A DNA stretch of 64,000 bases, from NCBI RefSeq assembly GCF_900105175.1, contig NZ_LT629771.1, positions 3,729,501 through 3,793,500 of the forward strand, read 5' to 3'. Below, in pieces: positions 1 to 64,000 of this stretch. Below the pieces are notes generated by a model. The model was given only the letters and a program-made list of their open reading frames with translations, was not told the DNA's origin and made no database searches. How positions within the stretch are numbered: position 1 is the first letter of the stretch; every line of letters begins with the position of its first letter. Origin of the DNA: Jiangella sp. DSM 45060. Lineage in GTDB: Bacteria; Actinomycetota; Actinomycetes; Jiangellales; Jiangellaceae. Position numbers and translations under genes: made by a program.

Positions 1-2
1 GG

Positions 3-332
3 ACGGCGGCCGGGCTGGTGGCGCTGGTCGAGCGCGTCTGGACCGACGACGTCAGCGTCCCGGCGGCGACGGCGCGGCTGCGCGAGCTGCTGGGCCACCA
101 GGTGCGCCAGCGGATGGGCGCCGAGCTGGCCGCCGACGCCGTCACCGTCAGCAGCAAGACCGGCACGTTCCTCAACCTGCGGCACGAGGCCGGCATGATC
201 ACCACGTCGACCGGCGACCGCATCGCCGTCGCCGCCCTCACCGCCTCGACGGTCGCCGCCCGGTCCCAGCCCGAGGCCGACCGCGCGATCGGCCGGGCCG
301 CCCGCGCCGCCCTCGACGTGCTGCGGGTCTAG
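3..332 (+). CDS. Class A beta-lactamase-like serine hydrolase, C-terminal part
   Basis: The gene runs in from the left edge; about 109 C-terminal residues are visible. The stretch SSKTGTF carries the KTG triad that lines the active site of class A beta-lactamases and related serine hydrolases. It is followed by a strand ending in RIAVAALT, as expected after KTG in this fold. The catalytic SxxK and SDN motifs lie outside the window, so activity cannot be judged. Its stop TAG shares the tetranucleotide CTAG with the stop of the convergent VOC gene. It could equally be a beta-lactamase-like regulatory or penicillin-binding hydrolase. Confidence 0.7.
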   Translation, partial: TAAGLVALVERVWTDDVSVPAATARLRELLGHQVRQRMGAELAADAVTVSSKTGTFLNLRHEAGMITTSTGDRIAVAALTASTVAARSQPEADRAIGRAARAALDVLRV

Positions 333-736
333 CGGTCGCCTTCGATCGAGAAGAGGTTGCCGTCGGGGTCCTTGAACCAGGCGACCTTGCCGCCGCCGGC
401 GCGGGCCGAGATGCCCTTCTCGTCCGTCCCGTAGTCGAAGCCGCTCTCGAGCACGCCCTCGTACTGCTCGAACGTCACGCCGTTCGCGGTCAGCTCGTCG
501 ACCGTCCGTTCGACGTCGTCGACGTACCAGGCGACCAGGGTCGCGGTCGAGCTGCCGGCGTGGTCCGGTGACGGGTAGACGACCAGCGACTCGTGACCGC
601 CCGACGCGTAGACCTTGCTGCCGTCGGCGTCCGTTCGCGTCGCGGAGAGACCGAGCCGTCCCTCGTAGAACTCCGTCGCCCGGGTCATGTCGGTGACCGC
701 GACCTGCGCGGTCAGGCGGAAGCTGCTCAAGCCCAT
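329..736 (-). CDS. VOC (glyoxalase/bleomycin resistance) family protein
   Basis: This 135-residue protein has one vicinal-oxygen-chelate domain built of two beta-alpha-beta-beta-beta units: residues 8-60 (TRATEFYEGRLGLSAT) and 66-131 (WYVDDVERTVDELTANGV, then WFKDPDGNLFSI). The DPDGNLFSI ending is the usual VOC signature. Such small single-domain proteins act as dimers, often metal dependent; the substrate cannot be predicted. The ATG at 736 is chosen because AGGGAGGA precedes it by a few bases. It is convergent with the upstream hydrolase and followed on the same strand, further upstream, by the small zinc-ribbon gene. Confidence 0.85.
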   Translation of the reverse strand: MGLSSFRLTAQVAVTDMTRATEFYEGRLGLSATRTDADGSKVYASGGHESLVVYPSPDHAGSSTATLVAWYVDDVERTVDELTANGVTFEQYEGVLESGFDYGTDEKGISARAGGGKVAWFKDPDGNLFSIEGDR

Positions 737-783
737 GGGGTCCTCCCTCGACGAGGCGATCCGCCGATTCTCCTCCCGGCTCA

Positions 784-939
784 CTACCCCGGACGCACCA
801 CCACCAGCCCGCCGCAGCCGCAGCGGGCGTAGCCGACGAACCCGTCGCCGGTGCGGTGCCAGGACGTCACGCGGTCCGGCTGGACGGCGGCGCCGCACCG
901 GCCGCACGCGCGGACCACCTCCAGTGCTCTTCCCTTCAT
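784..939 (-). CDS. 51-residue zinc-ribbon protein
   Basis: A short open frame codes for 51 residues with a CGRCG knuckle (Cys12, Cys15) and a second knuckle CGCGG (Cys40, Cys42). This spacing fits one zinc ion in a ribbon fold. Between the knuckles is VTSWHRTGDGFVGYARC, typical of small actinobacterial zinc-ribbon proteins as I remember them. The ATG at 939 has a purine-rich stretch 3-prime but no clear Shine-Dalgarno before it. The gene is divergent from the CGNR regulator gene, and their start regions practically abut, so they share a control region. The function is unknown; nucleic-acid binding is an inference. Confidence 0.6.
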   Translation of the reverse strand: MKGRALEVVRACGRCGAAVQPDRVTSWHRTGDGFVGYARCGCGGLVVVRPG

Positions 940-964
940 GAGCCAAGGGTGCTGTCATGGCATT

Positions 965-1489
965 GTGCATTTCAACCATTACAGCGACGAGGGCGCGCTG
1001 CTCGCCGCCGCGGTGGTGAACGCCCGCTTCGACTCCCCCGCCGACGTCGCCGCGCTGGCGGCCGAGCACGACCTGCTGCTGGAGCGCTCTCCCACCAAGG
1101 AGGACGTGACCGGGCTGCGACGCTGGCGAACGGCGCTCGCCGGCGTCGTCGACGCGCAGACGCCCGGGGAGCGCATCGAGGCGCTCAACCGGCTGCTCGC
1201 CCGCGGCACCGCGCACCCGCGCATCAGCCTGCACAACGGGCCGCCGCACGTGCACTTCCGCCCCGACGACGTGCCGCCGGAGCGGCAGTTCGCGGCGATC
1301 ACGGCGTTCGGGCTGGCGTGGTTCCTCACCCAGCGCGGGCTGCACCGGCTGGGCCGCTGCGCCGCCCCCGACTGCACCGTCGCCTACGCCGACGTCACCC
1401 GCAACGGGCGGCAGCGCTACTGCTCGTCCCGCTGCGCCAACCGCCAGGCCGTCCGCCGGCACCGCCTCCACCGCGCCCCCTTGCAATGA
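965..1489 (+). CDS. CGNR zinc-finger protein, probable transcription regulator
   Basis: The protein (174 residues from the GTG at 965) ends in a CGNR-type zinc finger: CAAPDC near residue 132, then CSSRCANRQAVRRHR near residue 153, where CANR stands for the name-giving CGNR. The N-terminal 120 residues match the ABATE-like sensor part, beginning HFNHYSDEGALLAA. The family is thought to be stress-responsive DNA-binding regulators. No Shine-Dalgarno is visible before 965; an in-frame ATG at 938 would add nine residues and overlap the divergent zinc-ribbon start. The stop lies inside the left arm of a long palindrome. Confidence 0.75.
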   Translation: MHFNHYSDEGALLAAAVVNARFDSPADVAALAAEHDLLLERSPTKEDVTGLRRWRTALAGVVDAQTPGERIEALNRLLARGTAHPRISLHNGPPHVHFRPDDVPPERQFAAITAFGLAWFLTQRGLHRLGRCAAPDCTVAYADVTRNGRQRYCSSRCANRQAVRRHRLHRAPLQ

Positions 1490-1531
1490 GCACCCAGACG
1501 CATCGATGCGCAGGGGTGCTCATTGCAAGGG
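1478..1531. terminator. 54-bp near-perfect palindrome, probable bidirectional terminator
   Basis: Eighteen bases at 1478-1495 are perfectly complementary to 1514-1531. The 18-base centre is itself mostly palindromic (CGCATCGATGCG), so nearly the whole 54 bases can fold as one hairpin. It lies between convergent genes and overlaps the CGNR stop codon. There is no clear T run, so a REP-like element is the alternative to a terminator. Confidence 0.6.
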
Positions 1532-1602
1532 CAGGGCGACGCGGTCCAGCGGGGCGACGCGGCCCAGCGGGGCGACGCCGTCCAGCAGGGCGACGCGGTC
1601 AG
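1531..1602. repeat. Four tandem copies of an 18-bp repeat
   Basis: Four head-to-tail 18-base units start at 1531, 1549, 1567 and 1585. The unit is close to GCAGGGCGACGCGGTCCA, with one to three differences between copies. The last copy overlaps the stop codon of the ATPase gene. The array follows directly on the long palindrome. Confidence 0.8.
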
Positions 1603-3698
1603 CGAGCTAGCTGGTCCGGCCGCAGGTTCAGCCGCCGCAGCAGCTGGGCGTTGGCCGCGACGATGACCGTCGAGGCGGTCATGGCGACGGCGGCGGCCGC
1701 GGGCGGGAGCACGAACCCGATCGGCGCGAGCACGCCGGCCGCGAGCGGCACGGACAGCAGGTTGTACCCCGTCGCCCACACCAGGTTCTGCACCATCTTC
1801 CGGTAGCTGGCCGTCGACAGCCGGCGGGCCGAGACGACGCCGCGGGGGTCGTCGGAGGCCAGGACGACACCGGCGGACTCGACCGCGACGTCCGTTCCGG
1901 CGCCGATCGCCACGCCGACGTCGGCGCGGGCCAGCGCGGGCGCGTCGTTGACGCCGTCGCCGACCATGGCGACCGACAGGCCGCGCTGCTGCAGCGACGT
2001 GACCGCGGCGTCCTTGTCCTCCGGCAGCACCTCGGCGAACACCTCGTCGATGCCGACCTTGGCCGCCACCGACTCCGCCACGTTGCGGGCGTCGCCGGTG
2101 ATCATCACCGTGTGCACGTTCTCAGAGCGCAGCAGCGCCACCGCCTCGCGCGACTCGGGCCGGATCTCGTCGGCCAGCGCCAGCGCGCCCAGCACCTCGC
2201 CGTCGCGGACGACGTGGAGGACGGTCGAGCCGGCGCCGGCCCACTCGCCGACCTGCGGCTCGATCGACGACGGCACGGACAGCTCCAGGTCGCGCAGCAG
2301 GCCGGGCCCGCCGACCGAGACCTGCGCGCCGCCGACGACCGCGCGGACGCCCTTGCCGGTCAGCGAGCGGAACTCGGTCGCCGCCGGGATGTCGCCGCGC
2401 TGCGTCGCCGCCGCCACGACGGCCGTGGCCAGCGGGTGCTCGGAGTCGCGCTCGGCCGCGGCGGCCAACGCCAGCAGCTCGTCCTCGGACACGGGACCGG
2501 CGGCCGCGACGCCGGAGACCGCCGGGCGGCCCATCGTCAGCGTGCCGGTCTTGTCGAACAGGACGGCGTCGACCTGGCGCATGCGCTCCAGCGCCAGCCG
2601 GTCCTTGACGAGGATGCCGGCCCGGGCGGACATCGCCGTGGAGATCGCGATCACCAGCGGGATGGCCAGCCCGAGAGCGTGGGGGCAGGCGATGACCAGC
2701 ACCGTCACGGTGCGTTCGACCGCGTCCGACGCCTCGCCCAGCAGCGCCCACACGACGAACGTCAGGGCGCCGACACCGAGAGCGAACCAGAACAGCCACG
2801 CGGCGGCGCGGTCGGCCAGGACCTGCGCCCGCGAGCTGGACGCCTGCGCGTCGGCCACCAGTCGCTGGATGCCGGCCAGCGCGGTGTCGTCGCCGACGGC
2901 GTCGACCTCGATGCGGATGGCGGTGTCGGTGGCGACGGTGCCGGCGACGACGCGGTCGCCCGGCCCGCGGCTGACGGTCTTGGACTCGCCGGTGACGGTG
3001 GACTCGTCGACCTCCGCGGTGCCCTCGGCGACGACACCGTCGGCGGGCACCCGGCCGCCGGAGCGGACCAGGACGACGTCGCCGACGGCCAGCTGGGCCA
3101 GCGGCACCTCCGTCACCGCGCCGTCGGGGCCGACCCGCTCGGCGGTGTCGGGCAGCAGCTCGGCCAGCGCCTGCAGCGCACCCGACGCCTGCCCGAGCGC
3201 GCGCATCTCCAGCCAGTGGCCGAGCAGCATGACGACGATCAGGAGCGCCAGCTCCCACCAGAAGTCGAGGTCGAGGCTGCCGATCTCGAGCGTGGTCAGC
3301 CCGCTCGCGACGAACGCGACGGTGATGGCCAGCGAGATCAGTGTCATCATGCCGGGCAGCCGGTCGGCGAGTTCGGCCTTGGCGCCGGCGAGGAACGGCC
3401 AGCCGCCGTAGAAGAACAGGAACGTACCGAGGACCGGCGGGATCCACGTCGACCAGCCGGGCACCTCGTACCCGATCAGGTCGGCGAACATCTCACTGAA
3501 CCCGACGACCGGAACGGCCAGGACCAGGCTCACCCAGAACTTGTCCCGGAACATGCTGCCGTCGCCGTGCCCGGCGTGCTTGTCGTGTCCGGAGTGCGCG
3601 GAGTGCCCACCGGCGTGGCCCGCGGGCGCACCCGCGTGACCGGCGTGGTCGTGAGCACCGCGATGCTCCGTCGCGGCGACGTGCTCGTGCTGTTCCAT
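1599..3698 (-). CDS. copB: CopB-type heavy-metal (copper/silver) P1B ATPase
   Basis: This 699-residue membrane pump should export copper (possibly Cu2+ or Ag+) with ATP. The cytoplasmic N-terminus is very rich in histidine (12 in about the first 45 residues) instead of carrying CxxC metal-binding domains. The membrane metal site reads CPH (IACPHALGLAIP), not CPC, which marks the CopB/P1B-3 group. The phosphorylation motif DKTGTLTMG, the actuator loop VTGES, the HP motif (SEHPLA) and the hinge MVGDGVNDAPAL are all present. The ATG at 3698 is preferred because GAGGTGA sits seven bases before it. A longer reading frame would begin inside the operator palindrome. The gene lies downstream of valS with its own control site. 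Confidence 0.9.
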   Translation of the reverse strand: MEQHEHVAATEHRGAHDHAGHAGAPAGHAGGHSAHSGHDKHAGHGDGSMFRDKFWVSLVLAVPVVGFSEMFADLIGYEVPGWSTWIPPVLGTFLFFYGGWPFLAGAKAELADRLPGMMTLISLAITVAFVASGLTTLEIGSLDLDFWWELALLIVVMLLGHWLEMRALGQASGALQALAELLPDTAERVGPDGAVTEVPLAQLAVGDVVLVRSGGRVPADGVVAEGTAEVDESTVTGESKTVSRGPGDRVVAGTVATDTAIRIEVDAVGDDTALAGIQRLVADAQASSSRAQVLADRAAAWLFWFALGVGALTFVVWALLGEASDAVERTVTVLVIACPHALGLAIPLVIAISTAMSARAGILVKDRLALERMRQVDAVLFDKTGTLTMGRPAVSGVAAAGPVSEDELLALAAAAERDSEHPLATAVVAAATQRGDIPAATEFRSLTGKGVRAVVGGAQVSVGGPGLLRDLELSVPSSIEPQVGEWAGAGSTVLHVVRDGEVLGALALADEIRPESREAVALLRSENVHTVMITGDARNVAESVAAKVGIDEVFAEVLPEDKDAAVTSLQQRGLSVAMVGDGVNDAPALARADVGVAIGAGTDVAVESAGVVLASDDPRGVVSARRLSTASYRKMVQNLVWATGYNLLSVPLAAGVLAPIGFVLPPAAAAVAMTASTVIVAANAQLLRRLNLRPDQLAR

Positions 3699-3738
3699 GG
3701 TCATTTCACCTCTCGTTGCCTCAGACCATGGAACCAAC

Positions 3739-3755
3739 ATACCCCCTGGGGGTAT
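3739..3755. promoter_or_regulatory. CsoR-like copper operator
   Basis: The 17-base perfect palindrome ATACCCCCTGGGGGTAT lies 41 bases upstream of the copB start. G-tract palindromes of the form TACCCC-spacer-GGGGTA are the known binding sites of the copper sensor CsoR. Read on the minus strand, its last arm runs into TATGTT, a possible -10 hexamer, so a bound repressor would block the promoter. No csoR gene is in the window. Confidence 0.75.
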
Positions 3756-3761
3756 TCCTCG

Positions 3762-6323
3762 TCAGGTGAGCGCGACGATGACCGTGTCGGCGCCGGGGTC
3801 GGACTCGACGTCGAGGACGGCGATGCGACCGGCCGCACTGACATCGCCGAGCAGCGTGGCGGCCGCCTCGGCAGCGCCGGGCAGCACGCGCGCGACCGCC
3901 CGCGGCACCTCCGTCCGCAGCGACAGCCGCGCCTCCGTCTTCGCCTTGCGCACCGCCCCGATCAGCGCCGACGCCGTCGCGAACAGCTCCGCGTCGCCAC
4001 CGGCGGCGGCGGCCTCGGGCCACGGCGCCCGGTGCACCGAGCCGTCGCGCCACCACGACCAGACCTCCTCGGTGACGAACGGCAGGAACGGCGCGAGCAG
4101 CCGCAGCAGCGCCGTCAGCGCCTGCCGCAACGCCGCCCGGGCCGACGCCGCGCCCGCGTCGTCGCCGGAGTCGCCGTAGGCACGGGCCTTCACCAGCTCG
4201 ACGTAGTCGTCGCAGAAGTCCCAGAAGAACCGCTCCGTGACCTCGAGCGCGCGGGTGTGGTCGAAGTCGTCGAGGGCGCGCGTGGCGGCCGCGACGGTGT
4301 CGTCGAGGGCGGCCAGGACGGCGCGGTCCAGCGGCGCGGTGACCTCGGCGTCACCGGCCACCGGGCCGAGGCCGAGCACGAACCGGCTGACATTGAGGAC
4401 CTTCATCGCCAGGCGGCGCCCGATCTTCATCTGGCCGGGGTCGAACACGGTGTCGGCGCCGGGCCGGCCGCTCGCGGCCCAGTAGCGCACGCCGTCGGAG
4501 CCGTATTGGTCGAGGAGGTCGAGCGGGGTGACGACGTTGCCGACCGACTTGGACATCTTCTTGCGGTCGGGGTCGATGATCCAGCCGGAGATGGCCGCGT
4601 GCCGCCACGGCAGCACGCCGTTCTCCAAGTGGGCCCGGACGACGCTGGCGAACAGCCACGTGCGGATGATCTCGTGCGCCTGCGGCCGCAGATCCATCGG
4701 GAACACCCGGGCGAACAGGTCGTCGTCGGCCTCCCAGCCGCCGGCGATCTGCGGCGTCAGCGACGACGTGGCCCAGGTGTCCATGACGTCGGGGTCGCCG
4801 GTGAAGCCGCCGGGCACGCCGCGCTGCTCCTCGGCATACCCGGGCGGTGCGTCGGAGGACGGGTCGACCGGCAGGCCGTCCTCGCCGGGCACGATCGGCG
4901 TGTCGTACACCGGCTCGCCGGCGTCGTCGAGCGGGTACCAGAGCGGGATCGGCACGCCGAAGAACCGCTGCCGGCTGACCAGCCAGTCGCCGTTCAGCCC
5001 GCCGACCCAGTTCTCGTACCGCACCCGCATGTGCTCGGGGTGCCAGCTCAGCTCGCGGCCGCGCTCGAGCAGCGCCGCACGCAGGTCGTCGTCGCGGCCG
5101 CCGTTGCGCAGGTACCACTGCCGGGTGGTGACGATCTCGAGCGGGCGGTCGCCTTTCTCGTAGAACTTCACCGGGTGGGTGATCGGCCGCGGCTCGCCGA
5201 CGAGGCCGCCGCCGGCGCGCAGCAGCTCGGCCACCCGCTGCCTGGCGGTGTGCATCGTCGCGCCGGCCAGCTGCTCGTACGCCGCGCGCCCGGCGGGGTC
5301 GTCCAGCCACGGCGGGACGTCGCGCAGCATGCGGCCGTCGCGGCCGACGACCGGACGGGTGGGCAGCGCCAGCTCGCGCCACCAGGTGACGTCGGCGGTG
5401 TCGCCGAACGTGCAGATCATCGCCGCGCCGGTGCCCTTCTCAGGGTCGGCCAGCCGGTGCGCCACCACGGGCACGTCGACGCCGAACAGCGGCGTGCGGA
5501 CGGTCGTGCCGACCAGCGCGGCGTAGCGCTCGTCGTCGGGGTGCACGACGACGGCGACGCAGGCCGGCAGCAGCTCGGGGCGGGTGGTCGCGATGAGCAG
5601 CGGCTCGCCGCCGGCCCGGGCGAAGGCGAGGTCGTGGTAGGCGCCGGGCCGCTCGCGGTCCTCCAGCTCGGCCTGCGCGACCGCCGTGCGGAACGTGACG
5701 TCCCACAACGTGGGCGCCTCGGCGAGGTAGGCCTCGTCGCGGGCGAGGTTGCGCAGGAACGCCCGCTGCGACGCCCGCCGGGCCGCGGCGTCGATGGTCT
5801 GGTAGCCGTGCGACCAGTCGACGGAGAGCCCGAGCCGGCGCCACAGCTCTTCGAACGCCCGCTCGTCGTCGGCCGTCAGCCGCTCGCACAACTCGATGAA
5901 GTTGCGCCGCGACACCGGCAGTTGGTCCTTCGCCGCGCGCCCGGCGCCGTCGGCCGGCGGCTCGAAGCCCGGGACGTACGGCAGCGACGGGTCGCAGCGC
6001 ACGCCGAAGTGGTTCTGCACCCGGCGCTCGGTCGGCAGGCCGTTGTCGTCCCACCCCATCGGGTAGAAGACCGCCTTGCCGCGCATGCGCTGGTACCGCG
6101 CGACGACGTCGGTGTGGGTGTAGGAGAAGACGTGCCCGACGTGCAGCGAGCCGCTCACCGTGGGCGGCGGGGTGTCGATGGAGAACACCTCGGCCCGCGG
6201 GCGGGTGCGGTCGAAGCGGTAGACGCCGTCGCGCTCCCAGCGCGCCGCCCATACCTCGTCCAGCCCGTCGACGGTAGGCCGTTCGGGGATGACGGGATCG
6301 GTGCGCGAGATGTCGGTCACCAT
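3762..6323 (-). CDS. valS: Valyl-tRNA synthetase
   Basis: The enzyme (853 residues) charges tRNA-Val and edits mischarged threonine. The class I signatures are visible: HVGH at residues 61-64 (HIGH box) and KKMSKSVGN near residue 588 (KMSKS loop). The editing domain lies between them. The C-terminal half carries the anticodon-binding helices and the small coiled-coil tail that ends in an ALT. The start WERDGVYRF is typical of the shorter actinobacterial or archaeal-like ValRS. The ATG at 6323 is used; a frame extending upstream would add non-conserved residues. It is transcribed towards copB and away from the secreted protease gene. Confidence 0.95.
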
Positions 6324-6703
6324 CCCGACACTAGTGGCGGCACCCGGGTGCCATCGGGGGAATTTTCCCGTGCCGATCCGGCGCGACACGCCCGGCATCG
6401 CGGCAATTCATGCCATCCTTCTCCTGCCGGTGGTGTCGGTCGTGGCCGCCACCCGGCCCGGAACACGCCCCTGACCTGCGCGGATGGTGCGGCGACGGCG
6501 CGTGCTCCGGCCTTGCGTGGCACCGGTCGGCAGGGGCTTCCGGGGGCCGGAAACGCGTTAGACGCGATTCACCCCCCGTTGGTTCCCGCGGATCCCAGCC
6601 TCGTGTAGCATTCCCAGCATTTCGGGCCCTCCTGTCGTCCGCGGGCACGCGCGGTGGCGGGGGGCTCGATGCTGAACTGACATTCATGTGAATTGGAGAC
6701 AGT
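6324..6703. other. Gene-free divergent spacer
   Basis: This 380-base stretch separates divergent valS and the protease gene and must hold both promoters. I see no convincing gene, RNA or paired -35/-10 boxes. It is less G/C-periodic than coding DNA around it. Confidence 0.5.
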
Positions 6704-8059
6704 GTGAAGACCTTCCGCGCGCGCGTCCGCGCTGCGGGCGCGCTGGCGGCGGCCCTGGTCACGGGCCTCACCGTCATGAGCGCCGCCGGCACCGCAGCCG
6801 CGGCCGAGGAGATTCCGCAGGAGTCCCTCATCGTCCAGAGCTCCCCGGCCGACTTCGAGACGAAGATCGTCGGCGGCGCTCCCGCCCCCGAGGGCGAGTA
6901 CCCGTTCGTCACCTACCTGGTGATCGACGACCAGTTCGCCTGTGGCGGCTCGCTGATCGAGCCCGACGTCGTCCTCACCGCCGCTCACTGCGTCAACGGC
7001 ACCGGCCCGACCGACGGCATCGTCGCGCACTTCGGCTCCGTCGACCTCACCAGCCCCGACATCCAGACGTTCACGTCGGAGTCCGTGAGCTCGGGCAACA
7101 TCTCCGGCATCCCGAACGACTGGGCGCTGGTCCAGCTGAGCGAAGAGGTGCCGGCCGAGGTCGCGACCCCGATCGACATCGTCTCCGACGACTCGTTCGA
7201 CGCGTCCGAGACCTTCCGGGTCATCGGCTGGGGCGCCACCTCCGAGGGTGGCGAGGCCAGCGAGGTGTTGCTCGAGGTCGACGTGCCGGGCGTCAGCGAC
7301 GAGGACTGCGTCGCCGCCTACGAGGCCATCGACATCCAGACCAGCCCCGAGGTCGAGCTGTGCGCCGGTGACCTCGAGCAGGGCGGCGTCGACTCCTGCC
7401 AGGGCGACTCCGGTGGCCCGCTGCTCGTCGAGGAGAACGGCGAGTACCTCCAGGTCGGCGTCGTGAGCTGGGGCGAGGGCTGCGCCCGCCCGGGCATCCC
7501 GGGTGTCTACACCCAGCTGAGCGCCGTCACCGACAGCATCGCCGCCGTTCTCGACGGCAACGCTCCGGCCGAGGTCGCCGACGTCCAGATCGAGACCACC
7601 GCCGGTGAGCCGGTCGAGATCACCCTGACGGCCGACGACGCCGACGGCGACGACGTCACGTTCAAGGTGAGCGAGGCCGAGTCCGGCTCGCTGACCACCG
7701 ACGACGAGACCCTCACCACGCTGGTCTACACGCCGGCCGAGGGCTTCACCGGTGAGGACACCTTCCTGTACCTCGCCAACGACGGCCACACCGACGGCAT
7801 CCCCGCCACGGTCACCGTCACGGTGACGGAGGCCGAGGAGCCCACCCCGACGCCGACCGAGACCCCGACCGAGGAGCCGAGCGAGACCCCGTCCGCGACG
7901 CCCACCGAGGACCCGGGTGACGACGACGGCGACGGCGAGGAGCTGCCCGACACCGGTTCGAACACCACCACCATGATCGGCCTGGCCATGCTGCTGGCCG
8001 CTGGTGGCGCCGGTGCGGCCTTCGCGGCCCGCCGCCGCGTGAACGGCTCGAACGTCTGA
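6704..8059 (+). CDS. Secreted trypsin-like serine protease with LPxTG wall anchor
   Basis: The 451-residue protein has a Sec signal peptide (positive start, hydrophobic core, AAA cleavage region near residue 34). The mature protease starts at IVGG (55-58). The S1 triad is His95 in TAAHC, Asp139 in NDWALVQL and Ser236 in GDSGGP; Asp230 should make the S1 pocket trypsin-like. Residues 290-376 resemble a beta-sandwich, Ig/cadherin-like domain. A Pro/Thr/Glu-rich spacer (378-410) leads to LPDTG (414-418), a hydrophobic helix and an arginine tail, the sortase signal. It is thus a cell-wall protease with activation by N-terminal cleavage. GTG at 6704 follows TTGGAGAC. Confidence 0.92.
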   Translation: MKTFRARVRAAGALAAALVTGLTVMSAAGTAAAAEEIPQESLIVQSSPADFETKIVGGAPAPEGEYPFVTYLVIDDQFACGGSLIEPDVVLTAAHCVNGTGPTDGIVAHFGSVDLTSPDIQTFTSESVSSGNISGIPNDWALVQLSEEVPAEVATPIDIVSDDSFDASETFRVIGWGATSEGGEASEVLLEVDVPGVSDEDCVAAYEAIDIQTSPEVELCAGDLEQGGVDSCQGDSGGPLLVEENGEYLQVGVVSWGEGCARPGIPGVYTQLSAVTDSIAAVLDGNAPAEVADVQIETTAGEPVEITLTADDADGDDVTFKVSEAESGSLTTDDETLTTLVYTPAEGFTGEDTFLYLANDGHTDGIPATVTVTVTEAEEPTPTPTETPTEEPSETPSATPTEDPGDDDGDGEELPDTGSNTTTMIGLAMLLAAGGAGAAFAARRRVNGSNV

Positions 8060-8087
8060 GCCGAGCACCTGGCTAGATAGCACAGAT

Positions 8088-8105
8088 CCACCGGTTCGGC
8101 GGTGG
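8088..8105 (+). terminator. Short hairpin after the protease gene
   Basis: CCACCG at 8088-8093 pairs with CGGTGG at 8100-8105 around a six-base loop. It lies 28 bases after the protease stop. The stem is short and no T run follows, so termination here is only a possibility. Confidence 0.3.
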
Positions 8106-8223
8106 CGCATCTCACGGAGAGCGCCGCCGCCGAACTGCGTTTCGGGGCATGAACTGGGGGTACCCCTCCCCAGAAGGGGAATCGGGGGCGCCCGTTCCCC
8201 GCGCCCGGGAGCGGAAGGGTGGG

Positions 8224-8229
8224 TAGGCT
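8224..8229 (+). promoter_or_regulatory. -10 box for a leaderless asnO transcript
   Basis: TAGGCT fits the actinobacterial -10 pattern TANNNT and ends eight bases before the asnO ATG at 8238. No Shine-Dalgarno is present there. Transcription would therefore start at or next to the ATG, giving a leaderless message. Confidence 0.5.
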
Positions 8230-8237
8230 CGAAACAC

Positions 8238-10034
8238 ATGTGCGGTCTCACCGGAGAATTCAGGTTCGACAACCGCCCCGCCGACCTCGCCTCGGTCGGC
8301 CTCATGTGCGACGCCATGGTGGCCCGAGGGCCCGACGACTCCGGCGCCTACGCGCACGGGTCGCTGGCGCTGGGCCATCGCCGGCTGTCCATCATCGACC
8401 TCTCCCCACACGGCCACCAGCCGATGATCGACGCCGAGCTGGGCCTGGCCGTCGTCTTCAACGGCTGCGTCTACAACTACCGCGAGCTGCGCGACGAGCT
8501 GAGCGGGTACGGCTACCGGTTCTTCTCCACGTCCGACACCGAGGTCATCGGCAAGGCGTACCACCGCTGGGGCGAGGACTTCGTCGACCACCTCATCGGC
8601 ATGTTCGCGCTGGCGATCCACGAGCGCGACACCGGCCGGCTGGTGCTGGCCCGCGACCGCCTCGGCATCAAGCCGCTGTACCTCGCCGAGACGCCCGAGC
8701 GGCTGCGCTTCGCCAGCACGCTGCCGGCGCTGGTCCGGGCCGGCGGCGTCGACACCTCCATCGACCCGGTCGCGCTACACCACTACCTGTCCTGGCACGC
8801 CGTCGTCCCCGCACCGCACACGATCCTCGCCGGCGTCCGCAAGCTGCCGCCGGCCACCGTCCGCGTCGTCGAGCCCGACGGCGCCAGCCGCGAGCGGGTG
8901 TACTGGGACCCGTCCTTCACCCGCGACCCCGCGAAGGCCGGTTGGTCGGACACCGACTGGGAGGAGGCCGTCCTCGAGTCGCTGCGGGTGGCCGTGCGCC
9001 GCCGGCTGGTCGCCGACGTCCCGGTCGGCGTGCTGCTCTCCGGCGGCCTCGACTCCAGCCTGGTGGTCGGGCTGCTCGCGCAGGAGGGCCAGACCGGCCT
9101 CAACACGTTCAGCATCGGGTTCGACGCGGTCGGCGGCGAGGAGGGCGACGAGTTCAAGTACTCCGACGTCATCGCCCGCGAGTTCGCCACCGACCACCAC
9201 CGCATCCGCGTCGGCGCCGACCTGCTGCCGTCGCTGGGCGACGCGATCACCGCCATGAGCGAGCCGATGGTCAGCCACGACGCCGTCGCCTTCTACCTGC
9301 TCAGCAAGGAGGTCAGCCGGCACGTCAAGGTGGTGCAGTCCGGGCAGGGCGCCGACGAGGTGTTCGCCGGCTACCACTGGTACCCGCCGCTGGCCGGTGT
9401 CGGCCGCGCCGACGCCGTCGGCACCTACGCGAAGGCGTTCCTCGACCGCGACCACGCCGCCATGGCCGAGGTCGTCGCGCCCGCCTACCTCACCGACGGC
9501 GCCGTCAGCCTCGACTTCGTCCGCGAGCACTTCACCCGCGACGGCGCCGAGACCGCCGTCGACGCGGCGCTGCGGCTGGACACCCAGATCATGCTCACCG
9601 ACGACCCGGTGAAGCGGGTCGACAACATGACGATGGCGTGGGGGCTGGAGGCGCGGGTGCCGTTCCTCGACCACGAGCTGGTCGAGCTGGCCGCGCAGTG
9701 CCCGCCGGAGCTGAAGCTGGCGCAGGAGGGCAAGGGCGTGCTGAAGGAGGCCGCGCGCCGGGTCATCCCGCACGAGGTGATCGACCGGCCGAAGGGCTAC
9801 TTCCCGGTGCCGGCGCTGAAGTACCTGCAGGGCCCGTACCTCGAGCTCGTCGAGGACGCCCTGCACTCCGCCGCCGCCCGCGACCGCGGCCTGTTCCGGC
9901 CCGAGTACGTCGACCGGCTGCGGCAGGATCCGAACGCCGACCTCACTCCCCTGCGCGGGAACCGGCTGTGGCAGCTGGGCCTGCTCGAGCTGTGGCTGCA
10001 GACGCAGCTGCCCGGCGAGGGCGTGACCCGGTGA
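8238..10034 (+). CDS. asnO: N-acetylglutaminylglutamine amidotransferase (asparagine synthase-like)
   Basis: The 598-residue protein is a class II glutamine amidotransferase of the AsnB family. Cys2 (MCGLTGEF) is the glutaminase nucleophile. The ATP-pyrophosphatase loop LLSGGLDSS is near residue 267. Its pairing with the next gene identifies it as the enzyme that amidates N-acetylglutaminylglutamine to NAGGN, a compatible solute known from rhizobia and pseudomonads. It overlaps ngg by GTGA. The M42 hydrolase that usually makes the third member of this locus is at 22.8 kb, not adjacent. True asparagine synthetase is the less likely alternative. Confidence 0.88.
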   Translation: MCGLTGEFRFDNRPADLASVGLMCDAMVARGPDDSGAYAHGSLALGHRRLSIIDLSPHGHQPMIDAELGLAVVFNGCVYNYRELRDELSGYGYRFFSTSDTEVIGKAYHRWGEDFVDHLIGMFALAIHERDTGRLVLARDRLGIKPLYLAETPERLRFASTLPALVRAGGVDTSIDPVALHHYLSWHAVVPAPHTILAGVRKLPPATVRVVEPDGASRERVYWDPSFTRDPAKAGWSDTDWEEAVLESLRVAVRRRLVADVPVGVLLSGGLDSSLVVGLLAQEGQTGLNTFSIGFDAVGGEEGDEFKYSDVIAREFATDHHRIRVGADLLPSLGDAITAMSEPMVSHDAVAFYLLSKEVSRHVKVVQSGQGADEVFAGYHWYPPLAGVGRADAVGTYAKAFLDRDHAAMAEVVAPAYLTDGAVSLDFVREHFTRDGAETAVDAALRLDTQIMLTDDPVKRVDNMTMAWGLEARVPFLDHELVELAAQCPPELKLAQEGKGVLKEAARRVIPHEVIDRPKGYFPVPALKYLQGPYLELVEDALHSAAARDRGLFRPEYVDRLRQDPNADLTPLRGNRLWQLGLLELWLQTQLPGEGVTR

Positions 10035-11788
10035 CCGATCCCCGGCGAAGGGGCCAGCACTCGCTGTGGAGCACGCCGTGGAAGGAGGCGCCGGAACACC
10101 TCGTCCGGGACATGAAGCGCGACGTCCTGGTCGACCTCGCGTGGGGCCGGCTGGTGTTCGCGCAGACCTTCGAGGACCCTCGGCACGTCATCGACCTGCT
10201 CCGGGCCGAGGAGGAGGGCCGCCGCGACATCGCCATGTACGTCGCCGATCCGCACGTGCTGGTGTCGCACGCGCCCGGCGAGCTGTTCATCGACCCGTCG
10301 CTGACGTACCGGCTGGAGCTGCACCGCTACCGGCCGCGGCGCAACCCCGTCAGCGGCGTGTTCGTCCGCAAGATGAGCGAGCTGGCCGACGCCGACGAGA
10401 TCAACCGGCTGTACGCGGCCCGCGGCATGGTCACCGGCGACACCGCGCTCATGTGGGGCAACCAGCGCACGCCGACGTTCACCTACCTGGTGGCGCAGGA
10501 CGAGCGCACCGGCGCCGTCGTCGGCACCGTCACCGGCGTCGACCACGTCCGCGCCTTCGACGACCCCGACAACGGCGCCAGCCTGTGGAGCCTCGCCGTC
10601 GACCCGCAGAGCACCATCCCCGGCGTCGGGGAGGCGCTGGTGCGGGTGCTGGCCGAGCGGTACATCGGTCGCGGCCGCGACCACCTCGACCTCTCCGTCC
10701 TACATGACAACGACCCGGCGATCAGGCTGTACACGAAGCTCGGGTTCCAGCGGGTGCCGGTGTTCGCGGTGAAGCGGAAGAACCCGATCAACGAGCCGCT
10801 GTACGTGGCCGGGCCCGCGGAGACCGAGCTGAACCCGTACGCGAAGATCATCGCCGACGAGGCGCGGCGGCGCGGCATCCTGGTCGAGATCACCGACGCC
10901 GAGAGCGGCGAGCTGCGGCTGTCGCACGGCGGGCGGCGCATCGTCACCCGCGAGTCGCTGTCCGAGCTGACGACGGCGGTCGCGATGAGCCGCTGCGACG
11001 ACAAGCAGCTGACCCGGCGGATCTTCCAGCGGGCCGGGCTGTCGGTGCCGCGCGGCGTCAGCGCCTCCTCCGCCGAGGCCGACGCCGCGTTCCTCGCCGA
11101 GGTCGGCGAGGCGGTGGTCAAGCCGGTCCGCGGCGAGCAGGGCCGCGGCATCACCGTCGGGGTGACGTCCGCGGACGCGCTCGCCTCGGCGGTGTCGCTG
11201 GCCCAGACGTTCTGCCCCGACGTCCTCATCGAGGAGTGCGTCGACGGTGAGGACCTGCGCATCGTCGTCATCGGCCACGAGGTCGTCGCCGCCGCCGTCC
11301 GCCGCCCCGCGACGGTGTACGGCACCGGCCGGCACACCGTCGCCGACCTGATCGACGCGCACAGCCGGCGCCGCTCCGCCGCGACCGGCGGCGAGTCGCG
11401 GGTGCCGGTGGACGCCACGACGGTGGCGACGGTGGCCGCCTCGGGCTACGACCTGGGCGACGTGCTGCCCGAGGGGGTGGCGCTGCGGGTGCGGCGCACG
11501 GCCAACCTGCACACCGGTGGCACGATCCACGACGTGACGGCGTCGCTGCACCCGACGCTCGCGGCGGCCGCGGTGGCGGCCAGCGAGGCGATCGACATCC
11601 CGGTGACCGGGCTGGACATGATCGTGCCCAGCCCGGAGGGTGAGGAGTACGCGCTGATCGAGGCGAACGAGCGGCCCGGCCTGGCCAACCACGAGCCCCA
11701 ACCCACCGCCGCCCGCTTCGTCGACCTCCTCTTCCCCGCCACGCGAACGACGCCGAGGGCGTGGCAGCCGCCGTCGGCGCCGCAGTGA
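10031..11788 (+). CDS. ngg: N-acetylglutaminylglutamine synthetase (GNAT + ATP-grasp)
   Basis: This 585-residue bifunctional enzyme joins a GNAT acetyltransferase (about residues 115-270; SLAVDPQSTIPGVGEALVRVL is the acetyl-CoA loop) to a C-terminal ATP-grasp ligase (about 330-575; VKPVRGEQGRGITVGV and LIEANERPGLANHEPQP). It should acetylate and ligate glutamine units to N-acetylglutaminylglutamine, the substrate for AsnO. The GTG start at 10031 overlaps the asnO stop by four bases, so translation is coupled. Domain order matches the known family called trio acetyltransferase/synthetase. The downstream neighbour is convergent and unrelated. Confidence 0.88.
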   Translation: MTDPRRRGQHSLWSTPWKEAPEHLVRDMKRDVLVDLAWGRLVFAQTFEDPRHVIDLLRAEEEGRRDIAMYVADPHVLVSHAPGELFIDPSLTYRLELHRYRPRRNPVSGVFVRKMSELADADEINRLYAARGMVTGDTALMWGNQRTPTFTYLVAQDERTGAVVGTVTGVDHVRAFDDPDNGASLWSLAVDPQSTIPGVGEALVRVLAERYIGRGRDHLDLSVLHDNDPAIRLYTKLGFQRVPVFAVKRKNPINEPLYVAGPAETELNPYAKIIADEARRRGILVEITDAESGELRLSHGGRRIVTRESLSELTTAVAMSRCDDKQLTRRIFQRAGLSVPRGVSASSAEADAAFLAEVGEAVVKPVRGEQGRGITVGVTSADALASAVSLAQTFCPDVLIEECVDGEDLRIVVIGHEVVAAAVRRPATVYGTGRHTVADLIDAHSRRRSAATGGESRVPVDATTVATVAASGYDLGDVLPEGVALRVRRTANLHTGGTIHDVTASLHPTLAAAAVAASEAIDIPVTGLDMIVPSPEGEEYALIEANERPGLANHEPQPTAARFVDLLFPATRTTPRAWQPPSAPQ

Positions 11789-11797
11789 CTCGATCCG

Positions 11798-12217
11798 TCA
11801 GCCGGAGATCTCGTCCTTCCTAGGAACCGGCGCTTCGGTGACGGCCTCGGCGTGGTGGTGCACGATGCGCCAGCCGTCCGGCCCGCGGCGCATCACGTCG
11901 GTGACCCGGAAGGTGTCGTCGGGCCGGTCGCCGTGGTAGCGCGCACGCAGGATGTACCGGGCCACGGCCGTCCCAGCCCAGACATCGGCGACCAGCTCCT
12001 CCGGTCCCAGCTCGGCCAGGGTCGCGGTGCTCGGGCGCGCGGCACGGGAGTCGCGGAGGTCGTCCAGGTCGGCCAGACCGCGCAGTAGGCCCGCGGCGTC
12101 GGACTCCCAGATCGTGATGCCTGGGTCGAGGTGCGCGTCGAAGCGGCGACGATCGCCGATGGAGGCGTAGAGATCGGCCACGAACTCGCCGACCGTGGGG
12201 TCGTCATGACCGTCCAT
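11798..12217 (-). CDS. NTF2/SnoaL-like protein
   Basis: A 139-residue protein with the pattern of a single NTF2-like cone fold. The N-terminal helix (TVGEFVADLYASIGDRRRFDAHL) is followed by DPGITIWES, and the C-terminal strands read DTFRVTDVMRRGPDGWRIVHHHAEAV. Proteins like this are often small enzymes or ligand binders; no catalytic residue can be assigned. It is the last gene of the minus-strand operon and overlaps the DUF885 gene by 14 bases. A GTG two codons upstream (12223) could also start it. Confidence 0.75.
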   Translation of the reverse strand: MDGHDDPTVGEFVADLYASIGDRRRFDAHLDPGITIWESDAAGLLRGLADLDDLRDSRAARPSTATLAELGPEELVADVWAGTAVARYILRARYHGDRPDDTFRVTDVMRRGPDGWRIVHHHAEAVTEAPVPRKDEISG

Positions 12218-13874
12218 GCGCACCCCGCTCGGCCAGGATCTCGCGCAGCGGCCCCAGCCCGAGCGGGCCCAGCCGCAGCGCGTCCATGTGGAAACGCTTG
12301 AGATCGAAGGCCGCGCCGTCGCGCCGCTCGGCGTCGGCCCGGGCCTCACGCCACAGCCGGGCGCCGACGCGGAAGGCCAGCGCCTGCCCCGGCCAGCCGA
12401 GGTAGCGGTCCACCTCGAACCCAGCCGTTTGAGGATCGACGCCGGCCAGCCGGACCAGGACGTCGCGGCCCAGGTCCGGCGTCCACCGCGTCTCGTGCAC
12501 CAGGCCGTTGGCGGGCGGGATCGGCAACTGGAGGTGCAGGCCGAGGTCGATGACGATGCGGGCCGCCCGCCACAGCTGGCCGTAGATCATGCCCATCCGC
12601 TCGCCGGGGGTGCGCACCAGGCCGAACTCGTCAGCGAGCGTCTCGGAGTAGTGTGCCCAGCCCTCCGCATAGCCGTGGACGTGACACAGCGAGCGCTGCC
12701 ACGGGTGCAGACCGGGCAGCGTCATGGTGATCGCGTGCTGGAGGTGGTGCCCCGGCACGCCCTCGTGGTGCAGCGTGTTGACCTCGCGCCAGGTCTGCGC
12801 GCTCCGCACGCCGTCCGGCAGGGTCCACCACACCCGGCCGGGCCTCGTCAGGCCGGGATCCGGCGGGGTGTAGTACATGACGCCGGCGGCCGCGGGCGTC
12901 ACCCGGCACTCGACCGTCCGGGTGCGGGCCGGGACGTCGAACCACACCCCGTCGACGGCGGCCATGGTCTCGTCGGCGCGCTGCTGCAGCCAGCGTTCGA
13001 GCGCCTCGACGCCGTCGATCCGGCCGGAGGGATCGGCGTCGAGCCGCGCGACGGCGGCCGCGACCCCGTCGGGCGAGACCTCCGCCGCGACCCGGCCCAG
13101 CTCCTCGGTCAGGGCGGCGAGCTCCGCCCAGCCGTGGGCGTAGGTCTCCCGCAGATCGATCCGCGCGCCCAGGAACGCGGCCGAGGTGACCTGGTACAGC
13201 TCCTCGCCGACCGCGTCGCGCTCGCCGGCCCGGGGCAGCAGGTCGTCACGGAGGAACCCGGCGAACCACGTCGTCGCCTCGGCCGCCGCGAGGGCGGCCG
13301 CCTCCAGCTCCTGCCGCAGCGACGGCGGCACCTGCGCGCTCGCCACCAGCCCGGGGTAGAACCCGTCGGCGACCCAGCTCTCGCACTGCGCGGCCACGGC
13401 CAGCACCTGCCGCCCGGCCACGACGTGCCCGCGCCCGGCGGACCCGTCCAGCGTCGCCGCGTACTGCCGCAACGCGACCGGTACCCGGGCGAGGTCGGCG
13501 GCCACCGTGGTCCAGTCGTCCGCCGTCCGCGTCGGCAGGTTGTCGAAGACCTGCCGGACCAGGTGCACGGGCGTCGCCAGCGGTGCCAGCAACGCCGTCG
13601 TGAACCCGGCCTCGTGCAGCGCGATATCGCTGGCCAGCCGCTCGGCCAGGGCGGAACGCAGCACCTCGTCGGCCGGTGTGCCGGTGGTCGCCGCGTCCAA
13701 CCGGCCGGCCGCGCGCCGGGCGATGGCCAGCCGCTGGTCGTACGACTCCGGCGAGAGGTCCGGAATGGCCGTCACGTGGTCGCGGCCCAGCGCCTCGGCG
13801 GCCCGCGGCTCGACCTCGGCGAGCTCGCCGAGGTAGGCGTCGGCGACGGCGGTGACGGTCTCGTGATCGGTCAT
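12204..13874 (-). CDS. DUF885 family protein, probable zinc metallopeptidase
   Basis: The 556-residue, mostly helical protein carries HEGVPGHH near residues 366-373, the conserved metal-binding motif of DUF885, and GYAEGWAHYSE about 25 residues later, which supplies the third ligand. Members are thought to be M3/M32-like metallopeptidases; the specific substrate is unknown. There is no signal peptide, so it should act in the cytoplasm, fitting with cleavage of peptides brought in by the ABC transporter of the same operon. Its ATG overlaps the preceding stop as ATGA. Confidence 0.82.
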   Translation of the reverse strand: MTDHETVTAVADAYLGELAEVEPRAAEALGRDHVTAIPDLSPESYDQRLAIARRAAGRLDAATTGTPADEVLRSALAERLASDIALHEAGFTTALLAPLATPVHLVRQVFDNLPTRTADDWTTVAADLARVPVALRQYAATLDGSAGRGHVVAGRQVLAVAAQCESWVADGFYPGLVASAQVPPSLRQELEAAALAAAEATTWFAGFLRDDLLPRAGERDAVGEELYQVTSAAFLGARIDLRETYAHGWAELAALTEELGRVAAEVSPDGVAAAVARLDADPSGRIDGVEALERWLQQRADETMAAVDGVWFDVPARTRTVECRVTPAAAGVMYYTPPDPGLTRPGRVWWTLPDGVRSAQTWREVNTLHHEGVPGHHLQHAITMTLPGLHPWQRSLCHVHGYAEGWAHYSETLADEFGLVRTPGERMGMIYGQLWRAARIVIDLGLHLQLPIPPANGLVHETRWTPDLGRDVLVRLAGVDPQTAGFEVDRYLGWPGQALAFRVGARLWREARADAERRDGAAFDLKRFHMDALRLGPLGLGPLREILAERGAHGRS

Positions 13875-14860
13875 GACAACTCCCTCAGCGCCGGCAGCAC
13901 CGTCCGGCCCAGCAGTTCGACGCCGTGGACATCGCTCAGCCCGTGCGGGGTGCCGAACTCGACCCGGCTCGCCCCGGCCTCGAACAACGCCGCGGCCTGT
14001 TCGATCACGTCGCCGGGGGCGCCGGAGAAACAGAAGCGGTCCAGGACCTCGTCCGGGATCAGCCGGCCGGCGTCCTCGGCCCGGCCGGTCGCCAGCAGGC
14101 GGCCGAGCCGGGGCACCAGGTCCGGCGGCAGCTCGACCGTGGGGTCGAGGGCGGCGACCACCTCGAGGTACATGGCGGCTTCCGCCCGTGCCCGGGACCG
14201 GGCGACGGCGCGGTCCTCGTCGACGACGGTCACCGCGCCGGCCACGACGCCCACGCCGCTGTCGCCGAGCCACTTGGTCATCTGCCGCACCATGTCGGGG
14301 TTCGCCGAGCCACCCAGCTTGACCTCGTGGGCGACGGAGGCGGCCTCGCTCGCGCCCTTCGGGCCCCAGATGCCGAACATCGTCTCGACGTGCCGGCGGG
14401 CCGGACGGTACTGGAGGCGCATCCCGGGCTGCAGCGTGAACGTCTCGCCCTGGAAGCCGGAGTCGTCGCCCGCCAGCAGCCTGCTCACCACCTGCACGGT
14501 CTCGGAGAGCGCCCGGACCGGCCGGCTCCCGGTCACGCCGACGCGTTCCAGCCAGGCACCCCTGGTCAGTCCCAGGTAGGCCCGGCCCGCGGAGGCGAGG
14601 TCCAGCGTGGCCAGCTGCCCGGCGATCTCGACCGGGTGCTGGAGGAACGGGTTGAGGCAGGCCGGCCCGAGCCGGATGCGGCGGGTCACCCTCGCCATCT
14701 CGAGCAGGGCGAACTGCGGCGGCTGGAAGCCGAGGTCGCTGAAGACCGAGACACCGTCGAACCCCAGGTCCTCGGCCAGCACGGCCAGTCGCTGGTAGTC
14801 GGCCGCCGACTTGTCCGACTGCAGGCCCAGGGTGACCCGGCCACGTCCCTCCGGCGTCAC
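13871..14860 (-). CDS. LLM-class flavin-dependent oxidoreductase
   Basis: This 329-residue protein has the luciferase-like TIM-barrel pattern: an N-terminal LGLQSDKSAADYQRLAVLAE, then LGFDGVSVF, IRLGPACLNPFLQHP and LATLDLASAGRAYLGLTRG. The last two segments match the F420- or FMN-binding barrel of bacterial luciferases and methylene-H4MPT reductases. In actinomycetes coenzyme F420 is a frequent partner, but this is inference. It starts at GTG 14860 within a GTGA overlap. Its role in a peptide-uptake operon may be oxidation of an imported compound. Confidence 0.82.
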   Translation of the reverse strand: MTPEGRGRVTLGLQSDKSAADYQRLAVLAEDLGFDGVSVFSDLGFQPPQFALLEMARVTRRIRLGPACLNPFLQHPVEIAGQLATLDLASAGRAYLGLTRGAWLERVGVTGSRPVRALSETVQVVSRLLAGDDSGFQGETFTLQPGMRLQYRPARRHVETMFGIWGPKGASEAASVAHEVKLGGSANPDMVRQMTKWLGDSGVGVVAGAVTVVDEDRAVARSRARAEAAMYLEVVAALDPTVELPPDLVPRLGRLLATGRAEDAGRLIPDEVLDRFCFSGAPGDVIEQAAALFEAGASRVEFGTPHGLSDVHGVELLGRTVLPALRELS

Positions 14861-15192
14861 GTCAGCTCCCTCGCGTCGTAACCGCGCCGCCGGCCCCGCT
14901 CGATCCGCATGACGAGTCGTTCGTCCGGGTCCGGGCAGGCGACCTCGCTGTCGCGGGCCAGCCAGTCATGCGGGTCCAGGTCGCGCTGCTTGGCGGGCAG
15001 CAGCGGCAGCACGGCGCCCAGCGCGTAGAGGCAGAAGTGGCGGCCGGCCGGCAGGCTGACCTGGCTGCTGGAGGTGACGTCGAAGTAGTCGCCGGGACGC
15101 AGCCCGCAGACCGGACGCCCCTCGATCCGGTCGACCACCACCCGCAGGTCGCACAGCCCGAACGTCGAGCGGTCGTCGTCATCGCCGGTCAT
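14857..15192 (-). CDS. TIGR04076 family protein
   Basis: The 111-residue protein shows the family's core: LCDLRVVVDRIEG, then VCGLRPGDYFDV, SLPAGRHFCLYALGAVLPLLPAKQR, DPHDWLARDSEVACPDPD. Three conserved cysteines (VCGL, HFCLY, VACPDPD) stand out and could hold a metal, but the family has no established function. Members often lie beside amidohydrolases and transporters, as here. It is coupled at both ends by four-base overlaps. Confidence 0.82.
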   Translation of the reverse strand: MTGDDDDRSTFGLCDLRVVVDRIEGRPVCGLRPGDYFDVTSSSQVSLPAGRHFCLYALGAVLPLLPAKQRDLDPHDWLARDSEVACPDPDERLVMRIERGRRRGYDARELT

Positions 15193-16448
15193 GGCGTCGT
15201 CCTCGCGGTCAGCCCGCGGTCGTCGCGGTACACGATCCCGTCCTTCATCACCAGGTGCAGGGTCCGCAGCGCCGAGATGTCGCGACTCGGGTCGCGGTCG
15301 ACGACGATGAGGTCCGCCCGTTTGCCCGGCTCGAGGGTCCCGAGGTCGTCGAGGCGGCCGAGCCACTCGATGGGACGGACCGTCGCCGAGCGCAGCGCGT
15401 CGAGCGCCGGCATCCCGGCCTCGACCATGAACTCGAGCTCGCGCACGGTCGCCGTGGTGCCGTCGTACTCCGCGTGTGGCGGCATGTCGGTGCCCAGGGC
15501 GATCGGCACACCGTTCGCCAGCGCCAGCCGCAGGCTCTCCCAGTGCCGCGGCCCGGCGGACAGCGCACGGTCCATCAACCAGCGGGGCACCCCGCTGGCC
15601 TCGAAGAACTCCTTGCAGCGGCTGACGACGATGGTCGGCACGTACCAGACGCCGCGCTCGGCCATCAGCCGGGTGACGTGGTCGTCGAGCTCGTAACCGT
15701 GCTCCACGCAGTCCAGGCCGAGCTCGACGGCCCGCCGGATGGAGTCGGCCGGGCCGGCGTGCGCCGTGACCTTGCGGCCCCAGTCGTGCGCGACACCGAT
15801 GACGGCGGCCATCTCGTCGTCGGTGAGCTGTGGCGTGTCGATCGCCTCGTGCTCGCCGGCGATCCCGCCGGAGATGCACACCTTGATCAGGTCGGCGCCG
15901 GCCCGGATCTGCTGCCGCGTCGCCCGGCGGAACCCGTCGGCGCCGTCGGCCTCGACGGCGTCGGCGTCCCAGCCGTGCCCGCCGGTGCAGCACAGCGCCT
16001 GCCCGGCCGTGAAGATGCGCGGACCGTCGACGGCGCCGTTGTCGATGCCCTTGCGCAGGGCGAAGTCCGCGCCCCGGCTCTCGCCGACCAGCCGCACCGT
16101 CGTGACGCCGGCCAGCAGCGCGCGGCGGGCGGAGTCGGCCATCAGCAGGGTCAGCTCCGCCAGGTTCGCCCGCTGGACGGCCGAGCCGAGCTTGCCGGGC
16201 AGGCCGAGACTGAGGTGCACGTGCATGTTGGCCAGCCCGGGCAGCACGACACCACCGCCGAGATCGACGATCTCCGGTCCCGCCGGACCGGCCGAGCGGG
16301 CCTCGGCCAGGACGTCGTCCGGCGGGCCCACGGCCCTGATGCCGCCCCCGGCGTCGACCCAGACGGCGGCGTCGTCGCGGGGTGTGTCGGTGACGGCGTC
16401 GAAGACGGAGCAGTTGAGCAGCACCGTCTCTCGGGGTTCGGGGGTCAT
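15189..16448 (-). CDS. Amidohydrolase family protein (imidazolonepropionase/prolidase-like)
   Basis: The 419-residue metal-dependent hydrolase has the signature HVHLSLG (His76, His78), a likely carboxylated lysine in DLIKVCISGG, the histidine of TAHAG, the histidine of VEHGYEL and the aspartate of LGTDMPPHAEYDG. The C-terminal LGTLEPGKRADLIVVD is the small beta-sandwich shared by such enzymes. The gly-rich, lysine-centred active site resembles the Xaa-Pro/Xaa-Arg dipeptidase-like group within the superfamily. Inside this operon it may hydrolyse imported dipeptides or cyclic amides; substrate prediction is uncertain. Confidence 0.88.
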   Translation of the reverse strand: MTPEPRETVLLNCSVFDAVTDTPRDDAAVWVDAGGGIRAVGPPDDVLAEARSAGPAGPEIVDLGGGVVLPGLANMHVHLSLGLPGKLGSAVQRANLAELTLLMADSARRALLAGVTTVRLVGESRGADFALRKGIDNGAVDGPRIFTAGQALCCTGGHGWDADAVEADGADGFRRATRQQIRAGADLIKVCISGGIAGEHEAIDTPQLTDDEMAAVIGVAHDWGRKVTAHAGPADSIRRAVELGLDCVEHGYELDDHVTRLMAERGVWYVPTIVVSRCKEFFEASGVPRWLMDRALSAGPRHWESLRLALANGVPIALGTDMPPHAEYDGTTATVRELEFMVEAGMPALDALRSATVRPIEWLGRLDDLGTLEPGKRADLIVVDRDPSRDISALRTLHLVMKDGIVYRDDRGLTARTTP

Positions 16449-17404
16449 CGGGGCTCCTCGCGGATCGCGGCCGGTTCGCGGCCGGTTTCCAGCCAGCACA
16501 TCACCTGGCGGTCGCCGGCGGTCACGAGCGGTGGCTGGTCGGTGCAGACGTCCATGGCGTGCGGACAGCGCGGCCGGAACGAGCAGCCGCCGGGAACGTT
16601 CGCCGGATCGGGCACCTCACCGGCGAGCACGGCGGGCAGCCGGCCCGTCCTCGTGATCGTCGGCACGGCGTCGATCAGGGCGCGGGTGTACGGGTGGCGC
16701 GGCTCGGCCCAGAGCCGTTCGGTGGGCGCGGACTCGACGATGCGGCCCAGGTACATCACGGCGGTCCGGTCGGCGATCTGCCGGACCAGCGCGAGGTCGT
16801 GCGAGATGAACAGCATGCCCATGCCGAGCTCGCGCACCAGTCCCACCAGCAGGTTGACGACCTGGGCCTGCGAGGACGCGTCGAGTGCGGTCACCGGTTC
16901 GTCGGCGACGATCAGCTGCGGATCGGGGGCCAGTGCCCGGGCGATCGCCAGCCGCTGGCGCTGCCCGCCGGAGAACTGGTGCGCGTAGCGATCGGCGGCC
17001 GCCGCGTCCAGGCCGACCCGCTCCAGCAGCTCGGTGACCCGTTCCCGCCGGTCGGTGGCGCCCGGGCCGAGACCGTCCGCCAGCTGCTCACCCACCGTCC
17101 GGCGCGGGTTGAGCGACGCGTACGGGTTCTGGAACAGGATCTGCAGCCGCACCTGCGCCGGGTCGCGACGGCGCCAGCCCACCGGAGCGACCGGCCGGCC
17201 CTGGAACTCGACACTGCCGCCGGTGGGCGCGGCCAGCCCGACGGCCACCCGGGCGAGCGACGACTTCCCGCACCCGGACTCCCCCACCAGGCCGACGATC
17301 TCCCCGGCGGCGACGTCGAGGCTCACACCGCGGACCGCCCGCACCGTCGCGCGGCCGCGCTGGTGGTAGTCGACGACGACGTCGCGCAGGTCCAGGACGC
17401 TCAT
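16445..17404 (-). CDS. Oligopeptide/dipeptide ABC transporter ATPase (DppF/OppF type)
   Basis: The 319-residue ATPase carries Walker A GESGCGKSS, signature FSGGQRQRLAIARAL, Walker B LIVADEPVTALD and the switch histidine in FISHDL. Its C-terminus GGCSFRPRCPHAMDVC is the cysteine-rich tail, probably a Fe-S site, typical of the OppD/DppD/OppF group. It forms a heterodimer with the next gene product below the two permeases. The ATG at 17404 overlaps the preceding stop (ATGA). Confidence 0.93.
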   Translation of the reverse strand: MSVLDLRDVVVDYHQRGRATVRAVRGVSLDVAAGEIVGLVGESGCGKSSLARVAVGLAAPTGGSVEFQGRPVAPVGWRRRDPAQVRLQILFQNPYASLNPRRTVGEQLADGLGPGATDRRERVTELLERVGLDAAAADRYAHQFSGGQRQRLAIARALAPDPQLIVADEPVTALDASSQAQVVNLLVGLVRELGMGMLFISHDLALVRQIADRTAVMYLGRIVESAPTERLWAEPRHPYTRALIDAVPTITRTGRLPAVLAGEVPDPANVPGGCSFRPRCPHAMDVCTDQPPLVTAGDRQVMCWLETGREPAAIREEPR

Positions 17405-18390
17405 CGGGTGACCTCCGCTGCCGGATCGCCGACGTGGGCCGCGACGCAGGCGATCAGCCGGCCGTCGCGGATCGGCCGCAGCGCCGGCACGGCGGCGTCG
17501 CAGGCGTCCCGGTGCAGCGTGCACCGGGGACCGAAGGGGCAGCCGGCCGGCGCCTCGCCGGGCGTCACCGGGCTGCCCGGAATCGGCACCAGCGACGCCC
17601 CGTCCTGCGGCCGGGCCCGGAGCAGCGCCGTCGTGTACGGGTGCCGGGGATCGAGCAGCAGCGATCCGGTCGGCCCGGTCTCCATCACCCGGCCGGCGTA
17701 GAACACGTAGGTCCGGGTGCTCAGTGCCGACAGCACCCCGAGGTCGTGCGTGATGAACAGCACCGACAGCCCGGTCTCCACCCGCAGCCGGTCCAGCAGC
17801 GCCAGGATGCCCGCCTGCACCGTGACGTCCAGTGCGGTGGTCGGTTCGTCGGCGATCAGCAGCTTCGGGCGGCACGCCAGGGCGATGGCGATCGCCACCC
17901 GCTGCCGCATGCCGCCGGAGAACTGGTGCGGGTAGGCCTTCAGCGCCCGCTCCGGATCGGGGATGCGCACGTCGTCGAGCAGCTCGGCGGCCCGGCGCCG
18001 GGCCGCGACCCGGGTCATGCCGAAGTGCGCCCGCATGTGCTCGGTGAGCTGCCGGCCGACGCTGAGCATGGGGTGCAGCGCCGCGCTCGGGTCCTGGAAC
18101 ACCATGGCGATGCCGTTGCCCCGCACCTCGCGCCAGCCTCGGTCGTCCAGGCCCAGCAGGTCCCGTCCGGCGAAGTCCGCGCGGCCGGTGACGCGCGCGC
18201 CGTCGGGCAGGATGTTCAGCAGCGCCTGCGCGGTCAGGCTCTTGCCCGACCCGCTCTCGCCGGCCAGCCCGACGATCTCCCCCTCGCCGACGGTGAGGGT
18301 CGCGTCGTGGACCACCGGCACCAGGCCGGCCGGGCCGGGCAGCGCGACGGCCAGCCGGTCGGTCTCGAGGACGACGTCACCCATGGTCAT
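17401..18390 (-). CDS. Oligopeptide/dipeptide ABC transporter ATPase (DppD/OppD type)
   Basis: The 329-residue ATPase shows Walker [10 protein letters not shown], signature [15 protein letters not shown], Walker [13 protein letters not shown] and FITHDLGVL. The C-terminal cysteine-rich segment [15 protein letters not shown] is typical of the family. It works with the DppF-like partner to power uptake. Two starts lie close together: ATG 18390, which overlaps the permease stop as ATGA, and ATG 18384; the first is used. Confidence 0.93.
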
Positions 18391-19334
18391 CGCCCCCTCG
18401 CGTAGCGCGGATCGAGCCGGTCCCGCAGGGCGTCACCGAGCAGGTTGAACGCCAGCACGACGGTCAGGATCGCCAGGCCGGGGAAGACGCTGACCCACCA
18501 CATCGACAGGTCGTTCGAGCCCAGCGCGATCATGGCGCCCCACTCGGCCGCGGGCGGGCGCGGGCCGAGACCGAGGAACGACAGCGCCGCGAGCATCAGG
18601 ACGGCGTTGCCGAGCTCCAGCGTCGCCAGCACGACCGCCGGCCCGACGCTGTTCGGAACGACGTCGCGGCGCAACGCCGTCCACGGGCCGACGCCGAGCA
18701 GCCGCGAGGCGTACAGGTAGTCCGCCCCGCGGATGGTCAGCACGGCGCTGCGGATCACCCGCGCGTACACCGGCCACGACACCACGACCAGGGCGAGCAC
18801 CGCGTTGCGGGTGCTGGGGCCGAACGTCGCCGTCACCGCCATGGCCAGGATGATCTGCGGGAAGGCGAAGACCAGGTCGGTCACCCGCATCACGACGTCG
18901 TCCACGCCCCGGCCCAGGTAACCGGCGAGCAGGCCGAGCAGCCCGCCGATCGAGAGCGCGAGCACCACCACGGCCAGCGCCAGTGGGATCGACAGCCGCG
19001 CTCCGTAGATGACCCGGCTGAGGATGTCGCGGCCGAGCTCGTCGGTGCCGAACGGGTGCTCCCCGGACGGCGGCGAGTACGCCTCGCCGTCCAGCGCGAG
19101 CGGGTCGTGCGGGGCGACCAGCGGGGCGAACAGGGCCAGCAGCAGCCAGGCGATCACCACCGTCCCGGCCACCACGACCACCGGCTGCCGCCAGATCGGC
19201 CGTGCCGCCGGACCCCGCACGCGGCCCAGCCACCGGCGCCGGTCCAGTGCCTTGCCGACCCGGGGGTCGCCGAGGTCACCGGGGTCGCCGCCCACGACGG
19301 GCGCGGCCGGGCTCGGCATCGACGACTCGCTCAC
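18387..19334 (-). CDS. Peptide ABC transporter permease (DppC/OppC type)
   Basis: The 315-residue membrane protein has the OppC N-terminal domain (one membrane helix, VVVVAGTVVIAWLLLALFAPLVAPHDP), the conserved HPFGTDELGRDILSRVIYGAR, and five further helices. The EAA-like coupling loop ASRLLGVGPWTALRRDVVPN should contact the ATPases. The GTG at 19334 overlaps the DppB stop by GTGA; an extension upstream would run into the DppB frame. It pairs with DppB as the transmembrane channel. Confidence 0.92.
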   Translation of the reverse strand: MSESSMPSPAAPVVGGDPGDLGDPRVGKALDRRRWLGRVRGPAARPIWRQPVVVVAGTVVIAWLLLALFAPLVAPHDPLALDGEAYSPPSGEHPFGTDELGRDILSRVIYGARLSIPLALAVVVLALSIGGLLGLLAGYLGRGVDDVVMRVTDLVFAFPQIILAMAVTATFGPSTRNAVLALVVVSWPVYARVIRSAVLTIRGADYLYASRLLGVGPWTALRRDVVPNSVGPAVVLATLELGNAVLMLAALSFLGLGPRPPAAEWGAMIALGSNDLSMWWVSVFPGLAILTVVLAFNLLGDALRDRLDPRYARGR

Positions 19335-20383
19335 GACAACCTGATCCTCGGGTCGATGACTCCGTACAGCAGGTCGACGACGAGATTGACGATGGTGTAG
19401 ACGACGGCGACCACGAGCGAGACGCCCATGATCGCGGGCAGGTCCAACGTGCTGGCGCTGCGGTAGGCGTACTGGCCCAGCCCGGGCCAGCCGAAGATCT
19501 GTTCCACGAGGACGGTGCCCGACAGCAGCGACGCGAACGCCAGTCCGCTGACCGTGATGACCGGGACCAGACCGGCTCTGAGCAGGTGGCGACGCAGGAC
19601 GATCCGCGTCGGCAGCCCCTTGGCGTAGGCGGCCCGGATGTAGTCCTGTCCCAGGACGTCGAGCATGGCGGAGCGGACGAACCTGATCAGCAGCGCGACG
19701 GTCAGGCTGGTCAGCACCAGGACGGGCAGGGTCAGGTGCTGCGCGGCGTCCCACGCCACCGTCCACTGCCCCGCGAGTGCCGCGTCGACGGTGTACATGC
19801 CGGTCACGTTCGGCGGCGGGGCGAACTGCGGGCTCAGCCGGCCCCCGCTCGGCGTCAGCCCGAGCAGGTAGAAGAACACGTACAGCACCACCAGCGACAG
19901 CCAGAACGGCGGCGTCGACAACCCCAAGAGGGCGCCGATCCGCACCAGGTGATCGGTCAGCCGGCCGTGCCGCACCGCGGCGACCATGCCCACCGCGGTC
20001 CCGATCACCAACGCCAGGACCATGCTGGGCACGGCCAGTTCCAGCGTCGCCGGAACGTACGAGAGCAGGTCGTCCAGCACCGGCCGTCCGGTCTGCTGTG
20101 ACACCCCGAGGTCGCCCTGCGCGAGGTTGGCCGCGTACCGCCCGTACTGGACGGGCAGCGGGTCGTCCAGGCCCCACTTCGCCCGGTAGGCCTCGACGAC
20201 CTCGGGGTCGTTCAGGGCCTGCTCGGACAGGTTCGCCGTCGCGGCGTCCCCGGGCACGGCCTGGACCAGACCGAACGTCACGATCGTCACGCCCACGAGC
20301 AGTCCCGCGGTGATGGCCAGCCGGCGCCCCAGGAAGCGCAGGAGCGGATGCGCCGGCCGCCGGTCGGTGCTCGACGTCGTCAT
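19331..20383 (-). CDS. Peptide ABC transporter permease (DppB/OppB type)
   Basis: This 350-residue permease starts with the membrane helix LAITAGLLVGVTIVTFGLVQAVPGD, followed by the family motif WGLDDPLPVQYGRY. The coupling loop is YIRAAYAKGLPTRIVLRRHLLRAG and the end is LYGVIDPRIRLS, as in DppB. About six membrane helices are visible. It lies 19 bases downstream of the binding-protein gene and overlaps DppC. Confidence 0.93.
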   Translation of the reverse strand: MTTSSTDRRPAHPLLRFLGRRLAITAGLLVGVTIVTFGLVQAVPGDAATANLSEQALNDPEVVEAYRAKWGLDDPLPVQYGRYAANLAQGDLGVSQQTGRPVLDDLLSYVPATLELAVPSMVLALVIGTAVGMVAAVRHGRLTDHLVRIGALLGLSTPPFWLSLVVLYVFFYLLGLTPSGGRLSPQFAPPPNVTGMYTVDAALAGQWTVAWDAAQHLTLPVLVLTSLTVALLIRFVRSAMLDVLGQDYIRAAYAKGLPTRIVLRRHLLRAGLVPVITVSGLAFASLLSGTVLVEQIFGWPGLGQYAYRSASTLDLPAIMGVSLVVAVVYTIVNLVVDLLYGVIDPRIRLS

Positions 20384-20402
20384 GCGCCCGCGTGAGCCCG
20401 CA

Positions 20403-22022
20403 TCAGTCGCGGCCCACCGCGGCGATGTCGACCTGCCAGCCGGCGGGCGAGTACTCGGCGCCGGTCAGCTCGGCCGTCGCGACCACGAACCCGGAGTTGT
20501 AGGCGAACGGGATGAAGGGCGAGTGCTCGTTCATGACGCGCTGCCACTCCTGCACGGCTGCCTGCTGGGCCTCCGGCTCGAGGCTCGACTGTACTGCCGC
20601 GGCGGCGGCGAGGACGGCCGGGTCGGCCCGTTCCACCGTCCATCCCGTGGTCATGGCGGTCCCCTGACCAGGCAGGTAGTTGTTCACCAGCGACGCCGCG
20701 ACCGGGTAGTTCAGGCTCTGCGGGCTGAACCGCAGCGGCACCTGCCCGCCGCGCTGGGCGTCGAGGAACGACGAGAGCGGCTGCGGGTCCAGCTCGAGCG
20801 TGATGCCGGCCGCGGCGGCGTCGGACTGGATCTTGGTGGCGACCGTCCCGAGGTCGACGCCGCGATAGGTGATCGACGGGTACATGAAACTCACCGTCGG
20901 GTTCACGAGGCCGGCGTCGGCGAGCAGTTGCTCGGCGAGCGCGACGTCCTGCTGCTGGGCCTCGGACTCCGGCAGCGTTCCGGGGAACGCCGGAGGCACG
21001 ACGCCGGCCGCCGGCAGGCCGTCCGAGCCGAACAGCTCCGCCACTCCCTGGTAGTCGATGGCGGCCCGCAGGGCGCGCACGAAGGCCGGGTCGGCGGTGA
21101 TCTCGGACACCGCGGGGTCGGCGTTGAGCGTCAGGAAGTAGAAGGTGTCCTGCACGCCGGACACCTGCAGCTCGTCGGGCAGGTCCTCCAGGAGCTTGCC
21201 GGACAGGTCCAGCGCGATCTCGTCGCCGCCGGACCGCGACATCGTCAGCTTCTGGTTCTGGATGTCCATGTTGCGGATCACCACGCGGGGGTACGCGGGC
21301 TGCTCGCCCCAGTACTCCGGGTTCGCCTCCAGCACGATCTGCGACGCGGGGTCGAAGCTCGTCAGGACGTACGGCCCGCTGCCGGCCGAGTTGGCGTCGA
21401 GGTAGGCGGTGGCCGAGTCGGTCTCGGCGGCGTCCTCGGCGTCGGTCGCCCCGTTCTCGGCCGCCACGGCCGAGTTCAGGATGCCGGTCGCCGGCGCCGC
21501 CAGGATCGTCGGGACGTTGGGGTTGGGCTGCGCGCTGGTCACGACGACGGTGTGGTCGTCGACCTTGCTGGCCGTGAGCTCCGTGACCGTGATGGACGGG
21601 CTGCCCTTGAGGTTGCGCAGCCGGTTGAGGCTGAACACGACGTCGTCGGCGGTGACCGGGCTGCCGTCGGAGAACACCGCGTCGTCGCGCAGGGTGAAGG
21701 TGAACGTCGTCGCGTCCGCGGACATCTCGTACGACTCGGCCAGCTCGGGCACCGGCGTGCCGACGTCGGCGCCCTCGAACGTCAGCAGGGTGTCGTAGAG
21801 GGCGTGGACGGTGGTGTTGCCGGTCGCCTCGTACACCTGCCCCGGGTCGAGACTCTTCACGACGAACGACGTGTTGATGGTGAGCGTGCCCGGCTCGTCG
21901 CCGCCGCCGCTCGCATCGCCGCCTCCGCCGCCGGAACCACCCGCGGTGCAGGCCGTGACCGCCAGCGCGAGCCCCGCGATGATCGCCCCGAACGAACGGG
22001 CCCGGCGCAACGTGACCGACAT
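20403..22022 (-). CDS. Extracellular solute-binding lipoprotein, family 5 (peptide/nickel type)
   Basis: The 539-residue protein is the substrate-capturing lipoprotein of this importer. It has a signal peptide with the lipobox VTAC (Cys25), then a glycine-rich linker. The family 5 body follows: LDPGQVYEATGNTTVHALYDTLL, the conserved YEMSADATTFTFTLRDDAVFSDG, and ALRAAIDYQGVAELFG. Peptides are the default ligand; nickel or other solutes are used by relatives. ATG 22022 follows AAGGGGAA. It heads the operon, and its promoter region is shared with the divergent XRE-cupin gene. Confidence 0.9.
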   Translation of the reverse strand: MSVTLRRARSFGAIIAGLALAVTACTAGGSGGGGGDASGGGDEPGTLTINTSFVVKSLDPGQVYEATGNTTVHALYDTLLTFEGADVGTPVPELAESYEMSADATTFTFTLRDDAVFSDGSPVTADDVVFSLNRLRNLKGSPSITVTELTASKVDDHTVVVTSAQPNPNVPTILAAPATGILNSAVAAENGATDAEDAAETDSATAYLDANSAGSGPYVLTSFDPASQIVLEANPEYWGEQPAYPRVVIRNMDIQNQKLTMSRSGGDEIALDLSGKLLEDLPDELQVSGVQDTFYFLTLNADPAVSEITADPAFVRALRAAIDYQGVAELFGSDGLPAAGVVPPAFPGTLPESEAQQQDVALAEQLLADAGLVNPTVSFMYPSITYRGVDLGTVATKIQSDAAAAGITLELDPQPLSSFLDAQRGGQVPLRFSPQSLNYPVAASLVNNYLPGQGTAMTTGWTVERADPAVLAAAAAVQSSLEPEAQQAAVQEWQRVMNEHSPFIPFAYNSGFVVATAELTGAEYSPAGWQVDIAAVGRD

Positions 22023-22089
22023 GGGCGGTTCCCCTTCCGGCGCGGATAGGCTCGGCGACCCGCCGCGCCGTCGCGGCAGGCCGCTCCGA

Positions 22090-22124
22090 TGTTCAGCAGA
22101 AGCGAACAGACGAGCCCAATGTTC
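22090..22124. promoter_or_regulatory. Three TGTTC half-sites, candidate operator
   Basis: TGTTC at 22090-22094 and its inverse GAACA at 22104-22108 form an inverted repeat with a nine-base gap. A third TGTTC lies at 22120-22124, exactly 30 bases (about three helical turns) from the first. They sit between the binding-protein gene and the XRE-cupin gene, where an autoregulator of both would bind. This assignment is inference. Confidence 0.45.
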
Positions 22125-22195
22125 GGTCACCCTAGACGGCGTCTGTAACCTGGTCAACCATCGAGGAACAGCGGCTCGACAAGGGGGCATGCGAC

Positions 22196-22732
22196 ATGCT
22201 GGGAGATCGCCTGCGAGAGCTGCGCCAGCATCACGGCCTGTCGCTGCGCCAGCTGGCCGCGGCCGCCGACGTGTCCCCCGCCCTGCTGAGCCAGATCGAG
22301 AACGGCGCCACCAACCCCAGCCTGACCACCTTGCGCAAGCTGGCCGGCGTCTTCGACGAGTCCATCGCGAGCCTGTTCACCGAGCCCGACGCCCCCGCCG
22401 TCCATGTCAGCAGGCCCGGCCGGCGCAACCGGCTGTCCGCCCCCGCCGGGCAGGTCTCCTACGAGCGGCACACCCCCGGACGCGGCGAGCTCGAGGTGCT
22501 CGAAGCCCTGATGCAGCCCGGCGAGGCGAGCTCGATCGAGCCGCGCGGCCATCCGTCCACCGAGTGCGCCCTGGTGATCGACGGCACGGTCACCGCCGAG
22601 GTCGACGGGGCCAGGTACGAGGTGGTCGCGGGCGAGTCGATCACCTTCGACTCGCGCCTGCCACACCGATACGTCAACGACACCGACCGCACCGTTCGCC
22701 TCGTCATCGCCGTCACTCCTCCGACGCCCTAG
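22196..22732 (+). CDS. XRE-family regulator with C-terminal cupin
   Basis: The 178-residue protein has a Cro/C1-type helix-turn-helix (residues 5-60; LRQLAAAADVSPALLSQIEN is helices 2-3) and a cupin barrel (about 95-175; PSTECALVIDGTVTAEVDG then DSRLPHRYVND). This design (PuuR/SinR-like) senses a small ligand in the cupin and represses or activates neighbouring transport and catabolic genes. It is divergent from the peptide transporter operon, the obvious target. The ATG at 22196 follows AAGGGGGC at suitable distance. Confidence 0.88.
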   Translation: MLGDRLRELRQHHGLSLRQLAAAADVSPALLSQIENGATNPSLTTLRKLAGVFDESIASLFTEPDAPAVHVSRPGRRNRLSAPAGQVSYERHTPGRGELEVLEALMQPGEASSIEPRGHPSTECALVIDGTVTAEVDGARYEVVAGESITFDSRLPHRYVNDTDRTVRLVIAVTPPTP

Positions 22733-22800
22733 ACCCGGCGCGGCCTCCGTCCGCCACCGGCCGCCGGACCGCTGCCGATCGGGCGTGCGAAGGTAGAGCC

Positions 22801-23967
22801 ATGAAGACGCTGCCCATCGACGAGGAGTACCTGCGCGACGTCCTGCTCGAGCTGCTGCGCACGCCGAGCCCGTCCGGCCGCACCGACGCCGTCATGCAGA
22901 TCGTCGGCGACCGCCTGACCGAACTGGGCGTGCGCATCCGGCTGACCCGGCGCGGCGTGCTGCGAGTGACGCTGCCCGGCGAGGGCGGGCCGGGCGGGGC
23001 GAGCCGGGCGGTCGTCGTGCACGCCGACACCATCGGCTGCATGGTGAAGCGGCTCAAGGAGAACGGCCGGCTCGAGGTCGTGCCCGTCGGCACGCACAGC
23101 GCCCGGTTCGCCGAGGGCGCCCACGTCACCGTCTTCACCGACGACCTCAGCGACCTCCACACCGGCACCGTGCTGCCGCTGATGTCCAGCGGGCACAACT
23201 TCGGCGACGCCGTCGACACCCAGGGCGTCGGCTGGCACCAGGTCGAGGTGCGGCTGGACGAGCCGGTCGAGAGCCGGCAGGACCTCCTCGACGTCGGCAT
23301 CTCGGTCGGCGACTTCGTGGCGCTCGACGCCGCGCCGCAGATCACCCCGAACGGCTACGTCAAGGCGCGGCACCTCGACGACAAGGCCGGCGTCGCCGCC
23401 TGCCTGGCCGCCGTCAAGGCCCTCCTCGACGACGGCCGCTCCCGCCCGGTCACGGCGCACCTGCTGGTGACCATCGGCGAGGAGGTCGGCATGGGCGCCA
23501 CACACGGCCTCGACGAGTACGTGGCCGAGCTCGTCGCCGTCGACAACGCCGTGGTCAGCGAGGGGCAGGAGTCGCGCGAGGACACCGTCAACATCGGCAT
23601 GCTCGACTCCACCGGCCCGTTCGACTACCACCTGACGCGGCGGCTGATCGGCCTGTGCGAGAGCAACGAGCTGCCGTTCCGCCGCGACGTCTACCGGTTC
23701 TACCGCTCCGACGCCGCGCCCGCCATCGAGTCGGGCCTGGAGTGCCGCACCGCGCTGATCGGCTTCGGCGTCGACTCCAGCCACGGTCACGAGCGCACCC
23801 ACCTCGACGGCATCAGGCGCACGGCCGAGCTGCTGACGGCGTACCTCACCAGCCCGCTGACGTTCAGCGAGTGGGACGACCGTCCCACCGGCGCGCTGGC
23901 CGACTTCCCCAGCCACAGCGTGCAGCCGGCCGAGCCCGAGCCCGACCGCTACCCCGGCCGGCACTGA
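22801..23967 (+). CDS. NAGGN-system M42-type hydrolase
   Basis: The 388-residue enzyme is an aminopeptidase-like, di-metal hydrolase of the M42 clan. Metal ligands are visible in VVHADTIG, HLDDKAG, TIGEEVGMG and SSHGHERTH. It matches the M42-like member of the three-gene osmoprotectant locus with asnO and ngg; its precise reaction is not established, turnover of NAGGN precursors being likely. In most genomes it directly neighbours asnO and ngg; here an 11-kb block intervenes. ATG 22801 follows GAAGGTAGAGCC. Its stop is 10 bases from the convergent acyltransferase stop. Confidence 0.85.
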   Translation: MKTLPIDEEYLRDVLLELLRTPSPSGRTDAVMQIVGDRLTELGVRIRLTRRGVLRVTLPGEGGPGGASRAVVVHADTIGCMVKRLKENGRLEVVPVGTHSARFAEGAHVTVFTDDLSDLHTGTVLPLMSSGHNFGDAVDTQGVGWHQVEVRLDEPVESRQDLLDVGISVGDFVALDAAPQITPNGYVKARHLDDKAGVAACLAAVKALLDDGRSRPVTAHLLVTIGEEVGMGATHGLDEYVAELVAVDNAVVSEGQESREDTVNIGMLDSTGPFDYHLTRRLIGLCESNELPFRRDVYRFYRSDAAPAIESGLECRTALIGFGVDSSHGHERTHLDGIRRTAELLTAYLTSPLTFSEWDDRPTGALADFPSHSVQPAEPEPDRYPGRH

Positions 23968-23977
23968 GCCGGCGGCG

Positions 23978-24670
23978 TCAGGCGTCCTTCGCCTCGGCGG
24001 CCCGCGCCTTCACCGTCGCCGCGTAGACGTCGACGTACTCCTGGCCGGACAGCTCCATCAGCGCGTACATGATCTCGTCGGTGACCGACCGCAGCACGTG
24101 GCGGTCGGTCTCCATGCCGTAGTAGCGGCTGAAATCCAGCGGCGGGCCGAACTTGATGCCCGGGCGCATGCGCTTGGGGATGACCCGTCCGGCCGGCTGC
24201 ATCTCCGCCGTCCCGATCATCGCCACCGGGACGACGGGGACGCGGGCCTCCAGCGCCATGCGGGCGACGCCGGTCTTGCCGCGGTAGAGCCGGCCGTCGG
24301 GTGAGCGGGTGCCCTCGGGGTAGATGCCGAGGAGGTCGCCGCCCTCGAGGATCTGGACGGCCGTGCGCAGCGCCGCCTCGCTGGCCCGCCCGCCGGAGCG
24401 GTCGACCGGGACGTTGCCCATCCCGCCGAAGAACACGCGCTTGAACCACCCTTTGACACCGCGTTCGGTGAAATAGTCGCTCTTGGCGAGGAAACTGACC
24501 TTACGGTCGAGAACGAGCGGCATGAAGAAGGAGTCGACGACGGTGAGGTGGTTGCCCGCGAGGATCGCGCCGCCCTCGGCGGGGACGTGCTCCACACCCT
24601 CGGCCCAGGGCCGATAGATCAACCGCAGGATCGGCCCGAGGAAGACGCTCTTCATCAGCCAATAGAACAC
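23978..24670 (-). CDS. plsC: 1-acyl-glycerol-3-phosphate acyltransferase family protein
   Basis: The 230-residue protein has the PlsC motifs: NHLTVVD (His41, Asp46; the HX4D catalytic pair), FFGGMGNVPVDRSGG (glycerophosphate binding) and YPEGTRSPDGRLYRGKTG. It should transfer an acyl group onto lysophosphatidate or another glycerolipid at the membrane; the N-terminal WLMKSVFLGPILRLIYRPW is an interfacial helix. Start is GTG 24670. It is divergent from the esterase gene. Exact acceptor is not known; several such paralogues are usual in actinomycetes. Confidence 0.88.
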   Translation of the reverse strand: MFYWLMKSVFLGPILRLIYRPWAEGVEHVPAEGGAILAGNHLTVVDSFFMPLVLDRKVSFLAKSDYFTERGVKGWFKRVFFGGMGNVPVDRSGGRASEAALRTAVQILEGGDLLGIYPEGTRSPDGRLYRGKTGVARMALEARVPVVPVAMIGTAEMQPAGRVIPKRMRPGIKFGPPLDFSRYYGMETDRHVLRSVTDEIMYALMELSGQEYVDVYAATVKARAAEAKDA

Positions 24671-24785
24671 GTCGGAACACTACCGCCAAAGCGCGCGGCG
24701 GACGACGGGCCTCGCCCGCGCGGCCGGATCGGGCGCATGCGACGATGCTGGTTGCGAGGGCCGGCGCGGGAAAGGGAGGGACGCG

Positions 24786-25568
24786 ATGCTCTCTGAGGGC
24801 GAGGCGGTCGACTCGATCGAGCCGTACCGGCACGACGGCGGCCCCGTCGGCGTGCTGCTCTGCCACGGCTTCACCGGCTCGCCGGCCTCCCTGCGCCCCT
24901 GGGCCGAGCAGCTGGCCGGGCTCGGCTACAGCGTCGAGCTGCCGCGGCTGCCCGGCCACGGCACCACCTGGCAGGACCTCAACGTCACCGGCTGGCCCGA
25001 CTGGTACCGCCGGGTCGAGCGGTCGCTGCTCGACCTCGCCGAGCGGTGCGAGCAGGTCGTCGTCGCCGGCCTGTCGATGGGCGGCTGCCTGGCGCTGCGG
25101 CTGGCCCAGGAGCACGGCCCGCTGGTGCAGGGGCTCGTCCTGGTCAACCCGGTCGTCACCAGCGCCGACAAGCGGCTGCTGGCGCTGCCGCTGCTGCGGC
25201 TGATGCGCCCGTCCGTGGCGGGGTTGTCCGGCGACATCGCGATGCCCGGGCAGGACGAGCGGGCCTACGACCGCACCCCGCTGCAGGCGCTGTGGTCGCA
25301 GACGAAGCTGTGGCAGCTGGTCCGCCGCGACCTCGCCATGATCACCCAGCCGCTGCTGCTCTACCGCAGCGCCGACGACCACGTCGTCGACGCCACCAGC
25401 GCGCCGGTCATCCTCTCCGGCGTCTCGTCCACCGATGTCGCCGAGGTCGTCCTGCGCCGCAGCTACCACGTCGCCACCCTCGATTACGACGCGCCGGAAA
25501 TCTTCTCCGGCGCCGCGGCGTTCGTCGAACGAGTGACATCGAAGAGGAACCGGGGCCTGCCGCGATGA
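24786..25568 (+). CDS. Alpha/beta hydrolase (carboxylesterase/monoacylglycerol lipase-like)
   Basis: The 260-residue protein shows the fold clearly: oxyanion region LLCHGFTGSP, nucleophile elbow GLSMGG (Ser97), acid in YRSADDHVV and catalytic His in RRSYHVATLDYD. The pattern LPGHGTTWQDLN is that of Est30-type thermostable carboxylesterases. It probably splits short- or medium-chain esters in the cytoplasm. ATG 24786 follows GGAGGGACGCG. It is translationally coupled to the next gene (ATGA) and divergent from plsC, suggesting lipid metabolism, though this is only context. Confidence 0.88.
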   Translation: MLSEGEAVDSIEPYRHDGGPVGVLLCHGFTGSPASLRPWAEQLAGLGYSVELPRLPGHGTTWQDLNVTGWPDWYRRVERSLLDLAERCEQVVVAGLSMGGCLALRLAQEHGPLVQGLVLVNPVVTSADKRLLALPLLRLMRPSVAGLSGDIAMPGQDERAYDRTPLQALWSQTKLWQLVRRDLAMITQPLLLYRSADDHVVDATSAPVILSGVSSTDVAEVVLRRSYHVATLDYDAPEIFSGAAAFVERVTSKRNRGLPR

Positions 25569-26062
25569 GCCGAGACGACGACCAGACCTGGGCCGAGCTG
25601 ATCGACTCGTTCCACGCCTCCCCCAGCGACGGCGACCAGCCGTGGCCCGCGGCCGAGGAGCTGGGCCCGGACGAACGTCTCGACGAGCCGCGCCCCGACG
25701 ACTTCCGCGACGCCTCCGTCACGCTCGGCCCGCTGGCCGGTGGGCGGGGCGGCCCCGGTCCCGATCCCGATCCGGCGGCGCCCGCGCCCGGCATCGACGA
25801 CGCCGCCGCCGAGGAGGCGGCCAACCATTTCGTCCCGCCGCCGCCGGCCCCGATCCCCCGCGGCGACCGCGTCCAGCAACTGGCCTGGGCCGGAGTCATC
25901 GTGCCGCCGATCGCGCTGATCATCGTCGCGATCATGTCCTGGCGCCCGTCCGACGAGATCGTCTTCCTCGCCGTCGTCGCGTTCGTCGCCGGCTTCGTCA
26001 CACTGGTCGCCCGCATGCGCGGCCACCACCCCAACGACCCCGACGACGGCGCCGTCATCTAG
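25565..26062 (+). CDS. Hypothetical protein with two membrane helices
   Basis: This 165-residue protein has an acidic, Pro/Asp-rich N-terminal 100 residues (SPSDGDQPWPAAEELGPDE) and two hydrophobic helices (LAWAGVIVPPIALIIVAIM and IVFLAVVAFVAGFVTLVA), then a short polar tail. The long disordered N-terminus should face the cytoplasm. I do not recognise a family. It overlaps the esterase gene as ATGA. Its TAG stop lies within the target-site copy of the downstream insertion element, which therefore entered right at the gene end without changing the protein. Confidence 0.75.
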   Translation: MSRDDDQTWAELIDSFHASPSDGDQPWPAAEELGPDERLDEPRPDDFRDASVTLGPLAGGRGGPGPDPDPAAPAPGIDDAAAEEAANHFVPPPPAPIPRGDRVQQLAWAGVIVPPIALIIVAIMSWRPSDEIVFLAVVAFVAGFVTLVARMRGHHPNDPDDGAVI

Positions 26063-26063
26063 C
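26058..26063. repeat. Left target-site copy TCTAGC
   Basis: TCTAGC here and at 26710-26715 directly flank the inverted repeats of the insertion element, a six-base target duplication. The TAG within it is the stop codon of the preceding gene. Confidence 0.8.
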
Positions 26064-26663
26064 TGTGATGTCCAGGCAGGTTGTCCAACCGGCTGATGGG
26101 TGGAAGGCCACCGAGGGCTGAGTGGGGCCTGTGGTGGTTGTACTGGTGCAGCCATCCTGGCAGTGCGGCTCGGCGGGCGTGCTCTGAGCGGTAGAGCTTC
26201 TTGTAGGCCCAGCTGTCGGACAGGACCCGCTCGATGGTGATACCGCGGTCGGCGGTTCCGGTCACCTCGCTGTCGACCGAGGTAGCGCCACCCGCCGCCG
26301 TCGGGGATGTTCCCGAACTTGGTGACATCGACATGGATCAACTCGCCCGGCTGCTCACGCTCATACCTGCGAGCTGGTTCGCCGCTCACCCGGTCGATGT
26401 GGGAGAGCCGGCACCGCCTCAGCACCGCATGCACGGTCGATGCCGCCATGTTGAGCTTCGCGGCGATCGGGACCGTCCCGAGCCGCTGCTTCCACCGCAG
26501 GTGCACGATCTTGCGCACCACCGGGGCCGGTGTCCTGGCGTGCTGGGTGTGCCGGGCCGAGGATCGATCGGCCATCCCCGCCAGCCCCTCGTCTCGAAGG
26601 CCTCCTCGGAAGTGAAGCGGTTCCTCGACAGCTCCACTCCACAACCGGGAGGCCTTCACCCAT
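26059..26663 (-). pseudogene. IS481-family transposase remnant
   Basis: Reading frames on the minus strand hold pieces of one transposase. The upstream part has GMADRSSARHT, VVRKIVHLRWKQRLG and SHIDRVSGEPARRYE, ending in the first catalytic stretch (LIHVDVTKFGNIPDGGGWRYLGRQ). A frame change follows, then ITIERVLSD, which jumps straight to SWAYKKLYRSEHARRAALPGWLHQYNHHRPHSALGG. The segment that would carry the second Asp and the Glu of the DDE triad is missing. The protein is therefore inactive. A recognisable N-terminal helix-turn-helix is also lacking. Confidence 0.85.
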
Positions 26664-26709
26664 CTACCACAACGCCGTAACCGATCGCACAACCTGCCTG
26701 GACATCACA
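26064..26709 (-). mobile_element. IS481-family element, 646-bp internally deleted copy
   Basis: The element has perfect 21-base terminal inverted repeats: 26064-26084 (beginning TGTGATGTCCAGGC) and 26689-26709 (ending GGACATCACA). It is flanked by the direct repeat TCTAGC. A full IS481 copy would be near 1 kb, so about a third is missing. Intact ends and target copies show that it transposed into this place, perhaps already shortened (MITE-like, mobilised in trans), or was deleted later. Confidence 0.88.
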
Positions 26710-26715
26710 TCTAGC
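26710..26715. repeat. Right target-site copy TCTAGC
   Basis: This is the partner of the six-base copy at 26058-26063, immediately outside the right inverted repeat. Confidence 0.8.
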
Positions 26716-26764
26716 GCGGCAGCGTCAGCTCCGCCACCACCGGGAAGTCGTCGCAGGCCGCGCC
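26711..26764 (-). pseudogene. C-terminal scrap of an EEP-fold gene
   Basis: The minus strand reads ...AACDDFPVVAELTLPR and then TAG. This closely matches the last residues of the intact EEP protein next door (RAASDHFPVVAELLLR). It is at best a remnant of a duplicated or diverged copy; upstream of it the similarity stops after about 50 bases. Its stop falls in the CTAG of the insertion target. Confidence 0.45.
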
Positions 26765-26817
26765 ACCCACCTGACGCCCGGGCACACCGAGAGCGCCCCC
26801 GCGGCCCGACAACCATG

Positions 26818-26869
26818 TCCGCGGGTTGACATCAGGGCCAACGGTTGGCGCTCAGGTCAACCCCGCGAA
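26818..26869. repeat. Imperfect 50-bp palindrome
   Basis: About 24 bases on each side of G26843 are complementary with three mismatches and one bulge; the core is GCCAACGGTTGGC and the outer arms are CGCGGGTTGAC and GTCAACCCCGCG. It lies 37 bases beyond the EEP gene stop and could end transcription of that operon, or be a REP-like element. Confidence 0.5.
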
Positions 26870-26905
26870 CCCAACCCTCCCCGGCCCCGCGGACCCAGCG
26901 GCCGG

Positions 26906-27583
26906 TCACCTGAGCAGCAGCTCCGCCACCACCGGGAAGTGGTCGCTGGCCGCGCGCACGTCCGGGGTGTCGACGACGCGGTAGGAGGTCACCTCGGCGC
27001 CGCGGACGAAGATGCCGTCAACGCGGCGCCGCGGCCGCGCCACCGAGTACGTCGGCGTCGGGTCCGACGCGCCCGCGTCGGCGTACTGCGAGGCCAGCCG
27101 GGTCCACGTCGACGCCTCGGGCGGCTCGTTGAGGCCACCGCCGAGCACCGTCACCGGCAGGTCGAGGCGGTTGACCAGGCCGGTGAGGTCGGTCAGGTGC
27201 CGGGCCCGCTCACCGGCGTCCAGGCCGAGGTGCAGCGAGCCGGCCCCGAACGCGACGCCGTCCTTCTCCAGGCGGGCCAGCACCAGGCCGCGGCGGGTCA
27301 GGCCGGGCGTGCGCCGCAGCCGGTGCTCCTGCACCTCGCGCAGGTCCACCCGGACGGCCGTGAACAGCGCCGTCCCGCCGGTGGAGCCGCCGCCGGCCGC
27401 GTACAGCAGGTCGGCCCGGCGGGCGAACGACGCCGCCCGGCCGCGCCACAGCACGACCCGGGGCAGCTCCTGGATGAAGACCACATCCGGGTCCAGCTCC
27501 CGCAGCACCCGCGCGACGGCGGCGCCGTCGTCGCGCAGCCCGCGGACGTTGTAGCTGACGACCCGCAGCTCGACGCCGGTCAC
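26906..27583 (-). CDS. Endonuclease/exonuclease/phosphatase (EEP) family protein with altered motif
   Basis: The 225-residue protein has the EEP fold: VVSYNVRGL, the metal-binding Glu in VFIQELP, LHLGLD, RRVDGIFV and the terminal RAASDHFPVV catalytic Asp-His. The central motif, normally GDFN, reads GGGLNE, so the usual catalytic Asp is a glycine. It may thus be a weak enzyme or a binding protein. The GTG at 27583 overlaps the ROK kinase stop, so the two are co-translated. Confidence 0.82.
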   Translation of the reverse strand: MTGVELRVVSYNVRGLRDDGAAVARVLRELDPDVVFIQELPRVVLWRGRAASFARRADLLYAAGGGSTGGTALFTAVRVDLREVQEHRLRRTPGLTRRGLVLARLEKDGVAFGAGSLHLGLDAGERARHLTDLTGLVNRLDLPVTVLGGGLNEPPEASTWTRLASQYADAGASDPTPTYSVARPRRRVDGIFVRGAEVTSYRVVDTPDVRAASDHFPVVAELLLR

Positions 27584-28515
27584 ACCCGGGCGAGGTCGGC
27601 CGCGCCGATGACGCCGGCGTCGTTGCCGAGCGTCGCCACCCGCACCTCCGGCTCCGGCCGGTGACCGGCGCCGGTGGTGTTCTTGCGCAGCGCCTCGACG
27701 GCCGGGCGGAGCAGGAGGTCGCCGGCCGCGGACACGCCGCCGCCGATGACGAACGTCGCCGGGTCGAAAACCGCCGTGAACGAGCCCATCGCCTCGCCCA
27801 GCCAGCGCCCGACCTCCGCGATCAGCACGATCGACAGCTCGTCGCCGGCCTGGGCCAGCTCGGTGACCATGGGGCCGGTGATGCGCTGGACGTCGCCGCC
27901 GGCCCGCTCGAGCAGCCGCTCGGCCGACGGCAGGCTGGCCGCCTCGCGCGCCTCGCGGACCAGCGCGGTGCCGCTGGCGTACGCCTCGATGCAGCCGCGC
28001 AGCCCGCAGCCGCAGAGGTGGCCGTCGGGGACCAGCCGCATGTGCCCGAGCTCGGCCGCGATGCCGTGCGCGCCGCGGTAGATCTTGCCGTCGAGCACCA
28101 CGCCGCCGCCGACGCCGGTGCCGATGGTCAGCAGGATCATGTCGTCGACGTCCTCGGCGGCGCCGAAGCGGAACTCGCCCCAGGCGGCCGCGTTGGCGTC
28201 GTTCTCGACGACGGTCGGCAGGCCGGTCGCCGTGGCGACCTGGTCGCGGACCGGGATGTCGCGCCAGGCGAGGTTCGGCGCGAACAGCACCCGGGAACGG
28301 GCGGAGTCGACGAACCCGGCCGACCCGACCCCGACGGCGTCGACGTCGTGCTGAGCGGCCAGCTCCTTGGTCACGTCGATGATCGTCTCGACGATCGCAC
28401 CTGGATCGTGCGACGGCGTCTCGCGCCGTGCCCGCGCCCCGATGACGCCCTTCTCGTCCACGACACCGGCCGCGATCTTGGTGCCGCCGACATCGACCCC
28501 GATGGTGAGGCTCAC
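27580..28515 (-). CDS. ROK family glucokinase
   Basis: The 311-residue sugar kinase shows the ATP phosphate loop DVGGTKIAAGVVD near the start, the sugar-binding ENDANAAAWGE, TIGTGVGGGVV, ELGHMRL and the zinc motif CGCGLRGCIEAYAS. These are the hallmarks of bacterial ROK glucokinases, which phosphorylate glucose (sometimes mannose or N-acetyl sugars) with ATP or polyphosphate. No helix-turn-helix precedes it, so it is an enzyme and not a repressor. It starts at GTG 28515, overlapping the START-like gene by GTGA. Confidence 0.9.
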   Translation of the reverse strand: MSLTIGVDVGGTKIAAGVVDEKGVIGARARRETPSHDPGAIVETIIDVTKELAAQHDVDAVGVGSAGFVDSARSRVLFAPNLAWRDIPVRDQVATATGLPTVVENDANAAAWGEFRFGAAEDVDDMILLTIGTGVGGGVVLDGKIYRGAHGIAAELGHMRLVPDGHLCGCGLRGCIEAYASGTALVREAREAASLPSAERLLERAGGDVQRITGPMVTELAQAGDELSIVLIAEVGRWLGEAMGSFTAVFDPATFVIGGGVSAAGDLLLRPAVEALRKNTTGAGHRPEPEVRVATLGNDAGVIGAADLARV

Positions 28516-28958
28516 TCGTTCACTCCCTCGACCCGCTTCTTCAGCTCTTTCAGAGCCGTGTCGATGATGACCTTCTCCGCCTTGCGCTTCATCAGCCCGA
28601 GCATCGGGATCGAGACGTCGACCGTCAGCTGGTATGTCACCTCGGTGCTCGCGTCGTCGACGGCGGCCAGCGCGTACGAGCCGTCCAGCTCGCGGATCAG
28701 CCCGCCCTCGACCAGCGTCCACCGGACCTCGTCGTCGCCGTCCCACTCGTAGGACAGCGTGTAGCGGTCCTTGATGGGGCCGGCGTCGAGGACGAACTTC
28801 GCCTCGCCCGGCCGCCCGGTGTCCTCGTAGACCGTCAGCACCTCGACCTCGCGCACCGACGCGGTCCATTCCGGGTACGCCTCGAGGTCGGCGATCACGG
28901 CCATGATCGCGGCCGGGGTCGCGGCGACGACGATGCTCGACGTGGTCTGCGCAGCCAT
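28512..28958 (-). CDS. SRPBCC (START-like) family protein
   Basis: The 148-residue protein is a single helix-grip domain. It begins TTSSIVVAATPAAIMAVIADLEAYPEWTASVREVEV, which is the standard opening of the polyketide cyclase/dehydrase family. The C-terminal helix is LMKRKAEKVIIDTALKELKKRVEG. Such proteins bind hydrophobic ligands; the adjacent glucokinase and a second START-like gene form a conserved actinobacterial neighbourhood in my recollection. ATG 28958 has no strong Shine-Dalgarno, but the family start fits. Confidence 0.85.
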   Translation of the reverse strand: MAAQTTSSIVVAATPAAIMAVIADLEAYPEWTASVREVEVLTVYEDTGRPGEAKFVLDAGPIKDRYTLSYEWDGDDEVRWTLVEGGLIRELDGSYALAAVDDASTEVTYQLTVDVSIPMLGLMKRKAEKVIIDTALKELKKRVEGVNE

Positions 28959-28999
28959 GTGTGAAAGTGTCCCATCAGCCGGACGGCGGAGATCGCAGA

Positions 29000-29383
29000 C
29001 TATCGAGCCGGCGGCAGCCGCGGCACGCCGGCCGGTCGTCCGTGCTCCAGCCGGTCCTTCAGCTCGTGGACGCGCGTCTTGAAGGCGACGGTGTACCGGC
29101 GGGCCAGGCGCTCCGGCCGGGCCCGCGGCGACGTCGGGTCGGCGCGCAGGAACCAGTGCACCAGGACGCCGTCGCCGTACCGTTCCAGCCACAGCTCGGT
29201 GCTGCCGGCCAGCTCGCCGCCGATCGTCCAGCGGACGCCCTCGAGGCCGCGGTCCTGCTGGACGGCGAGCGTCAGCCGCGGCCACCAGGCGCGCGCGACG
29301 GCGGGGTCGCGGACGTACGCGGCCAGCTCGGCCCGCTCGGCGACCACGAACGTGTCGTCCATGAGATCGATCGCCGGGGCCAT
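29000..29383 (-). CDS. START-like (polyketide cyclase-related) protein
   Basis: The 127-residue protein reads DDTFVVAERAELAAYVRDP, WWPRLTLAVQQDRGLEGVRW, then GGELAGSTELWLERYGDGVLVHWFLRAD. This is the pattern of actinobacterial START-like proteins, shorter than the neighbour and with a basic tail. A hydrophobic ligand is expected but unknown. ATG 29383 is used; ATG 29362 (MDDTF) would fit the family start equally well. It is divergent from the cytochrome b paralogue. Confidence 0.7.
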   Translation of the reverse strand: MAPAIDLMDDTFVVAERAELAAYVRDPAVARAWWPRLTLAVQQDRGLEGVRWTIGGELAGSTELWLERYGDGVLVHWFLRADPTSPRARPERLARRYTVAFKTRVHELKDRLEHGRPAGVPRLPPAR

Positions 29384-29472
29384 CAGCGCAGCCTACGGAC
29401 GTGATGGAGGTCATGTCACAATCCGTGCCGCGCATCGGTCCTAGTAGTAGGAGCGATCGCGAGGAGTGCGAC

Positions 29473-31026
29473 ATGCCCGACCTGACGAGACACCGGCTGG
29501 TCACCGCGGTGGTCGGCCTGGCCGACCGGCACGGACGACCGGCCCGGATCCGCGGCCCGCGGCGGTGGACGGACCTGTTCGTCCCGCTGGCCGTGGTCAG
29601 CTTCCTGCTGGTGCTGGTGTCCGGAATGCTGCTGGCGTTCTGGTTCGAGCCGTCCATGCGGCCGGTCGTCTACGCCGGCGACTACGCGCCGCTGCGCGGC
29701 GTGACGATGTCCGAGGCGTACGCGTCGACGGTGCGCATCTCGATGGAGGTGCCGGGCGGCCTGCTGGTCCGCCAGGTGCACCACTGGGCGTCGCTGGTGT
29801 TCATCGCGGCGCTGTCGGCGCACCTGCTGCGGGTGTTCCTGGCCGGCGCGTTCCGCGGCTACCGCCGCCTCGTCTGGCTGATCCTGCTGGCGCTGCTGGT
29901 GCTGAGCATCGCCGAGGCGTACCTCGGCCACTCGCTGCCGGACGACCTGCAGTCCGGCACCGGCCTGCGGGTCACCGAGGGGTACCTGCTGGCCACGCCG
30001 GTCGTGGGCACCTGGCTGTCGTGGCTGGTGTTCGGCGACGAGTTCCCCGGCGACCAGATCATCGGCCGGCTGAACACTGTGCACGTGTGGGTGCTCCCGG
30101 TGCTGATCGTGGGCCTGGGCGCCGCCTGGGCGCTGCTGGCGTACCGGCGCTGGCGTGCCGCGCCGCCGGCCGACGGCGACCCGCCGCGGCGGTACGCCGT
30201 CCGCATGGGCGGGCTGGCGCTGGTGGTCTCCGGCGCGATCGTCGCGATGTCGGCGCTCGTGCAGGTCAACCCGGTCTGGCTGTGGGGGCCGTTCGACGCC
30301 TCGCAGGCGCCGGCCGGCAGCCGTCCGCCGTGGTATCTCGGGTTCCTCGACGGCGCGGTGCGGCTGATGCCTCCGTGGGAGGTGGACGTGTTCGGCTACA
30401 CGCTGACGCTGAGCGTCCTGATCCCGGTCATGGTGCTGCCCGGGGTGCTGCTGGGGACGCTCGCGCTGTACCCGTGGTTCGAGCAGTGGGCCACCCGCGA
30501 CCGCCGCGACCCCGACGTCCTCGACCGGCCCCGCGACCTGCCGGTGCGCACCGCGCTGGTGGCGGCGTTCGTCGCGTTCTACCTGGTGCTGTGGATCGCC
30601 GGCGCCACCGATGTCGTCGCCACGCTGCTGCACGTCCCGCTCGACCCGCTGGTCCGGTTCCTGCAGGTGGCCGTCGTCGTCGTGCCGCCGCTGGCGTTCT
30701 GGGTGACGAAGCGGATCCTGCTGGGGCTGCGGCTGCGCGACCTGGACGAGCTGCGGCACGGGCACGCCACCGGCATCGTCGTCGTCAGTCCCGAGGGCGG
30801 GTTCAGCGAGCTGCACCGGCCGCTGACGGCTCAGGAGGCGCAGCGGCGGGCGCCGCACGAGGCACTGGTGCCGGCCGGCGCCGTCGCGGCCTCCGACGAG
30901 CACGGCGTCCCGAACCCGCGCTACCGAGCCGACCGGCCCCGGGCGCTCGCGTCGCGGTTCTACTTCGCCGATCTTCCCGGCAACCGACCCGTCTCCGGCG
31001 ACGTCCAAGTGAAGGAGCATGGTTGA
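29473..31026 (+). CDS. Orphan cytochrome b, QcrB paralogue lacking one haem ligand
   Basis: This 517-residue membrane protein aligns end to end with QcrB (46601-48241), from FEPSM/FKPTM and GVTMSEAYAST through HSLPDDLQSGTGLR, NPVWLWGP, WYLGFLDGAVRLMPPWE to VPNPRYRADRP. Helix B keeps both haem histidines (His103, His117). Helix D keeps His204, but the position matching QcrB His224 is Trp219. Haem bH should thus lose an axial ligand. No qcrA or qcrC neighbours exist here; two serpin genes follow after 21 bases. ATG 29473 follows GAGGAGTGCGAC. Electron transfer through the b haems is doubtful. Confidence 0.9.
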   Translation: MPDLTRHRLVTAVVGLADRHGRPARIRGPRRWTDLFVPLAVVSFLLVLVSGMLLAFWFEPSMRPVVYAGDYAPLRGVTMSEAYASTVRISMEVPGGLLVRQVHHWASLVFIAALSAHLLRVFLAGAFRGYRRLVWLILLALLVLSIAEAYLGHSLPDDLQSGTGLRVTEGYLLATPVVGTWLSWLVFGDEFPGDQIIGRLNTVHVWVLPVLIVGLGAAWALLAYRRWRAAPPADGDPPRRYAVRMGGLALVVSGAIVAMSALVQVNPVWLWGPFDASQAPAGSRPPWYLGFLDGAVRLMPPWEVDVFGYTLTLSVLIPVMVLPGVLLGTLALYPWFEQWATRDRRDPDVLDRPRDLPVRTALVAAFVAFYLVLWIAGATDVVATLLHVPLDPLVRFLQVAVVVVPPLAFWVTKRILLGLRLRDLDELRHGHATGIVVVSPEGGFSELHRPLTAQEAQRRAPHEALVPAGAVAASDEHGVPNPRYRADRPRALASRFYFADLPGNRPVSGDVQVKEHG

Positions 31027-31047
31027 CTCGTCCCCGGAGGTGCGCTC

Positions 31048-32340
31048 ATGTCCCTGCCCCGCGTGGCCGGCGCGGTGCTCGCCGGCGCGTTGCTGCTGGC
31101 CGGCTGCGGTTCCGCGGCCGACCACGGGACTGACGACACATCCACCGGCACCCCCGCGGCCGGCGCCCCGTCCACCGAGGCGCCGGCCGCCGATCCGGGG
31201 CCGGCGCCGCGCATCGACGTCGTCGCCGACCTCGCGCCCGCCGACGCCGGCACCGTCGCGGCATCGGTCAACCAGTTCGGCTTCGACCTGCTCGGCCAGC
31301 TGAGCGACGGCACCCAGAACACCGTCACCTCCCCCGTCTCGGTGGCGTCGCTGCTGGCCATGGTGCTGGCCGGAGCCGGCGGCGACACCGCCTCCGCCAT
31401 GGCGGGCACCCTGCACCTCGACGACCCGCGTGACGTCCGGGTCGGTGCCCTGCTGGACCAGCTGGCCGACACCACCGACGTCACGCTGGCGCCGGCCAAC
31501 GCGCTGTGGACGCAGCAGGGCGTGCCGTTCGAGGCCGACTACCTGTCCTTCGTCCGCGACTCCTTCGGCGCGACCATCGACGAAGCCGACCTCGGGTCGC
31601 AGGACACCGCCGACGACATCGACGCCTGGGTGCGCGACGCCACCGAGGACCGCATCGACGGCATCGCCGCCGACCTCGGCCTGCCCGACCCCGAGGCGGC
31701 GCTGGTGCTGGTCAACGCGGTGCACTTCCTCGGCACGTGGACCACGCAGTTCGACCCCGCCGACACCCAGACGCAGGCGTTCACGCTGCCCGACGCGAGT
31801 ACCGCCGACGTGCCGCTGATGTTCCTGCGCGAGCAGACACTGCCGTTCGTCCAGCGCGACGGCTATTCCATGCTGCGGCTGCCCTACGGCGCCGACGGCC
31901 GCTACGGCATGGAGATCCTGCTGCCCGACGACCCCGCCGGCCTGCCGCGGCTGCTGTCGTCCCTCGACGCCGCCGAGTGGTCGGCCGCCGTGGGCGCGCT
32001 GGCGCCACTGGAGCTGCAGACCGTCGCGGTGCCGAAGTTCGAGCTCGAATGGGACGCCGACCTCGGCGACGCGCTGACGGCGCTCGGCATGGGCCCCGCC
32101 TTCCAGAACGCCGACTTCCGGCCGATGTCGGCCTACCCGCAGGCGCTCGACACCGTCGTGCACAAGACCTACATCCGGGTCGACGAAGCCGGCACCGAGG
32201 CCGCGGCCGTCACCGGCGGCGTCACCCGCAGCTCGGCCGGCCAGAGCTTCCGCGCCGACCGTCCGTTCGCGTTCACCATCTCCGACAGCCAGACCGGCGC
32301 CATCGTCTTCCTCGGGGCGGTGACCGACCCGCGCGGCTGA
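31048..32340 (+). CDS. Lipoprotein serpin (serine protease inhibitor) 1
   Basis: The 430-residue protein has a lipobox LLAGC (Cys20) and a low-complexity linker to residue 55. The serpin fold follows: NTVTSPVSVASLLAMVLAGAGG, ANALWTQ, LVNAVHFLGTW, VPLMF, and the conserved C-terminus DRPFAFTISDSQTGAIVFLG. The hinge DEAGTEAAAVTGG (from residue 379) is the small-residue hinge of inhibitory serpins; the following loop is VTRSSAGQS, about residues 392-400. It should trap serine proteases outside the cell. It forms an operon with the cytochrome b paralogue and the next serpin. RBS GGAGGTG precedes ATG 31048. Confidence 0.95.
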   Translation: MSLPRVAGAVLAGALLLAGCGSAADHGTDDTSTGTPAAGAPSTEAPAADPGPAPRIDVVADLAPADAGTVAASVNQFGFDLLGQLSDGTQNTVTSPVSVASLLAMVLAGAGGDTASAMAGTLHLDDPRDVRVGALLDQLADTTDVTLAPANALWTQQGVPFEADYLSFVRDSFGATIDEADLGSQDTADDIDAWVRDATEDRIDGIAADLGLPDPEAALVLVNAVHFLGTWTTQFDPADTQTQAFTLPDASTADVPLMFLREQTLPFVQRDGYSMLRLPYGADGRYGMEILLPDDPAGLPRLLSSLDAAEWSAAVGALAPLELQTVAVPKFELEWDADLGDALTALGMGPAFQNADFRPMSAYPQALDTVVHKTYIRVDEAGTEAAAVTGGVTRSSAGQSFRADRPFAFTISDSQTGAIVFLGAVTDPRG

Positions 32341-32361
32341 GGCACCACGGTTGGGGGCGAC

Positions 32362-33597
32362 ATGTCGTACACCCGGTTGATCGCTGGCCTGCTGGCCGGC
32401 GGGATCCTGGCCACGGCCTGCGGTACGGCCACCGCACCGGACACGCGGCCCACCGGCGGCCCCGCGTCGCTGCGGCTGGTGGCCGACCTCGACCCGGCCG
32501 ACGCCGGCGCCGTCGGCGCGTCAGTCAACCAGTTCGGTTTCGACCTGGTGGCCCAGGTCGGCGACGGCACCGAGAACATCGTCACGTCGCCGGTGTCCGC
32601 GGCCGCGCTGCTGGCCATGGTGCTGGCCGGGGCCGGCGGGCCGACGGCGGACGAGATGGCCGCAGTCCTGCACCTGGAGGACTCCCGCGACGTCCGGGTC
32701 GGCGCGCTGCTGCGCGAGCTGGCCGACACCGACGACGTCACGCTCTCCGTCGCCAACGCCCTGTGGGCACGCGACGGCTATCCGTTCACCGACAGCTACC
32801 TCGCGTTCGCCCGCGACTCCTTCGGCGCCACCGTCGACGAGGCCGACCTCGCCTCGCAGGACACCGCCGACGAGATCGACGCCTGGGTCCGCGAGCAGAC
32901 GGAGGACCGCATCGACGACATCGCCGCCGACCTCGGCCTGCCGAGCGGCGACGCCGTCCTCGTGCTGCTGAACGCGGTCTACTTCCTCGGCACCTGGACC
33001 ACTCAGTTCGACCCCGAGGACACCCGCGACGGCGGCTTCCGGCTGGCCGACGGCACCACGGTGACGGTGCCGATCATGCATCTCCCCTCGACCTCCCTGT
33101 CGCTGGCTCAGCGCGACGGCTACTCCATGCTGCGGCTCCCCTACGGCGAGGACGAGCGCTACGCCATGGAGATCCTGCTTCCCGACGACGACAGCGCGCT
33201 TCCGGACCTACTGGCGTCGCTCGACGCCACCGAGTGGGCCGCCGCCGTCGGCGAGCTGCGGGAGCAACACGTGAGCGAGCTGGCGCTGCCCCGCTTCGAG
33301 CTGGAATGGAAAGCGAACCTCAACGAGCCGCTCCGCGCCCTCGGCATGCACGACGCGTTCGGCGGGGGTGACTTCACACCGATGTCGCCGGAGAACCCGT
33401 TTCTGGCCACCGTCGTGCAGAAGACCTACCTATGGGTCGACGAGGCCGGCACCGAGGCGGCCGCCGTCACCGGCGGGATGATGGCGGAGTCGGCGGGCAG
33501 TGGGTTCCGCGTGGACCGGCCGTTCGCGTTCACCATCTCCGACAGCCAGACCGGGACGATCCTGTTCCTCGGTACCGTCGCCGACCCGCGCGGCTGA
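32362..33597 (+). CDS. Lipoprotein serpin 2 (tandem duplicate)
   Basis: This 411-residue protein is close to serpin 1 along its length (for example DAWVREQTEDRIDDIAADLGL and RDGYSMLRLPYGEDERYAMEI). The lipobox is ATAC (Cys20) with a shorter linker. The inhibitory hinge DEAGTEAAAVTGG (from residue 360) is identical, but the exposed loop is MMAESAGSG, where serpin 1 has VTRSSAGQS. The pair thus shares a scaffold but offers different bait sequences, likely to different proteases. The 21-base gaps upstream of both serpin genes are the same length. The duplication was probably local. Confidence 0.94.
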   Translation: MSYTRLIAGLLAGGILATACGTATAPDTRPTGGPASLRLVADLDPADAGAVGASVNQFGFDLVAQVGDGTENIVTSPVSAAALLAMVLAGAGGPTADEMAAVLHLEDSRDVRVGALLRELADTDDVTLSVANALWARDGYPFTDSYLAFARDSFGATVDEADLASQDTADEIDAWVREQTEDRIDDIAADLGLPSGDAVLVLLNAVYFLGTWTTQFDPEDTRDGGFRLADGTTVTVPIMHLPSTSLSLAQRDGYSMLRLPYGEDERYAMEILLPDDDSALPDLLASLDATEWAAAVGELREQHVSELALPRFELEWKANLNEPLRALGMHDAFGGGDFTPMSPENPFLATVVQKTYLWVDEAGTEAAAVTGGMMAESAGSGFRVDRPFAFTISDSQTGTILFLGTVADPRG

Positions 33598-33691
33598 CGG
33601 CCGCGATGTCCGTTTCGACGGCGGAATGGCACTGCCCGAATCGCGCCTATAACGTACTTCCGGCGGGTGCGCGACCCGAAGCGAAGGCGGC

Positions 33692-33735
33692 GTCACAGCG
33701 TCACAGTCAGTTTCCGACCCGTCACTGCCAGTGAC
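33692..33735. promoter_or_regulatory. GTCAC/GTGAC boxes upstream of the sensor kinase
   Basis: GTCAC occurs at 33692, 33700 and 33721, and GTGAC at 33731. The last two are ten bases apart and form an inverted pair; the 33700-to-33721 step is 21 bases. They lie about 100-145 bases before the kinase start. The same box in the same helical phase recurs at 36064-36139. Confidence 0.45.
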
Positions 33736-33837
33736 GGACGGCCCTGTGGCCCGGATCACGTTTTTGCCATCTCGAACTACGGGCACATGCCGCGATTCGG
33801 AACTCGTGGATCGAAGTTTTACGGCAAACTGCCGCCT

Positions 33838-35409
33838 GTGAGTGTGTGGGCCCCCGATTCCGTCCAGCGTCATTGGCATGGCGTGGCCGTCGCGCGCCCC
33901 GGCATGCTCGCACTCGTCATCGCCCTGACCGGGTCGGCCCGCAGCGTCGTCACCGACTGGTGGTGGCTGGGCGCACTCGCCCTCGTCGCGCTGGCGGCGG
34001 CCATCTCCGAGCGCATCCTGCCGCGCACCCGCGTGCGCGTGGCCGCGGAGATGGCGCTCGCGTCGATCATCGTCGGACTCGGGCTGCCCGAGGCCTACCT
34101 CGCCCTGCCCTACCTGCTGGTGCCGGCGTTCGCCGCCGGGCTGGCCGGCAGCATCATGGGCACCGCCATCACCACGCTCACCGGCGCGATCGGCCTGGCC
34201 ATCGGCAACGTACTGGCCGGCGGCAACCTGATCGAGCTGCCCACGTTCGGCAGCGTCTCCGTCTGGGTCGTCATCATCTTCGCCACCGGCGCCATCGGCG
34301 CGTGGGTGCTGCGGCTCGACAGCATCCAGGTCGCCGACGGCGGACGCTACGCCGCCGCGTACCGGCTGCTGTCCGAGCTGCGGGTGGTGTCGCGCCGGCT
34401 CTCCGTCGGCCTCGACCCGGGCACGCTGGCGGAGGGCCTGCTCGACAACGTCGCCGGGCCGCTCGCCGTTCGCCGGGCCGCGCTGCTGGTGCGGCGCGAG
34501 GGCGGCAACCTGTTCCCGCTCGCCCACCGCGGCGAGGACGACGGCTGGCTGCTCGGCGCCGAGCGCGACCCCGTCGTCCTCGAGGCGTGGAGCAGCGAGA
34601 CACCCGCCTGGACCCCCAACGGCCGCCGCGGCTACCGCGTCGTGCTGCCGCTGCGGGTCGGGTCGCGCACCATGGGCGTCATCGTCGCCGACGTGCCCGA
34701 CCAGGTCTCGTCCGACGAGCTGCAGGTGCTCGTCGGGTCCACCGACGAGGGCGCGCTGCGGCTGGAGACCGCGCTGCTCTTCGACGAGGTGCGCGAACTG
34801 GCCACCCGCGAGGAGCGGCGCCGGCTGGCCCGCGAGATCCACGACGGCATCGCCCAGGAGCTGACCTCGCTGGGCTACCTCGTCGACGACCTCATCGCGC
34901 GCACCACCGACGCCGACGCGAAGTCGCTGTCGACCACCCTGCGGCAGGAGCTCACCCGCATCCTGTCGAACCTGCGGCACTCGATCTTCGACCTGCGCAG
35001 CGACCTCGACCACGACGGCGGCCTCGGCACGTCACTGTCGGCCTACGCCCGTCAGGTGGGCGCCCAGGCCGGGCTGAAGGTCCACCTCGTGCACCAGGAA
35101 GAGCACGATCGCCTGCGCCCCGAGGTCGAGGCCGAGCTGCTGCGCATCGGCCAGGAGGCCATCACCAACGTCCGCAAACACGCCAAGGCGAAGAACCTGT
35201 GGGTGACCGTCGCGGTCAGCCCGCCCAACGCGCAGATTCGCGTCGTCGATGACGGCATGGGCATGCGAGAGCAGCCACGTGGCCGCTACGGTCTGGAGAT
35301 CATGGCCGAGCGGGCCCGGCGAGTCGGCGCAAAGCTCGAGATCACAGACAGGCCCGAGAGCGGTACGGTCGTCGACGTATCCCTCGGCAACGTTTCTGGA
35401 GAGGGGTAA
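33838..35409 (+). CDS. Sensor histidine kinase (HisKA_3, membrane-bound)
   Basis: The 523-residue kinase has five to six membrane helices (about residues 20-160), a GAF-like region (about 185-330), the dimerisation/phosphorylation helix with REIHDGIAQELTSLGY, and a HATPase domain with EAITNVRKHAKA, DDGMGM and GLEIMAERARRVGA. It should signal to the LuxR regulator five bases downstream. GTG 33838 is preferred to ATG 33787: the intervening codons (CGA, GGA, ACT, CGT, TTT, AAA, CCT) lack the G/C third bases seen in real genes here. The stimulus is not evident; placement next to the serpins may be coincidental. Confidence 0.9.
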   Translation: MSVWAPDSVQRHWHGVAVARPGMLALVIALTGSARSVVTDWWWLGALALVALAAAISERILPRTRVRVAAEMALASIIVGLGLPEAYLALPYLLVPAFAAGLAGSIMGTAITTLTGAIGLAIGNVLAGGNLIELPTFGSVSVWVVIIFATGAIGAWVLRLDSIQVADGGRYAAAYRLLSELRVVSRRLSVGLDPGTLAEGLLDNVAGPLAVRRAALLVRREGGNLFPLAHRGEDDGWLLGAERDPVVLEAWSSETPAWTPNGRRGYRVVLPLRVGSRTMGVIVADVPDQVSSDELQVLVGSTDEGALRLETALLFDEVRELATREERRRLAREIHDGIAQELTSLGYLVDDLIARTTDADAKSLSTTLRQELTRILSNLRHSIFDLRSDLDHDGGLGTSLSAYARQVGAQAGLKVHLVHQEEHDRLRPEVEAELLRIGQEAITNVRKHAKAKNLWVTVAVSPPNAQIRVVDDGMGMREQPRGRYGLEIMAERARRVGAKLEITDRPESGTVVDVSLGNVSGEG

Positions 35410-35414
35410 CAACC

Positions 35415-36062
35415 GTGCCCATGTCGGTCATGCTCGTGGACGACCATGAGCTCATCCGCCAAGGCCTGCGCCGCGCCTTCGAGCGAGACGCCGGATTCAC
35501 CGTGGTCGGCGAGGCGGCCACCGTCGCAGAGGCGGCGAAGCTCGCTGAGGCCACACAGCCCACGGTGGCGGTCATCGACATCCGGCTGCCCGATGGCAGC
35601 GGCCTGGAGCTGGCTCAGCGGCTCCGGGAGACCCGCGGCGACATCGGCCTGGTCATCCTCACCATGTACGCCGGCGACGACCACCTGTTCGGCGCCCTCG
35701 ACGCGGGCGCCTCGGCGTTCGTGCCGAAGAGCTCCCCCAGCGACGACGTCGTCGCCGCAGCCCGCCACGCCGCCGCCACCCCGTCCGCCTTCGTCGCCGA
35801 CGGCCTGGCCGAGGCCATGCAGCGCCGCCTGCACCCCACCGGGCCGCAGCTGACCCGGCGCGAGCGCGAGGTACTCGACCTCCTCGCCGACGGCCTCGGC
35901 GTGTCGAGCATCGCCCGCAAGCTGTACATCAGCGAGTCGACCACGAAGACCCACGTCTCGAAGCTCTACGACAAGCTCAACGCGTCCAACCGGGCCCAGG
36001 CGATCATGGCCGCCGTACGAGCTGGGCTGTTGAGCCATGGCGAAGAGGCGCAACCGGGGTAA
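35415..36062 (+). CDS. LuxR/NarL-family response regulator
   Basis: The 215-residue regulator has a receiver (residues 3-120; phosphoacceptor Asp in VAVIDIRLPDGSG, acidic pair VDDHE, Lys in FVPKSSP) and a C-terminal four-helix LuxR domain (LTRREREVLDLLADGLGVSSIARKLYISESTTKTHVSKLYDKL). It is the partner of the kinase just upstream. GTG 35415 is chosen because GAGAGGGG lies eight bases before it; ATG 35421 is an alternative. Downstream is a dense array of GTGAC boxes. Confidence 0.93.
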   Translation: MPMSVMLVDDHELIRQGLRRAFERDAGFTVVGEAATVAEAAKLAEATQPTVAVIDIRLPDGSGLELAQRLRETRGDIGLVILTMYAGDDHLFGALDAGASAFVPKSSPSDDVVAAARHAAATPSAFVADGLAEAMQRRLHPTGPQLTRREREVLDLLADGLGVSSIARKLYISESTTKTHVSKLYDKLNASNRAQAIMAAVRAGLLSHGEEAQPG

Positions 36063-36063
36063 T

Positions 36064-36139
36064 GTGACACCAGGACGCGCTTCCGTGACATCGAGGCGGT
36101 TCCTGTGACACTCCGTGACGCGCAGTCACCGACTGTGAC
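36064..36139. promoter_or_regulatory. Array of six helically phased GTGAC/GTCAC boxes
   Basis: GTGAC starts at 36064, 36085, 36105, 36115 and 36135, with GTCAC at 36125. The steps are 21, 20, 10, 10 and 10 bases, so all boxes lie on one DNA face. This looks like a cooperative binding array for a response regulator. OmpR-type regulators such as MtrA bind spaced GTNAC direct repeats in actinobacteria. It lies between the LuxR regulator and the small membrane-protein gene. Confidence 0.6.
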
Positions 36140-36271
36140 GGACGTCCCCCGTTCGGTCGATACGTAAGTAGACGCTCGCTCCATCGACCCCGAAGTCATC
36201 TGACCTCATCCTTGATGTAGGCCGGTATAGACCTGCCGGTTTGAGGTTGAGAAGTCCGGGGGTGATCGACC

Positions 36272-36406
36272 ATGCGTGACGCACTACGGGAACGGAGTTC
36301 TCTACGCATCGAGAGCGCTCTGATGCGGCTGGCCGTGTTCGCTGTGATCCTGGCCGGCACGTGGTTCATCAGCTGGCAGTTGGCGCACGCCATCAGCGTC
36401 GGCTGA
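36272..36406 (+). CDS. 44-residue single-pass membrane protein
   Basis: The short frame codes for 44 residues: a charged N-terminus (RDALRERSSLRIES) and one hydrophobic segment LAVFAVILAGTWFISW, then QLAHAISVG. GGGGGTGATCGACC lies before the ATG. It is downstream of the phased GTGAC array and followed by hairpins, which gives it its own control region and terminator. I do not recognise a family; small membrane proteins of this kind often modulate a sensor kinase or transporter. Confidence 0.6.
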   Translation: MRDALRERSSLRIESALMRLAVFAVILAGTWFISWQLAHAISVG

Positions 36407-36457
36407 CGTCGCATCGATCAGCGGTTGCACCGCGAGAGCAACCGGTGGAGCGAGCGC

Positions 36458-36479
36458 CCGTGACAACGGCGTCACGGGT
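36458..36479 (+). terminator. Perfect 8-bp hairpin
   Basis: CCCGTGAC at 36458-36465 pairs with GTCACGGG at 36472-36479 around a six-base loop, about 50 bases after the small membrane-protein stop. It contains the GTGAC box in inverted form, so it could be a regulatory site instead of a terminator. Confidence 0.4.
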
Positions 36480-36510
36480 GCCTCGTCCGGTCCTCTGGCC
36501 TGGAACGAAT

Positions 36511-36542
36511 AGAGCCGGACGCCCGTGGGGGCGCCCGGCTCT
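36511..36542. terminator. Strong bidirectional terminator hairpin
   Basis: AGAGCCGGACGCCC at 36511-36524 pairs with 36529-36542 (GGGCGCCCGGCTCT) with a single mismatch around loop GTGG. It lies between the plus-strand small gene and the convergent NlpC/P60 gene and should stop both. Confidence 0.75.
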
Positions 36543-36583
36543 CGCTGCGTCTGGGGTCTTGGGCGCGTTCGGGTCGTTCTCGG

Positions 36584-37648
36584 TCAGCCCGGCCGGGTGG
36601 CGCCCGCGAACGGCATGAGGTCGACGTCGTCGACGCTCACGACGTCACCCGGGTGGGTGGCGTGCACGATCTCGCCGCCACCGATGTAGATGCCGACGTG
36701 GCTGATGGGGCTGTAGTAGAAGACGAGGTCGCCGGGCTCGAGCTGGCTCTTCGAGACGCGGGTGCCGACGCCGATCTGGGAGCCGGACGAGCGCGGCAGG
36801 CTCACCCCGGCCTCGGCCCAGGCGGCGGACGTCAGGCCGGAGCAGTCCCAGCTGCCGGGTCCGTTGCCGCCCCACTCATAGGGCTCGCCGAGCTGCGCCA
36901 ACGCGAAGTCGACCACGACGCCCGCGCGGCCGGACACCGGCGGCGGGTCGGTCGGGGTGTCCTCGTCTTCCTCGGCCTCGTCGTCCTCGCCGCGGTCGGG
37001 GATCTCGGCGTTCTCCTCGCGGTCCTCTTCCAGCTGCTCGAGCTCTTCGGCCTCGAGCTGGTCGAGGATCTCCTGCGCGTCGGCCAGCAGCCCTTCGACG
37101 GTCGCCTTCTCGGTCTCCAGCGTGGCCTCGACGGCCTGCTGGCGGGTCAGCTCTTCGTCGGCCATGAGGCGAGCCGTCTCGTAGCTGCGGCTCACGTCGG
37201 CGGCGCTGGCCAGGCTCTCGGCCTGCTGGCCGGCGAACGCGTTCATGACCGACGACTGCGCGAGGAAGTCTTCGGGGCTCTCGGCCAGCAGCGTCTGCAG
37301 GGTGGGGTCGACGATGCCGCCGGAGCGGTACGTGGCCGCGGCATACGCGCCGATCTGCGCCCGCACGGCGTCGACGGCCGCCTGTTGCCGCTCGACCGAC
37401 GCCTGCGCCCGCTCGATGCGGCGCTTCACCTCGGTGAGCTCGTCAGTGGCGGCGTTGTACCGCTCCGTCGCCTGCTCCGCCTGGTGGTACAGGCTGTCGA
37501 CCTGTTCCCTGACCTCGGAGATCGTCGGCTTCGGGTCGGCGTTGCTCTGGTTGATGAAGGCCATGCCCCCAGCGACGCTGACCGCGGTGGTGCACAGCAC
37601 GACAAGCGCGCGGCGCGGACGGCGGGGGTGACCACCTGGCTCAGGCAC
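36584..37648 (-). CDS. Secreted NlpC/P60 peptidoglycan hydrolase with coiled coil
   Basis: The 354-residue protein has a basic start and membrane/signal segment (ALVVLCTTAVSVAGGMAF), a long coiled coil (about residues 42-205), an acidic linker (about 205-240) and a C-terminal NlpC/P60 domain. Catalytic residues are Cys (SWDCSGLTS, near 269), His (SHVGIYIGGG) and a second His (HATHPG). It resembles RipA/CwlO-type endopeptidases, in which the coiled coil holds the enzyme inactive until FtsEX- or partner-dependent activation. Start is GTG 37648 with GAGGAAGGACC before it. A GTGAC-N5-GTGAC pair lies 112-126 bases upstream. Confidence 0.92.
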   Translation of the reverse strand: MPEPGGHPRRPRRALVVLCTTAVSVAGGMAFINQSNADPKPTISEVREQVDSLYHQAEQATERYNAATDELTEVKRRIERAQASVERQQAAVDAVRAQIGAYAAATYRSGGIVDPTLQTLLAESPEDFLAQSSVMNAFAGQQAESLASAADVSRSYETARLMADEELTRQQAVEATLETEKATVEGLLADAQEILDQLEAEELEQLEEDREENAEIPDRGEDDEAEEDEDTPTDPPPVSGRAGVVVDFALAQLGEPYEWGGNGPGSWDCSGLTSAAWAEAGVSLPRSSGSQIGVGTRVSKSQLEPGDLVFYYSPISHVGIYIGGGEIVHATHPGDVVSVDDVDLMPFAGATRPG

Positions 37649-37693
37649 TCTGGTCCTTCCTCGGGGCGGGATACAGGCACCTGGGCCGGGAGC

Positions 37694-37936
37694 CTAGCCA
37701 GCCTCACGCGCCTCCCGCAAATCCCTGGCGGGGGTTTCGGTCGAATTTCTCGCCGGGGTGTCACTCTCTGTCACGACCAGACGCAACGGCGGCACCAGGC
37801 CCGCGTCGGCGAGCACACCGAGCGCCTGGCGCTCCTCACCACCCAACTCGGTGTCGATGGGCCCCAGGAGCACCGAGACCACGCAGTCAGAACACGCCAG
37901 GCCGCGCATCTCGCAACGGTCGCAGTCGATGTGCAT
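37694..37936 (-). CDS. 80-residue CxxC protein of actinobacteria
   Basis: The N-terminal half reads HIDCDRCEMRGLACSDCVVSVLLG: two CxxC pairs in a row, a likely zinc knuckle. It continues to EERQALGVLADAGLVPPLRLV, the familiar core of a small conserved actinobacterial protein whose role is unknown. The last 25 residues are low in conservation and overlap the GTGAC pair of the NlpC gene. ATG 37936 follows GGGAGGGACGTC. It is on the same strand and just upstream of the NlpC/P60 gene, so they may be cotranscribed. Confidence 0.75.
   Translation of the reverse strand: MHIDCDRCEMRGLACSDCVVSVLLGPIDTELGGEERQALGVLADAGLVPPLRLVVTESDTPARNSTETPARDLREAREAG
37760..37774 (-). promoter_or_regulatory. GTGAC-N5-GTGAC pair upstream of NlpC/P60
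   Basis: On the minus strand GTGAC occurs twice with exact ten-base spacing (GTGACAGAGAGTGAC). It lies 112-126 bases before the GTG start of the NlpC/P60 gene, inside the 3' end of the small CxxC gene. It matches the box and spacing found around the kinase/regulator pair. Confidence 0.4.
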
Positions 37937-38167
37937 GACGTCCCTCCCATTCGCGCCTTCGCGGTGAGCCGTCCTCCCCGCTGATCAAGAACGTTAGGGG
38001 CAGGGTCCGACAAAGTCGGTGTGCGACCGGTGTCTGCGCTGGTGGGGCCCGTGTTACCAGAGTGATTTCTGCGGCTCGTGAGGATCGCTGAACCATCTGG
38101 CTGGCAGGTTGGTGGGCCCAGGACACCAGTGATCCGCCAGCCATCGGCGGCCACGCTCCAGGCCGGT
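37937..38167. other. Gene-free spacer
   Basis: I see no gene or clear element in these 231 bases. They hold the promoter of the CxxC gene and end where the NYN gene stops. Confidence 0.4.
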
Positions 38168-39460
38168 CTACTGCCGGAGCAGGCCGATCAACGCGACCGC
38201 CTCGACGCTGCGCACGCCGGGTCGGCGGACGCCGTCGGCGACCTCGCGGTCGGACGAGACGACGATGACGGGGCGGCCCTGCGGCTCGGCCCGCACCAGG
38301 CGCCGGATCAGCTCGTCCGCCGTCTGCCCGACCGGGCTGAACCGGACCCGGATCCCCGTCCCCGCGACCGGCGGCGGCACCGTCACGTCCGCCCCGTCGA
38401 AGACCAGGGTGACCTCGGCGCCCGTCCGCGCCGACACCGCCGCGAGCCCCTGCGCGAGCCGTGACCGCTGGGCGTCCAGCGGCATGGTCGGCCACGCGGC
38501 CTTGGTGACGTTGTACCCGTCGACGACGAGGTGGACGCGCGGCAGGGACAGCAGCTCGTCGAGGTAGCCGGGCTCGTCGGCCGCCCGGGCGCGGCCCACC
38601 GCGCCGCCGTCCAGAGGGCTGCCGGGGACCACCGCCTCGACGGTGTCGGCGGGGGCCAGCGTGGAGGCCGGTAACGCCAGCTCGCGGCGCAGCCCCGCCG
38701 CGGCGTCGCCGAGGGTGTCCAGGAGGAGCGCCAGGCGGGCGGTGCCGAGGCCGCGTTCGGCCCGTCCGCTGCGGCGGGCCGCCTCGAGGGCTGCCTCGGC
38801 GTCGGACAGGCGGGTGCGCAGCCGGCGGACCTCGGTCTCGGCGGCGCGGAGGGCGGCGCGGGCGTCGGACAGCTCGCGGCCGGCCTCCTGCTGCTCGTCC
38901 TGTTCCTGCTGACGGGCCTCACTCAGCCGCTCGCGGGTCTCCTGGATGCGCCGCCGCAGCATGGTGTTCTCGGCCTTGACGCGGTCGATCTCGGCCCGCA
39001 TCGTCGTGCGCAGCTCCCGCGTGGCCGCACGGGCCGCGTCGAGCTGTTCGCGCAGCCGCTCGGCCGCGGCCGCCTCGCGGGTGAGCCGGGCCGCGTCGTC
39101 GCCGTGACGGACGGAGGCGGCGGCGGTCTCGACCATGGCCTCCCAGCCGTCCGGCCGCAGCAGGTAGGCGAGGACGGCGACGTCGACGGGGTCGGCGGCG
39201 GCCGGCGCGGTGCCCGACTCCAGCGCCTTGGCGAGGGCGGGGTCGGCGGTGCACGCGGCGTCGAGGACGCGGCGGCGAAACCCCGGCTCGGTGTCGAGGG
39301 CCGACGCGATGGCGCTGCCGCCGAGGCGGGCCCGTTTGGCCGCCGCGAACTTCGCGACCGGCCGCAACACCGCCGGGACGTCGCCCGCGGGCAGCACGCC
39401 CAGCACGTCCGACCCCAGTGCGACCAGCCGCGACCGCACCGCGTCGGGCAGCGTGCTCAC
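38168..39460 (-). CDS. NYN-domain (PIN-like) RNase-type protein
   Basis: The 430-residue protein has an alpha-helical N-terminal third, a long coiled coil (about residues 120-230, with RERLSEARQQEQDEQQEAG) and a C-terminal NYN domain. The NYN signature is HLVVDGYNVTKAAWP, followed by VTLVFDGADV, FSPVGQTADELIRRLV and VIVVSSDREVADGVRRPGV. These acidic residues form the metal site of PIN-like nucleases. A role in RNA cleavage or quality control is expected by family; no partner is known. GTG 39460 overlaps the upstream zinc-ribbon gene. Confidence 0.9.
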   Translation of the reverse strand: MSTLPDAVRSRLVALGSDVLGVLPAGDVPAVLRPVAKFAAAKRARLGGSAIASALDTEPGFRRRVLDAACTADPALAKALESGTAPAAADPVDVAVLAYLLRPDGWEAMVETAAASVRHGDDAARLTREAAAAERLREQLDAARAATRELRTTMRAEIDRVKAENTMLRRRIQETRERLSEARQQEQDEQQEAGRELSDARAALRAAETEVRRLRTRLSDAEAALEAARRSGRAERGLGTARLALLLDTLGDAAAGLRRELALPASTLAPADTVEAVVPGSPLDGGAVGRARAADEPGYLDELLSLPRVHLVVDGYNVTKAAWPTMPLDAQRSRLAQGLAAVSARTGAEVTLVFDGADVTVPPPVAGTGIRVRFSPVGQTADELIRRLVRAEPQGRPVIVVSSDREVADGVRRPGVRSVEAVALIGLLRQ

Positions 39461-39693
39461 GCGGAGTCTGGGCGCGCGACGAGCTCCACCGTTCCCTCAC
39501 CACCGCACCACCGGCAGACCACCCGCTCGACGGACTCGGCGAGCACGTCGGTCTCCTCGACCTTCGGGTCGCCGGCGAGGTCGACGTGGACGAACTCGCG
39601 CACGCGGCTGGACCGCACGACGTCGAACCGGGTCAGGTTGCCGCACTGCGCGCAGCGCCACCGGGTGGTCTCGGACGGCTGGGGAACGGGCAT
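39457..39693 (-). CDS. 78-residue zinc-ribbon protein
   Basis: The protein has two knuckles, WRCAQCGNLTRFD at the N-terminus and VCRWCGGEGTVEL near the C-terminus, with about 45 residues between them, as in small zinc-ribbon proteins of actinomycetes. It begins with ATG 39693 and is coupled by GTGA to the NYN-domain gene. Coupling suggests a functional link, possibly RNA recognition for the NYN nuclease, but this is inference. Confidence 0.75.
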   Translation of the reverse strand: MPVPQPSETTRWRCAQCGNLTRFDVVRSSRVREFVHVDLAGDPKVEETDVLAESVERVVCRWCGGEGTVELVARPDSA

Positions 39694-39831
39694 GGGCTGC
39701 TCCTCGGCGTCGGGTCGTCGGACGTGTTCCCGCCCAGCGTAGGCCGTCCGACGGCGGGTCGTGCCCGGAGATTGTCAGTGCCGGTGCCTACTGTGCGCAT
39801 CAGGTGGCCGACCGACCGAGAGGGGTGCGAC

Positions 39832-41574
39832 ATGACGGCCGTGGCCATCCAGGGCACGCTCGACGAGATCGGCATGCCGCTGGTCTCCACCACGTTCGTC
39901 GTGGTCGACCTCGAGACGACGGGCGGCGGGCCCGACGGCAACGAGATCACCGAGATCGGGGCCGTGAAGGTCCGTGGCGGCGAGGTCGTCGGCGAGTTCG
40001 ACACGCTGGTCCGCCCGGCGTCGTCCATCCCGCCGTTCATCGCCGTGCTCACCGGCATCACCGACTACATGGTGGCCGGCGCGCCGCGCATCCAGTCGGC
40101 GCTGCCGGCCTTCCTCGAGTTCGCCCGCGGCAGCGTCCTCGTCGCACACAACGCGCCGTTCGACGTCGGGTTCCTGAAGGCCGCGTGCGAGGTCACCGGC
40201 ACCCTCTGGCCCACGTTCCAGGTGCTCGACACCGCGCGGCTGGCCCGCCGGGTGCTGTCGCGCGACGAGGCCCGCGACTGCAAGCTGTCCACGCTGGCCC
40301 GGCTGTTCCGCGCCTCCACCACGCCGAACCACCGGGCGCTGGCCGACGCCCGGGCCACGGTCGACGTGCTGCACGGGCTGCTCGAGCGGCTCGGCAACGT
40401 CGGCGTGCACACCGTCGAGGAGCTGGCGCTCTGGCAGAGCAAGGTCACGGTGGCGCAGCGGCAGAAGCGGCACCTGTCCGAGCAGCTGCCGCACGCGCCC
40501 GGCGTCTACCTGTTCACCGCGCCCGACGGCGAGACCCTCTACGTCGGCAAGAGCAAGGACATGCGCACCCGCGTGCGCACCTACTTCACGGCGTCCGAGA
40601 CCCGGCCGCGGATGACCGAGATGGTCTCCATCGCCACCGGCGTCACCGGCATCCAGTGCGCCACGCCGCTCGAGGCCGAGGTCCGCGAGCTGCGGCTCAT
40701 CGCCGAGCGCAAGCCCCGGTACAACCGGCGGTCGCGGTTCCCCGAACGCGGCAGCTGGCTCAAGCTCACCGTCGAGGCGTTCCCGCGGCTGTCGCTGGTC
40801 CGGCAGGTCCGCGACGACGGCTCGGCCTACCTCGGGCCGTTCGGGTCGCGGCGCATCGCCGAGGCGGCCATGACGGCGGTCCACGAGGCGGTGCCGATCC
40901 GCCAGTGCACGCAGCGGCTGTCCGCGTCACCGTCGTCGGCGGCGTGCATCCTGGCCGACATGGGCCGTTGCGGCGCGCCGTGCACGGGGGCGGAGTCGGC
41001 GGCGGAGTACGCGGTGCACGTCGACCAGGTGCGTACGGCGTTCACCGGCGATCCCGGCCCGCTGGTGCGCCGGCTGCTGGAGCGCATCACGGTGCTGGCC
41101 GGCCAGGAACGCTACGAGGAGGCCGCGGTCCGGCGCGACCGGCTGGCCACGCTGGTGCGGTCGCTGGTGCGATCGCAGCGCATGGCGTCGCTGGCGTCCG
41201 TGCCGCAGCTGGTGGCGGCGCGGCGACGTGAGGTGGGTGGGTGGGAGCTGCACGTCGTCCGTCACGGCCGGCTGGCCGGCGCCGAGGTCACCCCGCCCGG
41301 CGTCGACCCTCGCCCGGCCGTCGAGGCCCTCGTCGCGACGGCCGAGACGGTGCAGCCGGCGCCGTCGCCGCTGCCCGCCGCGACCGCTGAGGAGACGGAG
41401 TGCGTGCTGCGCTGGCTCGAGACCCCCGGCACCCGGCTGGTCCGCGTCGACGGCGTCTGGACGCTCCCCTGGCCCGGCGCGGGCGCCTACACCGCCGTCG
41501 CCGACGCCCGCGACGACGATCAGCGCGCCGCCCGCCCGTTCGCCGACCGGCGTCCCCTGCGGCCACTGCGCTAG
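39832..41574 (+). CDS. DEDDh exonuclease / GIY-YIG (UvrC-like) fusion protein
   Basis: The 580-residue protein joins a DnaQ-type 3'-5' exonuclease (about residues 20-185; VVDLETTGG, HNAPFDVGF and HRALADARAT give the D-E-D-D-h residues) to a UvrC-like part. In the latter, GIY-YIG residues are in PGVYLFTAPDGETLYVGKSKDMRTR, and CILADMGRCGAPC is the conserved cysteine region. This architecture is known as a DEDD exonuclease in actinobacteria; it probably takes part in DNA repair, nicking and trimming lesions. ATG 39832 follows GAGAGGGGTGCGAC. It is separate from the true uvrC. Confidence 0.93.
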   Translation: MTAVAIQGTLDEIGMPLVSTTFVVVDLETTGGGPDGNEITEIGAVKVRGGEVVGEFDTLVRPASSIPPFIAVLTGITDYMVAGAPRIQSALPAFLEFARGSVLVAHNAPFDVGFLKAACEVTGTLWPTFQVLDTARLARRVLSRDEARDCKLSTLARLFRASTTPNHRALADARATVDVLHGLLERLGNVGVHTVEELALWQSKVTVAQRQKRHLSEQLPHAPGVYLFTAPDGETLYVGKSKDMRTRVRTYFTASETRPRMTEMVSIATGVTGIQCATPLEAEVRELRLIAERKPRYNRRSRFPERGSWLKLTVEAFPRLSLVRQVRDDGSAYLGPFGSRRIAEAAMTAVHEAVPIRQCTQRLSASPSSAACILADMGRCGAPCTGAESAAEYAVHVDQVRTAFTGDPGPLVRRLLERITVLAGQERYEEAAVRRDRLATLVRSLVRSQRMASLASVPQLVAARRREVGGWELHVVRHGRLAGAEVTPPGVDPRPAVEALVATAETVQPAPSPLPAATAEETECVLRWLETPGTRLVRVDGVWTLPWPGAGAYTAVADARDDDQRAARPFADRRPLRPLR

Positions 41575-41618
41575 CGGTAGTGTCGGCGCCGTACCGGTAC
41601 ACCCCGAGGAGACATCAC

Positions 41619-41900
41619 GTGATCACCGCCATCGTGTTCATTCAGGCCGACGTCGCGCGCATCCCGGAGGTCGCGACGGAGATCGCCGCCCTCGACGGCG
41701 TCAGCGAGGTCTACTCGGTCACCGGCGACATCGACCTCGTCGCCCTGGTCCGGGTGCGCACCCACGACGCCATCGCCGAGGTCGTCGCCGACCGCCTCAA
41801 CAAGGTCGACGGCGTGCTCAACACCGAGACCCACATCGCCTTCCGCACCTACTCCAAGCACGACCTCGAGGCCGCGTTCGCCCTCGGCGCCGAGGACTGA
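41619..41900 (+). CDS. Lrp/AsnC-type ligand-binding (RAM) domain protein
   Basis: The 93-residue protein is only the RAM domain of the Lrp family; the DNA-binding part is absent. The pattern ITAIVFIQADVARIPEVATEIAALDGVSEVYSVTGDIDLVALVRV is typical, including the gly-rich GDIDL loop where amino acids bind between dimers. Stand-alone RAM proteins are thought to be amino-acid sensors that pair with other proteins. The GTG at 41619 has GAGGAG eight bases upstream. It lies 45 bases after the fusion nuclease. Confidence 0.9.
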   Translation: MITAIVFIQADVARIPEVATEIAALDGVSEVYSVTGDIDLVALVRVRTHDAIAEVVADRLNKVDGVLNTETHIAFRTYSKHDLEAAFALGAED

Positions 41901-42349
41901 CGAGGTCCGCCGCCGGACAGCCGGTCAGCGGCCGGTCGCCGGCGCGCGGCCGGCCGCTCCGGGGCTGACGTGTGGGTCTGCCCTCGTTGCGAGGCGGCTT
42001 TCGCGCCGCGGTCCGGTGCGCGCCGATCTTCCGCCGCGCTCGCGCCCTCGACGGCCGTGCTTGTGGTCGGCGCGGCGCGTCCGCCGGTTCATTCCGGCGA
42101 GCGCGTTCGCCGGTTCAAGCCGACGCGCGCGGCCGCCGGTTCAAGCCGACGCGCGCGGCCGCCGGTTCAAGCCGACGCGCACGTTCGCCGGTTCAAGCCG
42201 ACGTGAGCGCGTGTCCCGTACCAGTCGACCGTGGTAGGCATGACCCTCCCGGCCCGGGTGGGGCCCACCCTAGGGGCGGGCACCGACAGACTCGGCGGAA
42301 ATCCGGCTGACCAGTGGTTCCGGCTCACCGGCGCCAGAAGCGGCCGGCG
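41901..42349. other. Repeat-bearing spacer without a convincing gene
   Basis: This 449-base gap contains the 26-base tandem array described separately. A frame from 41970 begins VCPRCEAAF but soon runs into the repeats and has no initiation signal; I do not count it as a gene. Confidence 0.45.
42082..42211. repeat. Five tandem copies of a 26-bp repeat
   Basis: Units start at 42082, 42108, 42134, 42160 and 42186. The core is CGCCGGTTCAAGCCGACGCG; copies 2 and 3 are identical, copy 1 is the most different. The core resembles a tRNA T-arm (GGTTCAAGCC) but no tRNA can be folded. Confidence 0.85.
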
Positions 42350-43387
42350 TCAGGCGGAGGCGGCCGTCACCCAGCGGTCCAGCACCCGCGCGGCCGCACC
42401 GGAGTCGATGGCGGCCGTCGCCTTCTCCAGGCCCGCCGCCAGCCGGGCGGTCAGCGACGCGTCGAGGGCGTCGTACGCAGCCAGGCCCGCCGCGGCGTTG
42501 AGCAGCACCGCGTCGCGCACCGGACCCTTCTCGCCGCCGACGAACCGCCGGGCCACGCCGACGTTGTAGGCGACGTCGCCGCCGCGCAGGGCCTCGGGCG
42601 GCACCGGCGCGATGCCCAGCGACGTCGGGTCGAACCGCTCCTCCGTCACGTCGCCGTCGCGCACGACCCACACCCGCGACGTCGTCGTGGTGGTGAGCTC
42701 GTCGAGGCCGTCGTCGCCGCGGAAGACCAGGGCGGAGGTGCCGCGTCCGGCCAGCACTCCGGCGATCAGCGCCGCCACTCGCGCGTCGGCCACGCCGACG
42801 GCCTGGGCGCTGGGCCGGGCCGGGTTGGCCATCGGGCCGAGCATGTTGAACGTCGTCTGGATGCCCAGCTCGGCGCGCGCCGTCGACGCGTGCCGCAGCG
42901 ACGGGTGGAACGCCGGGGCGAAGCAGAACGTGATGCCGGCCTCGACGGCGATCTCGGCCACCCGCGCCGCCGGGAGGTCCAGCCGGACGCCGAGCCCTTC
43001 CAGCAGGTCGGCCGACCCGCACAGCGACGACGCCGCGCGGTTGCCGTGCTTGACGACGCGCGCACCGGCCCCCGCCGCGGCGATGGCCGCCATGGTGGAG
43101 ATGTTGACGGTGTGCGCGCGGTCGCCGCCGGTGCCGACGATGTCCAGCGCGGGGCCGGGGTCGGGGAACGGCGTCGCGACCTCGTACATGGCCTGGACCA
43201 GGCCCTCGAGCTCGGTGACCGTCTCGCCCTTGGCGCGCAGCGCGACCGCGAACCCGGCGATCTGCACCGGCGTCGCCTCGCCGCGCATGATCTCGCCCAT
43301 CGCCCAGGCGGCCGCCTCGGTGGAGAGGTCGTCGCCCGCGACCAGCGCCGTCAGGACGGCGGGCCAGGTCTGCTGCGTCTCGCTCAT
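42350..43387 (-). CDS. trpD: Anthranilate phosphoribosyltransferase
   Basis: The 345-residue enzyme transfers phosphoribose from PRPP to anthranilate in tryptophan synthesis. The PRPP loop GTGGD (residues 85-89) in [17 protein letters not shown] is present, as are KHGNRAASS and [14 protein letters not shown]. Family length matches. No other trp gene is nearby, so trpD is separated from the trp operon, which is common in actinomycetes. Its ATG overlaps the receiver-like gene stop as ATGA, giving translational coupling. Confidence 0.95.
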
Positions 43388-43803
43388 GAGGTGGCGGTGA
43401 CGTCGGATGTGCGGCGCCGCATGAGGCCGGCCACGGCGGACGCGACGGCGATGGGGTCGAGCGGGTGGGACACGACCGCCTCGGCCCGCGACCACGTCGC
43501 CAGCCAGGCGTCCTGCGGGCGGCCGATCAGCACCAGCACGGGCGGAGCGTTGTAGATCTCCTCCTTGATGGTGCGCGCCAGGCCCATGCCGCCGGCCGGG
43601 ACGGCCTCGCCGTCGAGCACGGCGATGTCGATGCCGCCGGCGTCGAGCGTCCGCATGACGACGGCTGGCGTGGCGACCTCGACGAACTCGACCTTCGGCA
43701 GGTCCGCGGCCGGACGCCGGCCGATGGCCAGCCGCACCTGCTCGCGCGTGGTGCGGTCGTCGCTGTAGACGAGGATCGTCGTGGTCGGCTCGGTGCTGCT
43801 CAT
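43384..43803 (-). CDS. Receiver-like protein coupled to trpD
   Basis: The 139-residue protein has the alternating pattern of a CheY-type receiver: [19 protein letters not shown] with two acidic residues, [13 protein letters not shown], and [17 protein letters not shown] where the Asp would accept phosphate. The usual Thr/Ser and Lys are not conserved ([12 protein letters not shown]), so it may be a pseudo-receiver. No output domain is attached. It is coupled to trpD and divergent from ctaE. Similar proteins sit at this spot in many actinomycetes, as I recall. Role unknown. Confidence 0.75.
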
Positions 43804-43905
43804 CCTGCGGGTCCTCGCTGGGATCTCTCGGCTGGCTGGCTGGTCGAGACGATGGTACCGGTGCGCGCCCGCCGCGCGGCGAGGCCCGTCCCGCCGTCCG
43901 ATCAC

Positions 43906-43924
43906 TCAGGTAAGGCTTGCTTAA
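43906..43924. promoter_or_regulatory. DtxR/IdeR-type iron box
   Basis: TCAGGTAAGGCTTGCTTAA matches 14 of 19 positions of the IdeR/DtxR consensus TTAGGTTAGGCTAACCTAA, including the AGG and TTA-like arms. It lies about 96 bases upstream of ctaE and about 102 upstream of the receiver-like gene. Iron-dependent control of the respiratory operon is plausible. Confidence 0.55.
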
Positions 43925-44007
43925 CTTTCCGCGACCGCGCAGGATGGAAGGGACACGCCGGGAACTCTCAACCCCGGGGTCCTGTCGTGCTCGCGAAGTG
44001 CGACCGA

Positions 44008-44013
44008 CATAAT
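44008..44013 (+). promoter_or_regulatory. -10 box for a leaderless ctaE transcript
   Basis: CATAAT differs from TATAAT at one base and ends seven bases before GTG 44021, the usual distance to a start site. The 5' end of the message would thus be the start codon. Confidence 0.5.
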
Positions 44014-44020
44014 GACGGGC

Positions 44021-44659
44021 GTGGCTTCTGCAACCGCCGTCGACGCTGCCCACACGCGGCAACCCGAGCGACCGAATCTCGTCGCCGTCGGGGTGATCGT
44101 GTGGCTGTCCAGTGAGCTGATGTTCTTCGCGGCCCTGTTCGCGATCTACTTCACGCTCCGGTCCAACGCCCCTGCCCTCTGGGAACAGCAGTCCGAGCTG
44201 CTCAACGTCCCCTTCTCGCTGGTGAACACCACCGTTCTGGTGCTGTCTTCGGTCACCTGCCAGTTGGGCGTGTTGCGGGCCGAGCGAGGCCAGGTGGGCC
44301 GCCTGGGCGGCCTGTGGCAGGTCGGCAAGTGGGGCATGCGCGAGTGGTTCGTGCTGACGTTCCTCATGGGCGCCTTCTTCATCGGCGGCCAGGTGTTCGA
44401 GTACGCCGAGCTGGCGATGCACGAAGGCCTGACGCTGTCCAGCGACCCGTACGGCTCCATCTTCTACCTCGCCACCGGGTTCCACGGCCTCCACGTCACG
44501 CTCGGCCTCATCGCGTTCCTGTTCCTGCTCGGCCGCACCTTCATGACGCGCCGGTTCACCCACGAGCAGGCCACCAGCACGATCGTCGTGTCGTACTACT
44601 GGCACTTCGTCGACGTCGTCTGGATCGCCCTGTTCCTCACCATCTACGTGGTCAAGTGA
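44021..44659 (+). CDS. ctaE: Cytochrome c oxidase subunit III
   Basis: The 212-residue protein belongs to the aa3 oxidase. About five membrane helices are visible: [90 protein letters not shown] and [20 protein letters not shown], the last with the conserved HFVDVVW. The subunit keeps the oxygen path and proton pumping stable. GTG 44021 (MASATAV start) is preferred over ATG 44012 because of the leaderless -10 box. It heads the qcrCAB operon, a usual actinobacterial order. Confidence 0.95.
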
Positions 44660-44670
44660 CGAGGAGAGAC

Positions 44671-45522
44671 GTGCCCAGATCGTTGCCCGGCCGACCCCGC
44701 GGCTCGCGGATCGGGCGGCTGCTGTCCACCCGGCGCAGGCACCCGCTCGCCGCGATCGCCGTGCTGGTGGCCGTCCTGTTCACCGCCGGCGGCGCGTACG
44801 CCGCGCTGGCGCCGTCGACGTCGCAGAACGTCCAGGCCGCCTCCTCCACGCAGATCGAGGAGGGCCGGCAGCTGTTCGCCGTCGGCTGTTCCTCCTGCCA
44901 CGGCCTGAACGGCGAGGGCCAGATCAACGCCAACGGCGACGTCCTCGGCCCGTCGCTGATCGGCGTCGGCGCCGCCTCGGTCGACTTCCAGGTCGGCACC
45001 GGCCGCATGCCGCTGGCCGCGCCGTCCGCGCAGGCCATCCGCAAGCCGGTCTCGTACACGCAGGACCAGATCGACGCGCTCTCCGCGTTCGTCGCCTCGC
45101 TGGCGCCCGGCCCGGCCGAGCCCGACGAGCAGTACCTCGACCCGTCCCAGGGCGACGTCGCGCGCGGCGGCGAGCTGTTCCGCACCAACTGCTCCCAGTG
45201 CCACAACACCACCGGTCAGGGTGGTGCTCTGACGATGGGCCAGTTCGCGCCGAACCTCACCGGCGTCGAGCCGAGGCACATCTACGAAGCCATGCTCACC
45301 GGCCCGCAGGCCATGCCGGTGTTCAACGACGCGACGGTCACCCCCGAGGACAAGCGCGACATCATCGCGTTCCTCGACAGCGTGCAGAACGAGGCGGACC
45401 CGGGTGGCCTCGCCATCGGCCGGGCCGGCCCGGTCGCCGAAGGTCTCTGGGCGTGGCTGGTCGGTATCGGCCTGCTGATCGGCATGGCCACCTGGATCGT
45501 GACGAGGTCGTCGAAGGCATGA
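44671..45522 (+). CDS. qcrC: Di-haem cytochrome c subunit of the bc1-type complex
   Basis: The 283-residue subunit has an N-terminal membrane anchor ([21 protein letters not shown]), two haem c sites (CSSCH at 73-77 and CSQCH at 174-178) and a C-terminal membrane helix ([18 protein letters not shown]). The two haems carry electrons from the Rieske centre to the aa3 oxidase, which replaces a soluble cytochrome c. GAGGAGAGAC precedes GTG 44671. It ends in ATGA overlap with qcrA. Confidence 0.95.
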
Positions 45523-46604
45523 GCACGCACAACGTGAACCCCAACGGTGACGAGCACGCGGTCGTTCCCCACGGCGAGCACGCCGTGGTGCCGGCCGACC
45601 CGATCGCCGACCCCGGACTCCACCACGAGGACACCCGGCTCACCGACGTCGACGACAAGGCCGAGCGGCGCGCCGAGCGGCAGGTCGCCGGCATGTTCAC
45701 GCTGGCCGCGCTGCTGACCGTCGCGTTCATCGTCTTCTACGTGGTCGTCGGGATCCACCCCGACGACCCCGAGAACGGCGTGAACATCGGCGACGTCCAG
45801 GTGTCGAACCTGACGCTCGGACTCACGCTGGGCCTCGCGCTGTTCCTCGTCGGCGCCGGCGCCGTCCAGTGGGCGCGGTCGCTAATGACGTCCCCCGAGG
45901 TCGTGCACGAGCGGCACGAGCTGCGCAGCGACGACGAGACCCGCGCGGCCGCGCTGAACGACTTCGAGGTCGGCACCGAGGAGACCGGCTTCGGCCGGCG
46001 CAAGCTGATCCGCAACTCGCTGCTGGGCGCGCTGGCGCTGCTGCCGCTGCCCGCGGTGATCATGCTGCGCGATCTCGGCCCCAACACCGGCGGGACGCCG
46101 GCCCAGCGCAAGGAGCACACCATCTGGGCCGAGGGCGTGCGCGTCCTCACCGACGTCACGTTCATGCCCATCAGGGCCGCCGACCTCGAGATCGGCCAGT
46201 TGGTCAACGCCATGCCGGCGACGTTCGAGGACCTCCCCGAGCACGGGCCCGAGCGCATCAACGAGCGGGCGAAGTCGCCGGTCATGCTGGTGCGCATGCT
46301 GCCCGAGGACATCCACATCGCGCCGGGCCGCGAGAACTGGGGCGTCGACGGCATCCTCGCGTACTCCAAGATCTGCACGCACGTCGGTTGCCCGATCAGC
46401 CTCTACGAGCAGACGACGCACCACATGCTCTGCCCGTGCCACCAGTCGACGTTCGACCTCTCGGACAACGGCAAGGTGATCTTCGGCCCGGCGACGCGGA
46501 GTCTCCCGCAGCTGCCGATCGCCGTAGACTCTGAGGGCTACCTGATCGCACAGAGCGACTTCACCGAGCCCGTGGGGCCGAGCTACTGGGAGCGCACGCG
46601 ATGA
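45519..46604 (+). CDS. qcrA: Rieske iron-sulfur subunit of the bc1-type complex
   Basis: The 361-residue protein has three membrane helices (about 58-79, 97-117 and 166-184), longer than the single helix of most Rieske proteins, as usual for actinobacterial QcrA. The [2Fe-2S] ligands are in CTHVGC (Cys286, His288) and CPCHQS (Cys305, His308), with Cys291 and Cys307 as the disulfide. It takes electrons from menaquinol and passes them to QcrC. It overlaps both neighbours by four bases. Confidence 0.96.
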   Translation: MSTHNVNPNGDEHAVVPHGEHAVVPADPIADPGLHHEDTRLTDVDDKAERRAERQVAGMFTLAALLTVAFIVFYVVVGIHPDDPENGVNIGDVQVSNLTLGLTLGLALFLVGAGAVQWARSLMTSPEVVHERHELRSDDETRAAALNDFEVGTEETGFGRRKLIRNSLLGALALLPLPAVIMLRDLGPNTGGTPAQRKEHTIWAEGVRVLTDVTFMPIRAADLEIGQLVNAMPATFEDLPEHGPERINERAKSPVMLVRMLPEDIHIAPGRENWGVDGILAYSKICTHVGCPISLYEQTTHHMLCPCHQSTFDLSDNGKVIFGPATRSLPQLPIAVDSEGYLIAQSDFTEPVGPSYWERTR

Positions 46605-48241
46605 GCGCCATCGTCAACGGTGCAGGCAAGGTCGTCGACTTCGTCGACCAGCGGATCACCGCGTCCAACTGGCTGAAGCGCAACATCCGCAAGGTCTTCC
46701 CCGACCACTGGTCGTTCCTGCTCGGGGAGATCGCGCTGTTCAGCTTCATCATGATCCTGCTGTCGGGTGTGTTCCTGACGCTCTGGTTCAAGCCGACCAT
46801 GGCGCACATCGCCTACGAGGGCGCCTACCTCCCGATGCGCGGCGTCGGCATGTCCGAGGCGTACGCGTCGACGCTGGAGCTCTCGTTCGAGGTGCGCGGC
46901 GGCCTGCTGATGCGTCAGGTGCACCACTGGGGCGCGCTGATCTTCCTGGCCGCGATGTCGGCGCACATGCTGCGGGTGTTCTTCACCGGCGCGTTCCGCA
47001 AGCCGCGCGAGATCAACTGGCTGATCGGTGTGGTGCTGCTGGTCCTGGGCGTGGCGGCCGGCTTCACCGGCTACTCGCTCCCCGACGACCTGCTGTCGGG
47101 CACCGGCCTGCGGATCATCGAGGGCGGCATGCTCGCCATCCCGATCGTCGGCACCTACATGTCGTCGTTCCTGTTCGGCGGTGAGTATCCGGGCGACGAC
47201 ATCATCGCCAGGCTCTACCCCCTGCACATCCTGCTCGTTCCGGGGCTCATCCTGGCGCTGGTGACGGCGCACCTGATGATCCTCTGGTACCAGAAGCACA
47301 CCCACTGGGGCGGCCCGGGCAAGACGAACAACAACGTCGCCGGCGCGCCGTTCTTCCCGATCTACGTGGCCAAGGCCGGTGGCTTCCAGTTCATCGTCAT
47401 GGGCGTCATCGTCCTGCTGGCGGCGACGATCCAGATCAACCCGGTCTGGCTGTGGGGCCCGTACGATCCATCCGTCGTCTCGGCCGGCACCCAGCCCGAC
47501 TGGTACGTCGGCTTCCTCGACGGCGCTCTACGTGTCATGCCTCCATGGGAGTTCTACGTCTTCGGTCACCCGGTCACGATGAGCGTGCTGATCCCGGCGA
47601 TCCTGCTGCCCGGCATCATCCTGACGCCGCTCGCGCTGTACCCATGGCTCGAGCAGAAGGCGACCGGCGACACCCGCGAGCACCACGTGCTGGACCGGCC
47701 GCGCAACGTGCCGGTGCGGACGGGCATCGGTGTGGCGTTCATCGTCTTCTACATCCTGCTGTGGATCGCCGGCGGTAACGACTTCTTCGCGACGATCCTG
47801 GAGATCCCGGTCAACTGGATCACCTGGTTCATCCGCATCGGCATCTTCGTCCTGCCACCACTGGCGTTCATCATGACGAAGCGGATCTGCCTGGGTCTGC
47901 AGCGCCGCGACCGCGACAAGGTGATGCACGGCCGCGAGACCGGCATCGTCATGGTCAGCCCCGACGGCGAGTTCTCGGAGCTGCACGCGCCGCTGTCGCA
48001 GTCGCAGGCCTACCAGCTGACGTGGCACGAGCGGCAACTGCCGTCCGACCCCGGCCCCGCGACGGACGTCAACGGCATCCCGAACCCGGACTACCGCGCC
48101 AAGCGTGTGCAGGCCCGTCTCTCCCGCTTCTACTTCGGCGACGTCGTGCAGAAGCCGACGCGGGAAGAGCTCGAGGCCGCCCACCACGACGGGCACGGCT
48201 CCGACTCTGCCCGCGACGAACTGCCGAGCGGTCAGCAGTAG
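46601..48241 (+). CDS. qcrB: Cytochrome b subunit of the bc1-type complex
   Basis: The 546-residue subunit holds the two b haems: His108/His122 in helix B (RQVHHWGALIFLAAMSAHM) and His209/His224 in helix D. The quinol-site region reads MPPWEFYVFG. The C-terminal extension (DPGPATDVNGIPNPDYRAKRV) is typical of actinobacterial QcrB. It oxidises menaquinol. A paralogue with Trp in place of His224 is encoded at 29473-31026. The gene ends the ctaE-qcrCAB operon; a hairpin follows. Confidence 0.96.
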   Translation: MSAIVNGAGKVVDFVDQRITASNWLKRNIRKVFPDHWSFLLGEIALFSFIMILLSGVFLTLWFKPTMAHIAYEGAYLPMRGVGMSEAYASTLELSFEVRGGLLMRQVHHWGALIFLAAMSAHMLRVFFTGAFRKPREINWLIGVVLLVLGVAAGFTGYSLPDDLLSGTGLRIIEGGMLAIPIVGTYMSSFLFGGEYPGDDIIARLYPLHILLVPGLILALVTAHLMILWYQKHTHWGGPGKTNNNVAGAPFFPIYVAKAGGFQFIVMGVIVLLAATIQINPVWLWGPYDPSVVSAGTQPDWYVGFLDGALRVMPPWEFYVFGHPVTMSVLIPAILLPGIILTPLALYPWLEQKATGDTREHHVLDRPRNVPVRTGIGVAFIVFYILLWIAGGNDFFATILEIPVNWITWFIRIGIFVLPPLAFIMTKRICLGLQRRDRDKVMHGRETGIVMVSPDGEFSELHAPLSQSQAYQLTWHERQLPSDPGPATDVNGIPNPDYRAKRVQARLSRFYFGDVVQKPTREELEAAHHDGHGSDSARDELPSGQQ

Positions 48242-48269
48242 CAGCCTTCCGTTCCACGGTCCACCGGAG

Positions 48270-48301
48270 CGCCCGGGTCGTCCACACGGACGTCCCGGGC
48301 G
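48270..48301 (+). terminator. Terminator of the ctaE-qcrCAB operon
   Basis: CGCCCGGG (48270-48277) pairs with CCCGGGCG (48294-48301), and inside them GTCC pairs with GGAC around ACAC. TTCTGCGTT follows. The position, 28 bases after the qcrB stop, fits a rho-independent terminator. Confidence 0.75.
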
Positions 48302-48339
48302 TTCTGCGTTGCCCGGCGACGTCCTTGCCTGCGCCGTGT

Positions 48340-48830
48340 GCGTGCCCGGCTAAGGCGTGTGCCCGGCGCGGCCACGCACCCGCTGCGGCACGGGCACACG
48401 CCCGGCGGCACGGGCACACGCCCGGCGGCGCAGGCACGTGTCCGGCTCAGGCCCACCCGCTGCGGCACGGGCACGCGCCCGGCAGCGCAGACACGCGCCC
48501 CGCAGCGCAGACACGCGCCCGGCAGCGCAGGCACGTGCCCGGCTCAGGCCCACCCGCAGCGACACGGCCGCGCGCCGGCGCAGGCACGAGCCCGGCTCAG
48601 CCACGCACCGGTCGCAACCCACCCGTCCGGTGCGGCACAGCCGTGCGCCCGACGCAGCCACCCGCCCGGCTCAGCCACGCACCCGGCGCACCCACGCGTC
48701 CGCTTCGGCACGGCTATGCGGGCGCCAGGCTCAGTCACACACGGAGCAGCCACGCCTTCGACGCCGCCACGTGCCCCGCGCACAGCCACGGGCGGCCGAT
48801 GCGGCACGGCCGAGCCCTGCAGGCGACCCA
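48340..48830. repeat. Degenerate 20-bp minisatellite
   Basis: Units like CGGCACGGGCACACGCCCGG recur every 20 bases: the step CGGGCACACG at 48391 and 48411, then CAGGCACGTG at 48431, CAGACACGCG at 48488 and 48508 and CAGGCACGTG at 48528. Insertions of about 17 bases (CTCAGGCCCACCCG) break the rhythm and the copies decay towards 48830. The frames here have no start signals and I do not regard them as genes. Confidence 0.75.
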
Positions 48831-48878
48831 TTGCCGGCGCCAGGCGTGGTCGCCCGTTCAGTCGAGCGCGCGGTGCTT

Positions 48879-49466
48879 CTACCCCGGCAGCTCGGCACCC
48901 GTCGCCGGACGATCGGCGGCGCTGCCCTGCACGCGGGCGTCCGCCGCCGATCCCGGACTACCGCCGCGCTGCCCCTGCAGGCCAGCGTCCGCCACCGGCC
49001 CGTCGAGGACCCGCCGCAGACCACGTTCGCCCCGGCGCATGATGGCGCGGTGGCCGTACCGGAACAGCGGGCCGAGCAGCGGACCGGCGACGTTCATCCA
49101 GGTGCGGGTCGTGACGACGCGCAGTTCGATGTCCAGGCGGGCACCACCCGGCGCGGAGGCGAACCGCACCCTGCTGGTGCCGGCCAAGTCACCGTCAGCG
49201 GCGTGGACGACCAGGCGGCCCGGTTCGCCCCCGGTCAGCGTCAGCGTCAGCGTCAGCGCGAACGTCAGCCGATACCCGGCCGGGCTGCGCCAGGTGCACG
49301 TAGCTGCACTGCCCACGAGCCCGTCCGCCCGCCGCACATCGGCCGGCTCGAGGGCGGGCCACCAGTCCACCCAGCGCTGCCCGGGCGACGTCAGGAACGT
49401 CCAGGTCTCGTCGCGCGAAGCGCCCACCCACCAGCTGGTGACGAACACGTAGCGCCGTGGGCCCAC
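48879..49466 (-). CDS. START-like (SRPBCC) family protein
   Basis: The 195-residue protein begins VFVTSWWVGASRDETWTFLTSPGQRWVDWWPALEPADVRR, the START-like opening, followed by strands (YRLTFALTLTLTLTGG, SRVRFASAPGG, DIELRVVTTRTWMN) and a C-terminal helix (GHRAIMRRGERGLRRVL). The last 45 residues are low complexity and run towards the minisatellite. A hydrophobic ligand is expected. GTG 49466 is the start. It lies nine bases from the DUF4192 gene stop on the same strand. Confidence 0.75.
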   Translation of the reverse strand: MGPRRYVFVTSWWVGASRDETWTFLTSPGQRWVDWWPALEPADVRRADGLVGSAATCTWRSPAGYRLTFALTLTLTLTGGEPGRLVVHAADGDLAGTSRVRFASAPGGARLDIELRVVTTRTWMNVAGPLLGPLFRYGHRAIMRRGERGLRRVLDGPVADAGLQGQRGGSPGSAADARVQGSAADRPATGAELPG

Positions 49467-49475
49467 GCCCCGACT

Positions 49476-50594
49476 CTAGGCCGCCCCAGCTCCGCTCACC
49501 TCCTTCCGCGCACGATCCGCCGCCTCGACGGCCTCGCGGGTCAGGGCGGCGATGTGGCCGGGGCTCACCTGACCCTCGAGACAGTCGCGCAGCAGCTGGG
49601 CCATGGTGTGCTGGGGATCGATGGACTGCACGCGGTCGAGCGCGACGTTCGCCAGCGCGCCGTCGCCCTGCTGGTACGCCACCCAGGCGACGAGGCTGCA
49701 GATGGGCGCCGCCCGGGCGTCGGGGGCACGCCGGGCCAGCGTCGTCAGCAGGCCCAGCCAGGCGACTGGGTCGGCGACCTCGAACGCGAGGAACCGATCG
49801 CGCACGAGGAGATCGGCCGCGCCGAGGCTCAGCCGCGCCACGTCGTCATCGGTCGGCGCCGGCCCGCCCTCAGCCGTCCGCGCCAGCAGCAGCCGCGCGA
49901 GCACCAGCGTCCGGCCCCGCACCACCTCGACGCCCTCGGTCAGCGCCTCGGCCGCCAGCTCGCGGTCGACCCGCTCGAAGACCTCGACCATCGCCTTCTC
50001 GTCCGCGCCGGACGGCCCGCGCACGGCGTCTTCCAGCTCACGCCGCGACGCGAGCGTCCGCCGTCCGGCCAACGCCATCAGCGCCTCGAGATCTGCCGCC
50101 GCACCGACGCCGGGATCGGGCAACGGCACGCCCTCAGCCGGGCAGCAGCCCGGACGGTCGCAGTCGTACGTCCACCACCGCCCGCCGTCGACGTACGCCG
50201 TTCCCAGGACCGCCACAGGGCCGCACGCGAGCAGCGCCACGACGCGCTCGACCACGTCCTGATGCGGCAGCGTGCGCAGGAACACGCCGTCGGGCGGGTG
50301 CCGCGGCGCCGCCCGGGCACCCGGCGGTCCGCCACCGTCGCCGTAGCAGACGAGGAGGACGGCGTCGGGCTGCCCGTGTTGGATGCGCGTGGCCACCTCC
50401 GCCGCGAAATCGTCGAGATCGTCAGTGGGTAGGTCGAAGCGCAACAGCGTGCCGGTGCGCTGCTGCTCCAGGTCGACGTGGACCGCCACCAGGCTGGACT
50501 GCGGCTTGAAGCCGATGAGGTGCGGGACAGCGGCCAGGAGCTCGCCGGGGTTGCCCGCCGTGACAGTGGTGTTGTGGGGTTCGCGTATCTTCAT
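49476..50594 (-). CDS. DUF4192 family protein
   Basis: The 372-residue protein matches the actinobacterial DUF4192 family. It opens with AGNPGELLAAVPHLIGFKPQSSLVAVHV, continues with DDLDDFAAEVATRI and AVLLVCYGDGG, and has the typical YDCDRPGCCPAEG with a Cys-rich bend, perhaps a metal site. The second half is helical. Its function is not known. ATG 50594 opens the gene, divergent from the DMT exporter. Confidence 0.88.
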   Translation of the reverse strand: MKIREPHNTTVTAGNPGELLAAVPHLIGFKPQSSLVAVHVDLEQQRTGTLLRFDLPTDDLDDFAAEVATRIQHGQPDAVLLVCYGDGGGPPGARAAPRHPPDGVFLRTLPHQDVVERVVALLACGPVAVLGTAYVDGGRWWTYDCDRPGCCPAEGVPLPDPGVGAAADLEALMALAGRRTLASRRELEDAVRGPSGADEKAMVEVFERVDRELAAEALTEGVEVVRGRTLVLARLLLARTAEGGPAPTDDDVARLSLGAADLLVRDRFLAFEVADPVAWLGLLTTLARRAPDARAAPICSLVAWVAYQQGDGALANVALDRVQSIDPQHTMAQLLRDCLEGQVSPGHIAALTREAVEAADRARKEVSGAGAA

Positions 50595-50723
50595 GGGGGC
50601 GACACTCCTCTGCGAGGCCCTTCGGCTCAACCGCCGATCGCCGAAATGTGGACAACTGCCGCCGCCAGGAGTCGCTGTGGACAACGCGTTCCAGTGGGGC
50701 GCGCGATGGTCGAGGAGGCCGGT

Positions 50724-51698
50724 GTGTCCCGTCGAGGGTGGATGCTCTTCGTCGCGCTGGGGATCATCTGGGGTATCCCCTACATGCTCATCAAGGTCGC
50801 CGTCGACGAACTGTCGCCGGCCTCGATCGTGCTGGCGCGGACGGCGATCGGCGCGGCGCTGCTGCTGCCGCTGGCGGCACGGCGCGGGTACCTGCGTCCG
50901 CTGCTCCCCCACTGGCCGATGCTGCTGGCGTTCACGCTGATCGAGATCTGTATCCCCTGGTATCTGCTCGGGTATGCCGAGCAGGAGCTGTCCAGCTCGC
51001 TGACCGGCCTGCTGGTCGCCGCGGTGCCGTTGGTCGGCGCCGTGCTGGTGTGGGCGATGGGGACGGAGCGGCCGGGTAGGCGGCGGCTGGCCGGCCTGCT
51101 GGTGGGCTTCGCCGGCGTCGCGGCCCTCGTCGGCTTCGACGTCGAGGCGAGCAGCCCGGCTCCGGTCCTGGCGGTCGCCGGGACCGCGGTCTGTTACGCC
51201 GTCGGGCCGATCATCCTGGCGCGCTGGCTGTCGCAGCTGCCCGGCCTCGGCGTGATGGCGGCCTCCCTGACAGCGTCGGCGGTGCTGTACCTGCCGCTCG
51301 GGCTGGCGCAGTGGCCGGGCGAGTCGCTGTCGGGCGAGGTCTGGCTCAGTGTCACCGGCCTCGGCGTCGTGTGCACGGTGGCGGCGTTCCTGGTGTTCTT
51401 CGCGCTGGTCGCCGAGGTCGGGCCGAGCCGGGCGACGGTCATCACGTACGTGAACCCGGCGGTGGCGCTGCTGCTCGGCGTGGCGGTGCTGGACGAGCGG
51501 ATCACGGTGTTCACGGGGGTCGGGTTCGGGCTGATCCTGATCGGCTCGGTGCTGGCGACGTCGAAGGACAAGGAGCCGGAACCGGCGGTCGTGCCCGCGG
51601 CGCCGGCGACGGATCGGGCGACGGGCGACGGGGCGCGGTCCCGGGAGGCGCTCGACGTGACGTGCGACGACATCGCGCGGCCGGTCCCGGAGCCCTGA
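50724..51698 (+). CDS. EamA-type DMT superfamily exporter
   Basis: The 324-residue membrane protein has ten membrane helices in two EamA repeats (residues about 5-130 and 145-285). Landmarks are WGIPYMLIKVAVDELSPASIVLART and the second-repeat VITYVNPAVALLLGVAVLDE, which is the conserved end of the EamA domain. Substrates of such exporters are amino acids, nucleosides or toxic metabolites; none can be chosen here. GTG 50724 is preferred over ATG 50706 because GAGGAGG lies five bases upstream. The cytoplasmic tail is polar. Confidence 0.88.
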   Translation: MSRRGWMLFVALGIIWGIPYMLIKVAVDELSPASIVLARTAIGAALLLPLAARRGYLRPLLPHWPMLLAFTLIEICIPWYLLGYAEQELSSSLTGLLVAAVPLVGAVLVWAMGTERPGRRRLAGLLVGFAGVAALVGFDVEASSPAPVLAVAGTAVCYAVGPIILARWLSQLPGLGVMAASLTASAVLYLPLGLAQWPGESLSGEVWLSVTGLGVVCTVAAFLVFFALVAEVGPSRATVITYVNPAVALLLGVAVLDERITVFTGVGFGLILIGSVLATSKDKEPEPAVVPAAPATDRATGDGARSREALDVTCDDIARPVPEP

Positions 51699-51884
51699 GC
51701 CTGAGCTGACCTTCGCTTCGGGGCACGAACCACGCCGCGCCGGCCGTTGCATCGATCAGGTCTGGTGCTGGTGGAGGGCGCTGATCGGCTGACGGTTCGG
51801 GCAGCGGATCGGTGGCGGTGACGGCGGGGCTCGCTGCGGGTAGGCGGTCGCCGGGGCGGCGGTCCTTGGGTGCTGGGCGCTGGC

Positions 51885-52125
51885 CCGATGGTGCGGCCGG
51901 CGGCAAGGGGTGCCGTGGGCGCGGGGGCGGCGGTGCGGCGGCCCCCGGCGATGCGGTGGGCGGCCCGACGGTACGGCCGGCGCCCCCGGCGATGCGGTGG
52001 GTGGCCCGACGGTGCGGCTGGCGGCAAGGGGTGCCGTGGGCGCGAGGGCGACGGCGGCCCGACGGTGCGGTGGGCAGCCCAACGGTGCGGCTGGCGGCAA
52101 GGGTGCCGTGCGTGAGGGCGGCGTT
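51885..52125. repeat. Degenerate G/C-rich repeats
   Basis: Blocks such as GGCGGCAAGGGGTGCCGTGG occur near 51900, 52020 and (shortened) 52090; CGGCGATGCGGTGGGCGGCC occurs near 51950 and again with one change near 51990. The spacer 51699-52231 has no convincing gene. Confidence 0.7.
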
Positions 52126-52231
52126 TGCGGTGGGTGGGACGATCTAGGCGCGTGGGCGGCCGTGAGGCGGGTGTAGGCCAGGCGGAGCGGCGCAGTCGGC
52201 GAGGGTCGGACAGGGGCCGGGACGCGACGGT

Positions 52232-52435
52232 TCAGCGGCCCTGGTCGGTGGTGGCGAGGCCGGACTCGCCGTCGCGGGTTTTCATGAGGGCGAGGCGTTC
52301 GTCGAGCCAGTGGTCGATGGATTCGGCCGCGCGCAGGATGTCCGCAGGGTCGTCGCTGTGGTCGCGTTCGTCGACGAGGGTGCGAAGGGCGTCGTCGACG
52401 CGGCGAAGTTGGGTGGTGAGGGGGCGAGTCGACAT
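52232..52435 (-). CDS. 67-residue helical hypothetical protein
   Basis: The short frame reads STRPLTTQLRRVDDALRTLVDER, DDPADILRAAESIDHWLDERLAL, then a polar tail. Charged, heptad-like helices suggest a small helical hairpin. I do not recognise a family. ATG 52435 has GGAGGTG six bases upstream; a longer start three codons upstream would overlap this site. It lies downstream of the ctaCDF operon, beyond its terminator. Confidence 0.6.
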   Translation of the reverse strand: MSTRPLTTQLRRVDDALRTLVDERDHSDDPADILRAAESIDHWLDERLALMKTRDGESGLATTDQGR

Positions 52436-52553
52436 CACGACCACCTCCGAGAGGATGTCGGGCGAGCCTCCACCTTCAGGTCTACACCACCAGCGGCCTC
52501 CCGTCGAAGCCGTCTGCGGGGCGAGCTGGCAGAAACCACCCGCGAAACGCAGC

Positions 52554-52588
52554 GCCGCCCGCGAAGTCCACAGGGACTCGCGGGCGGC
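52554..52588 (-). terminator. Terminator of the ctaCDF operon
   Basis: GCCGCCCGCGA (52554-52564) pairs with TCGCGGGCGGC (52578-52588), with a further inner GTCC/GGAC pair past one bulged A. It lies 16 bases beyond the ctaF stop on the minus strand and is followed there by a TTT. Confidence 0.75.
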
Positions 52589-52603
52589 GCCGGAGAGCAG
52601 CCC

Positions 52604-52996
52604 TCAGTGGGCGAATTCGCCCCGGTAGTACTCGAACACCCAGCCGATGGCGGCCATGGCGGACAGCGCGACGCCGATGATGAAGATGAACCAGGCGAAC
52701 ACCAGCCCGAGGAACACCATCGAGACGGCGCCGGCCGCAGCCAGCGGCCACCACGAGTGTGGGCTGTAGAAGCCGTACTCGCCGGCCAGCTCCTCGACCT
52801 CGCCGTCGCGGTCCTCGGGACGGGGCGCGATGCGCCGCGACAGCAGCAGGAAGTAGAACGCCACCATGGCGCCGAGGCCGAACGTGAGGACGAGCGCCGT
52901 GGTGCCGGTCGGGTCCTTGGACATGAACCAGTAGATCGGGGTGACCACCGCGAAGAAGACCGTCACGATGGCGAAGATCAGGCCTTCGATCTTCAC
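52604..52996 (-). CDS. ctaF: Cytochrome c oxidase subunit IV (actinobacterial type)
   Basis: The 130-residue subunit has four membrane helices: [61 protein letters not shown] and [16 protein letters not shown]. The conserved [14 protein letters not shown] sits between helices 2 and 3, as in actinobacterial CtaF. It stabilises the aa3 oxidase. GTG 52996 overlaps the ctaD stop as GTGA. Confidence 0.92.
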
Positions 52997-54714
52997 TTGG
53001 TGTCCTCCTCGACGTCAGGCGGGCCGAGTACCTCGGTGAGTGGTCCGGCATGCACGGGTTTCTTCTCGGCCAAGCCGGCGACCTCGGGGTACTTGAGGTC
53101 GAACGCCGGCCGCTCACTGCGCACCCGCGGCAGCGAGGTGAAGTTGTGCCGCGGCGGCGGGCACGACGTCGCCCACTCCAGCGAGTTGCCGAATCCCCAC
53201 GGGTCGTCGACCTCGACCTTCGGGGCCAGGCGGGTCTGCCAGACGTTCCACAGGAACGGCAGTGTGGACGCGGCGAGAACGAACGCGAACACCGACGAGA
53301 ACTGGTTGAGGAAGGTGAAACCGTCTTCGGGCGCGTAGTCGGAGTAACGACGCGGGAAGCCCTCGACACCCAGCCAGTGCTGCACCATGAACGTGCCGTG
53401 GAAGCCGATGAACAACAGCCAGAAATGGATCTTGCCGAGGCGTTCGTTCAGCATGCGGCCGGTGAACTTGGGCCACCAGAAATAGAACCCGGAGAACATC
53501 GCGAACACGACGGTGCCGAACACCACGTAATGGAAGTGCGCCACCACGAAATAGGTGTCGGACACGTGGAAGTCGAGCGGCGGCGACGCCAGGATGACAC
53601 CGGTCAGGCCACCGAACAGGAACGTCACGAGGAACCCGAGCGCGAACAGCATGGGTGTCTCGAACGTGATGGACCCACGCCACATGGTGCCGATCCAGGC
53701 GAAGAACTTCAGCCCCGTCGGGATGGCGATGAGCATGGTCATCGCCGCGAAGAAGGGTAGGTTGACCGCCCCCGTGACGTACATGTGGTGCGCCCACACC
53801 GCGATGGACAGACCGGCGATGGACAGGGTGGCGAACACCAGGCCCTTGTAACCGAACAAGGGTTTTCGACTGAAGACCGGTATGACTTCGGTGATGATGC
53901 CGAAGAACGGCAACGCGATGATGTAGACCTCGGGATGGCCGAAGAACCAGAACAGGTGTTGCCAGAGGACCGCGCCACCGGCGGTGGGATCGTAGACGTG
54001 CGTGCCGAGGATGCGGTCGGCCAGCATCCCGAACAGCGCGGCCGCGAGCAGCGGGAAGGCGATCAGCACCAGGATGCTGGTGATGAGGATGTTCCAGGTG
54101 AAGATCGGCATCCGGAACATCGTCATGCCGGGCGCGCGCATGCACACGATGGTGGTGATGAAGTTGACGGCGCCGAAGATGGTGCCGAAACCGCTCATCG
54201 CCAGACCCGCGACCCAGAGGTCACCACCGACGTTCGGGCTGTAGACGGTGTTGTGCAACGGCGCGTAGGCGAACCAGCCGAAGTCGGCCGCACCGCCAGG
54301 CGTGATGAAGCCGGCGCAGACGATCAGCCCGCCGAACACGAACAGGTAGAAGCTGAACATGTTCAGCCGCGGGAACGCGACGTCGGGTGCGCCGATCTGC
54401 AACGGCACGATGATGTTGCCGAACCCGATGAACAGCGGCGTCGCGAACAGCAGCAGCATGATCGTGCCGTGCATGGTGAACAGCTGGTTGTACAGCTCGT
54501 CGCTGACCACCTGACGGCCGGGCGAGTACAGCTCGGCCCGGATGAGCAGCGCCAGCACGCCGCCGAACAGGAAGAACCCGAACGACGCGATCAGGTACAT
54601 GTACCCGATGATCTTGTGGTCGGTGGACGTGATCCACCGGACCACCACGTTGCCCTTGCGCTTCGGCCGGGCGACGGCGCCCGCGGCGGCGGTGCGCTCG
54701 AGATAGGTCGTCAC
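52993..54714 (-). CDS. ctaD: Cytochrome c oxidase subunit I
   Basis: The 573-residue catalytic subunit carries haem a, haem a3 and CuB. Twelve membrane helices are visible. Landmarks: the haem a His in [11 protein letters not shown], the cross-linked His-Tyr in [13 protein letters not shown], the CuB pair HH in WAHHMYVTG, and haem a3/a ligands in [11 protein letters not shown]. It reduces oxygen to water and pumps protons. GTG 54714 overlaps ctaC (GTGA). The C-terminal tail ([17 protein letters not shown]) is polar. Confidence 0.97.
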
Positions 54715-55574
54715 TCGTGGTCACCGCCCGTGGGGCCGGTGTTCTCGTCGTCCAGCACCTTGTCGTCGAAGGCGCCGCGGATGGGCGGCTCGATGATGCC
54801 CTCCTGGCCGGTCTCGCGCAGCTGCTCGATGTGGTCCTGGTACTCCTGCTCGGAGACGACCTCGACGTTGAACAGCATGGATTGGTGGTAAGCGCCGCAG
54901 AGCTCGGCGCAGCGGCCCGCGTAGGAGCCCTCGCGGTCGGGCGTCACCTGGAACGCGTTCGGGTGGCCGGGGACGACGTCCATCTTCATGTAGAACGCCG
55001 GGACCCAGAACGAGTGGATGACGTCGGGCGACTCGAGGTCGAAGCGGACGGTCTGGTTGACCGGCAGGTACAGCGTGGGCCGGTCGTTGATGGTGCCGAC
55101 GTCGTGGACGTCTTCGTCCATGTAGTTGAACGTCCAGGACCACTGCTGGCCGATGACGTTGACGACGAGGTCGGGCTCCTGCGACGTGTCGGTGAGCTGA
55201 TCCTGGTGGTCGGCCGTGTAGTAGAAGAGCGGGACCAGCACGAACAGCGGCGCGACCGTGTAGAGGAACTCGATCGGGATGTTGAACCGTGTCTGCTTCG
55301 GCAGTTCGTCGCCGCGGCGGCGGTAGGCGATGACCGCCCAGATGATCAGGCCCCAGACCAGGGCGCCGACCGCGAACGCGGCGATCCAGGCGCCGATCCA
55401 CAGGTCGCCGATCAGCGGCGTCTCCTTGGTGGCGCCCTCGGGGAGCGCCAGCCGCGACCACTCGTCGCGCTGCTGTGCCGAGCAACCACCCAGCACGAGG
55501 ATCGTGCCGAGGAGGAGAACGGCGGCGGTCGCAGCCCGGCGACGCGCCGGTCGGACCCTGCCAGACTGACTCAC
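54711..55574 (-). CDS. ctaC: Cytochrome c oxidase subunit II, lipoprotein
   Basis: The 287-residue subunit brings electrons to CtaD through the dinuclear CuA centre. CuA ligands are His187 (DVIHSFWVP), Cys222, Glu224, Cys226 and His230 in [13 protein letters not shown], with Met233. A lipobox LGGC (Cys31) follows a long positive N-terminus, so the protein should be lipidated. Two membrane helices follow (about 58-83 and 100-120). GTG 55574 follows GAAGGGCG. It heads the ctaCDF operon and is divergent from the cysteine desulfurase. Confidence 0.95.
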
Positions 55575-55705
55575 GAGGCGCCCTTCTCTTTCGACCCGCT
55601 CGCCAGGGCGGGCGGATTGGCAACCGGCACCGTGGCGAGAGCAAACTTCACCTGTCGCGCCCAACCCTAGCGGTAGCCCTTCGCCGTCTTTCCAGGAGGT
55701 ACACG

Positions 55706-56890
55706 ATGACCACGCGCGGCGTGTCGGAGCGCTCCGACGCCGCTCCGGCGGGGTACTTCGACGCGGCCTCGACGGAGCCGCTGCATCCCGCGGCCCGCGA
55801 GGTCCTGCTGGCCGCCGCCGAGGAGGGCTGGGCCGATCCGGCCCGCCTGTACGGCGCGGCCCGTCGCTCCCGGCTGCTGCTGGACAACGCCCGCGAGATC
55901 GTCGCCGCGGTGGTCGGCGCGCGGCCGGACGAGGTGACGTTCACGGCCAGCGGGACGCAGGCGGTGCAGCTGGGGGTGCTGGGCACGACGCTGGCCCGAC
56001 GGCGTCAGGGTGACGGCCCGCGCGTGGTCGCGGTGTCCGCCGTCGAGCACTCCGCCGTGCTGCAGTCGGCCGCCCACCTGGCCAGGCACGAGGGCACCAC
56101 GACGACGGAGGTGGGCGTCGACCACGACGGCCTGGTCGACGCCGCCGCGTTCGCCGGCGCCGTCGGCGACGACACTGCGCTGGCCTGCCTGCAGGCCGCC
56201 AACCACGAGGTCGGCACCGTCCAGCCGGTCGACGAGGTGGGCGGGCACTGCGCCGAGCGCGGCGTCCCGCTGCTGGTCGACGCCGCGCAGGCAGTGGGCC
56301 GGGTGGCGCTTCCGCGGCGCTGGTCGGTGCTGACGGCCAGCGCGCACAAGTGGGGCGGGCCGGCAGGTGTCGGCGTCCTCGCGGTGCGCCGGAACGTCCG
56401 CTGGCGCTCGCCGCTGCCCGACGACGAGCGCGGCGGCGGCCGGGCGCCGGGGTTCGAGAACGTGCCCGGCGCGCTGGCGGCCGCGGCGGCGCTGCGGGCC
56501 CGCTGGGAGGAGGCCGAGGCCGTCGCGGCCCGGCAGAACGAGCTGGTCGAGCACCTGCGGGCGCGCATCCCGCAGCTGCTGGCCGACGTCGAGGTGGTCG
56601 GCCACCCGACGCTGCGGCTGCCGCACCTGGTGACCTTCTCGTGCCTCTACCTCGACGGCGAAGCGCTGGTCAGCGAACTGGATCGGGCCGGGTTCGCGAT
56701 CTCCAGCGGGTCGTCGTGCACGTCCAGCACGCTGCGGCCGAGCCACGTGCTGGCGGCGATGGGCGCGCTGACGCACGGCAACGTGCGGGTCTCGCTCACC
56801 CGCGACGCCACTCGCCCCGACGTCGACCGCTTCCTCGCGGCGGTGGTGGACGTGGTCACCCGGCTGCGGTCCGGACTGGAGGCACTGTGA
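55706..56890 (+). CDS. Cysteine desulfurase (IscS/NifS-like)
   Basis: The 394-residue PLP enzyme takes sulfur from cysteine. The PLP lysine is Lys215 in SAHKWGGPAG; His115, Asp192 and Gln195 hold the cofactor, and the persulfide cysteine is Cys338 in SSGSSCTSSTLRPSH. That loop is of the IscS/NifS type. Sulfur can go to TusA, coded in the next frame with GTGA overlap, and to Fe-S cluster assembly. ATG 55706 follows AGGAGGTACACG. It may serve thiolation rather than clusters, as the SUF system usually does the latter in actinomycetes. Confidence 0.93.
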   Translation: MTTRGVSERSDAAPAGYFDAASTEPLHPAAREVLLAAAEEGWADPARLYGAARRSRLLLDNAREIVAAVVGARPDEVTFTASGTQAVQLGVLGTTLARRRQGDGPRVVAVSAVEHSAVLQSAAHLARHEGTTTTEVGVDHDGLVDAAAFAGAVGDDTALACLQAANHEVGTVQPVDEVGGHCAERGVPLLVDAAQAVGRVALPRRWSVLTASAHKWGGPAGVGVLAVRRNVRWRSPLPDDERGGGRAPGFENVPGALAAAAALRARWEEAEAVAARQNELVEHLRARIPQLLADVEVVGHPTLRLPHLVTFSCLYLDGEALVSELDRAGFAISSGSSCTSSTLRPSHVLAAMGALTHGNVRVSLTRDATRPDVDRFLAAVVDVVTRLRSGLEAL

Positions 56891-57108
56891 CGGACGCGAC
56901 ACTGGTTCTCGACTGCCGGGGCCTGCGCTGCCCGCTGCCGATCATCGAACTGGCCCGGCGCATCGGCGACGTGGAGGTGGGCCGGACGGTGACGGTGCTG
57001 GCCGACGACCCCGCGGCGGCCTCGGACGTGCCGGCGTGGTGCCGCATGCGGTCACACGAGTACGTGGGCGCCGACGGCGACGCCTACACCGTCCGCCGCC
57101 TGCGCTGA
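56887..57108 (+). CDS. TusA-like sulfur carrier protein
   Basis: The 73-residue protein has the TusA signature DCRGLRCPLPI with the acceptor Cys15 in CPLP, and strands ATLVLDC, TVTVLADDP and HEYVGADGDAYTVRR. It should accept persulfide sulfur from the desulfurase whose stop overlaps its GTG start. The fourth element resembles the TusA family, with the extra C-terminal VGADGDAYTVRRLR. Target of its sulfur is unknown. Confidence 0.9.
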   Translation: MTDATLVLDCRGLRCPLPIIELARRIGDVEVGRTVTVLADDPAAASDVPAWCRMRSHEYVGADGDAYTVRRLR

Positions 57109-57117
57109 CGCATGCTA

Positions 57118-57149
57118 AAGCCCCCGCCGTGGCGTGACGGCGGGGGCTT
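57118..57149. terminator. Perfect 13-bp bidirectional terminator
   Basis: AAGCCCCCGCCGT (57118-57130) pairs perfectly with ACGGCGGGGGCTT (57137-57149) around a six-base loop. It separates the TusA-like gene from convergent erpA and works for both. Confidence 0.85.
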
Positions 57150-57158
57150 CGGCGTGGG

Positions 57159-57506
57159 TCAGTGGAAGGAGTCGCCGCAGGCGCAGGAGCCGCCCGCGTT
57201 GGGGTTGTCGATGGTGAACCCCTGCTTCTCGATGCTGTCGACGAAGTCGATGGTGGCGCCGCCGAGGTACGGGGCGCTCATGCGGTCGACCACGACGTTG
57301 ACGCCGCTGAAGTCCTTGACGACGTCGCCGTCGAGCGACCGCTCGTCGAAGAACAGCTGGTAGCGCAGGCCCGAACAGCCACCCGGCTGAACGGCGATGC
57401 GCAGCGCCAGGTCGTCGCGGCCCTCCTGGTCGAGCAGCGCCTTCACCTTGGAGGCCGCGCCGTCGGTCAGCACGACACCGTCGGTGACCTGATCCTGAAC
57501 CGTCAT
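57159..57506 (-). CDS. erpA: Iron-sulfur cluster insertion protein ErpA
   Basis: The 115-residue A-type carrier has the three cluster cysteines: Cys44 in GGCSG and Cys108/Cys110 in SCACGDSFH. It delivers Fe-S clusters to apoenzymes; likely clients nearby are the Rieske protein QcrA and NadA. It starts with ATG 57506 and is transcribed alone, convergent with the TusA-like gene. Confidence 0.95.
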   Translation of the reverse strand: MTVQDQVTDGVVLTDGAASKVKALLDQEGRDDLALRIAVQPGGCSGLRYQLFFDERSLDGDVVKDFSGVNVVVDRMSAPYLGGATIDFVDSIEKQGFTIDNPNAGGSCACGDSFH

Positions 57507-57574
57507 CTCGTTCTCCTGCTCCGAGGTCGACTACGTCTCCACGCTACAACGCGACCCGGCAGAAACCCATTCCT

Positions 57575-58696
57575 TCACCGGCTCCAGGTCCGCGCGACCC
57601 GTTCGGCGACGGCGGCCAGGCTCTCCCGCGGCCGGCCGAACGACGCGTCGGCGCCGACGATGTCGACCATCGCGTACGCGGCCTCGATGCCGTTGGCGCG
57701 CAGCTCACGGTTGCCGACCTGCACGGCGCCGGCGAACGCGAGGCACGGACGCAGCGCCGGCCCGGCCAGCGCGGCCAGCCCGGACACGACCTTGCCGCTC
57801 ATCGACTGCCAGTCCAGCTTCCCCTCCCCCGTGATGACGAGGTCGACGCCGGCGACCAGGTCGGGCAGCCCGACGGCGTGCGCGACGGTGTCGAAGCCGG
57901 GCTCGCGGACGCCGCCGAGCAGCAGCAGCCCGTACCCCAGCCCACCCGCCGCGCCCGCGCCCCGGTGGTCGGCGACCCGCCGGTCGGCGAGCTCGGCGAA
58001 CGTCGTCAGGGCGCCGTCGGCGGCCAGCCGGTCGGCGTCGGAGACGAGCCCCTTCTGCGGCCCGAACACGTTGGTGGCGCCGCGCAGCCCCAGCAGCGGG
58101 TTGTCGACGTCGGACGCGGCGACCAGCTCGACGCCGTCCAGCCGGGCCTTCGCCGGCGCGAGGTCCAGCGTCGTCAGCCCGGCCAGGGCCTCCGGCCCGG
58201 CCCGCAACGCCTCGGACGGCGTCGCCACCGCGCCCAGCGCCGCGAGCAGGCCGGCGCCGCCGTCGTTCGTCCCCGACCCGCCCAGGCCGACGACGACCCG
58301 CCGGGCCCCCGCGTCGACGGCGTGCGCGATCAGCTCGCCGACGCCGTACGTGGACGCCCGCGCCGCGACGCCCGGGACCGGCGTGCGGCCGTCGTCGCCC
58401 AGCGGCAGCAGCGCCAGCCCGCAGGCCTGCGCCGACTCGATGTACGCGACGTCGCCGGCCAGCAGGAACGTCGCCGGGACCGGCTCGCCGAGCGGCCCGC
58501 TGACGGTGGCGGCCAGCAGCTCGCCGCCCAGGCTGGAGTGCAGGACGTCGACGAAGCCGGGCCCGCCGTCGGCCATCGGGATCGTGACCACGTCGTCGCC
58601 GGGCGCGTGGCGCCGCCAGCCCTCGGCGATGGCGTCGGCGGCCTCGACGGCGGTGAGCGTGCCAGCGAACTTGTCCGGTGCAACCAGGATCCGCAT
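57575..58696 (-). CDS. Glycerate kinase (GarK/GlxK type)
   Basis: The 373-residue enzyme phosphorylates glycerate with ATP. It begins ILVAPDKFAGTLTAVEAADAIAEG, has IPMADGGPGFVDVL, VGLGGSGTNDGGAGLLAALG and LVITGEGKLDWQSMSGKV, all typical of type-II glycerate kinases. ATG 58696 opens with the family start (MRILVAPDKF); a longer frame has no support. It feeds glyoxylate or sugar-acid catabolism. It is divergent from nagA. Confidence 0.94.
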   Translation of the reverse strand: MRILVAPDKFAGTLTAVEAADAIAEGWRRHAPGDDVVTIPMADGGPGFVDVLHSSLGGELLAATVSGPLGEPVPATFLLAGDVAYIESAQACGLALLPLGDDGRTPVPGVAARASTYGVGELIAHAVDAGARRVVVGLGGSGTNDGGAGLLAALGAVATPSEALRAGPEALAGLTTLDLAPAKARLDGVELVAASDVDNPLLGLRGATNVFGPQKGLVSDADRLAADGALTTFAELADRRVADHRGAGAAGGLGYGLLLLGGVREPGFDTVAHAVGLPDLVAGVDLVITGEGKLDWQSMSGKVVSGLAALAGPALRPCLAFAGAVQVGNRELRANGIEAAYAMVDIVGADASFGRPRESLAAVAERVARTWSR

Positions 58697-58887
58697 GACC
58701 CAGAAGCATGCCGCATCGGGCATCCGGCCCGCCGGACCGGATCCACCGGGTCCCGCTGGTTAGGCGGGCGACTATGTCGGGTATCGTCCGGGCAAGTGAC
58801 GTGACCAGCCCCTACGGGAAGCGGGGCCGCGCTGGTGGAGTCTGGGGCAGACAACGAGGTCGTCGCCGGGCGGCGCGGAGGTGCGCC

Positions 58888-60081
58888 GTGACGGCCCCGG
58901 CCGGAGGCGAGTCCTGGCCGGGCGATCTGCCCGAACGCGAGCAGCCCGCACCGCGGCCGAAGAAGCCGGTGCGCACCGCGCTGACCGGCGGCACCCTCCT
59001 GTGGTCCGACGGCCGGCTGGCGCCGGGCACGGTGGTGTTCGGCAACGGCGTCGTCCAGACCATCGCGGCCGGCGAGGTCCCCGCCGGCACCGAGCCCACC
59101 GACGCGGTCCGCGTCGACATCGTCCACGACGTCACCGGCCACGTCATCGCGCCGGGCTTCGTCGACACCCACGTCCACGGCGGCCCGGGCGCGAGCTTCA
59201 TGACCGCCGACGCCGCGTCCGGCACCCGCATCTCACGCTGGCTGGCCGCCGGCGGCGTCACCGCGTGCCTGGCCACCACGACCAGCGCCGAGACCACCCG
59301 GCTGCACCAGACGCTGGCCGGGCTGGCGGCGCTGCGCGGCCGGCTGGCCGGCGGGCTGGGCATCGAGCTGCTCGGCATCCACGCCGAGGGACCGTTCCTC
59401 TCCGACGCGCGCCGCGGCGCGCACCAGCGCGAGCACCTGCGGCTGCCGTCGCCGGAGGCGGTCGACGCGCTGCTGGAGGCCGGTGACGGCGCCGTCCAGG
59501 TGGTGACGCTGGCGCCCGAGCTGCCCGACGGCATGGACACCGTCGCCCGGCTGGCCGACGCCGGCGTGCACCCGTCGCTGGGCCACTCCGCCGCCTCGTT
59601 CCAGCAGGCCAAGGCCGCCATCGGGCGCGGGCTGGACCGCGCCGCCCATCTGTACAACGCGCTGCCGCCCATCCACCACCGCGCGCCCGGCCCGGTTCCG
59701 GCGCTGCTCACCGACCCGCGGGTGCGGTGCGAGCTGATCGGCGACGGCGTCCACGTCGCGCCGGAGATGCTCCGGTTCGCCCTCGACGTCGCCGGCTGGG
59801 AGCGGCTCATGCTGGTCAGCGACGGGTGCGAGAGCGAGGGCAGCGTCCCCCGGCTCGGCGACGCCGTGCGCACGATCGTCCGCGACGGCGGCATCTCCCT
59901 CTCCGACGCGCTGCGGATGGCATCGGCCGTCCCCGCGGACTCGCTCGGGCTGGCCGACCGCGGCCGGCTGACCCCCGGCCGGGTCGCCGACATCGTCGTG
60001 CTGGACGCCGACCTGCGGGTCCGCACCACCTACGTCCGCGGCGAGATCATCTTCGACCGCGAGGAGATGGGCCCGGCGTAG
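58888..60081 (+). CDS. nagA: N-acetylglucosamine-6-phosphate deacetylase
   Basis: The 397-residue amidohydrolase removes the acetyl group from GlcNAc-6-phosphate. His95 and His97 in DTHVHGG, GIHAEGPFL, GHSAAS, HLYNAL and VSDG are the metal and substrate residues. It opens with a polar 25-residue tail, longer than usual. GTG 58888 follows GGAGGTG. Together with the glucokinase at 27.6 kb, it could support amino-sugar use, but the two are not linked. Confidence 0.93.
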   Translation: MTAPAGGESWPGDLPEREQPAPRPKKPVRTALTGGTLLWSDGRLAPGTVVFGNGVVQTIAAGEVPAGTEPTDAVRVDIVHDVTGHVIAPGFVDTHVHGGPGASFMTADAASGTRISRWLAAGGVTACLATTTSAETTRLHQTLAGLAALRGRLAGGLGIELLGIHAEGPFLSDARRGAHQREHLRLPSPEAVDALLEAGDGAVQVVTLAPELPDGMDTVARLADAGVHPSLGHSAASFQQAKAAIGRGLDRAAHLYNALPPIHHRAPGPVPALLTDPRVRCELIGDGVHVAPEMLRFALDVAGWERLMLVSDGCESEGSVPRLGDAVRTIVRDGGISLSDALRMASAVPADSLGLADRGRLTPGRVADIVVLDADLRVRTTYVRGEIIFDREEMGPA

Positions 60082-60113
60082 CGCTGCGGCGCCGGACCTG
60101 GTGGTGTGGGGTC

Positions 60114-60947
60114 ATGCGGATCCGGCCGATGCGCCCCGACGACGTCGACGCGGCGGAGCGGCTGACGGCGCTCGCGTACGGCGTCGAGCGGACCGACGCG
60201 GCGCGGCGACGGTGGTCCGGCCGGACCCTGCACCTGCTGACGACCGACCCGGGCGGCTGCTGGGTGGCCGACGGGGACGGCACGGTCGTGGGCGTGGCCG
60301 TCGCGCTGCGCCGCGACCTGCTGTGGGTGCTGTCGGCGTACGCCGTCCACCCCGATCACCAGCGCCGCGGCATCGGCGCCGCGCTGCTCGACGCCGCCGT
60401 CGGCTACGGCGCCGGGTGCCTGCGCGGCCTGCTGACGGCGCGTCCCGACCCGCAGGCGCTGCGGCGCTACCGCCGGGCCGGGTTCACGCTGCACCCGACC
60501 ATGCGCCTCTCCGGCGTCGTCGACCGGTCCGCGCTGCCGGCCGTCGACGGTGTGCGCGGCGGCACCGCGGCCGACCTCGACCTCGTCGACTCCGTCGACC
60601 GGCGGGTGCGCGGCGCCACGCACCGTCCGGACCACGCGTTCGTGCTGGCCAGCAGCCGGTTGCTGGTGTGCGACCTGCTGACCGGCAGCGGCTACGCGTT
60701 CGTCGCCGACTGGGGCGTCGAGCGGCTGGCGGCGACGAACCGCGCGGTGGCGCAGCGGCTGCTGTGGGCGGCGCTGGCCGCGACGACGCCGGGCTCCCCC
60801 GTCGACGTGCGGAATCTCACATCCGACCAGGAGTGGGCCGTCGACGTCGGATTCGCCGCTGGTCTGCGCCTCGACCACGACGCCTACCTGGCGCTGCGGC
60901 ACCTGCGACCGCCCACCCCGTACGTCCCGTCCACCGCGTTCGGCTGA
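60114..60947 (+). CDS. GNAT family N-acetyltransferase
   Basis: The 277-residue protein has an N-terminal GNAT domain: IRPMRPDDVDAAERL, VGVAVALRRDLLWVLSAYAVHPDHQRRGIGAALLDAAV with the acetyl-CoA loop RRGIG, and ALRRYRRAGFTLHPTM. A second half (about 150-270) resembles a degenerate GNAT copy with VLASSRLLVCDLLTGSGYAFV. Substrate is unknown. The ATG at 60114 follows nagA by 32 bases, so they may form one transcript. Confidence 0.85.
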   Translation: MRIRPMRPDDVDAAERLTALAYGVERTDAARRRWSGRTLHLLTTDPGGCWVADGDGTVVGVAVALRRDLLWVLSAYAVHPDHQRRGIGAALLDAAVGYGAGCLRGLLTARPDPQALRRYRRAGFTLHPTMRLSGVVDRSALPAVDGVRGGTAADLDLVDSVDRRVRGATHRPDHAFVLASSRLLVCDLLTGSGYAFVADWGVERLAATNRAVAQRLLWAALAATTPGSPVDVRNLTSDQEWAVDVGFAAGLRLDHDAYLALRHLRPPTPYVPSTAFG

Positions 60948-61038
60948 CGGCGTGGGACGATTGTCGGTACGGCGCGCGTTGTCATCAGCGCCGAGACGAC
61001 GCGTCCGTGAGGACCGCTGGAGAAGGGGCTGACCAGCC

Positions 61039-62223
61039 GTGACCGTCACTCAGACTTCGTCGACACCCGTCCCGCTGCTCCTGCTGGGACGCGGCGCCGA
61101 CCCGCAGAGCGAACGCGGCGTGGAGTGTCCCGGTGACCTCCCCGCCGCCAGCGACCCCGGCCTCGTCGAGCGGGCCCGGGCCGCCAAGGCCGCGTTGGGC
61201 GACCGCGTCTTCGTGCTCGGGCACCACTACCAGCGCGACGAGGTCATCCAGTTCGCCGACGTCACCGGCGACTCCTTCAAGCTGGCCCGCGACGCCGCCG
61301 CCCGCCCCGAGGCCGAGTTCATCGTCTTCTGTGGCGTGCACTTCATGGCCGAGTCGGCCGACATCCTCACCGGCGCCGGCCAGCAGGTCGTCCTGCCCGA
61401 CCTCGCGGCCGGCTGCTCCATGGCCGACATGGCCCGCATCCTGCAGGTCGAGGACGCGTGGGCGCGGCTGGCCGAGGCCGGCGTGGCCGACGTGACGGTC
61501 CCGATCACGTACATGAACTCGTCGGCCGACATCAAGTCGTTCTGCGGCCGCAACGGCGGCGCCGTCTGCACGTCCAGCAACGCCAAGCAGGCCCTCGAAT
61601 GGGCGTTCGAACAGGGCGAGAAAGTGCTGTTCCTGCCCGACCAGCACCTGGGCCGCAACACCGCCGTCCTGCAGCTGGGGCTGTCGCTGGACGACTGCGT
61701 GGTCGTCGACCCGCACAAGCCGGGCTTCGGCGTCACCGACGAGGAGTTGCGCGCGGCGAAGATGCTGCTGTGGAAGGGGCACTGCTCGGTGCACGGCCGC
61801 TTCACCGCCGAGTCGGTCGCCGACGTCCGCGCCCGCATCCCCGGCGTCAACGTGCTCGTGCACCCCGAATGCCAGCACGAGGTCGTCGTCGGCGCCGACC
61901 ACGTCGGGTCGACGGAGTACATCATCAAGACCATCGCGGCCGCGCCGGCCGGTTCGGCCTGGGCCGTCGGCACCGAGCTGAACCTGGTCAAGCGGCTGGC
62001 CGACGAGCACCCCGACAAGACGGTGGTGTTCCTCGAGAAGACGGTCTGCTTCTGCGCCACCATGAACCGCATCGACCTCCCTCACCTCGTGTGGGCCCTG
62101 GAGAGCCTGGTCGAGGGCCGCGTCGTCAACCGCATCGAGGTCGACGGCGACACCGCCCACTGGGCGCGGGTGGCGCTGGACCGCATGCTCGCCCTCCCCG
62201 GCAGCGGCGCCGTCAAGGACTGA
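61039..62223 (+). CDS. nadA: Quinolinate synthase
   Basis: The 394-residue [4Fe-4S] enzyme condenses iminoaspartate with dihydroxyacetone phosphate to quinolinate in NAD synthesis. The cluster cysteines are in FCGVHFMAE, HPECQHEV and TVCFCATMN. YMNSSADIKSFC and FLPDQHLGRNTA are substrate residues. nadB and nadC are not adjacent. GTG 61039 follows AGAAGGGGCTGACC. Confidence 0.95.
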   Translation: MTVTQTSSTPVPLLLLGRGADPQSERGVECPGDLPAASDPGLVERARAAKAALGDRVFVLGHHYQRDEVIQFADVTGDSFKLARDAAARPEAEFIVFCGVHFMAESADILTGAGQQVVLPDLAAGCSMADMARILQVEDAWARLAEAGVADVTVPITYMNSSADIKSFCGRNGGAVCTSSNAKQALEWAFEQGEKVLFLPDQHLGRNTAVLQLGLSLDDCVVVDPHKPGFGVTDEELRAAKMLLWKGHCSVHGRFTAESVADVRARIPGVNVLVHPECQHEVVVGADHVGSTEYIIKTIAAAPAGSAWAVGTELNLVKRLADEHPDKTVVFLEKTVCFCATMNRIDLPHLVWALESLVEGRVVNRIEVDGDTAHWARVALDRMLALPGSGAVKD

Positions 62224-62243
62224 CGGCTCGAAGCGGGTCCGGG

Positions 62244-62263
62244 CGCCGGCCCCAATGCCGGCG
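62244..62263 (+). terminator. Hairpin after nadA
   Basis: CGCCGGC (62244-62250) pairs with GCCGGCG (62257-62263) around CCCAAT, 20 bases after the nadA stop. No T run follows. Confidence 0.5.
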
Positions 62264-62299
62264 TCAGCGCGGCCGGCCCATCCCGGCGATACTGTGGGC

Positions 62300-63139
62300 G
62301 TGGAGTACGTGTCCAGAGTGCCGCGACCGCCGCTGGACGGGCTGATCGACGACCTCTACTACCTGGAGGGCGCGCCGCCGTACGCCCGGCTGACGCTGCC
62401 GCCGGCGCCGTCGGCGCTGCTCATCGTCAACCTCGGGGCGCCGTTCCGCATCCGCGGCGGCGCCGACGTCGAGGCGGCCGAGTACGCCGACGGCTGCGTG
62501 GTCACCATCCCGACCCGGGCGTGGGAGTTCGGCTACCCACGCCGGACCCGGTCCGTCGGCGTGCACGTCAAACCGTGGGGGCTGGCGCCGTTCCTGCCGA
62601 TGCCCGCGAGCGAGCTGTGCGACCGGCCGGTCACGATGGAGCAGGTGTGGGGCCGGCCCGCCATTGCCGAGCTGCGAGACCGGCTGGCCACGGCGGGCGG
62701 ACCGCACGAGATGCTGACGCTGCTCGAGGAGGAGCTGATGCAACGGCTGTGCGAGACCGCCGGCCTGGGGCTGGTCCGCCATACGACCGGCGTCATCACG
62801 GCGGCCAGCGGGGCGGTGGCGATCGGCGACCTGAGTGTGGCAGCCGGTGTCAGCAGCACTCATCTGGCACAGCGGTTCAAGAAGCTGATCGGCGTCACGC
62901 CGAAGCGGCTGGCCCGCACCCACCGCTTCACCGCCACCGTCTTCGCGATCGACCCCGCCGGACCGATCGACTGGGCCGACCTCGCCCATGGCGCGGGCTA
63001 CTTCGACCAGGCCCACTTCGACCACGAGTTCCGGGCGTTCACCGGGCTCACGCCGACCCGGTACGTCGAGGTCCGGCGGCGGTTCCTGCGCGAACATCCC
63101 GGTCACGCGCTGGAGGGCTGGCCGCTGCCGGCCGATTGA
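62300..63139 (+). CDS. AraC-family transcription regulator
   Basis: The 279-residue regulator has an N-terminal sensing part (YVSRVPRPPLDGLIDDLYYLEG, FRIRGGADVEAAEY) and a C-terminal AraC pair of helix-turn-helices (about 175-268; LSVAAGVSSTHLAQRFKKLIGVTPKRLARTHRF and LAHGAGYFDQAHFDHEFRAFTGLTPTRYVEVRR). GTG 62300 is chosen; GATACT ends six bases before it, which would fit a leaderless message. The effector is unknown. It is followed by the DHFR-like gene, which it may control. Confidence 0.88.
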   Translation: MEYVSRVPRPPLDGLIDDLYYLEGAPPYARLTLPPAPSALLIVNLGAPFRIRGGADVEAAEYADGCVVTIPTRAWEFGYPRRTRSVGVHVKPWGLAPFLPMPASELCDRPVTMEQVWGRPAIAELRDRLATAGGPHEMLTLLEEELMQRLCETAGLGLVRHTTGVITAASGAVAIGDLSVAAGVSSTHLAQRFKKLIGVTPKRLARTHRFTATVFAIDPAGPIDWADLAHGAGYFDQAHFDHEFRAFTGLTPTRYVEVRRRFLREHPGHALEGWPLPAD

Positions 63140-63205
63140 TTTCTTACAAGAGCCACAGCTCGTGACGACGCTAGTTTGGGAGCACCCAGAGCAGAGGAGG
63201 CCCCC

Positions 63206-63784
63206 GTGGGCAAGGTCGTCGTGTACGCATCGGTGTCGGTGGACGGCTTCATCGCTGACGAGAACGACCAGCCCGGACCGCTGTTCGACTGGTTGCTCAG
63301 CGGTGACGTCCCGTTGGACAAGAGCGGTGTGGTGAAGGTGTCGCAGACGTCCTACGACTACACCCGGTCGTACTGGGACCAGGTCGGGGCGACCATCGCC
63401 GGCCGCCACGTCTTCGACCTGACCGACGGCTGGGACGGGACACCTCCGGCCGGGATCGACCACGTCGTCGTCGTGACCCATCGGGGCAGGCCCGAGGGCT
63501 GGCATCCCGGGGCGCCGTTCCACTTCGTCGACGGCGTCGAGGCAGCCGTGGCCAAGGCGCAGGAGCTCGCGGGTGACCGCATGGTCGAGGTCGCCGCCGG
63601 CGACGTCGGTGGCCAGGCACTTGCCGCGGGTCTGGTCGACGAGGTGCGCATGGACGTCGCACCCGTCGTGTTCGGATCCGGCAAGCGCTATTTCGGGTCG
63701 GTCGACGCGCAGCACCTGTTGGAGGATCCTGACGTGGTTCAGGGCGACCGGGTACTTCACCTGCGCTATCAGGTGCGCCGCTGA
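63206..63784 (+). CDS. Dihydrofolate reductase-like (RibD C-terminal) family protein
   Basis: The 192-residue protein has the pattern of the DHFR-like family: VVVYASVSVDGFIADENDQPGPLFDWL, TIAGRHVFDLTDGWDG, HVVVVTHRG and DRMVEVAAGDVGGQALAAGLVDEVRMDVAPVVFGSGKRYF. These are NADPH-dependent reductases of uncertain substrate, related to RibD and DfrA; no folate claim can be made. GTG 63206 follows AGAGGAGG. It lies 67 bases behind the AraC regulator. Confidence 0.88.
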   Translation: MGKVVVYASVSVDGFIADENDQPGPLFDWLLSGDVPLDKSGVVKVSQTSYDYTRSYWDQVGATIAGRHVFDLTDGWDGTPPAGIDHVVVVTHRGRPEGWHPGAPFHFVDGVEAAVAKAQELAGDRMVEVAAGDVGGQALAAGLVDEVRMDVAPVVFGSGKRYFGSVDAQHLLEDPDVVQGDRVLHLRYQVRR

Positions 63785-63788
63785 CCGG

Positions 63789-63807
63789 CCCGGCATCAGA
63801 CGCCGGG
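63789..63807. terminator. Short hairpin between convergent genes
   Basis: CCCGGC (63789-63794) pairs with GCCGGG (63802-63807) around ATCAGAC; it contains the stop of the minus-strand gene. Confidence 0.4.
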
Positions 63808-64000
63808 GGCGCCCCAGACCGGGAACCAGCGGCTGACGTCGGGCTCAATCGGGAGGTCGCCGCCGACGAGCGCGCGCACCTGCAGCTCGAGCGCGTTGTC
63901 GCGGTCCTGCCGCTGGGCGTCGAGCGGCGCGAACGGGTAGAACGTGCCGCGCTTGTAGAGGTACACCAGCGCGACCCGGCGGCCGTCGTCGTCGCGCAGG
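63796..64000 (-). CDS. Hypothetical protein, C-terminal part
   Basis: The gene runs in from the right edge. The visible 67 residues include RRVALVYLYKRGTFYPFAPLDAQ and end DLPIEPDVSRWFPVWGAPGV. I do not recognise a family and no start is visible. Strong G/C bias at third codon positions supports coding. Confidence 0.6.
   Translation of the reverse strand, partial: LRDDDGRRVALVYLYKRGTFYPFAPLDAQRQDRDNALELQVRALVGGDLPIEPDVSRWFPVWGAPGV

Follow-up and report, generated by a model that had tools for sequence, protein, structure and literature searches.

Why should a gene for a QcrB-like cytochrome b, standing apart from the genes of its usual partners, be followed by two genes for lipoprotein serpins? 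The locus that raises this question lies in the window, by which we mean the whole 64-kb stretch of DNA analysed here, a part of the 7.49-Mb single-contig genome of Jiangella sp. DSM 45060, which has named Jiangella species among its relatives. The initial annotation had described three genes on one strand with two 21-nt gaps, and the open reading frames match that description exactly: qcrB2 (29473..31026, plus strand), encoding a QcrB-like cytochrome b of 517 aa recognized by Pfam, alignment and tree, is followed by the serpin genes serA (31048..32340, plus strand) and serB (32362..33597, plus strand). The qcrB2–serpin–serpin row is confirmed, and so is the orphan status of qcrB2, which neither qcrA nor qcrC adjoins. 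Two features that had been missed, a broken heme bH site and an ECF41-type promoter, say more than the gene linkage does, and both recur in orphan cytochromes b that have no serpins.

A genus-wide, Jiangella-specific assembly

The qcrB2–serpin cassette is bordered on the left by a gene for a 127-aa protein (29000..29383, minus strand; no Pfam match) and on the right by a membrane sensor histidine kinase-like open reading frame (33667..35409, plus strand), which was recognized by sequence motifs, has no Pfam match and probably has its true start internally, at 33789 or 33846. The latter is followed by a gene for a NarL/LuxR-type response regulator (35415..36062, plus strand; Pfam Response_reg and GerE), which is kept together with the kinase gene both in Jiangella and in the sister genera. 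The canonical qcrA (45198-46604) and qcrB (46601-48241), which together span 45198..48241 on the plus strand, lie outside the cassette, 14 kb downstream of qcrB2 in the same window, with the whole canonical set at 44-48 kb; they served as the paralogue reference (HHHH at the heme positions, and PDWY).

We compared the locus across Jiangella and its sister genera. In all 12 Jiangella genomes qcrB2 is followed by serpins (the locus is split over contigs in G006). The gap between qcrB2 and serA is 21-24 nt in nine of these genomes and about 100-150 nt in three. The number of intact serpins per genome varies from one to three: a clade A copy is present in 12 of 12, the extra copies vary, and some are degraded: G001 has a remnant, one copy in G008 has a premature stop and has lost an internal stretch, and one in G004 is truncated at its N terminus. 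In one Jiangella genome (G003; L067 3867-6805) two added genes, for a 688-aa regulator-like and a 308-aa hydrolase-like protein, separate serpin B from the histidine kinase.

In the eight sister-genus genomes that have the region (G012 and G015-G021), the site is empty: there is no cytochrome b and no serpin, and the left flank gene directly adjoins the histidine kinase/response regulator pair. Since the flanks are intact around an empty site, the cassette is specific to Jiangella and not conserved across genera; it is a genus-wide assembly. Four sister-genus genomes do have QcrB2-like orphans (G016, G018, G020 and G021), located elsewhere and without serpins, and three have related lipoprotein serpins (G012, G015 and G017), located elsewhere and without a cytochrome b. 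Outside Jiangella, none of the QcrB2-like genes observed had a serpin nearby. The order of genes in related genomes had been proposed as the means to tell a system from a local accident. At the level of the genus the answer is for conservation (12 of 12), across genera the order is absent (eight of eight sites), and the conserved order is by itself weak functional evidence, because synteny extends over the entire region in Jiangella.

Linkage of serpins and QcrB across genera was also considered and rejected, as only one (G102) of 69 serpin-bearing genomes outside the family has a serpin less than 10 kb from qcrB. In that genome, which belongs to another family, a lipoprotein serpin (L146 6085-7410, G102:C120) lies beside ctaC-ctaD-ctaF, about 5 kb from the canonical qcrB.

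QcrB2 has kept heme bL ligands and lost a heme bH ligand

QcrB2 matches the Pfam family Cytochrom_B_N_2 (1.2e-39, 136 bits), is 51% identical to canonical QcrB and scores 494.9 bits against the NCBIfam model of actinobacterial QcrB (NF050120), slightly below the cut-off of 500. Homology covers the cytochrome b domains and is full-length to QcrB of the actinobacterial bc1-aa3 supercomplex (7q21_B, 6adq_B and 6hwh_b; E 1.9e-101 to 7q21_B), with the bL histidines present. Unlike QcrB of the bc1 complex, QcrB2 lacks the complete set of four heme histidines, the PEWY or PD(W/F)Y motif, and adjoining qcrA and qcrC genes. We favour the ATG as start codon: the promoter described below lies between it and an in-frame GTG at 29401, and GAGGAG precedes the ATG.

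Helices B and D of cytochrome b supply two histidines each, the first of each pair serving heme bL, on the outer side, and the second heme bH. As seen from the alignment, both bL histidines are kept in all 12 Jiangella QcrB2 proteins, and the helix-D bH histidine is replaced in all 12 (by W, R, Y, Q, V or A; Trp in the window copy). The helix-B bH histidine is also replaced in five (by Q or Y) and kept in seven. The Qo motif is PPWY in 12 of 12, as well as in the four sister-genus orphans. In contrast, all 57 canonical copies checked (32 reference copies and 25 further ones, namely 24 found by profile search in other genera and the third copy of G019) have HHHH and PD(W/F)Y. Among the sister orphans the helix-D bH histidine is absent in three of four, G021 keeping all four histidines, and two of these orphans have a histidine three residues further along helix D. 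In the tree, QcrB2 groups with the sister orphans in a clade that is supported at 100/100 and excludes canonical QcrB; all 16 members of this clade keep the bL histidines and have PPWY, and 15 of 16 have lost a heme bH histidine.

The ratio omega was 0.14-0.33 for qcrB2 versus 0.09-0.16 for canonical qcrB, that is, about two to three times higher in most pairs; qcrB2 is under purifying selection and is less constrained than qcrB. An AlphaFold2 model of QcrB2 built from 8 sequences had a pLDDT of 40, too low for use. The acid of the Qo motif has been proposed to accept the second proton from quinol (PMC8361435). A normal Q cycle is improbable for a protein with these residues, and QcrB2 is most likely a redox protein that carries one heme and faces quinol. 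We infer the absence of heme bH from the ligand residues; partial heme binding at this site is possible, as the bH histidine of helix B is still there in seven Jiangella copies.

An ECF41-type promoter sequence precedes qcrB2

The consensus promoter of ECF41 sigma factors is TGTCACA-n16-CGTC (Wecke 2012, PMC3426412). Upstream of qcrB2, the sole long block that is invariant in 12 of 12 Jiangella genomes includes TGTCACA, and in the window the site reads TGTCACA-n16-GGTC (29414..29440, plus strand), 32 nt upstream of the qcrB2 ATG. The -35 element is identical in all 12 genomes, the spacer is 16 nt (17 in one), and the -10 element is NGTC, mostly GGTC rather than CGTC. We scored the site as an ECF41-type promoter on a pattern of -35 TGTCACA, a spacer of 16 ± 1 nt and -10 CGTC, the last being NGTC here. 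It is the single match of the pattern in the 64-kb window; the whole genome has 15 matches versus 5 for the reversed control, and several of them adjoin ECF41-like sigma genes or oxidoreductases. A scan for sigma-70 promoters gave no matches. The motif was absent from the 400 nt upstream of 25 canonical qcrB copies, a soft control given that canonical qcrB lies inside an operon. A Fisher value calculated for the association takes no account of common descent and is not to be read as a fair probability.

All four sister orphans carry the motif, with at most one mismatch in the -35 element, and they are divergent from sigma genes that exceed the NCBIfam cut-offs for both SigX4 and SigJ. The TGTCACA-n16-NGTC of qcrB2 and the divergent position of the sister orphans beside a SigJ/ECF41 sigma gene are both likenesses to the described ECF41 (SigJ-type) regulons (PMC3426412). 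The known targets in those regulons, and the only ones detectable according to that study, are carboxymuconolactone decarboxylases, oxidoreductases and epimerases; we found neither a cytochrome b nor a serpin as an ECF41 target in the open-access literature searched. In Jiangella no ECF41 sigma gene adjoins qcrB2, and orphan ECF41 genes with no target beside them have also been described (PMC3426412). The sister ECF41 gene has its nearest Jiangella orthologue far from the cassette, and this was found in only eight of the 12 genomes; 6-12 ECF41-like sigmas are candidate regulators of qcrB2. The three cassette genes share a strand and are separated by short gaps, and a scan for terminator-like sites, which is weak in high-GC DNA, found none between them; this layout is consistent with an operon.

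A second orphan lineage in other families

Extra QcrB copies in other families show the same type of heme-site change. Five orphans, from three families (f36, f42 and f47), came top of a profile search: G110, G216, G218, G289 and G360. The search profile was built from G216, G289 and G360, so that their rank is given by construction, and G110 and G218 are new finds. All five keep the bL histidines and have lost both bH histidines (replaced by Q/R or L/A), and four of five keep PDWY. In a tree that included G216, G289 and G360, these three formed a clade separate from that of the Jiangellaceae orphans.

The ECF41-type motif is present in five of five, at the head of the gene or operon: directly 5' of the cytochrome b gene in G218, G289 and G360, at the head of an oxidoreductase–cytochrome b–SigJ run in G216, and before a small gene upstream of the cytochrome b gene in G110. 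Taken over all nine non-Jiangella orphans, a SigJ/ECF41 sigma gene adjoins five, those of the four sister-genus genomes and that of G216.

Two of these loci have further content of their own. The run in G216 (L180 2154-6808, G216:C1) consists of genes for a pyridine nucleotide-disulphide oxidoreductase, the orphan cytochrome b, a SigJ/ECF41 sigma factor and an epimerase-like protein, and contains two ECF41-type promoters. In G110 (L216 2678-4855, G110:C1) a subtilase-domain (Peptidase_S8) gene lies about 76 nt after the bH-less orphan cytochrome b gene on the same strand, and this run has an ECF41-type promoter at its head.

The serpins have an inhibitory-type hinge

Serpins A and B match Pfam Serpin (PF00079) with 4.5e-87 (293 bits) and 1.1e-91 (308 bits), respectively, over positions 2-370 of the 370 of the profile, and both open with a lipobox signal peptide (LLAGC and ATAC). 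The nearest solved relative of serpin B by sequence is the miropin-type serpin 5ncs (E 3.8e-51). Both window serpins carry the hinge EAGTEAAAVTGG, and all cassette copies that extend over the loop have ExGTEAA. The hinge of inhibitory serpins has the consensus ExGTEAAAA (quoted in PMC8233489), and the ExGTEAAAV of the cassette is close to it, agreeing with ExGTEAAA and small residues.

The RCL reads ...TRSSAG in serpin A and ...MMAESAG in serpin B. The TR(S/T)S(A/G)G loop of serpin A is largely kept in most Jiangella copies, which led us to reject, for copy A, a hypervariable loop of the arms-race kind; copies B and C differ, and serpin B also varies in copy number within the genus. Such a pattern fits a stable target for serpin A and divided targets for B and C. 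The gene serA is under purifying selection (omega 0.27-0.40). From these features we consider the serpins most likely to be surface-anchored serine protease inhibitors, induced together with QcrB2.

The cassette proteins resemble miropin, siropin, the B. longum serpin and conserpin in having a full serpin domain with an inhibitory-type hinge, and membrane-anchored prokaryotic serpins have been described before (PMC8233489). They are unlike known bacterial serpins in being tandem lipoprotein copies behind a cytochrome b gene and in having a short reactive loop. The earlier remark that bacterial serpins are uncommon holds in part, as, of 394 genomes sampled from the class, 107 have a serpin above the Pfam cut-off. 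We found no open-access paper that deals with Jiangella and a serpin together. A third, weakly serpin-like frame of 452 aa lies far from the cassette (L003 1501-1818; L004, G000:C1:6203635-6204705), and weak matches of this kind occur in most genomes of the family. Streptomyces smaragdinus (L113 5830-7167) has a lipoprotein serpin that is 59% identical to serpin A, with no adjoining cytochrome b gene.

Discussion

The reading that we favour, and regard as probable though well short of certain, is that the locus is an ECF41-controlled envelope-stress operon encoding a cytochrome b, probably with a single heme, together with lipid-anchored serpins of the inhibitory type. The genes qcrB2-serA-serB would form one transcription unit driven by an ECF41 (SigJ-type) sigma factor. 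QcrB2 would belong to an ECF41-associated family of orphan cytochromes b that left the bc1 complex, a departure read from the missing Rieske and QcrC partners, PPWY in place of the Qo motif, and the broken bH ligand set beside a kept bL site. It would probably hold a single heme and interact with quinol near the outer membrane face, as a redox relay or sensor at times of stress. The Jiangella ancestor may have brought qcrB2 and the lipoprotein serpins together at one chromosomal site. Judging by their hinge, the serpins would trap serine proteases on the outer face by the suicide mechanism, so that one stress signal would induce both the redox component in the membrane and the protease inhibitors at the surface.

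A chance joining, already raised in the initial annotation, would mean that the serpins came to lie downstream of an unrelated cytochrome b gene in the Jiangella ancestor and were then frozen there, with promoters of their own and no shared role. We think this unlikely, yet worth serious attention: it would account for the region-wide synteny in the genus, the lack of serpin-QcrB2 linkage outside it, the gaps of 100-150 nt in three genomes, and the extra serpins that come and go (G001, G008 and G004). Against it stand the gap of 21-24 nt, with a ribosome-binding-site-like sequence, in nine of 12 genomes, the lack of a terminator-like site between the genes, and a serpin A that is present in 12 of 12 and under purifying selection.

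The other early suggestion, an anchor in the membrane or a sensor through which proteolysis at the surface is controlled, would have QcrB2 bind the serpins or be guarded by them at the outer face. The sister genera, with QcrB2 relatives that have no serpins and serpin relatives that have no QcrB2, make such a direct unit rather improbable, even if the topology is compatible with it (from what is known of cytochrome b, the retained bL site faces outwards, and the serpins are lipoproteins) and a subtilase-domain gene follows an orphan cytochrome b gene in another family (G110). That QcrB2 is a spare subunit which takes the place of QcrB in the bc1-aa3 supercomplex under certain conditions, we regard as very improbable: its 51% identity to canonical QcrB and the closeness of the two genes on the chromosome are set against the loss of a bH ligand in 12 of 12, the change of PDWY to PPWY, a score below the NCBIfam cut-off for actinobacterial QcrB (494.9 versus 500 bits) and, in most pairs, a roughly two- to threefold higher omega than for qcrB. 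Shared stress control is simpler than an anchor or sensor, and for the envelope-stress operon we infer co-regulation of QcrB2 and the serpins, with no claim of a physical complex.

ECF41/SigJ sigma factors are widespread and include SigJ of Mycobacterium tuberculosis; to our knowledge, few of their targets are known. A cytochrome b target with a broken bH site, found in two tree-separated lineages and four families, would offer a biochemical handle on the ECF41/SigJ stimulus and an instance of cytochrome b put to a new use away from the Q cycle. For bacterial serpins, whose functions have been described as enigmatic, the Jiangella cassette would likewise be a testable regulatory setting. The stand-alone cytochromes b of other actinobacteria, with their heme-site loss and promoter, point to an as yet undescribed, putatively stress-controlled membrane protein. 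As a tentative proposal, actinobacteria may have at least two separate lineages of bL-only orphan cytochromes b that are dedicated ECF41/SigJ targets and form an envelope-stress redox arm, which in Jiangella lipoprotein serpins may have linked to the control of proteolysis at the surface.

Follow-up and report, generated by a model that had tools for sequence, protein, structure and literature searches.

A Jiangellaceae QcrB paralogue that keeps the haem bL side and lacks key residues of the haem bH and quinone-reduction side

Background

The closest described relatives of the protein analysed here are the cytochrome b subunits (QcrB) of the actinobacterial bcc-aa3 complexes of M. tuberculosis, M. 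smegmatis and C. glutamicum. The report of the C. glutamicum structure describes menaquinone lying against QcrB Glu38 at the quinone-reduction site, as well as a glutamate of the C-terminal QcrB extension that links to the D-channel of the oxidase (PMC8795186). The corresponding account for M. tuberculosis places menaquinone against Phe39, Glu49, Leu225, Leu232, Trp236 and Phe262 of QcrB (PMC8616580). On the opposite side, at the Qo site, C. glutamicum Tyr153 is described as hydrogen-bonding stigmatellin and Asp295 as the start of a second proton path. The ligands of haem bH have been altered by engineering in R. capsulatus, where cytochrome b carrying H212K is reported to still bind a functional haem bH (PMC4807273). 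In a dimer whose halves carry, respectively, the H212N knock-out of haem bH and an inactive Qo site, electrons are reported to cross both haems bL and to make use of the bH of the partner (PMC4330944). A second described system bears on the promoter of the gene. ECF41 promoters are given as TGTCACA-n16-CGTC, the spacer being 16 +/- 1, and the known ECF41 targets are listed as carboxymuconolactone decarboxylases, oxidoreductases or epimerases (PMC3426412); the word 'cytochrome' is absent from the main text of that paper.

The present analysis concerns a second QcrB-like gene of Jiangella sp. DSM 45060, located in a stretch of 64,000 nucleotides (hereafter the window) that also contains the qcr-cta cluster. 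The paralogue is called PAR throughout.

Results

Identity and distribution of the paralogue

29473..31026, + strand: QcrB paralogue (PAR), 517 aa, identified by translation, profile matches and tree; predicted bL-only cytochrome b
46601..48241, + strand: canonical QcrB of the qcr-cta cluster, the reference sequence used here
29461..29466, + strand: GAGGAG, likely ribosome binding site for PAR as read from the sequence

Translation of the PAR reading frame in the window gave an intact protein of 517 aa. Profile comparison places this protein within the cytochrome b superfamily (Pfam PF13631, Cytochrom_B_N_2, 136.4 bits with a cut-off of 27) and slightly below the cut-off for actinobacterial QcrB (NCBIfam NF050120, bc1_QcrB_actin, 494.9 bits with a cut-off of 500). 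The genome holds two such cytochrome b genes, PAR and QcrB, and PAR lies outside the qcrCAB cluster, some 15.6 kb away from qcrB in the window. An AlphaFold2 model of PAR based on 37 aligned sequences was of moderate quality (mean pLDDT 77.5, pTM 0.78), and a Foldseek search with this model ranked C. glutamicum QcrB (7q21_B) at the top (E 9.5e-30, TM 0.78). The model supports the overall cytochrome b fold only, cofactors not being part of it.

PAR was found in all 12 Jiangella genomes, the present one among them, and in four of the ten non-Jiangella members of the family or order; two of the six genomes that lack it are 75-81% complete. A DNA pattern for PPWY(F/L)GFLDG, which is blind to PAR members diverging in that stretch, matched 16 of 393 Actinomycetes genomes with one copy each, all of them Jiangellaceae, which are soil bacteria. 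In a maximum-likelihood tree of 61 cytochrome b rows chosen out of 143 sequence records, the 16 PAR sequences form one branch (support 100/100) that is sister to 19 Jiangellaceae QcrB, and the PAR branches are longer. Because the PAR clade is sister to the QcrB of the family, the duplication is placed no later than the base of the Jiangellaceae. The set of 19 excludes Q3_G019, a divergent third QcrB that was counted among 27 other QcrB. This sequence (genome G019, L129 3795-6173) is very divergent, falls outside the family QcrB and keeps the four histidines and PDWY.

Reading frames are intact in all 16 PAR genes. Suspected frameshifts in the PAR of genomes G009 and G016 were rejected, the split matches being single open frames; in the G009 gene (L124 1276-3006), about 30 residues are inserted in frame immediately after helix D, near residue 230. 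Nei-Gojobori dN/dS values were 0.14-0.36 for PAR (nine pairs) versus 0.10-0.15 for QcrB (six pairs). PAR is under purifying selection, though approximately 2-3 times less constrained than QcrB in most pairs, so that slow decay is possible.

Haem ligands

29779..29781, + strand: H103, helix-B haem bL ligand (QcrB H108)
29821..29823, + strand: H117, helix-B haem bH ligand position (QcrB H122); Gln or Tyr in 5 of 16 orthologues
30082..30084, + strand: H204, helix-D haem bL ligand (QcrB H209)
30127..30129, + strand: W219, codon TGG, replacing the helix-D haem bH ligand (QcrB H224)

An earlier note on this DNA had claimed that PAR keeps His103, His117 and His204 and has Trp219 where QcrB has His224. 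Alignment of QcrB H108/H122/H209/H224 with PAR H103/H117/H204/W219, together with the TGG codon, confirmed this assignment. Another histidine at the axial position was looked for, and helix D of PAR has no other; the histidines of the protein are residues 7, 20, 103, 104, 117, 153, 204, 387 and later. A phmmer alignment to 7q21_B puts W219 opposite the same histidine, and in two other phmmer alignments, in which a one-residue gap in helix D shifts the W219 column, there is still no histidine at that position. The second histidine of the HHW pair was also considered as the bL ligand and rejected, the first being invariant in all 16 PAR and spaced 14 from the helix-B bH ligand.

The further suggestion that PAR orthologues might share the tryptophan was not borne out. 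Trp occupies the helix-D bH ligand position in just 6 of the 16 PAR, the others having Gln (two), Arg (two) and Val, Tyr, Ala, Gly, Leu or His (one each), and the idea of a conserved Trp was consequently dropped. Ranked by variability within PAR, this column falls in the top 0.4% of the 486 columns, and it is invariant in QcrB; judged from these residues, the site is simply freed from constraint. The helix-B bH ligand position is His in 11 PAR, Gln in four and Tyr in one. PAR as a group thus departs from actinobacterial QcrB in the two bH histidines (helix D, 1/16; helix B, 11/16) and agrees with it in the bL ligands, which are His at both sites in every PAR. Among 110 distinct non-PAR cytochrome b rows, counted after identical 100-330 segments had been merged, 109 have all four histidines, and the remaining row, a fragment, is gapped at two of these positions. 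Given these controls and the variability of the column in PAR, W219 is therefore not a matter of chance. The single PAR with all four histidines, PAR_G021, may for that reason be able to hold haem bH, yet its helix-C glycine is replaced by Leu/Val and its quinone-reduction-site (QN) Glu is lost.

Haem-packing glycines and the side of the membrane affected

29884..29886, + strand: L138, replacing the N-side helix-C glycine (QcrB G143)

In cytochrome b, helices A and C each carry a pair of glycines spaced 14 apart, and these glycines pack against the two haems. Published support for this packing was searched for and not found. Both bL-side glycines are kept in all 16 PAR. On the bH side, Leu or Val stands in place of the helix-C glycine without exception, and the helix-A glycine is lost in half of the members (8/16). 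All four glycines are present in 109 of the 110 controls, the exception again being the fragment. Since the helix-C glycine is gone from every PAR, even from the four-histidine G021, the bH pocket was probably filled before, or together with, the release of the histidine.

A comparison of identities within PAR and within QcrB from the same eight Jiangella genomes, with helix borders set by hand, locates the divergence more broadly. Mean identity on the N side was 0.709 for PAR versus 0.951 for QcrB, and on the P side 0.845 versus 0.937. In PAR, identity dropped in the two zones around bH/QN, the DE loop (0.41 versus 0.96) and the N-half of helix D (0.55 versus 0.98), and in the N-terminal segment (0.55 versus 1.00), while values close to those of QcrB were kept by the EF (Qo) loop (0.93 versus 0.95) and by the P-half of helix B (0.93 versus 0.97). 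Exceptions to this bias occur in both directions, with 0.94 for the N-side FG loop and 0.69 for the P-half of helix D. In the N-side BC loop, QcrB E137 is Arg in all 16 PAR and K134 is Gly in 15, a fixed charge change on the bH side.

Quinone sites and C-terminal extension

29584..29586, + strand: P38, replacing the quinone-reduction-site Glu (QcrB E43; C. glutamicum E38, M. tuberculosis E49)
29929..29931, + strand: H153, replacing QcrB Y158 (C. glutamicum Tyr153)
30325..30336, + strand: PPWY, replacing the Qo motif PDWY

The quinone-reduction-site Glu is Pro, His or Gln in the 16 PAR and Glu in all 46 QcrB rows of the same alignment. The position of M. tuberculosis Trp236 is never Trp in PAR; this loss weighs little because the position varies in other QcrB too (Trp in just 10 of 27). 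The Lys that feeds the quinone-reduction site in C. glutamicum is Lys or Arg in every PAR, which speaks against complete loss of the site.

At the Qo site, PPWY stands in place of PD(W/F)Y in 16 of 16 PAR. The controls have PDWY or PDFY in 109 of 110 cases, and the exception is a distant cytochrome b with PLWF. This distant protein (G050, locus L138 4052-5563) has the four histidines and no QN Glu. PVWY and PPWF occur naturally, and the second position of the Qo motif is not always acidic; given these natural motifs, PPWY is not claimed as proof of a dead Qo site. Column correspondence pairs M. tuberculosis Y161 with C. glutamicum F150, and C. glutamicum Y153 with QcrB Y158, a position held by His in 14 PAR and by Asn in two. 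The equivalent of Asp295 is the very residue that has become Pro, and the FeS-side residues for proton release at Qo (D/R/D) are kept throughout. With these Qo residues altered (D to P, Y to H/N), it is doubtful whether PAR oxidises quinol. The oxidase-docking Glu of the C-terminal extension is kept in all members. Its loss had been suspected from position 457 and was rejected, C. glutamicum E453 aligning with E460, the residue kept in 16 of 16.

Promoter motif and ECF41-type sigma factors

29414..29440, + strand: ECF41-type promoter motif TGTCACA-n16-GGTC, 59 bp upstream of the PAR ATG

An ECF41-type promoter motif precedes every PAR gene in its loose form and 12 of the 16 in its strict form. 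First-order Markov shuffles gave an expectation of 0.16 for the loose motif in these 16 upstream regions, which are related rather than independent sequences, although the site is common to genera with differing surroundings. In the four non-Jiangella genomes, the gene that divergently adjoins PAR encodes a SigJ/ECF41-type sigma factor (three identified by scan and the fourth, L146, by the resemblance of its start), and an ECF41-type motif was also detected upstream of all four of these sigma factor genes.

The present genome contains 15 strict motif sites, compared with one for the control pattern read backward. For eight of the 15 sites an ECF41-like gene is found no more than 1.1 kb away, versus 0.10 expected at random, a count based on the first 17 of 35 sigma factor matches; from these same first 17 matches, the number of ECF41-like sigma factor genes in this genome is about 17. 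The closest relative here of the PAR-neighbouring sigma factor (G000:C1:998967-999827, 73% identity) is divergent from a carboxymuconolactone decarboxylase gene, the usual ECF41 context. Judged from the ECF41-type promoter motif, expression of PAR is probably confined to a condition to which a SigJ-like sigma factor responds.

Neighbouring genes and possible partner subunits

31048..32340, + strand: lipoprotein serpin 1 (PF00079), 21 bases 3' of PAR, possibly in the same operon
32362..33597, + strand: lipoprotein serpin 2 (PF00079); copy number differs between Jiangella species
44671..45522, + strand: QcrC, the sole match in the genome to the QcrC of the window

By synteny, PAR is followed by a serpin gene in each of the 12 Jiangella genomes and in none of the four others. 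These tandem lipoprotein serpins (window 31048-33597; L035, L151, L147) number one to three copies. Farther upstream, at about 26060-26690 of the window on the minus strand, multi-frame fragments resemble by eye the remains of an integrase-type transposase.

Potential partners of PAR were sought both beside the gene and across the genome. No qcrA or qcrC was recognised beside PAR in the 16 genomes, and a partner Rieske gene adjoining PAR was rejected as a candidate, no Rieske or cytochrome c gene being recognised there. A search of the genome with the window QcrC returned no second qcrC. Five Rieske-domain matches were obtained in the genome, three of which were identified as QcrA, a Rieske-domain flavoprotein and a small lipoprotein-like Rieske protein, while the remaining two departed from the motif applied.

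Discussion

On the evidence of its sequence, PAR is a Jiangellaceae-specific, selected paralogue of QcrB whose bH and quinone-reduction half is without key residues. The earlier note had proposed that the protein may hold one haem only and be unable to run a normal Q cycle; at the level of sequence, the retained bL side and the lost bH side strongly support that proposal, and we infer that PAR holds a single b haem (bL) and is unable to run a Q cycle to completion. Beyond what was then suggested, the comparison of orthologues shows a changed Qo motif and a promoter motif, and indicates that the quinone-reduction side has been dismantled as a whole.

Our preferred reading, to which we assign a probability of roughly 0.55, is that PAR serves as a bL-only, conditionally expressed alternative subunit that works with shared QcrA and QcrC and throttles or re-routes the electrons of bcc-aa3. 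QcrB would have been duplicated in the Jiangellaceae ancestor to give PAR, which would subsequently have lost the electronegative-side half, comprising haem bH and the menaquinone-reduction (QN/Qi) site, and kept the haem bL site, the FeS-side Qo proton path and the C-terminal extension that docks the aa3 oxidase in C. glutamicum. Electron transfer from bL to bH to quinone would then be absent, so that no complete Q cycle could occur. Driven from the ECF41-type promoter, PAR would be made under a condition sensed by a SigJ-like sigma factor, would join the shared QcrA and QcrC either in place of QcrB or as its heterodimer partner, and would in that complex throttle or re-route electron flow through the bcc-aa3 branch. 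With a single qcrC and a single QcrA-type Rieske gene in the genome, assembly with the shared subunits seems the most likely mode; both this assembly and the throttling role are speculative.

A bolder version of the preferred reading is a natural asymmetric bcc dimer, in which stress-induced PAR, under ECF41 control, pairs with QcrB and the two share the single QcrA/QcrC set. The PAR protomer would be without bH and a quinone-reduction site, and electrons could exit only through the bL-bL bridge into the QcrB half. By analogy, the crossing of electrons between the two haems bL in R. capsulatus makes such a heterodimer physically plausible, and we nevertheless regard it as a tentative and rather unlikely arrangement. 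If true, the PAR-QcrB dimer would provide a built-in, inducible means of slowing or re-routing the Q cycle and be the natural counterpart of the engineered cross-inactivated dimers.

The same features could be read differently. PAR might be a redundant duplicate drifting to loss, its ligand change being neutral decay without function. The dN/dS values above those of QcrB and the nine residue types at the helix-D ligand site would fit such a drift, as would the absence of PAR from six of ten non-Jiangella relatives, which indicates that it is dispensable. Decay of this kind would not, however, be expected to leave every frame intact with dN/dS well below 1, to concentrate the losses on one side of the membrane with PPWY, the bL histidines, the bL glycines and the EF loop nearly invariant, or to preserve the promoter motif in all members and the gene in every Jiangella genome. 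We consider decay a poor explanation and its probability low. Retention of a di-haem protein, with haem bH bound through some other ligand, has in its favour the His117 kept in 11 of 16 PAR and the precedent set by the reported R. capsulatus H212K (PMC4807273). Against it, the replacements at the helix-D site include Val, Ala, Gly and Leu, which are unable to ligate, both bH ligands are gone in five members, and no member retains the bH-side helix-C glycine, which has become Leu or Val; a di-haem PAR is accordingly very improbable.

More difficult to set aside is the possibility that PAR acts alone as a bL-only membrane haem protein within an ECF41 response, for example as a periplasmic-side redox sensor or as a one-haem quinone or superoxide oxidoreductase. 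Its own stress-type promoter motif, the intact bL side and the lack of a recognised Rieske or cytochrome c gene nearby are consistent with independent action, and the fixed Qo changes (PPWY in all PAR, His at Y158 in 14) suggest new chemistry over decay. The conserved P-side loops, the FeS-side proton path and the oxidase-docking Glu would, on the other hand, be needless in a protein that never meets the complex, and we judge independent action to be unlikely, if a serious contender. The alternative subunit with shared QcrA and QcrC remains our preferred reading of PAR.

The cytochrome b fold and the knock-out of its haem ligand are already known; what appears to be new is a natural and probably bH-less cytochrome b that carries an ECF41-type motif and is kept across a genus and its relatives. 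Our search of a literature collection that covers few subscription journals found no paper linking Jiangella with cytochrome b, and by title and abstract no bH-less cytochrome b, QcrB paralogue or duplicated actinobacterial qcrB was recognisable. PAR can be regarded as a natural experiment on the Q cycle in which the quinone-reduction half has been selectively dismantled and the other half kept. It offers a wild-type cytochrome b that is predicted to lack bH, a means of testing whether asymmetric bc dimers and the bL-bL bridge are put to natural use, and a candidate respiratory target of ECF41 sigma factors.

Comparison with known systems

PAR resembles the QcrB of actinobacterial bcc-aa3 (M. 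tuberculosis/M. smegmatis, C. glutamicum) in fold, length and C-terminal extension, shares about 36% identity with C. glutamicum QcrB (7q21_B), and likewise retains the bL ligands and the FeS-side Qo residues. Unlike these proteins, it is without the helix-D bH ligand and the QN-site Glu, has PPWY instead of PDWY, and is encoded outside the qcr operon behind an ECF41-type promoter motif. The ECF41 (SigJ-type) regulons are similar to the PAR locus in the TGTCACA-n16-CGTC-type motif and, in four genomes, in the divergent adjacent ECF41 gene; they differ in that their known targets are COE-type enzymes, whereas PAR is a cytochrome b. The haem bH knock-out H212N of R. capsulatus lost the same helix-D bH ligand as PAR. 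That variant, however, is an engineered single change in bc1, while the loss in PAR is natural, fixed in the genus and accompanied by the loss of the quinone-reduction site.
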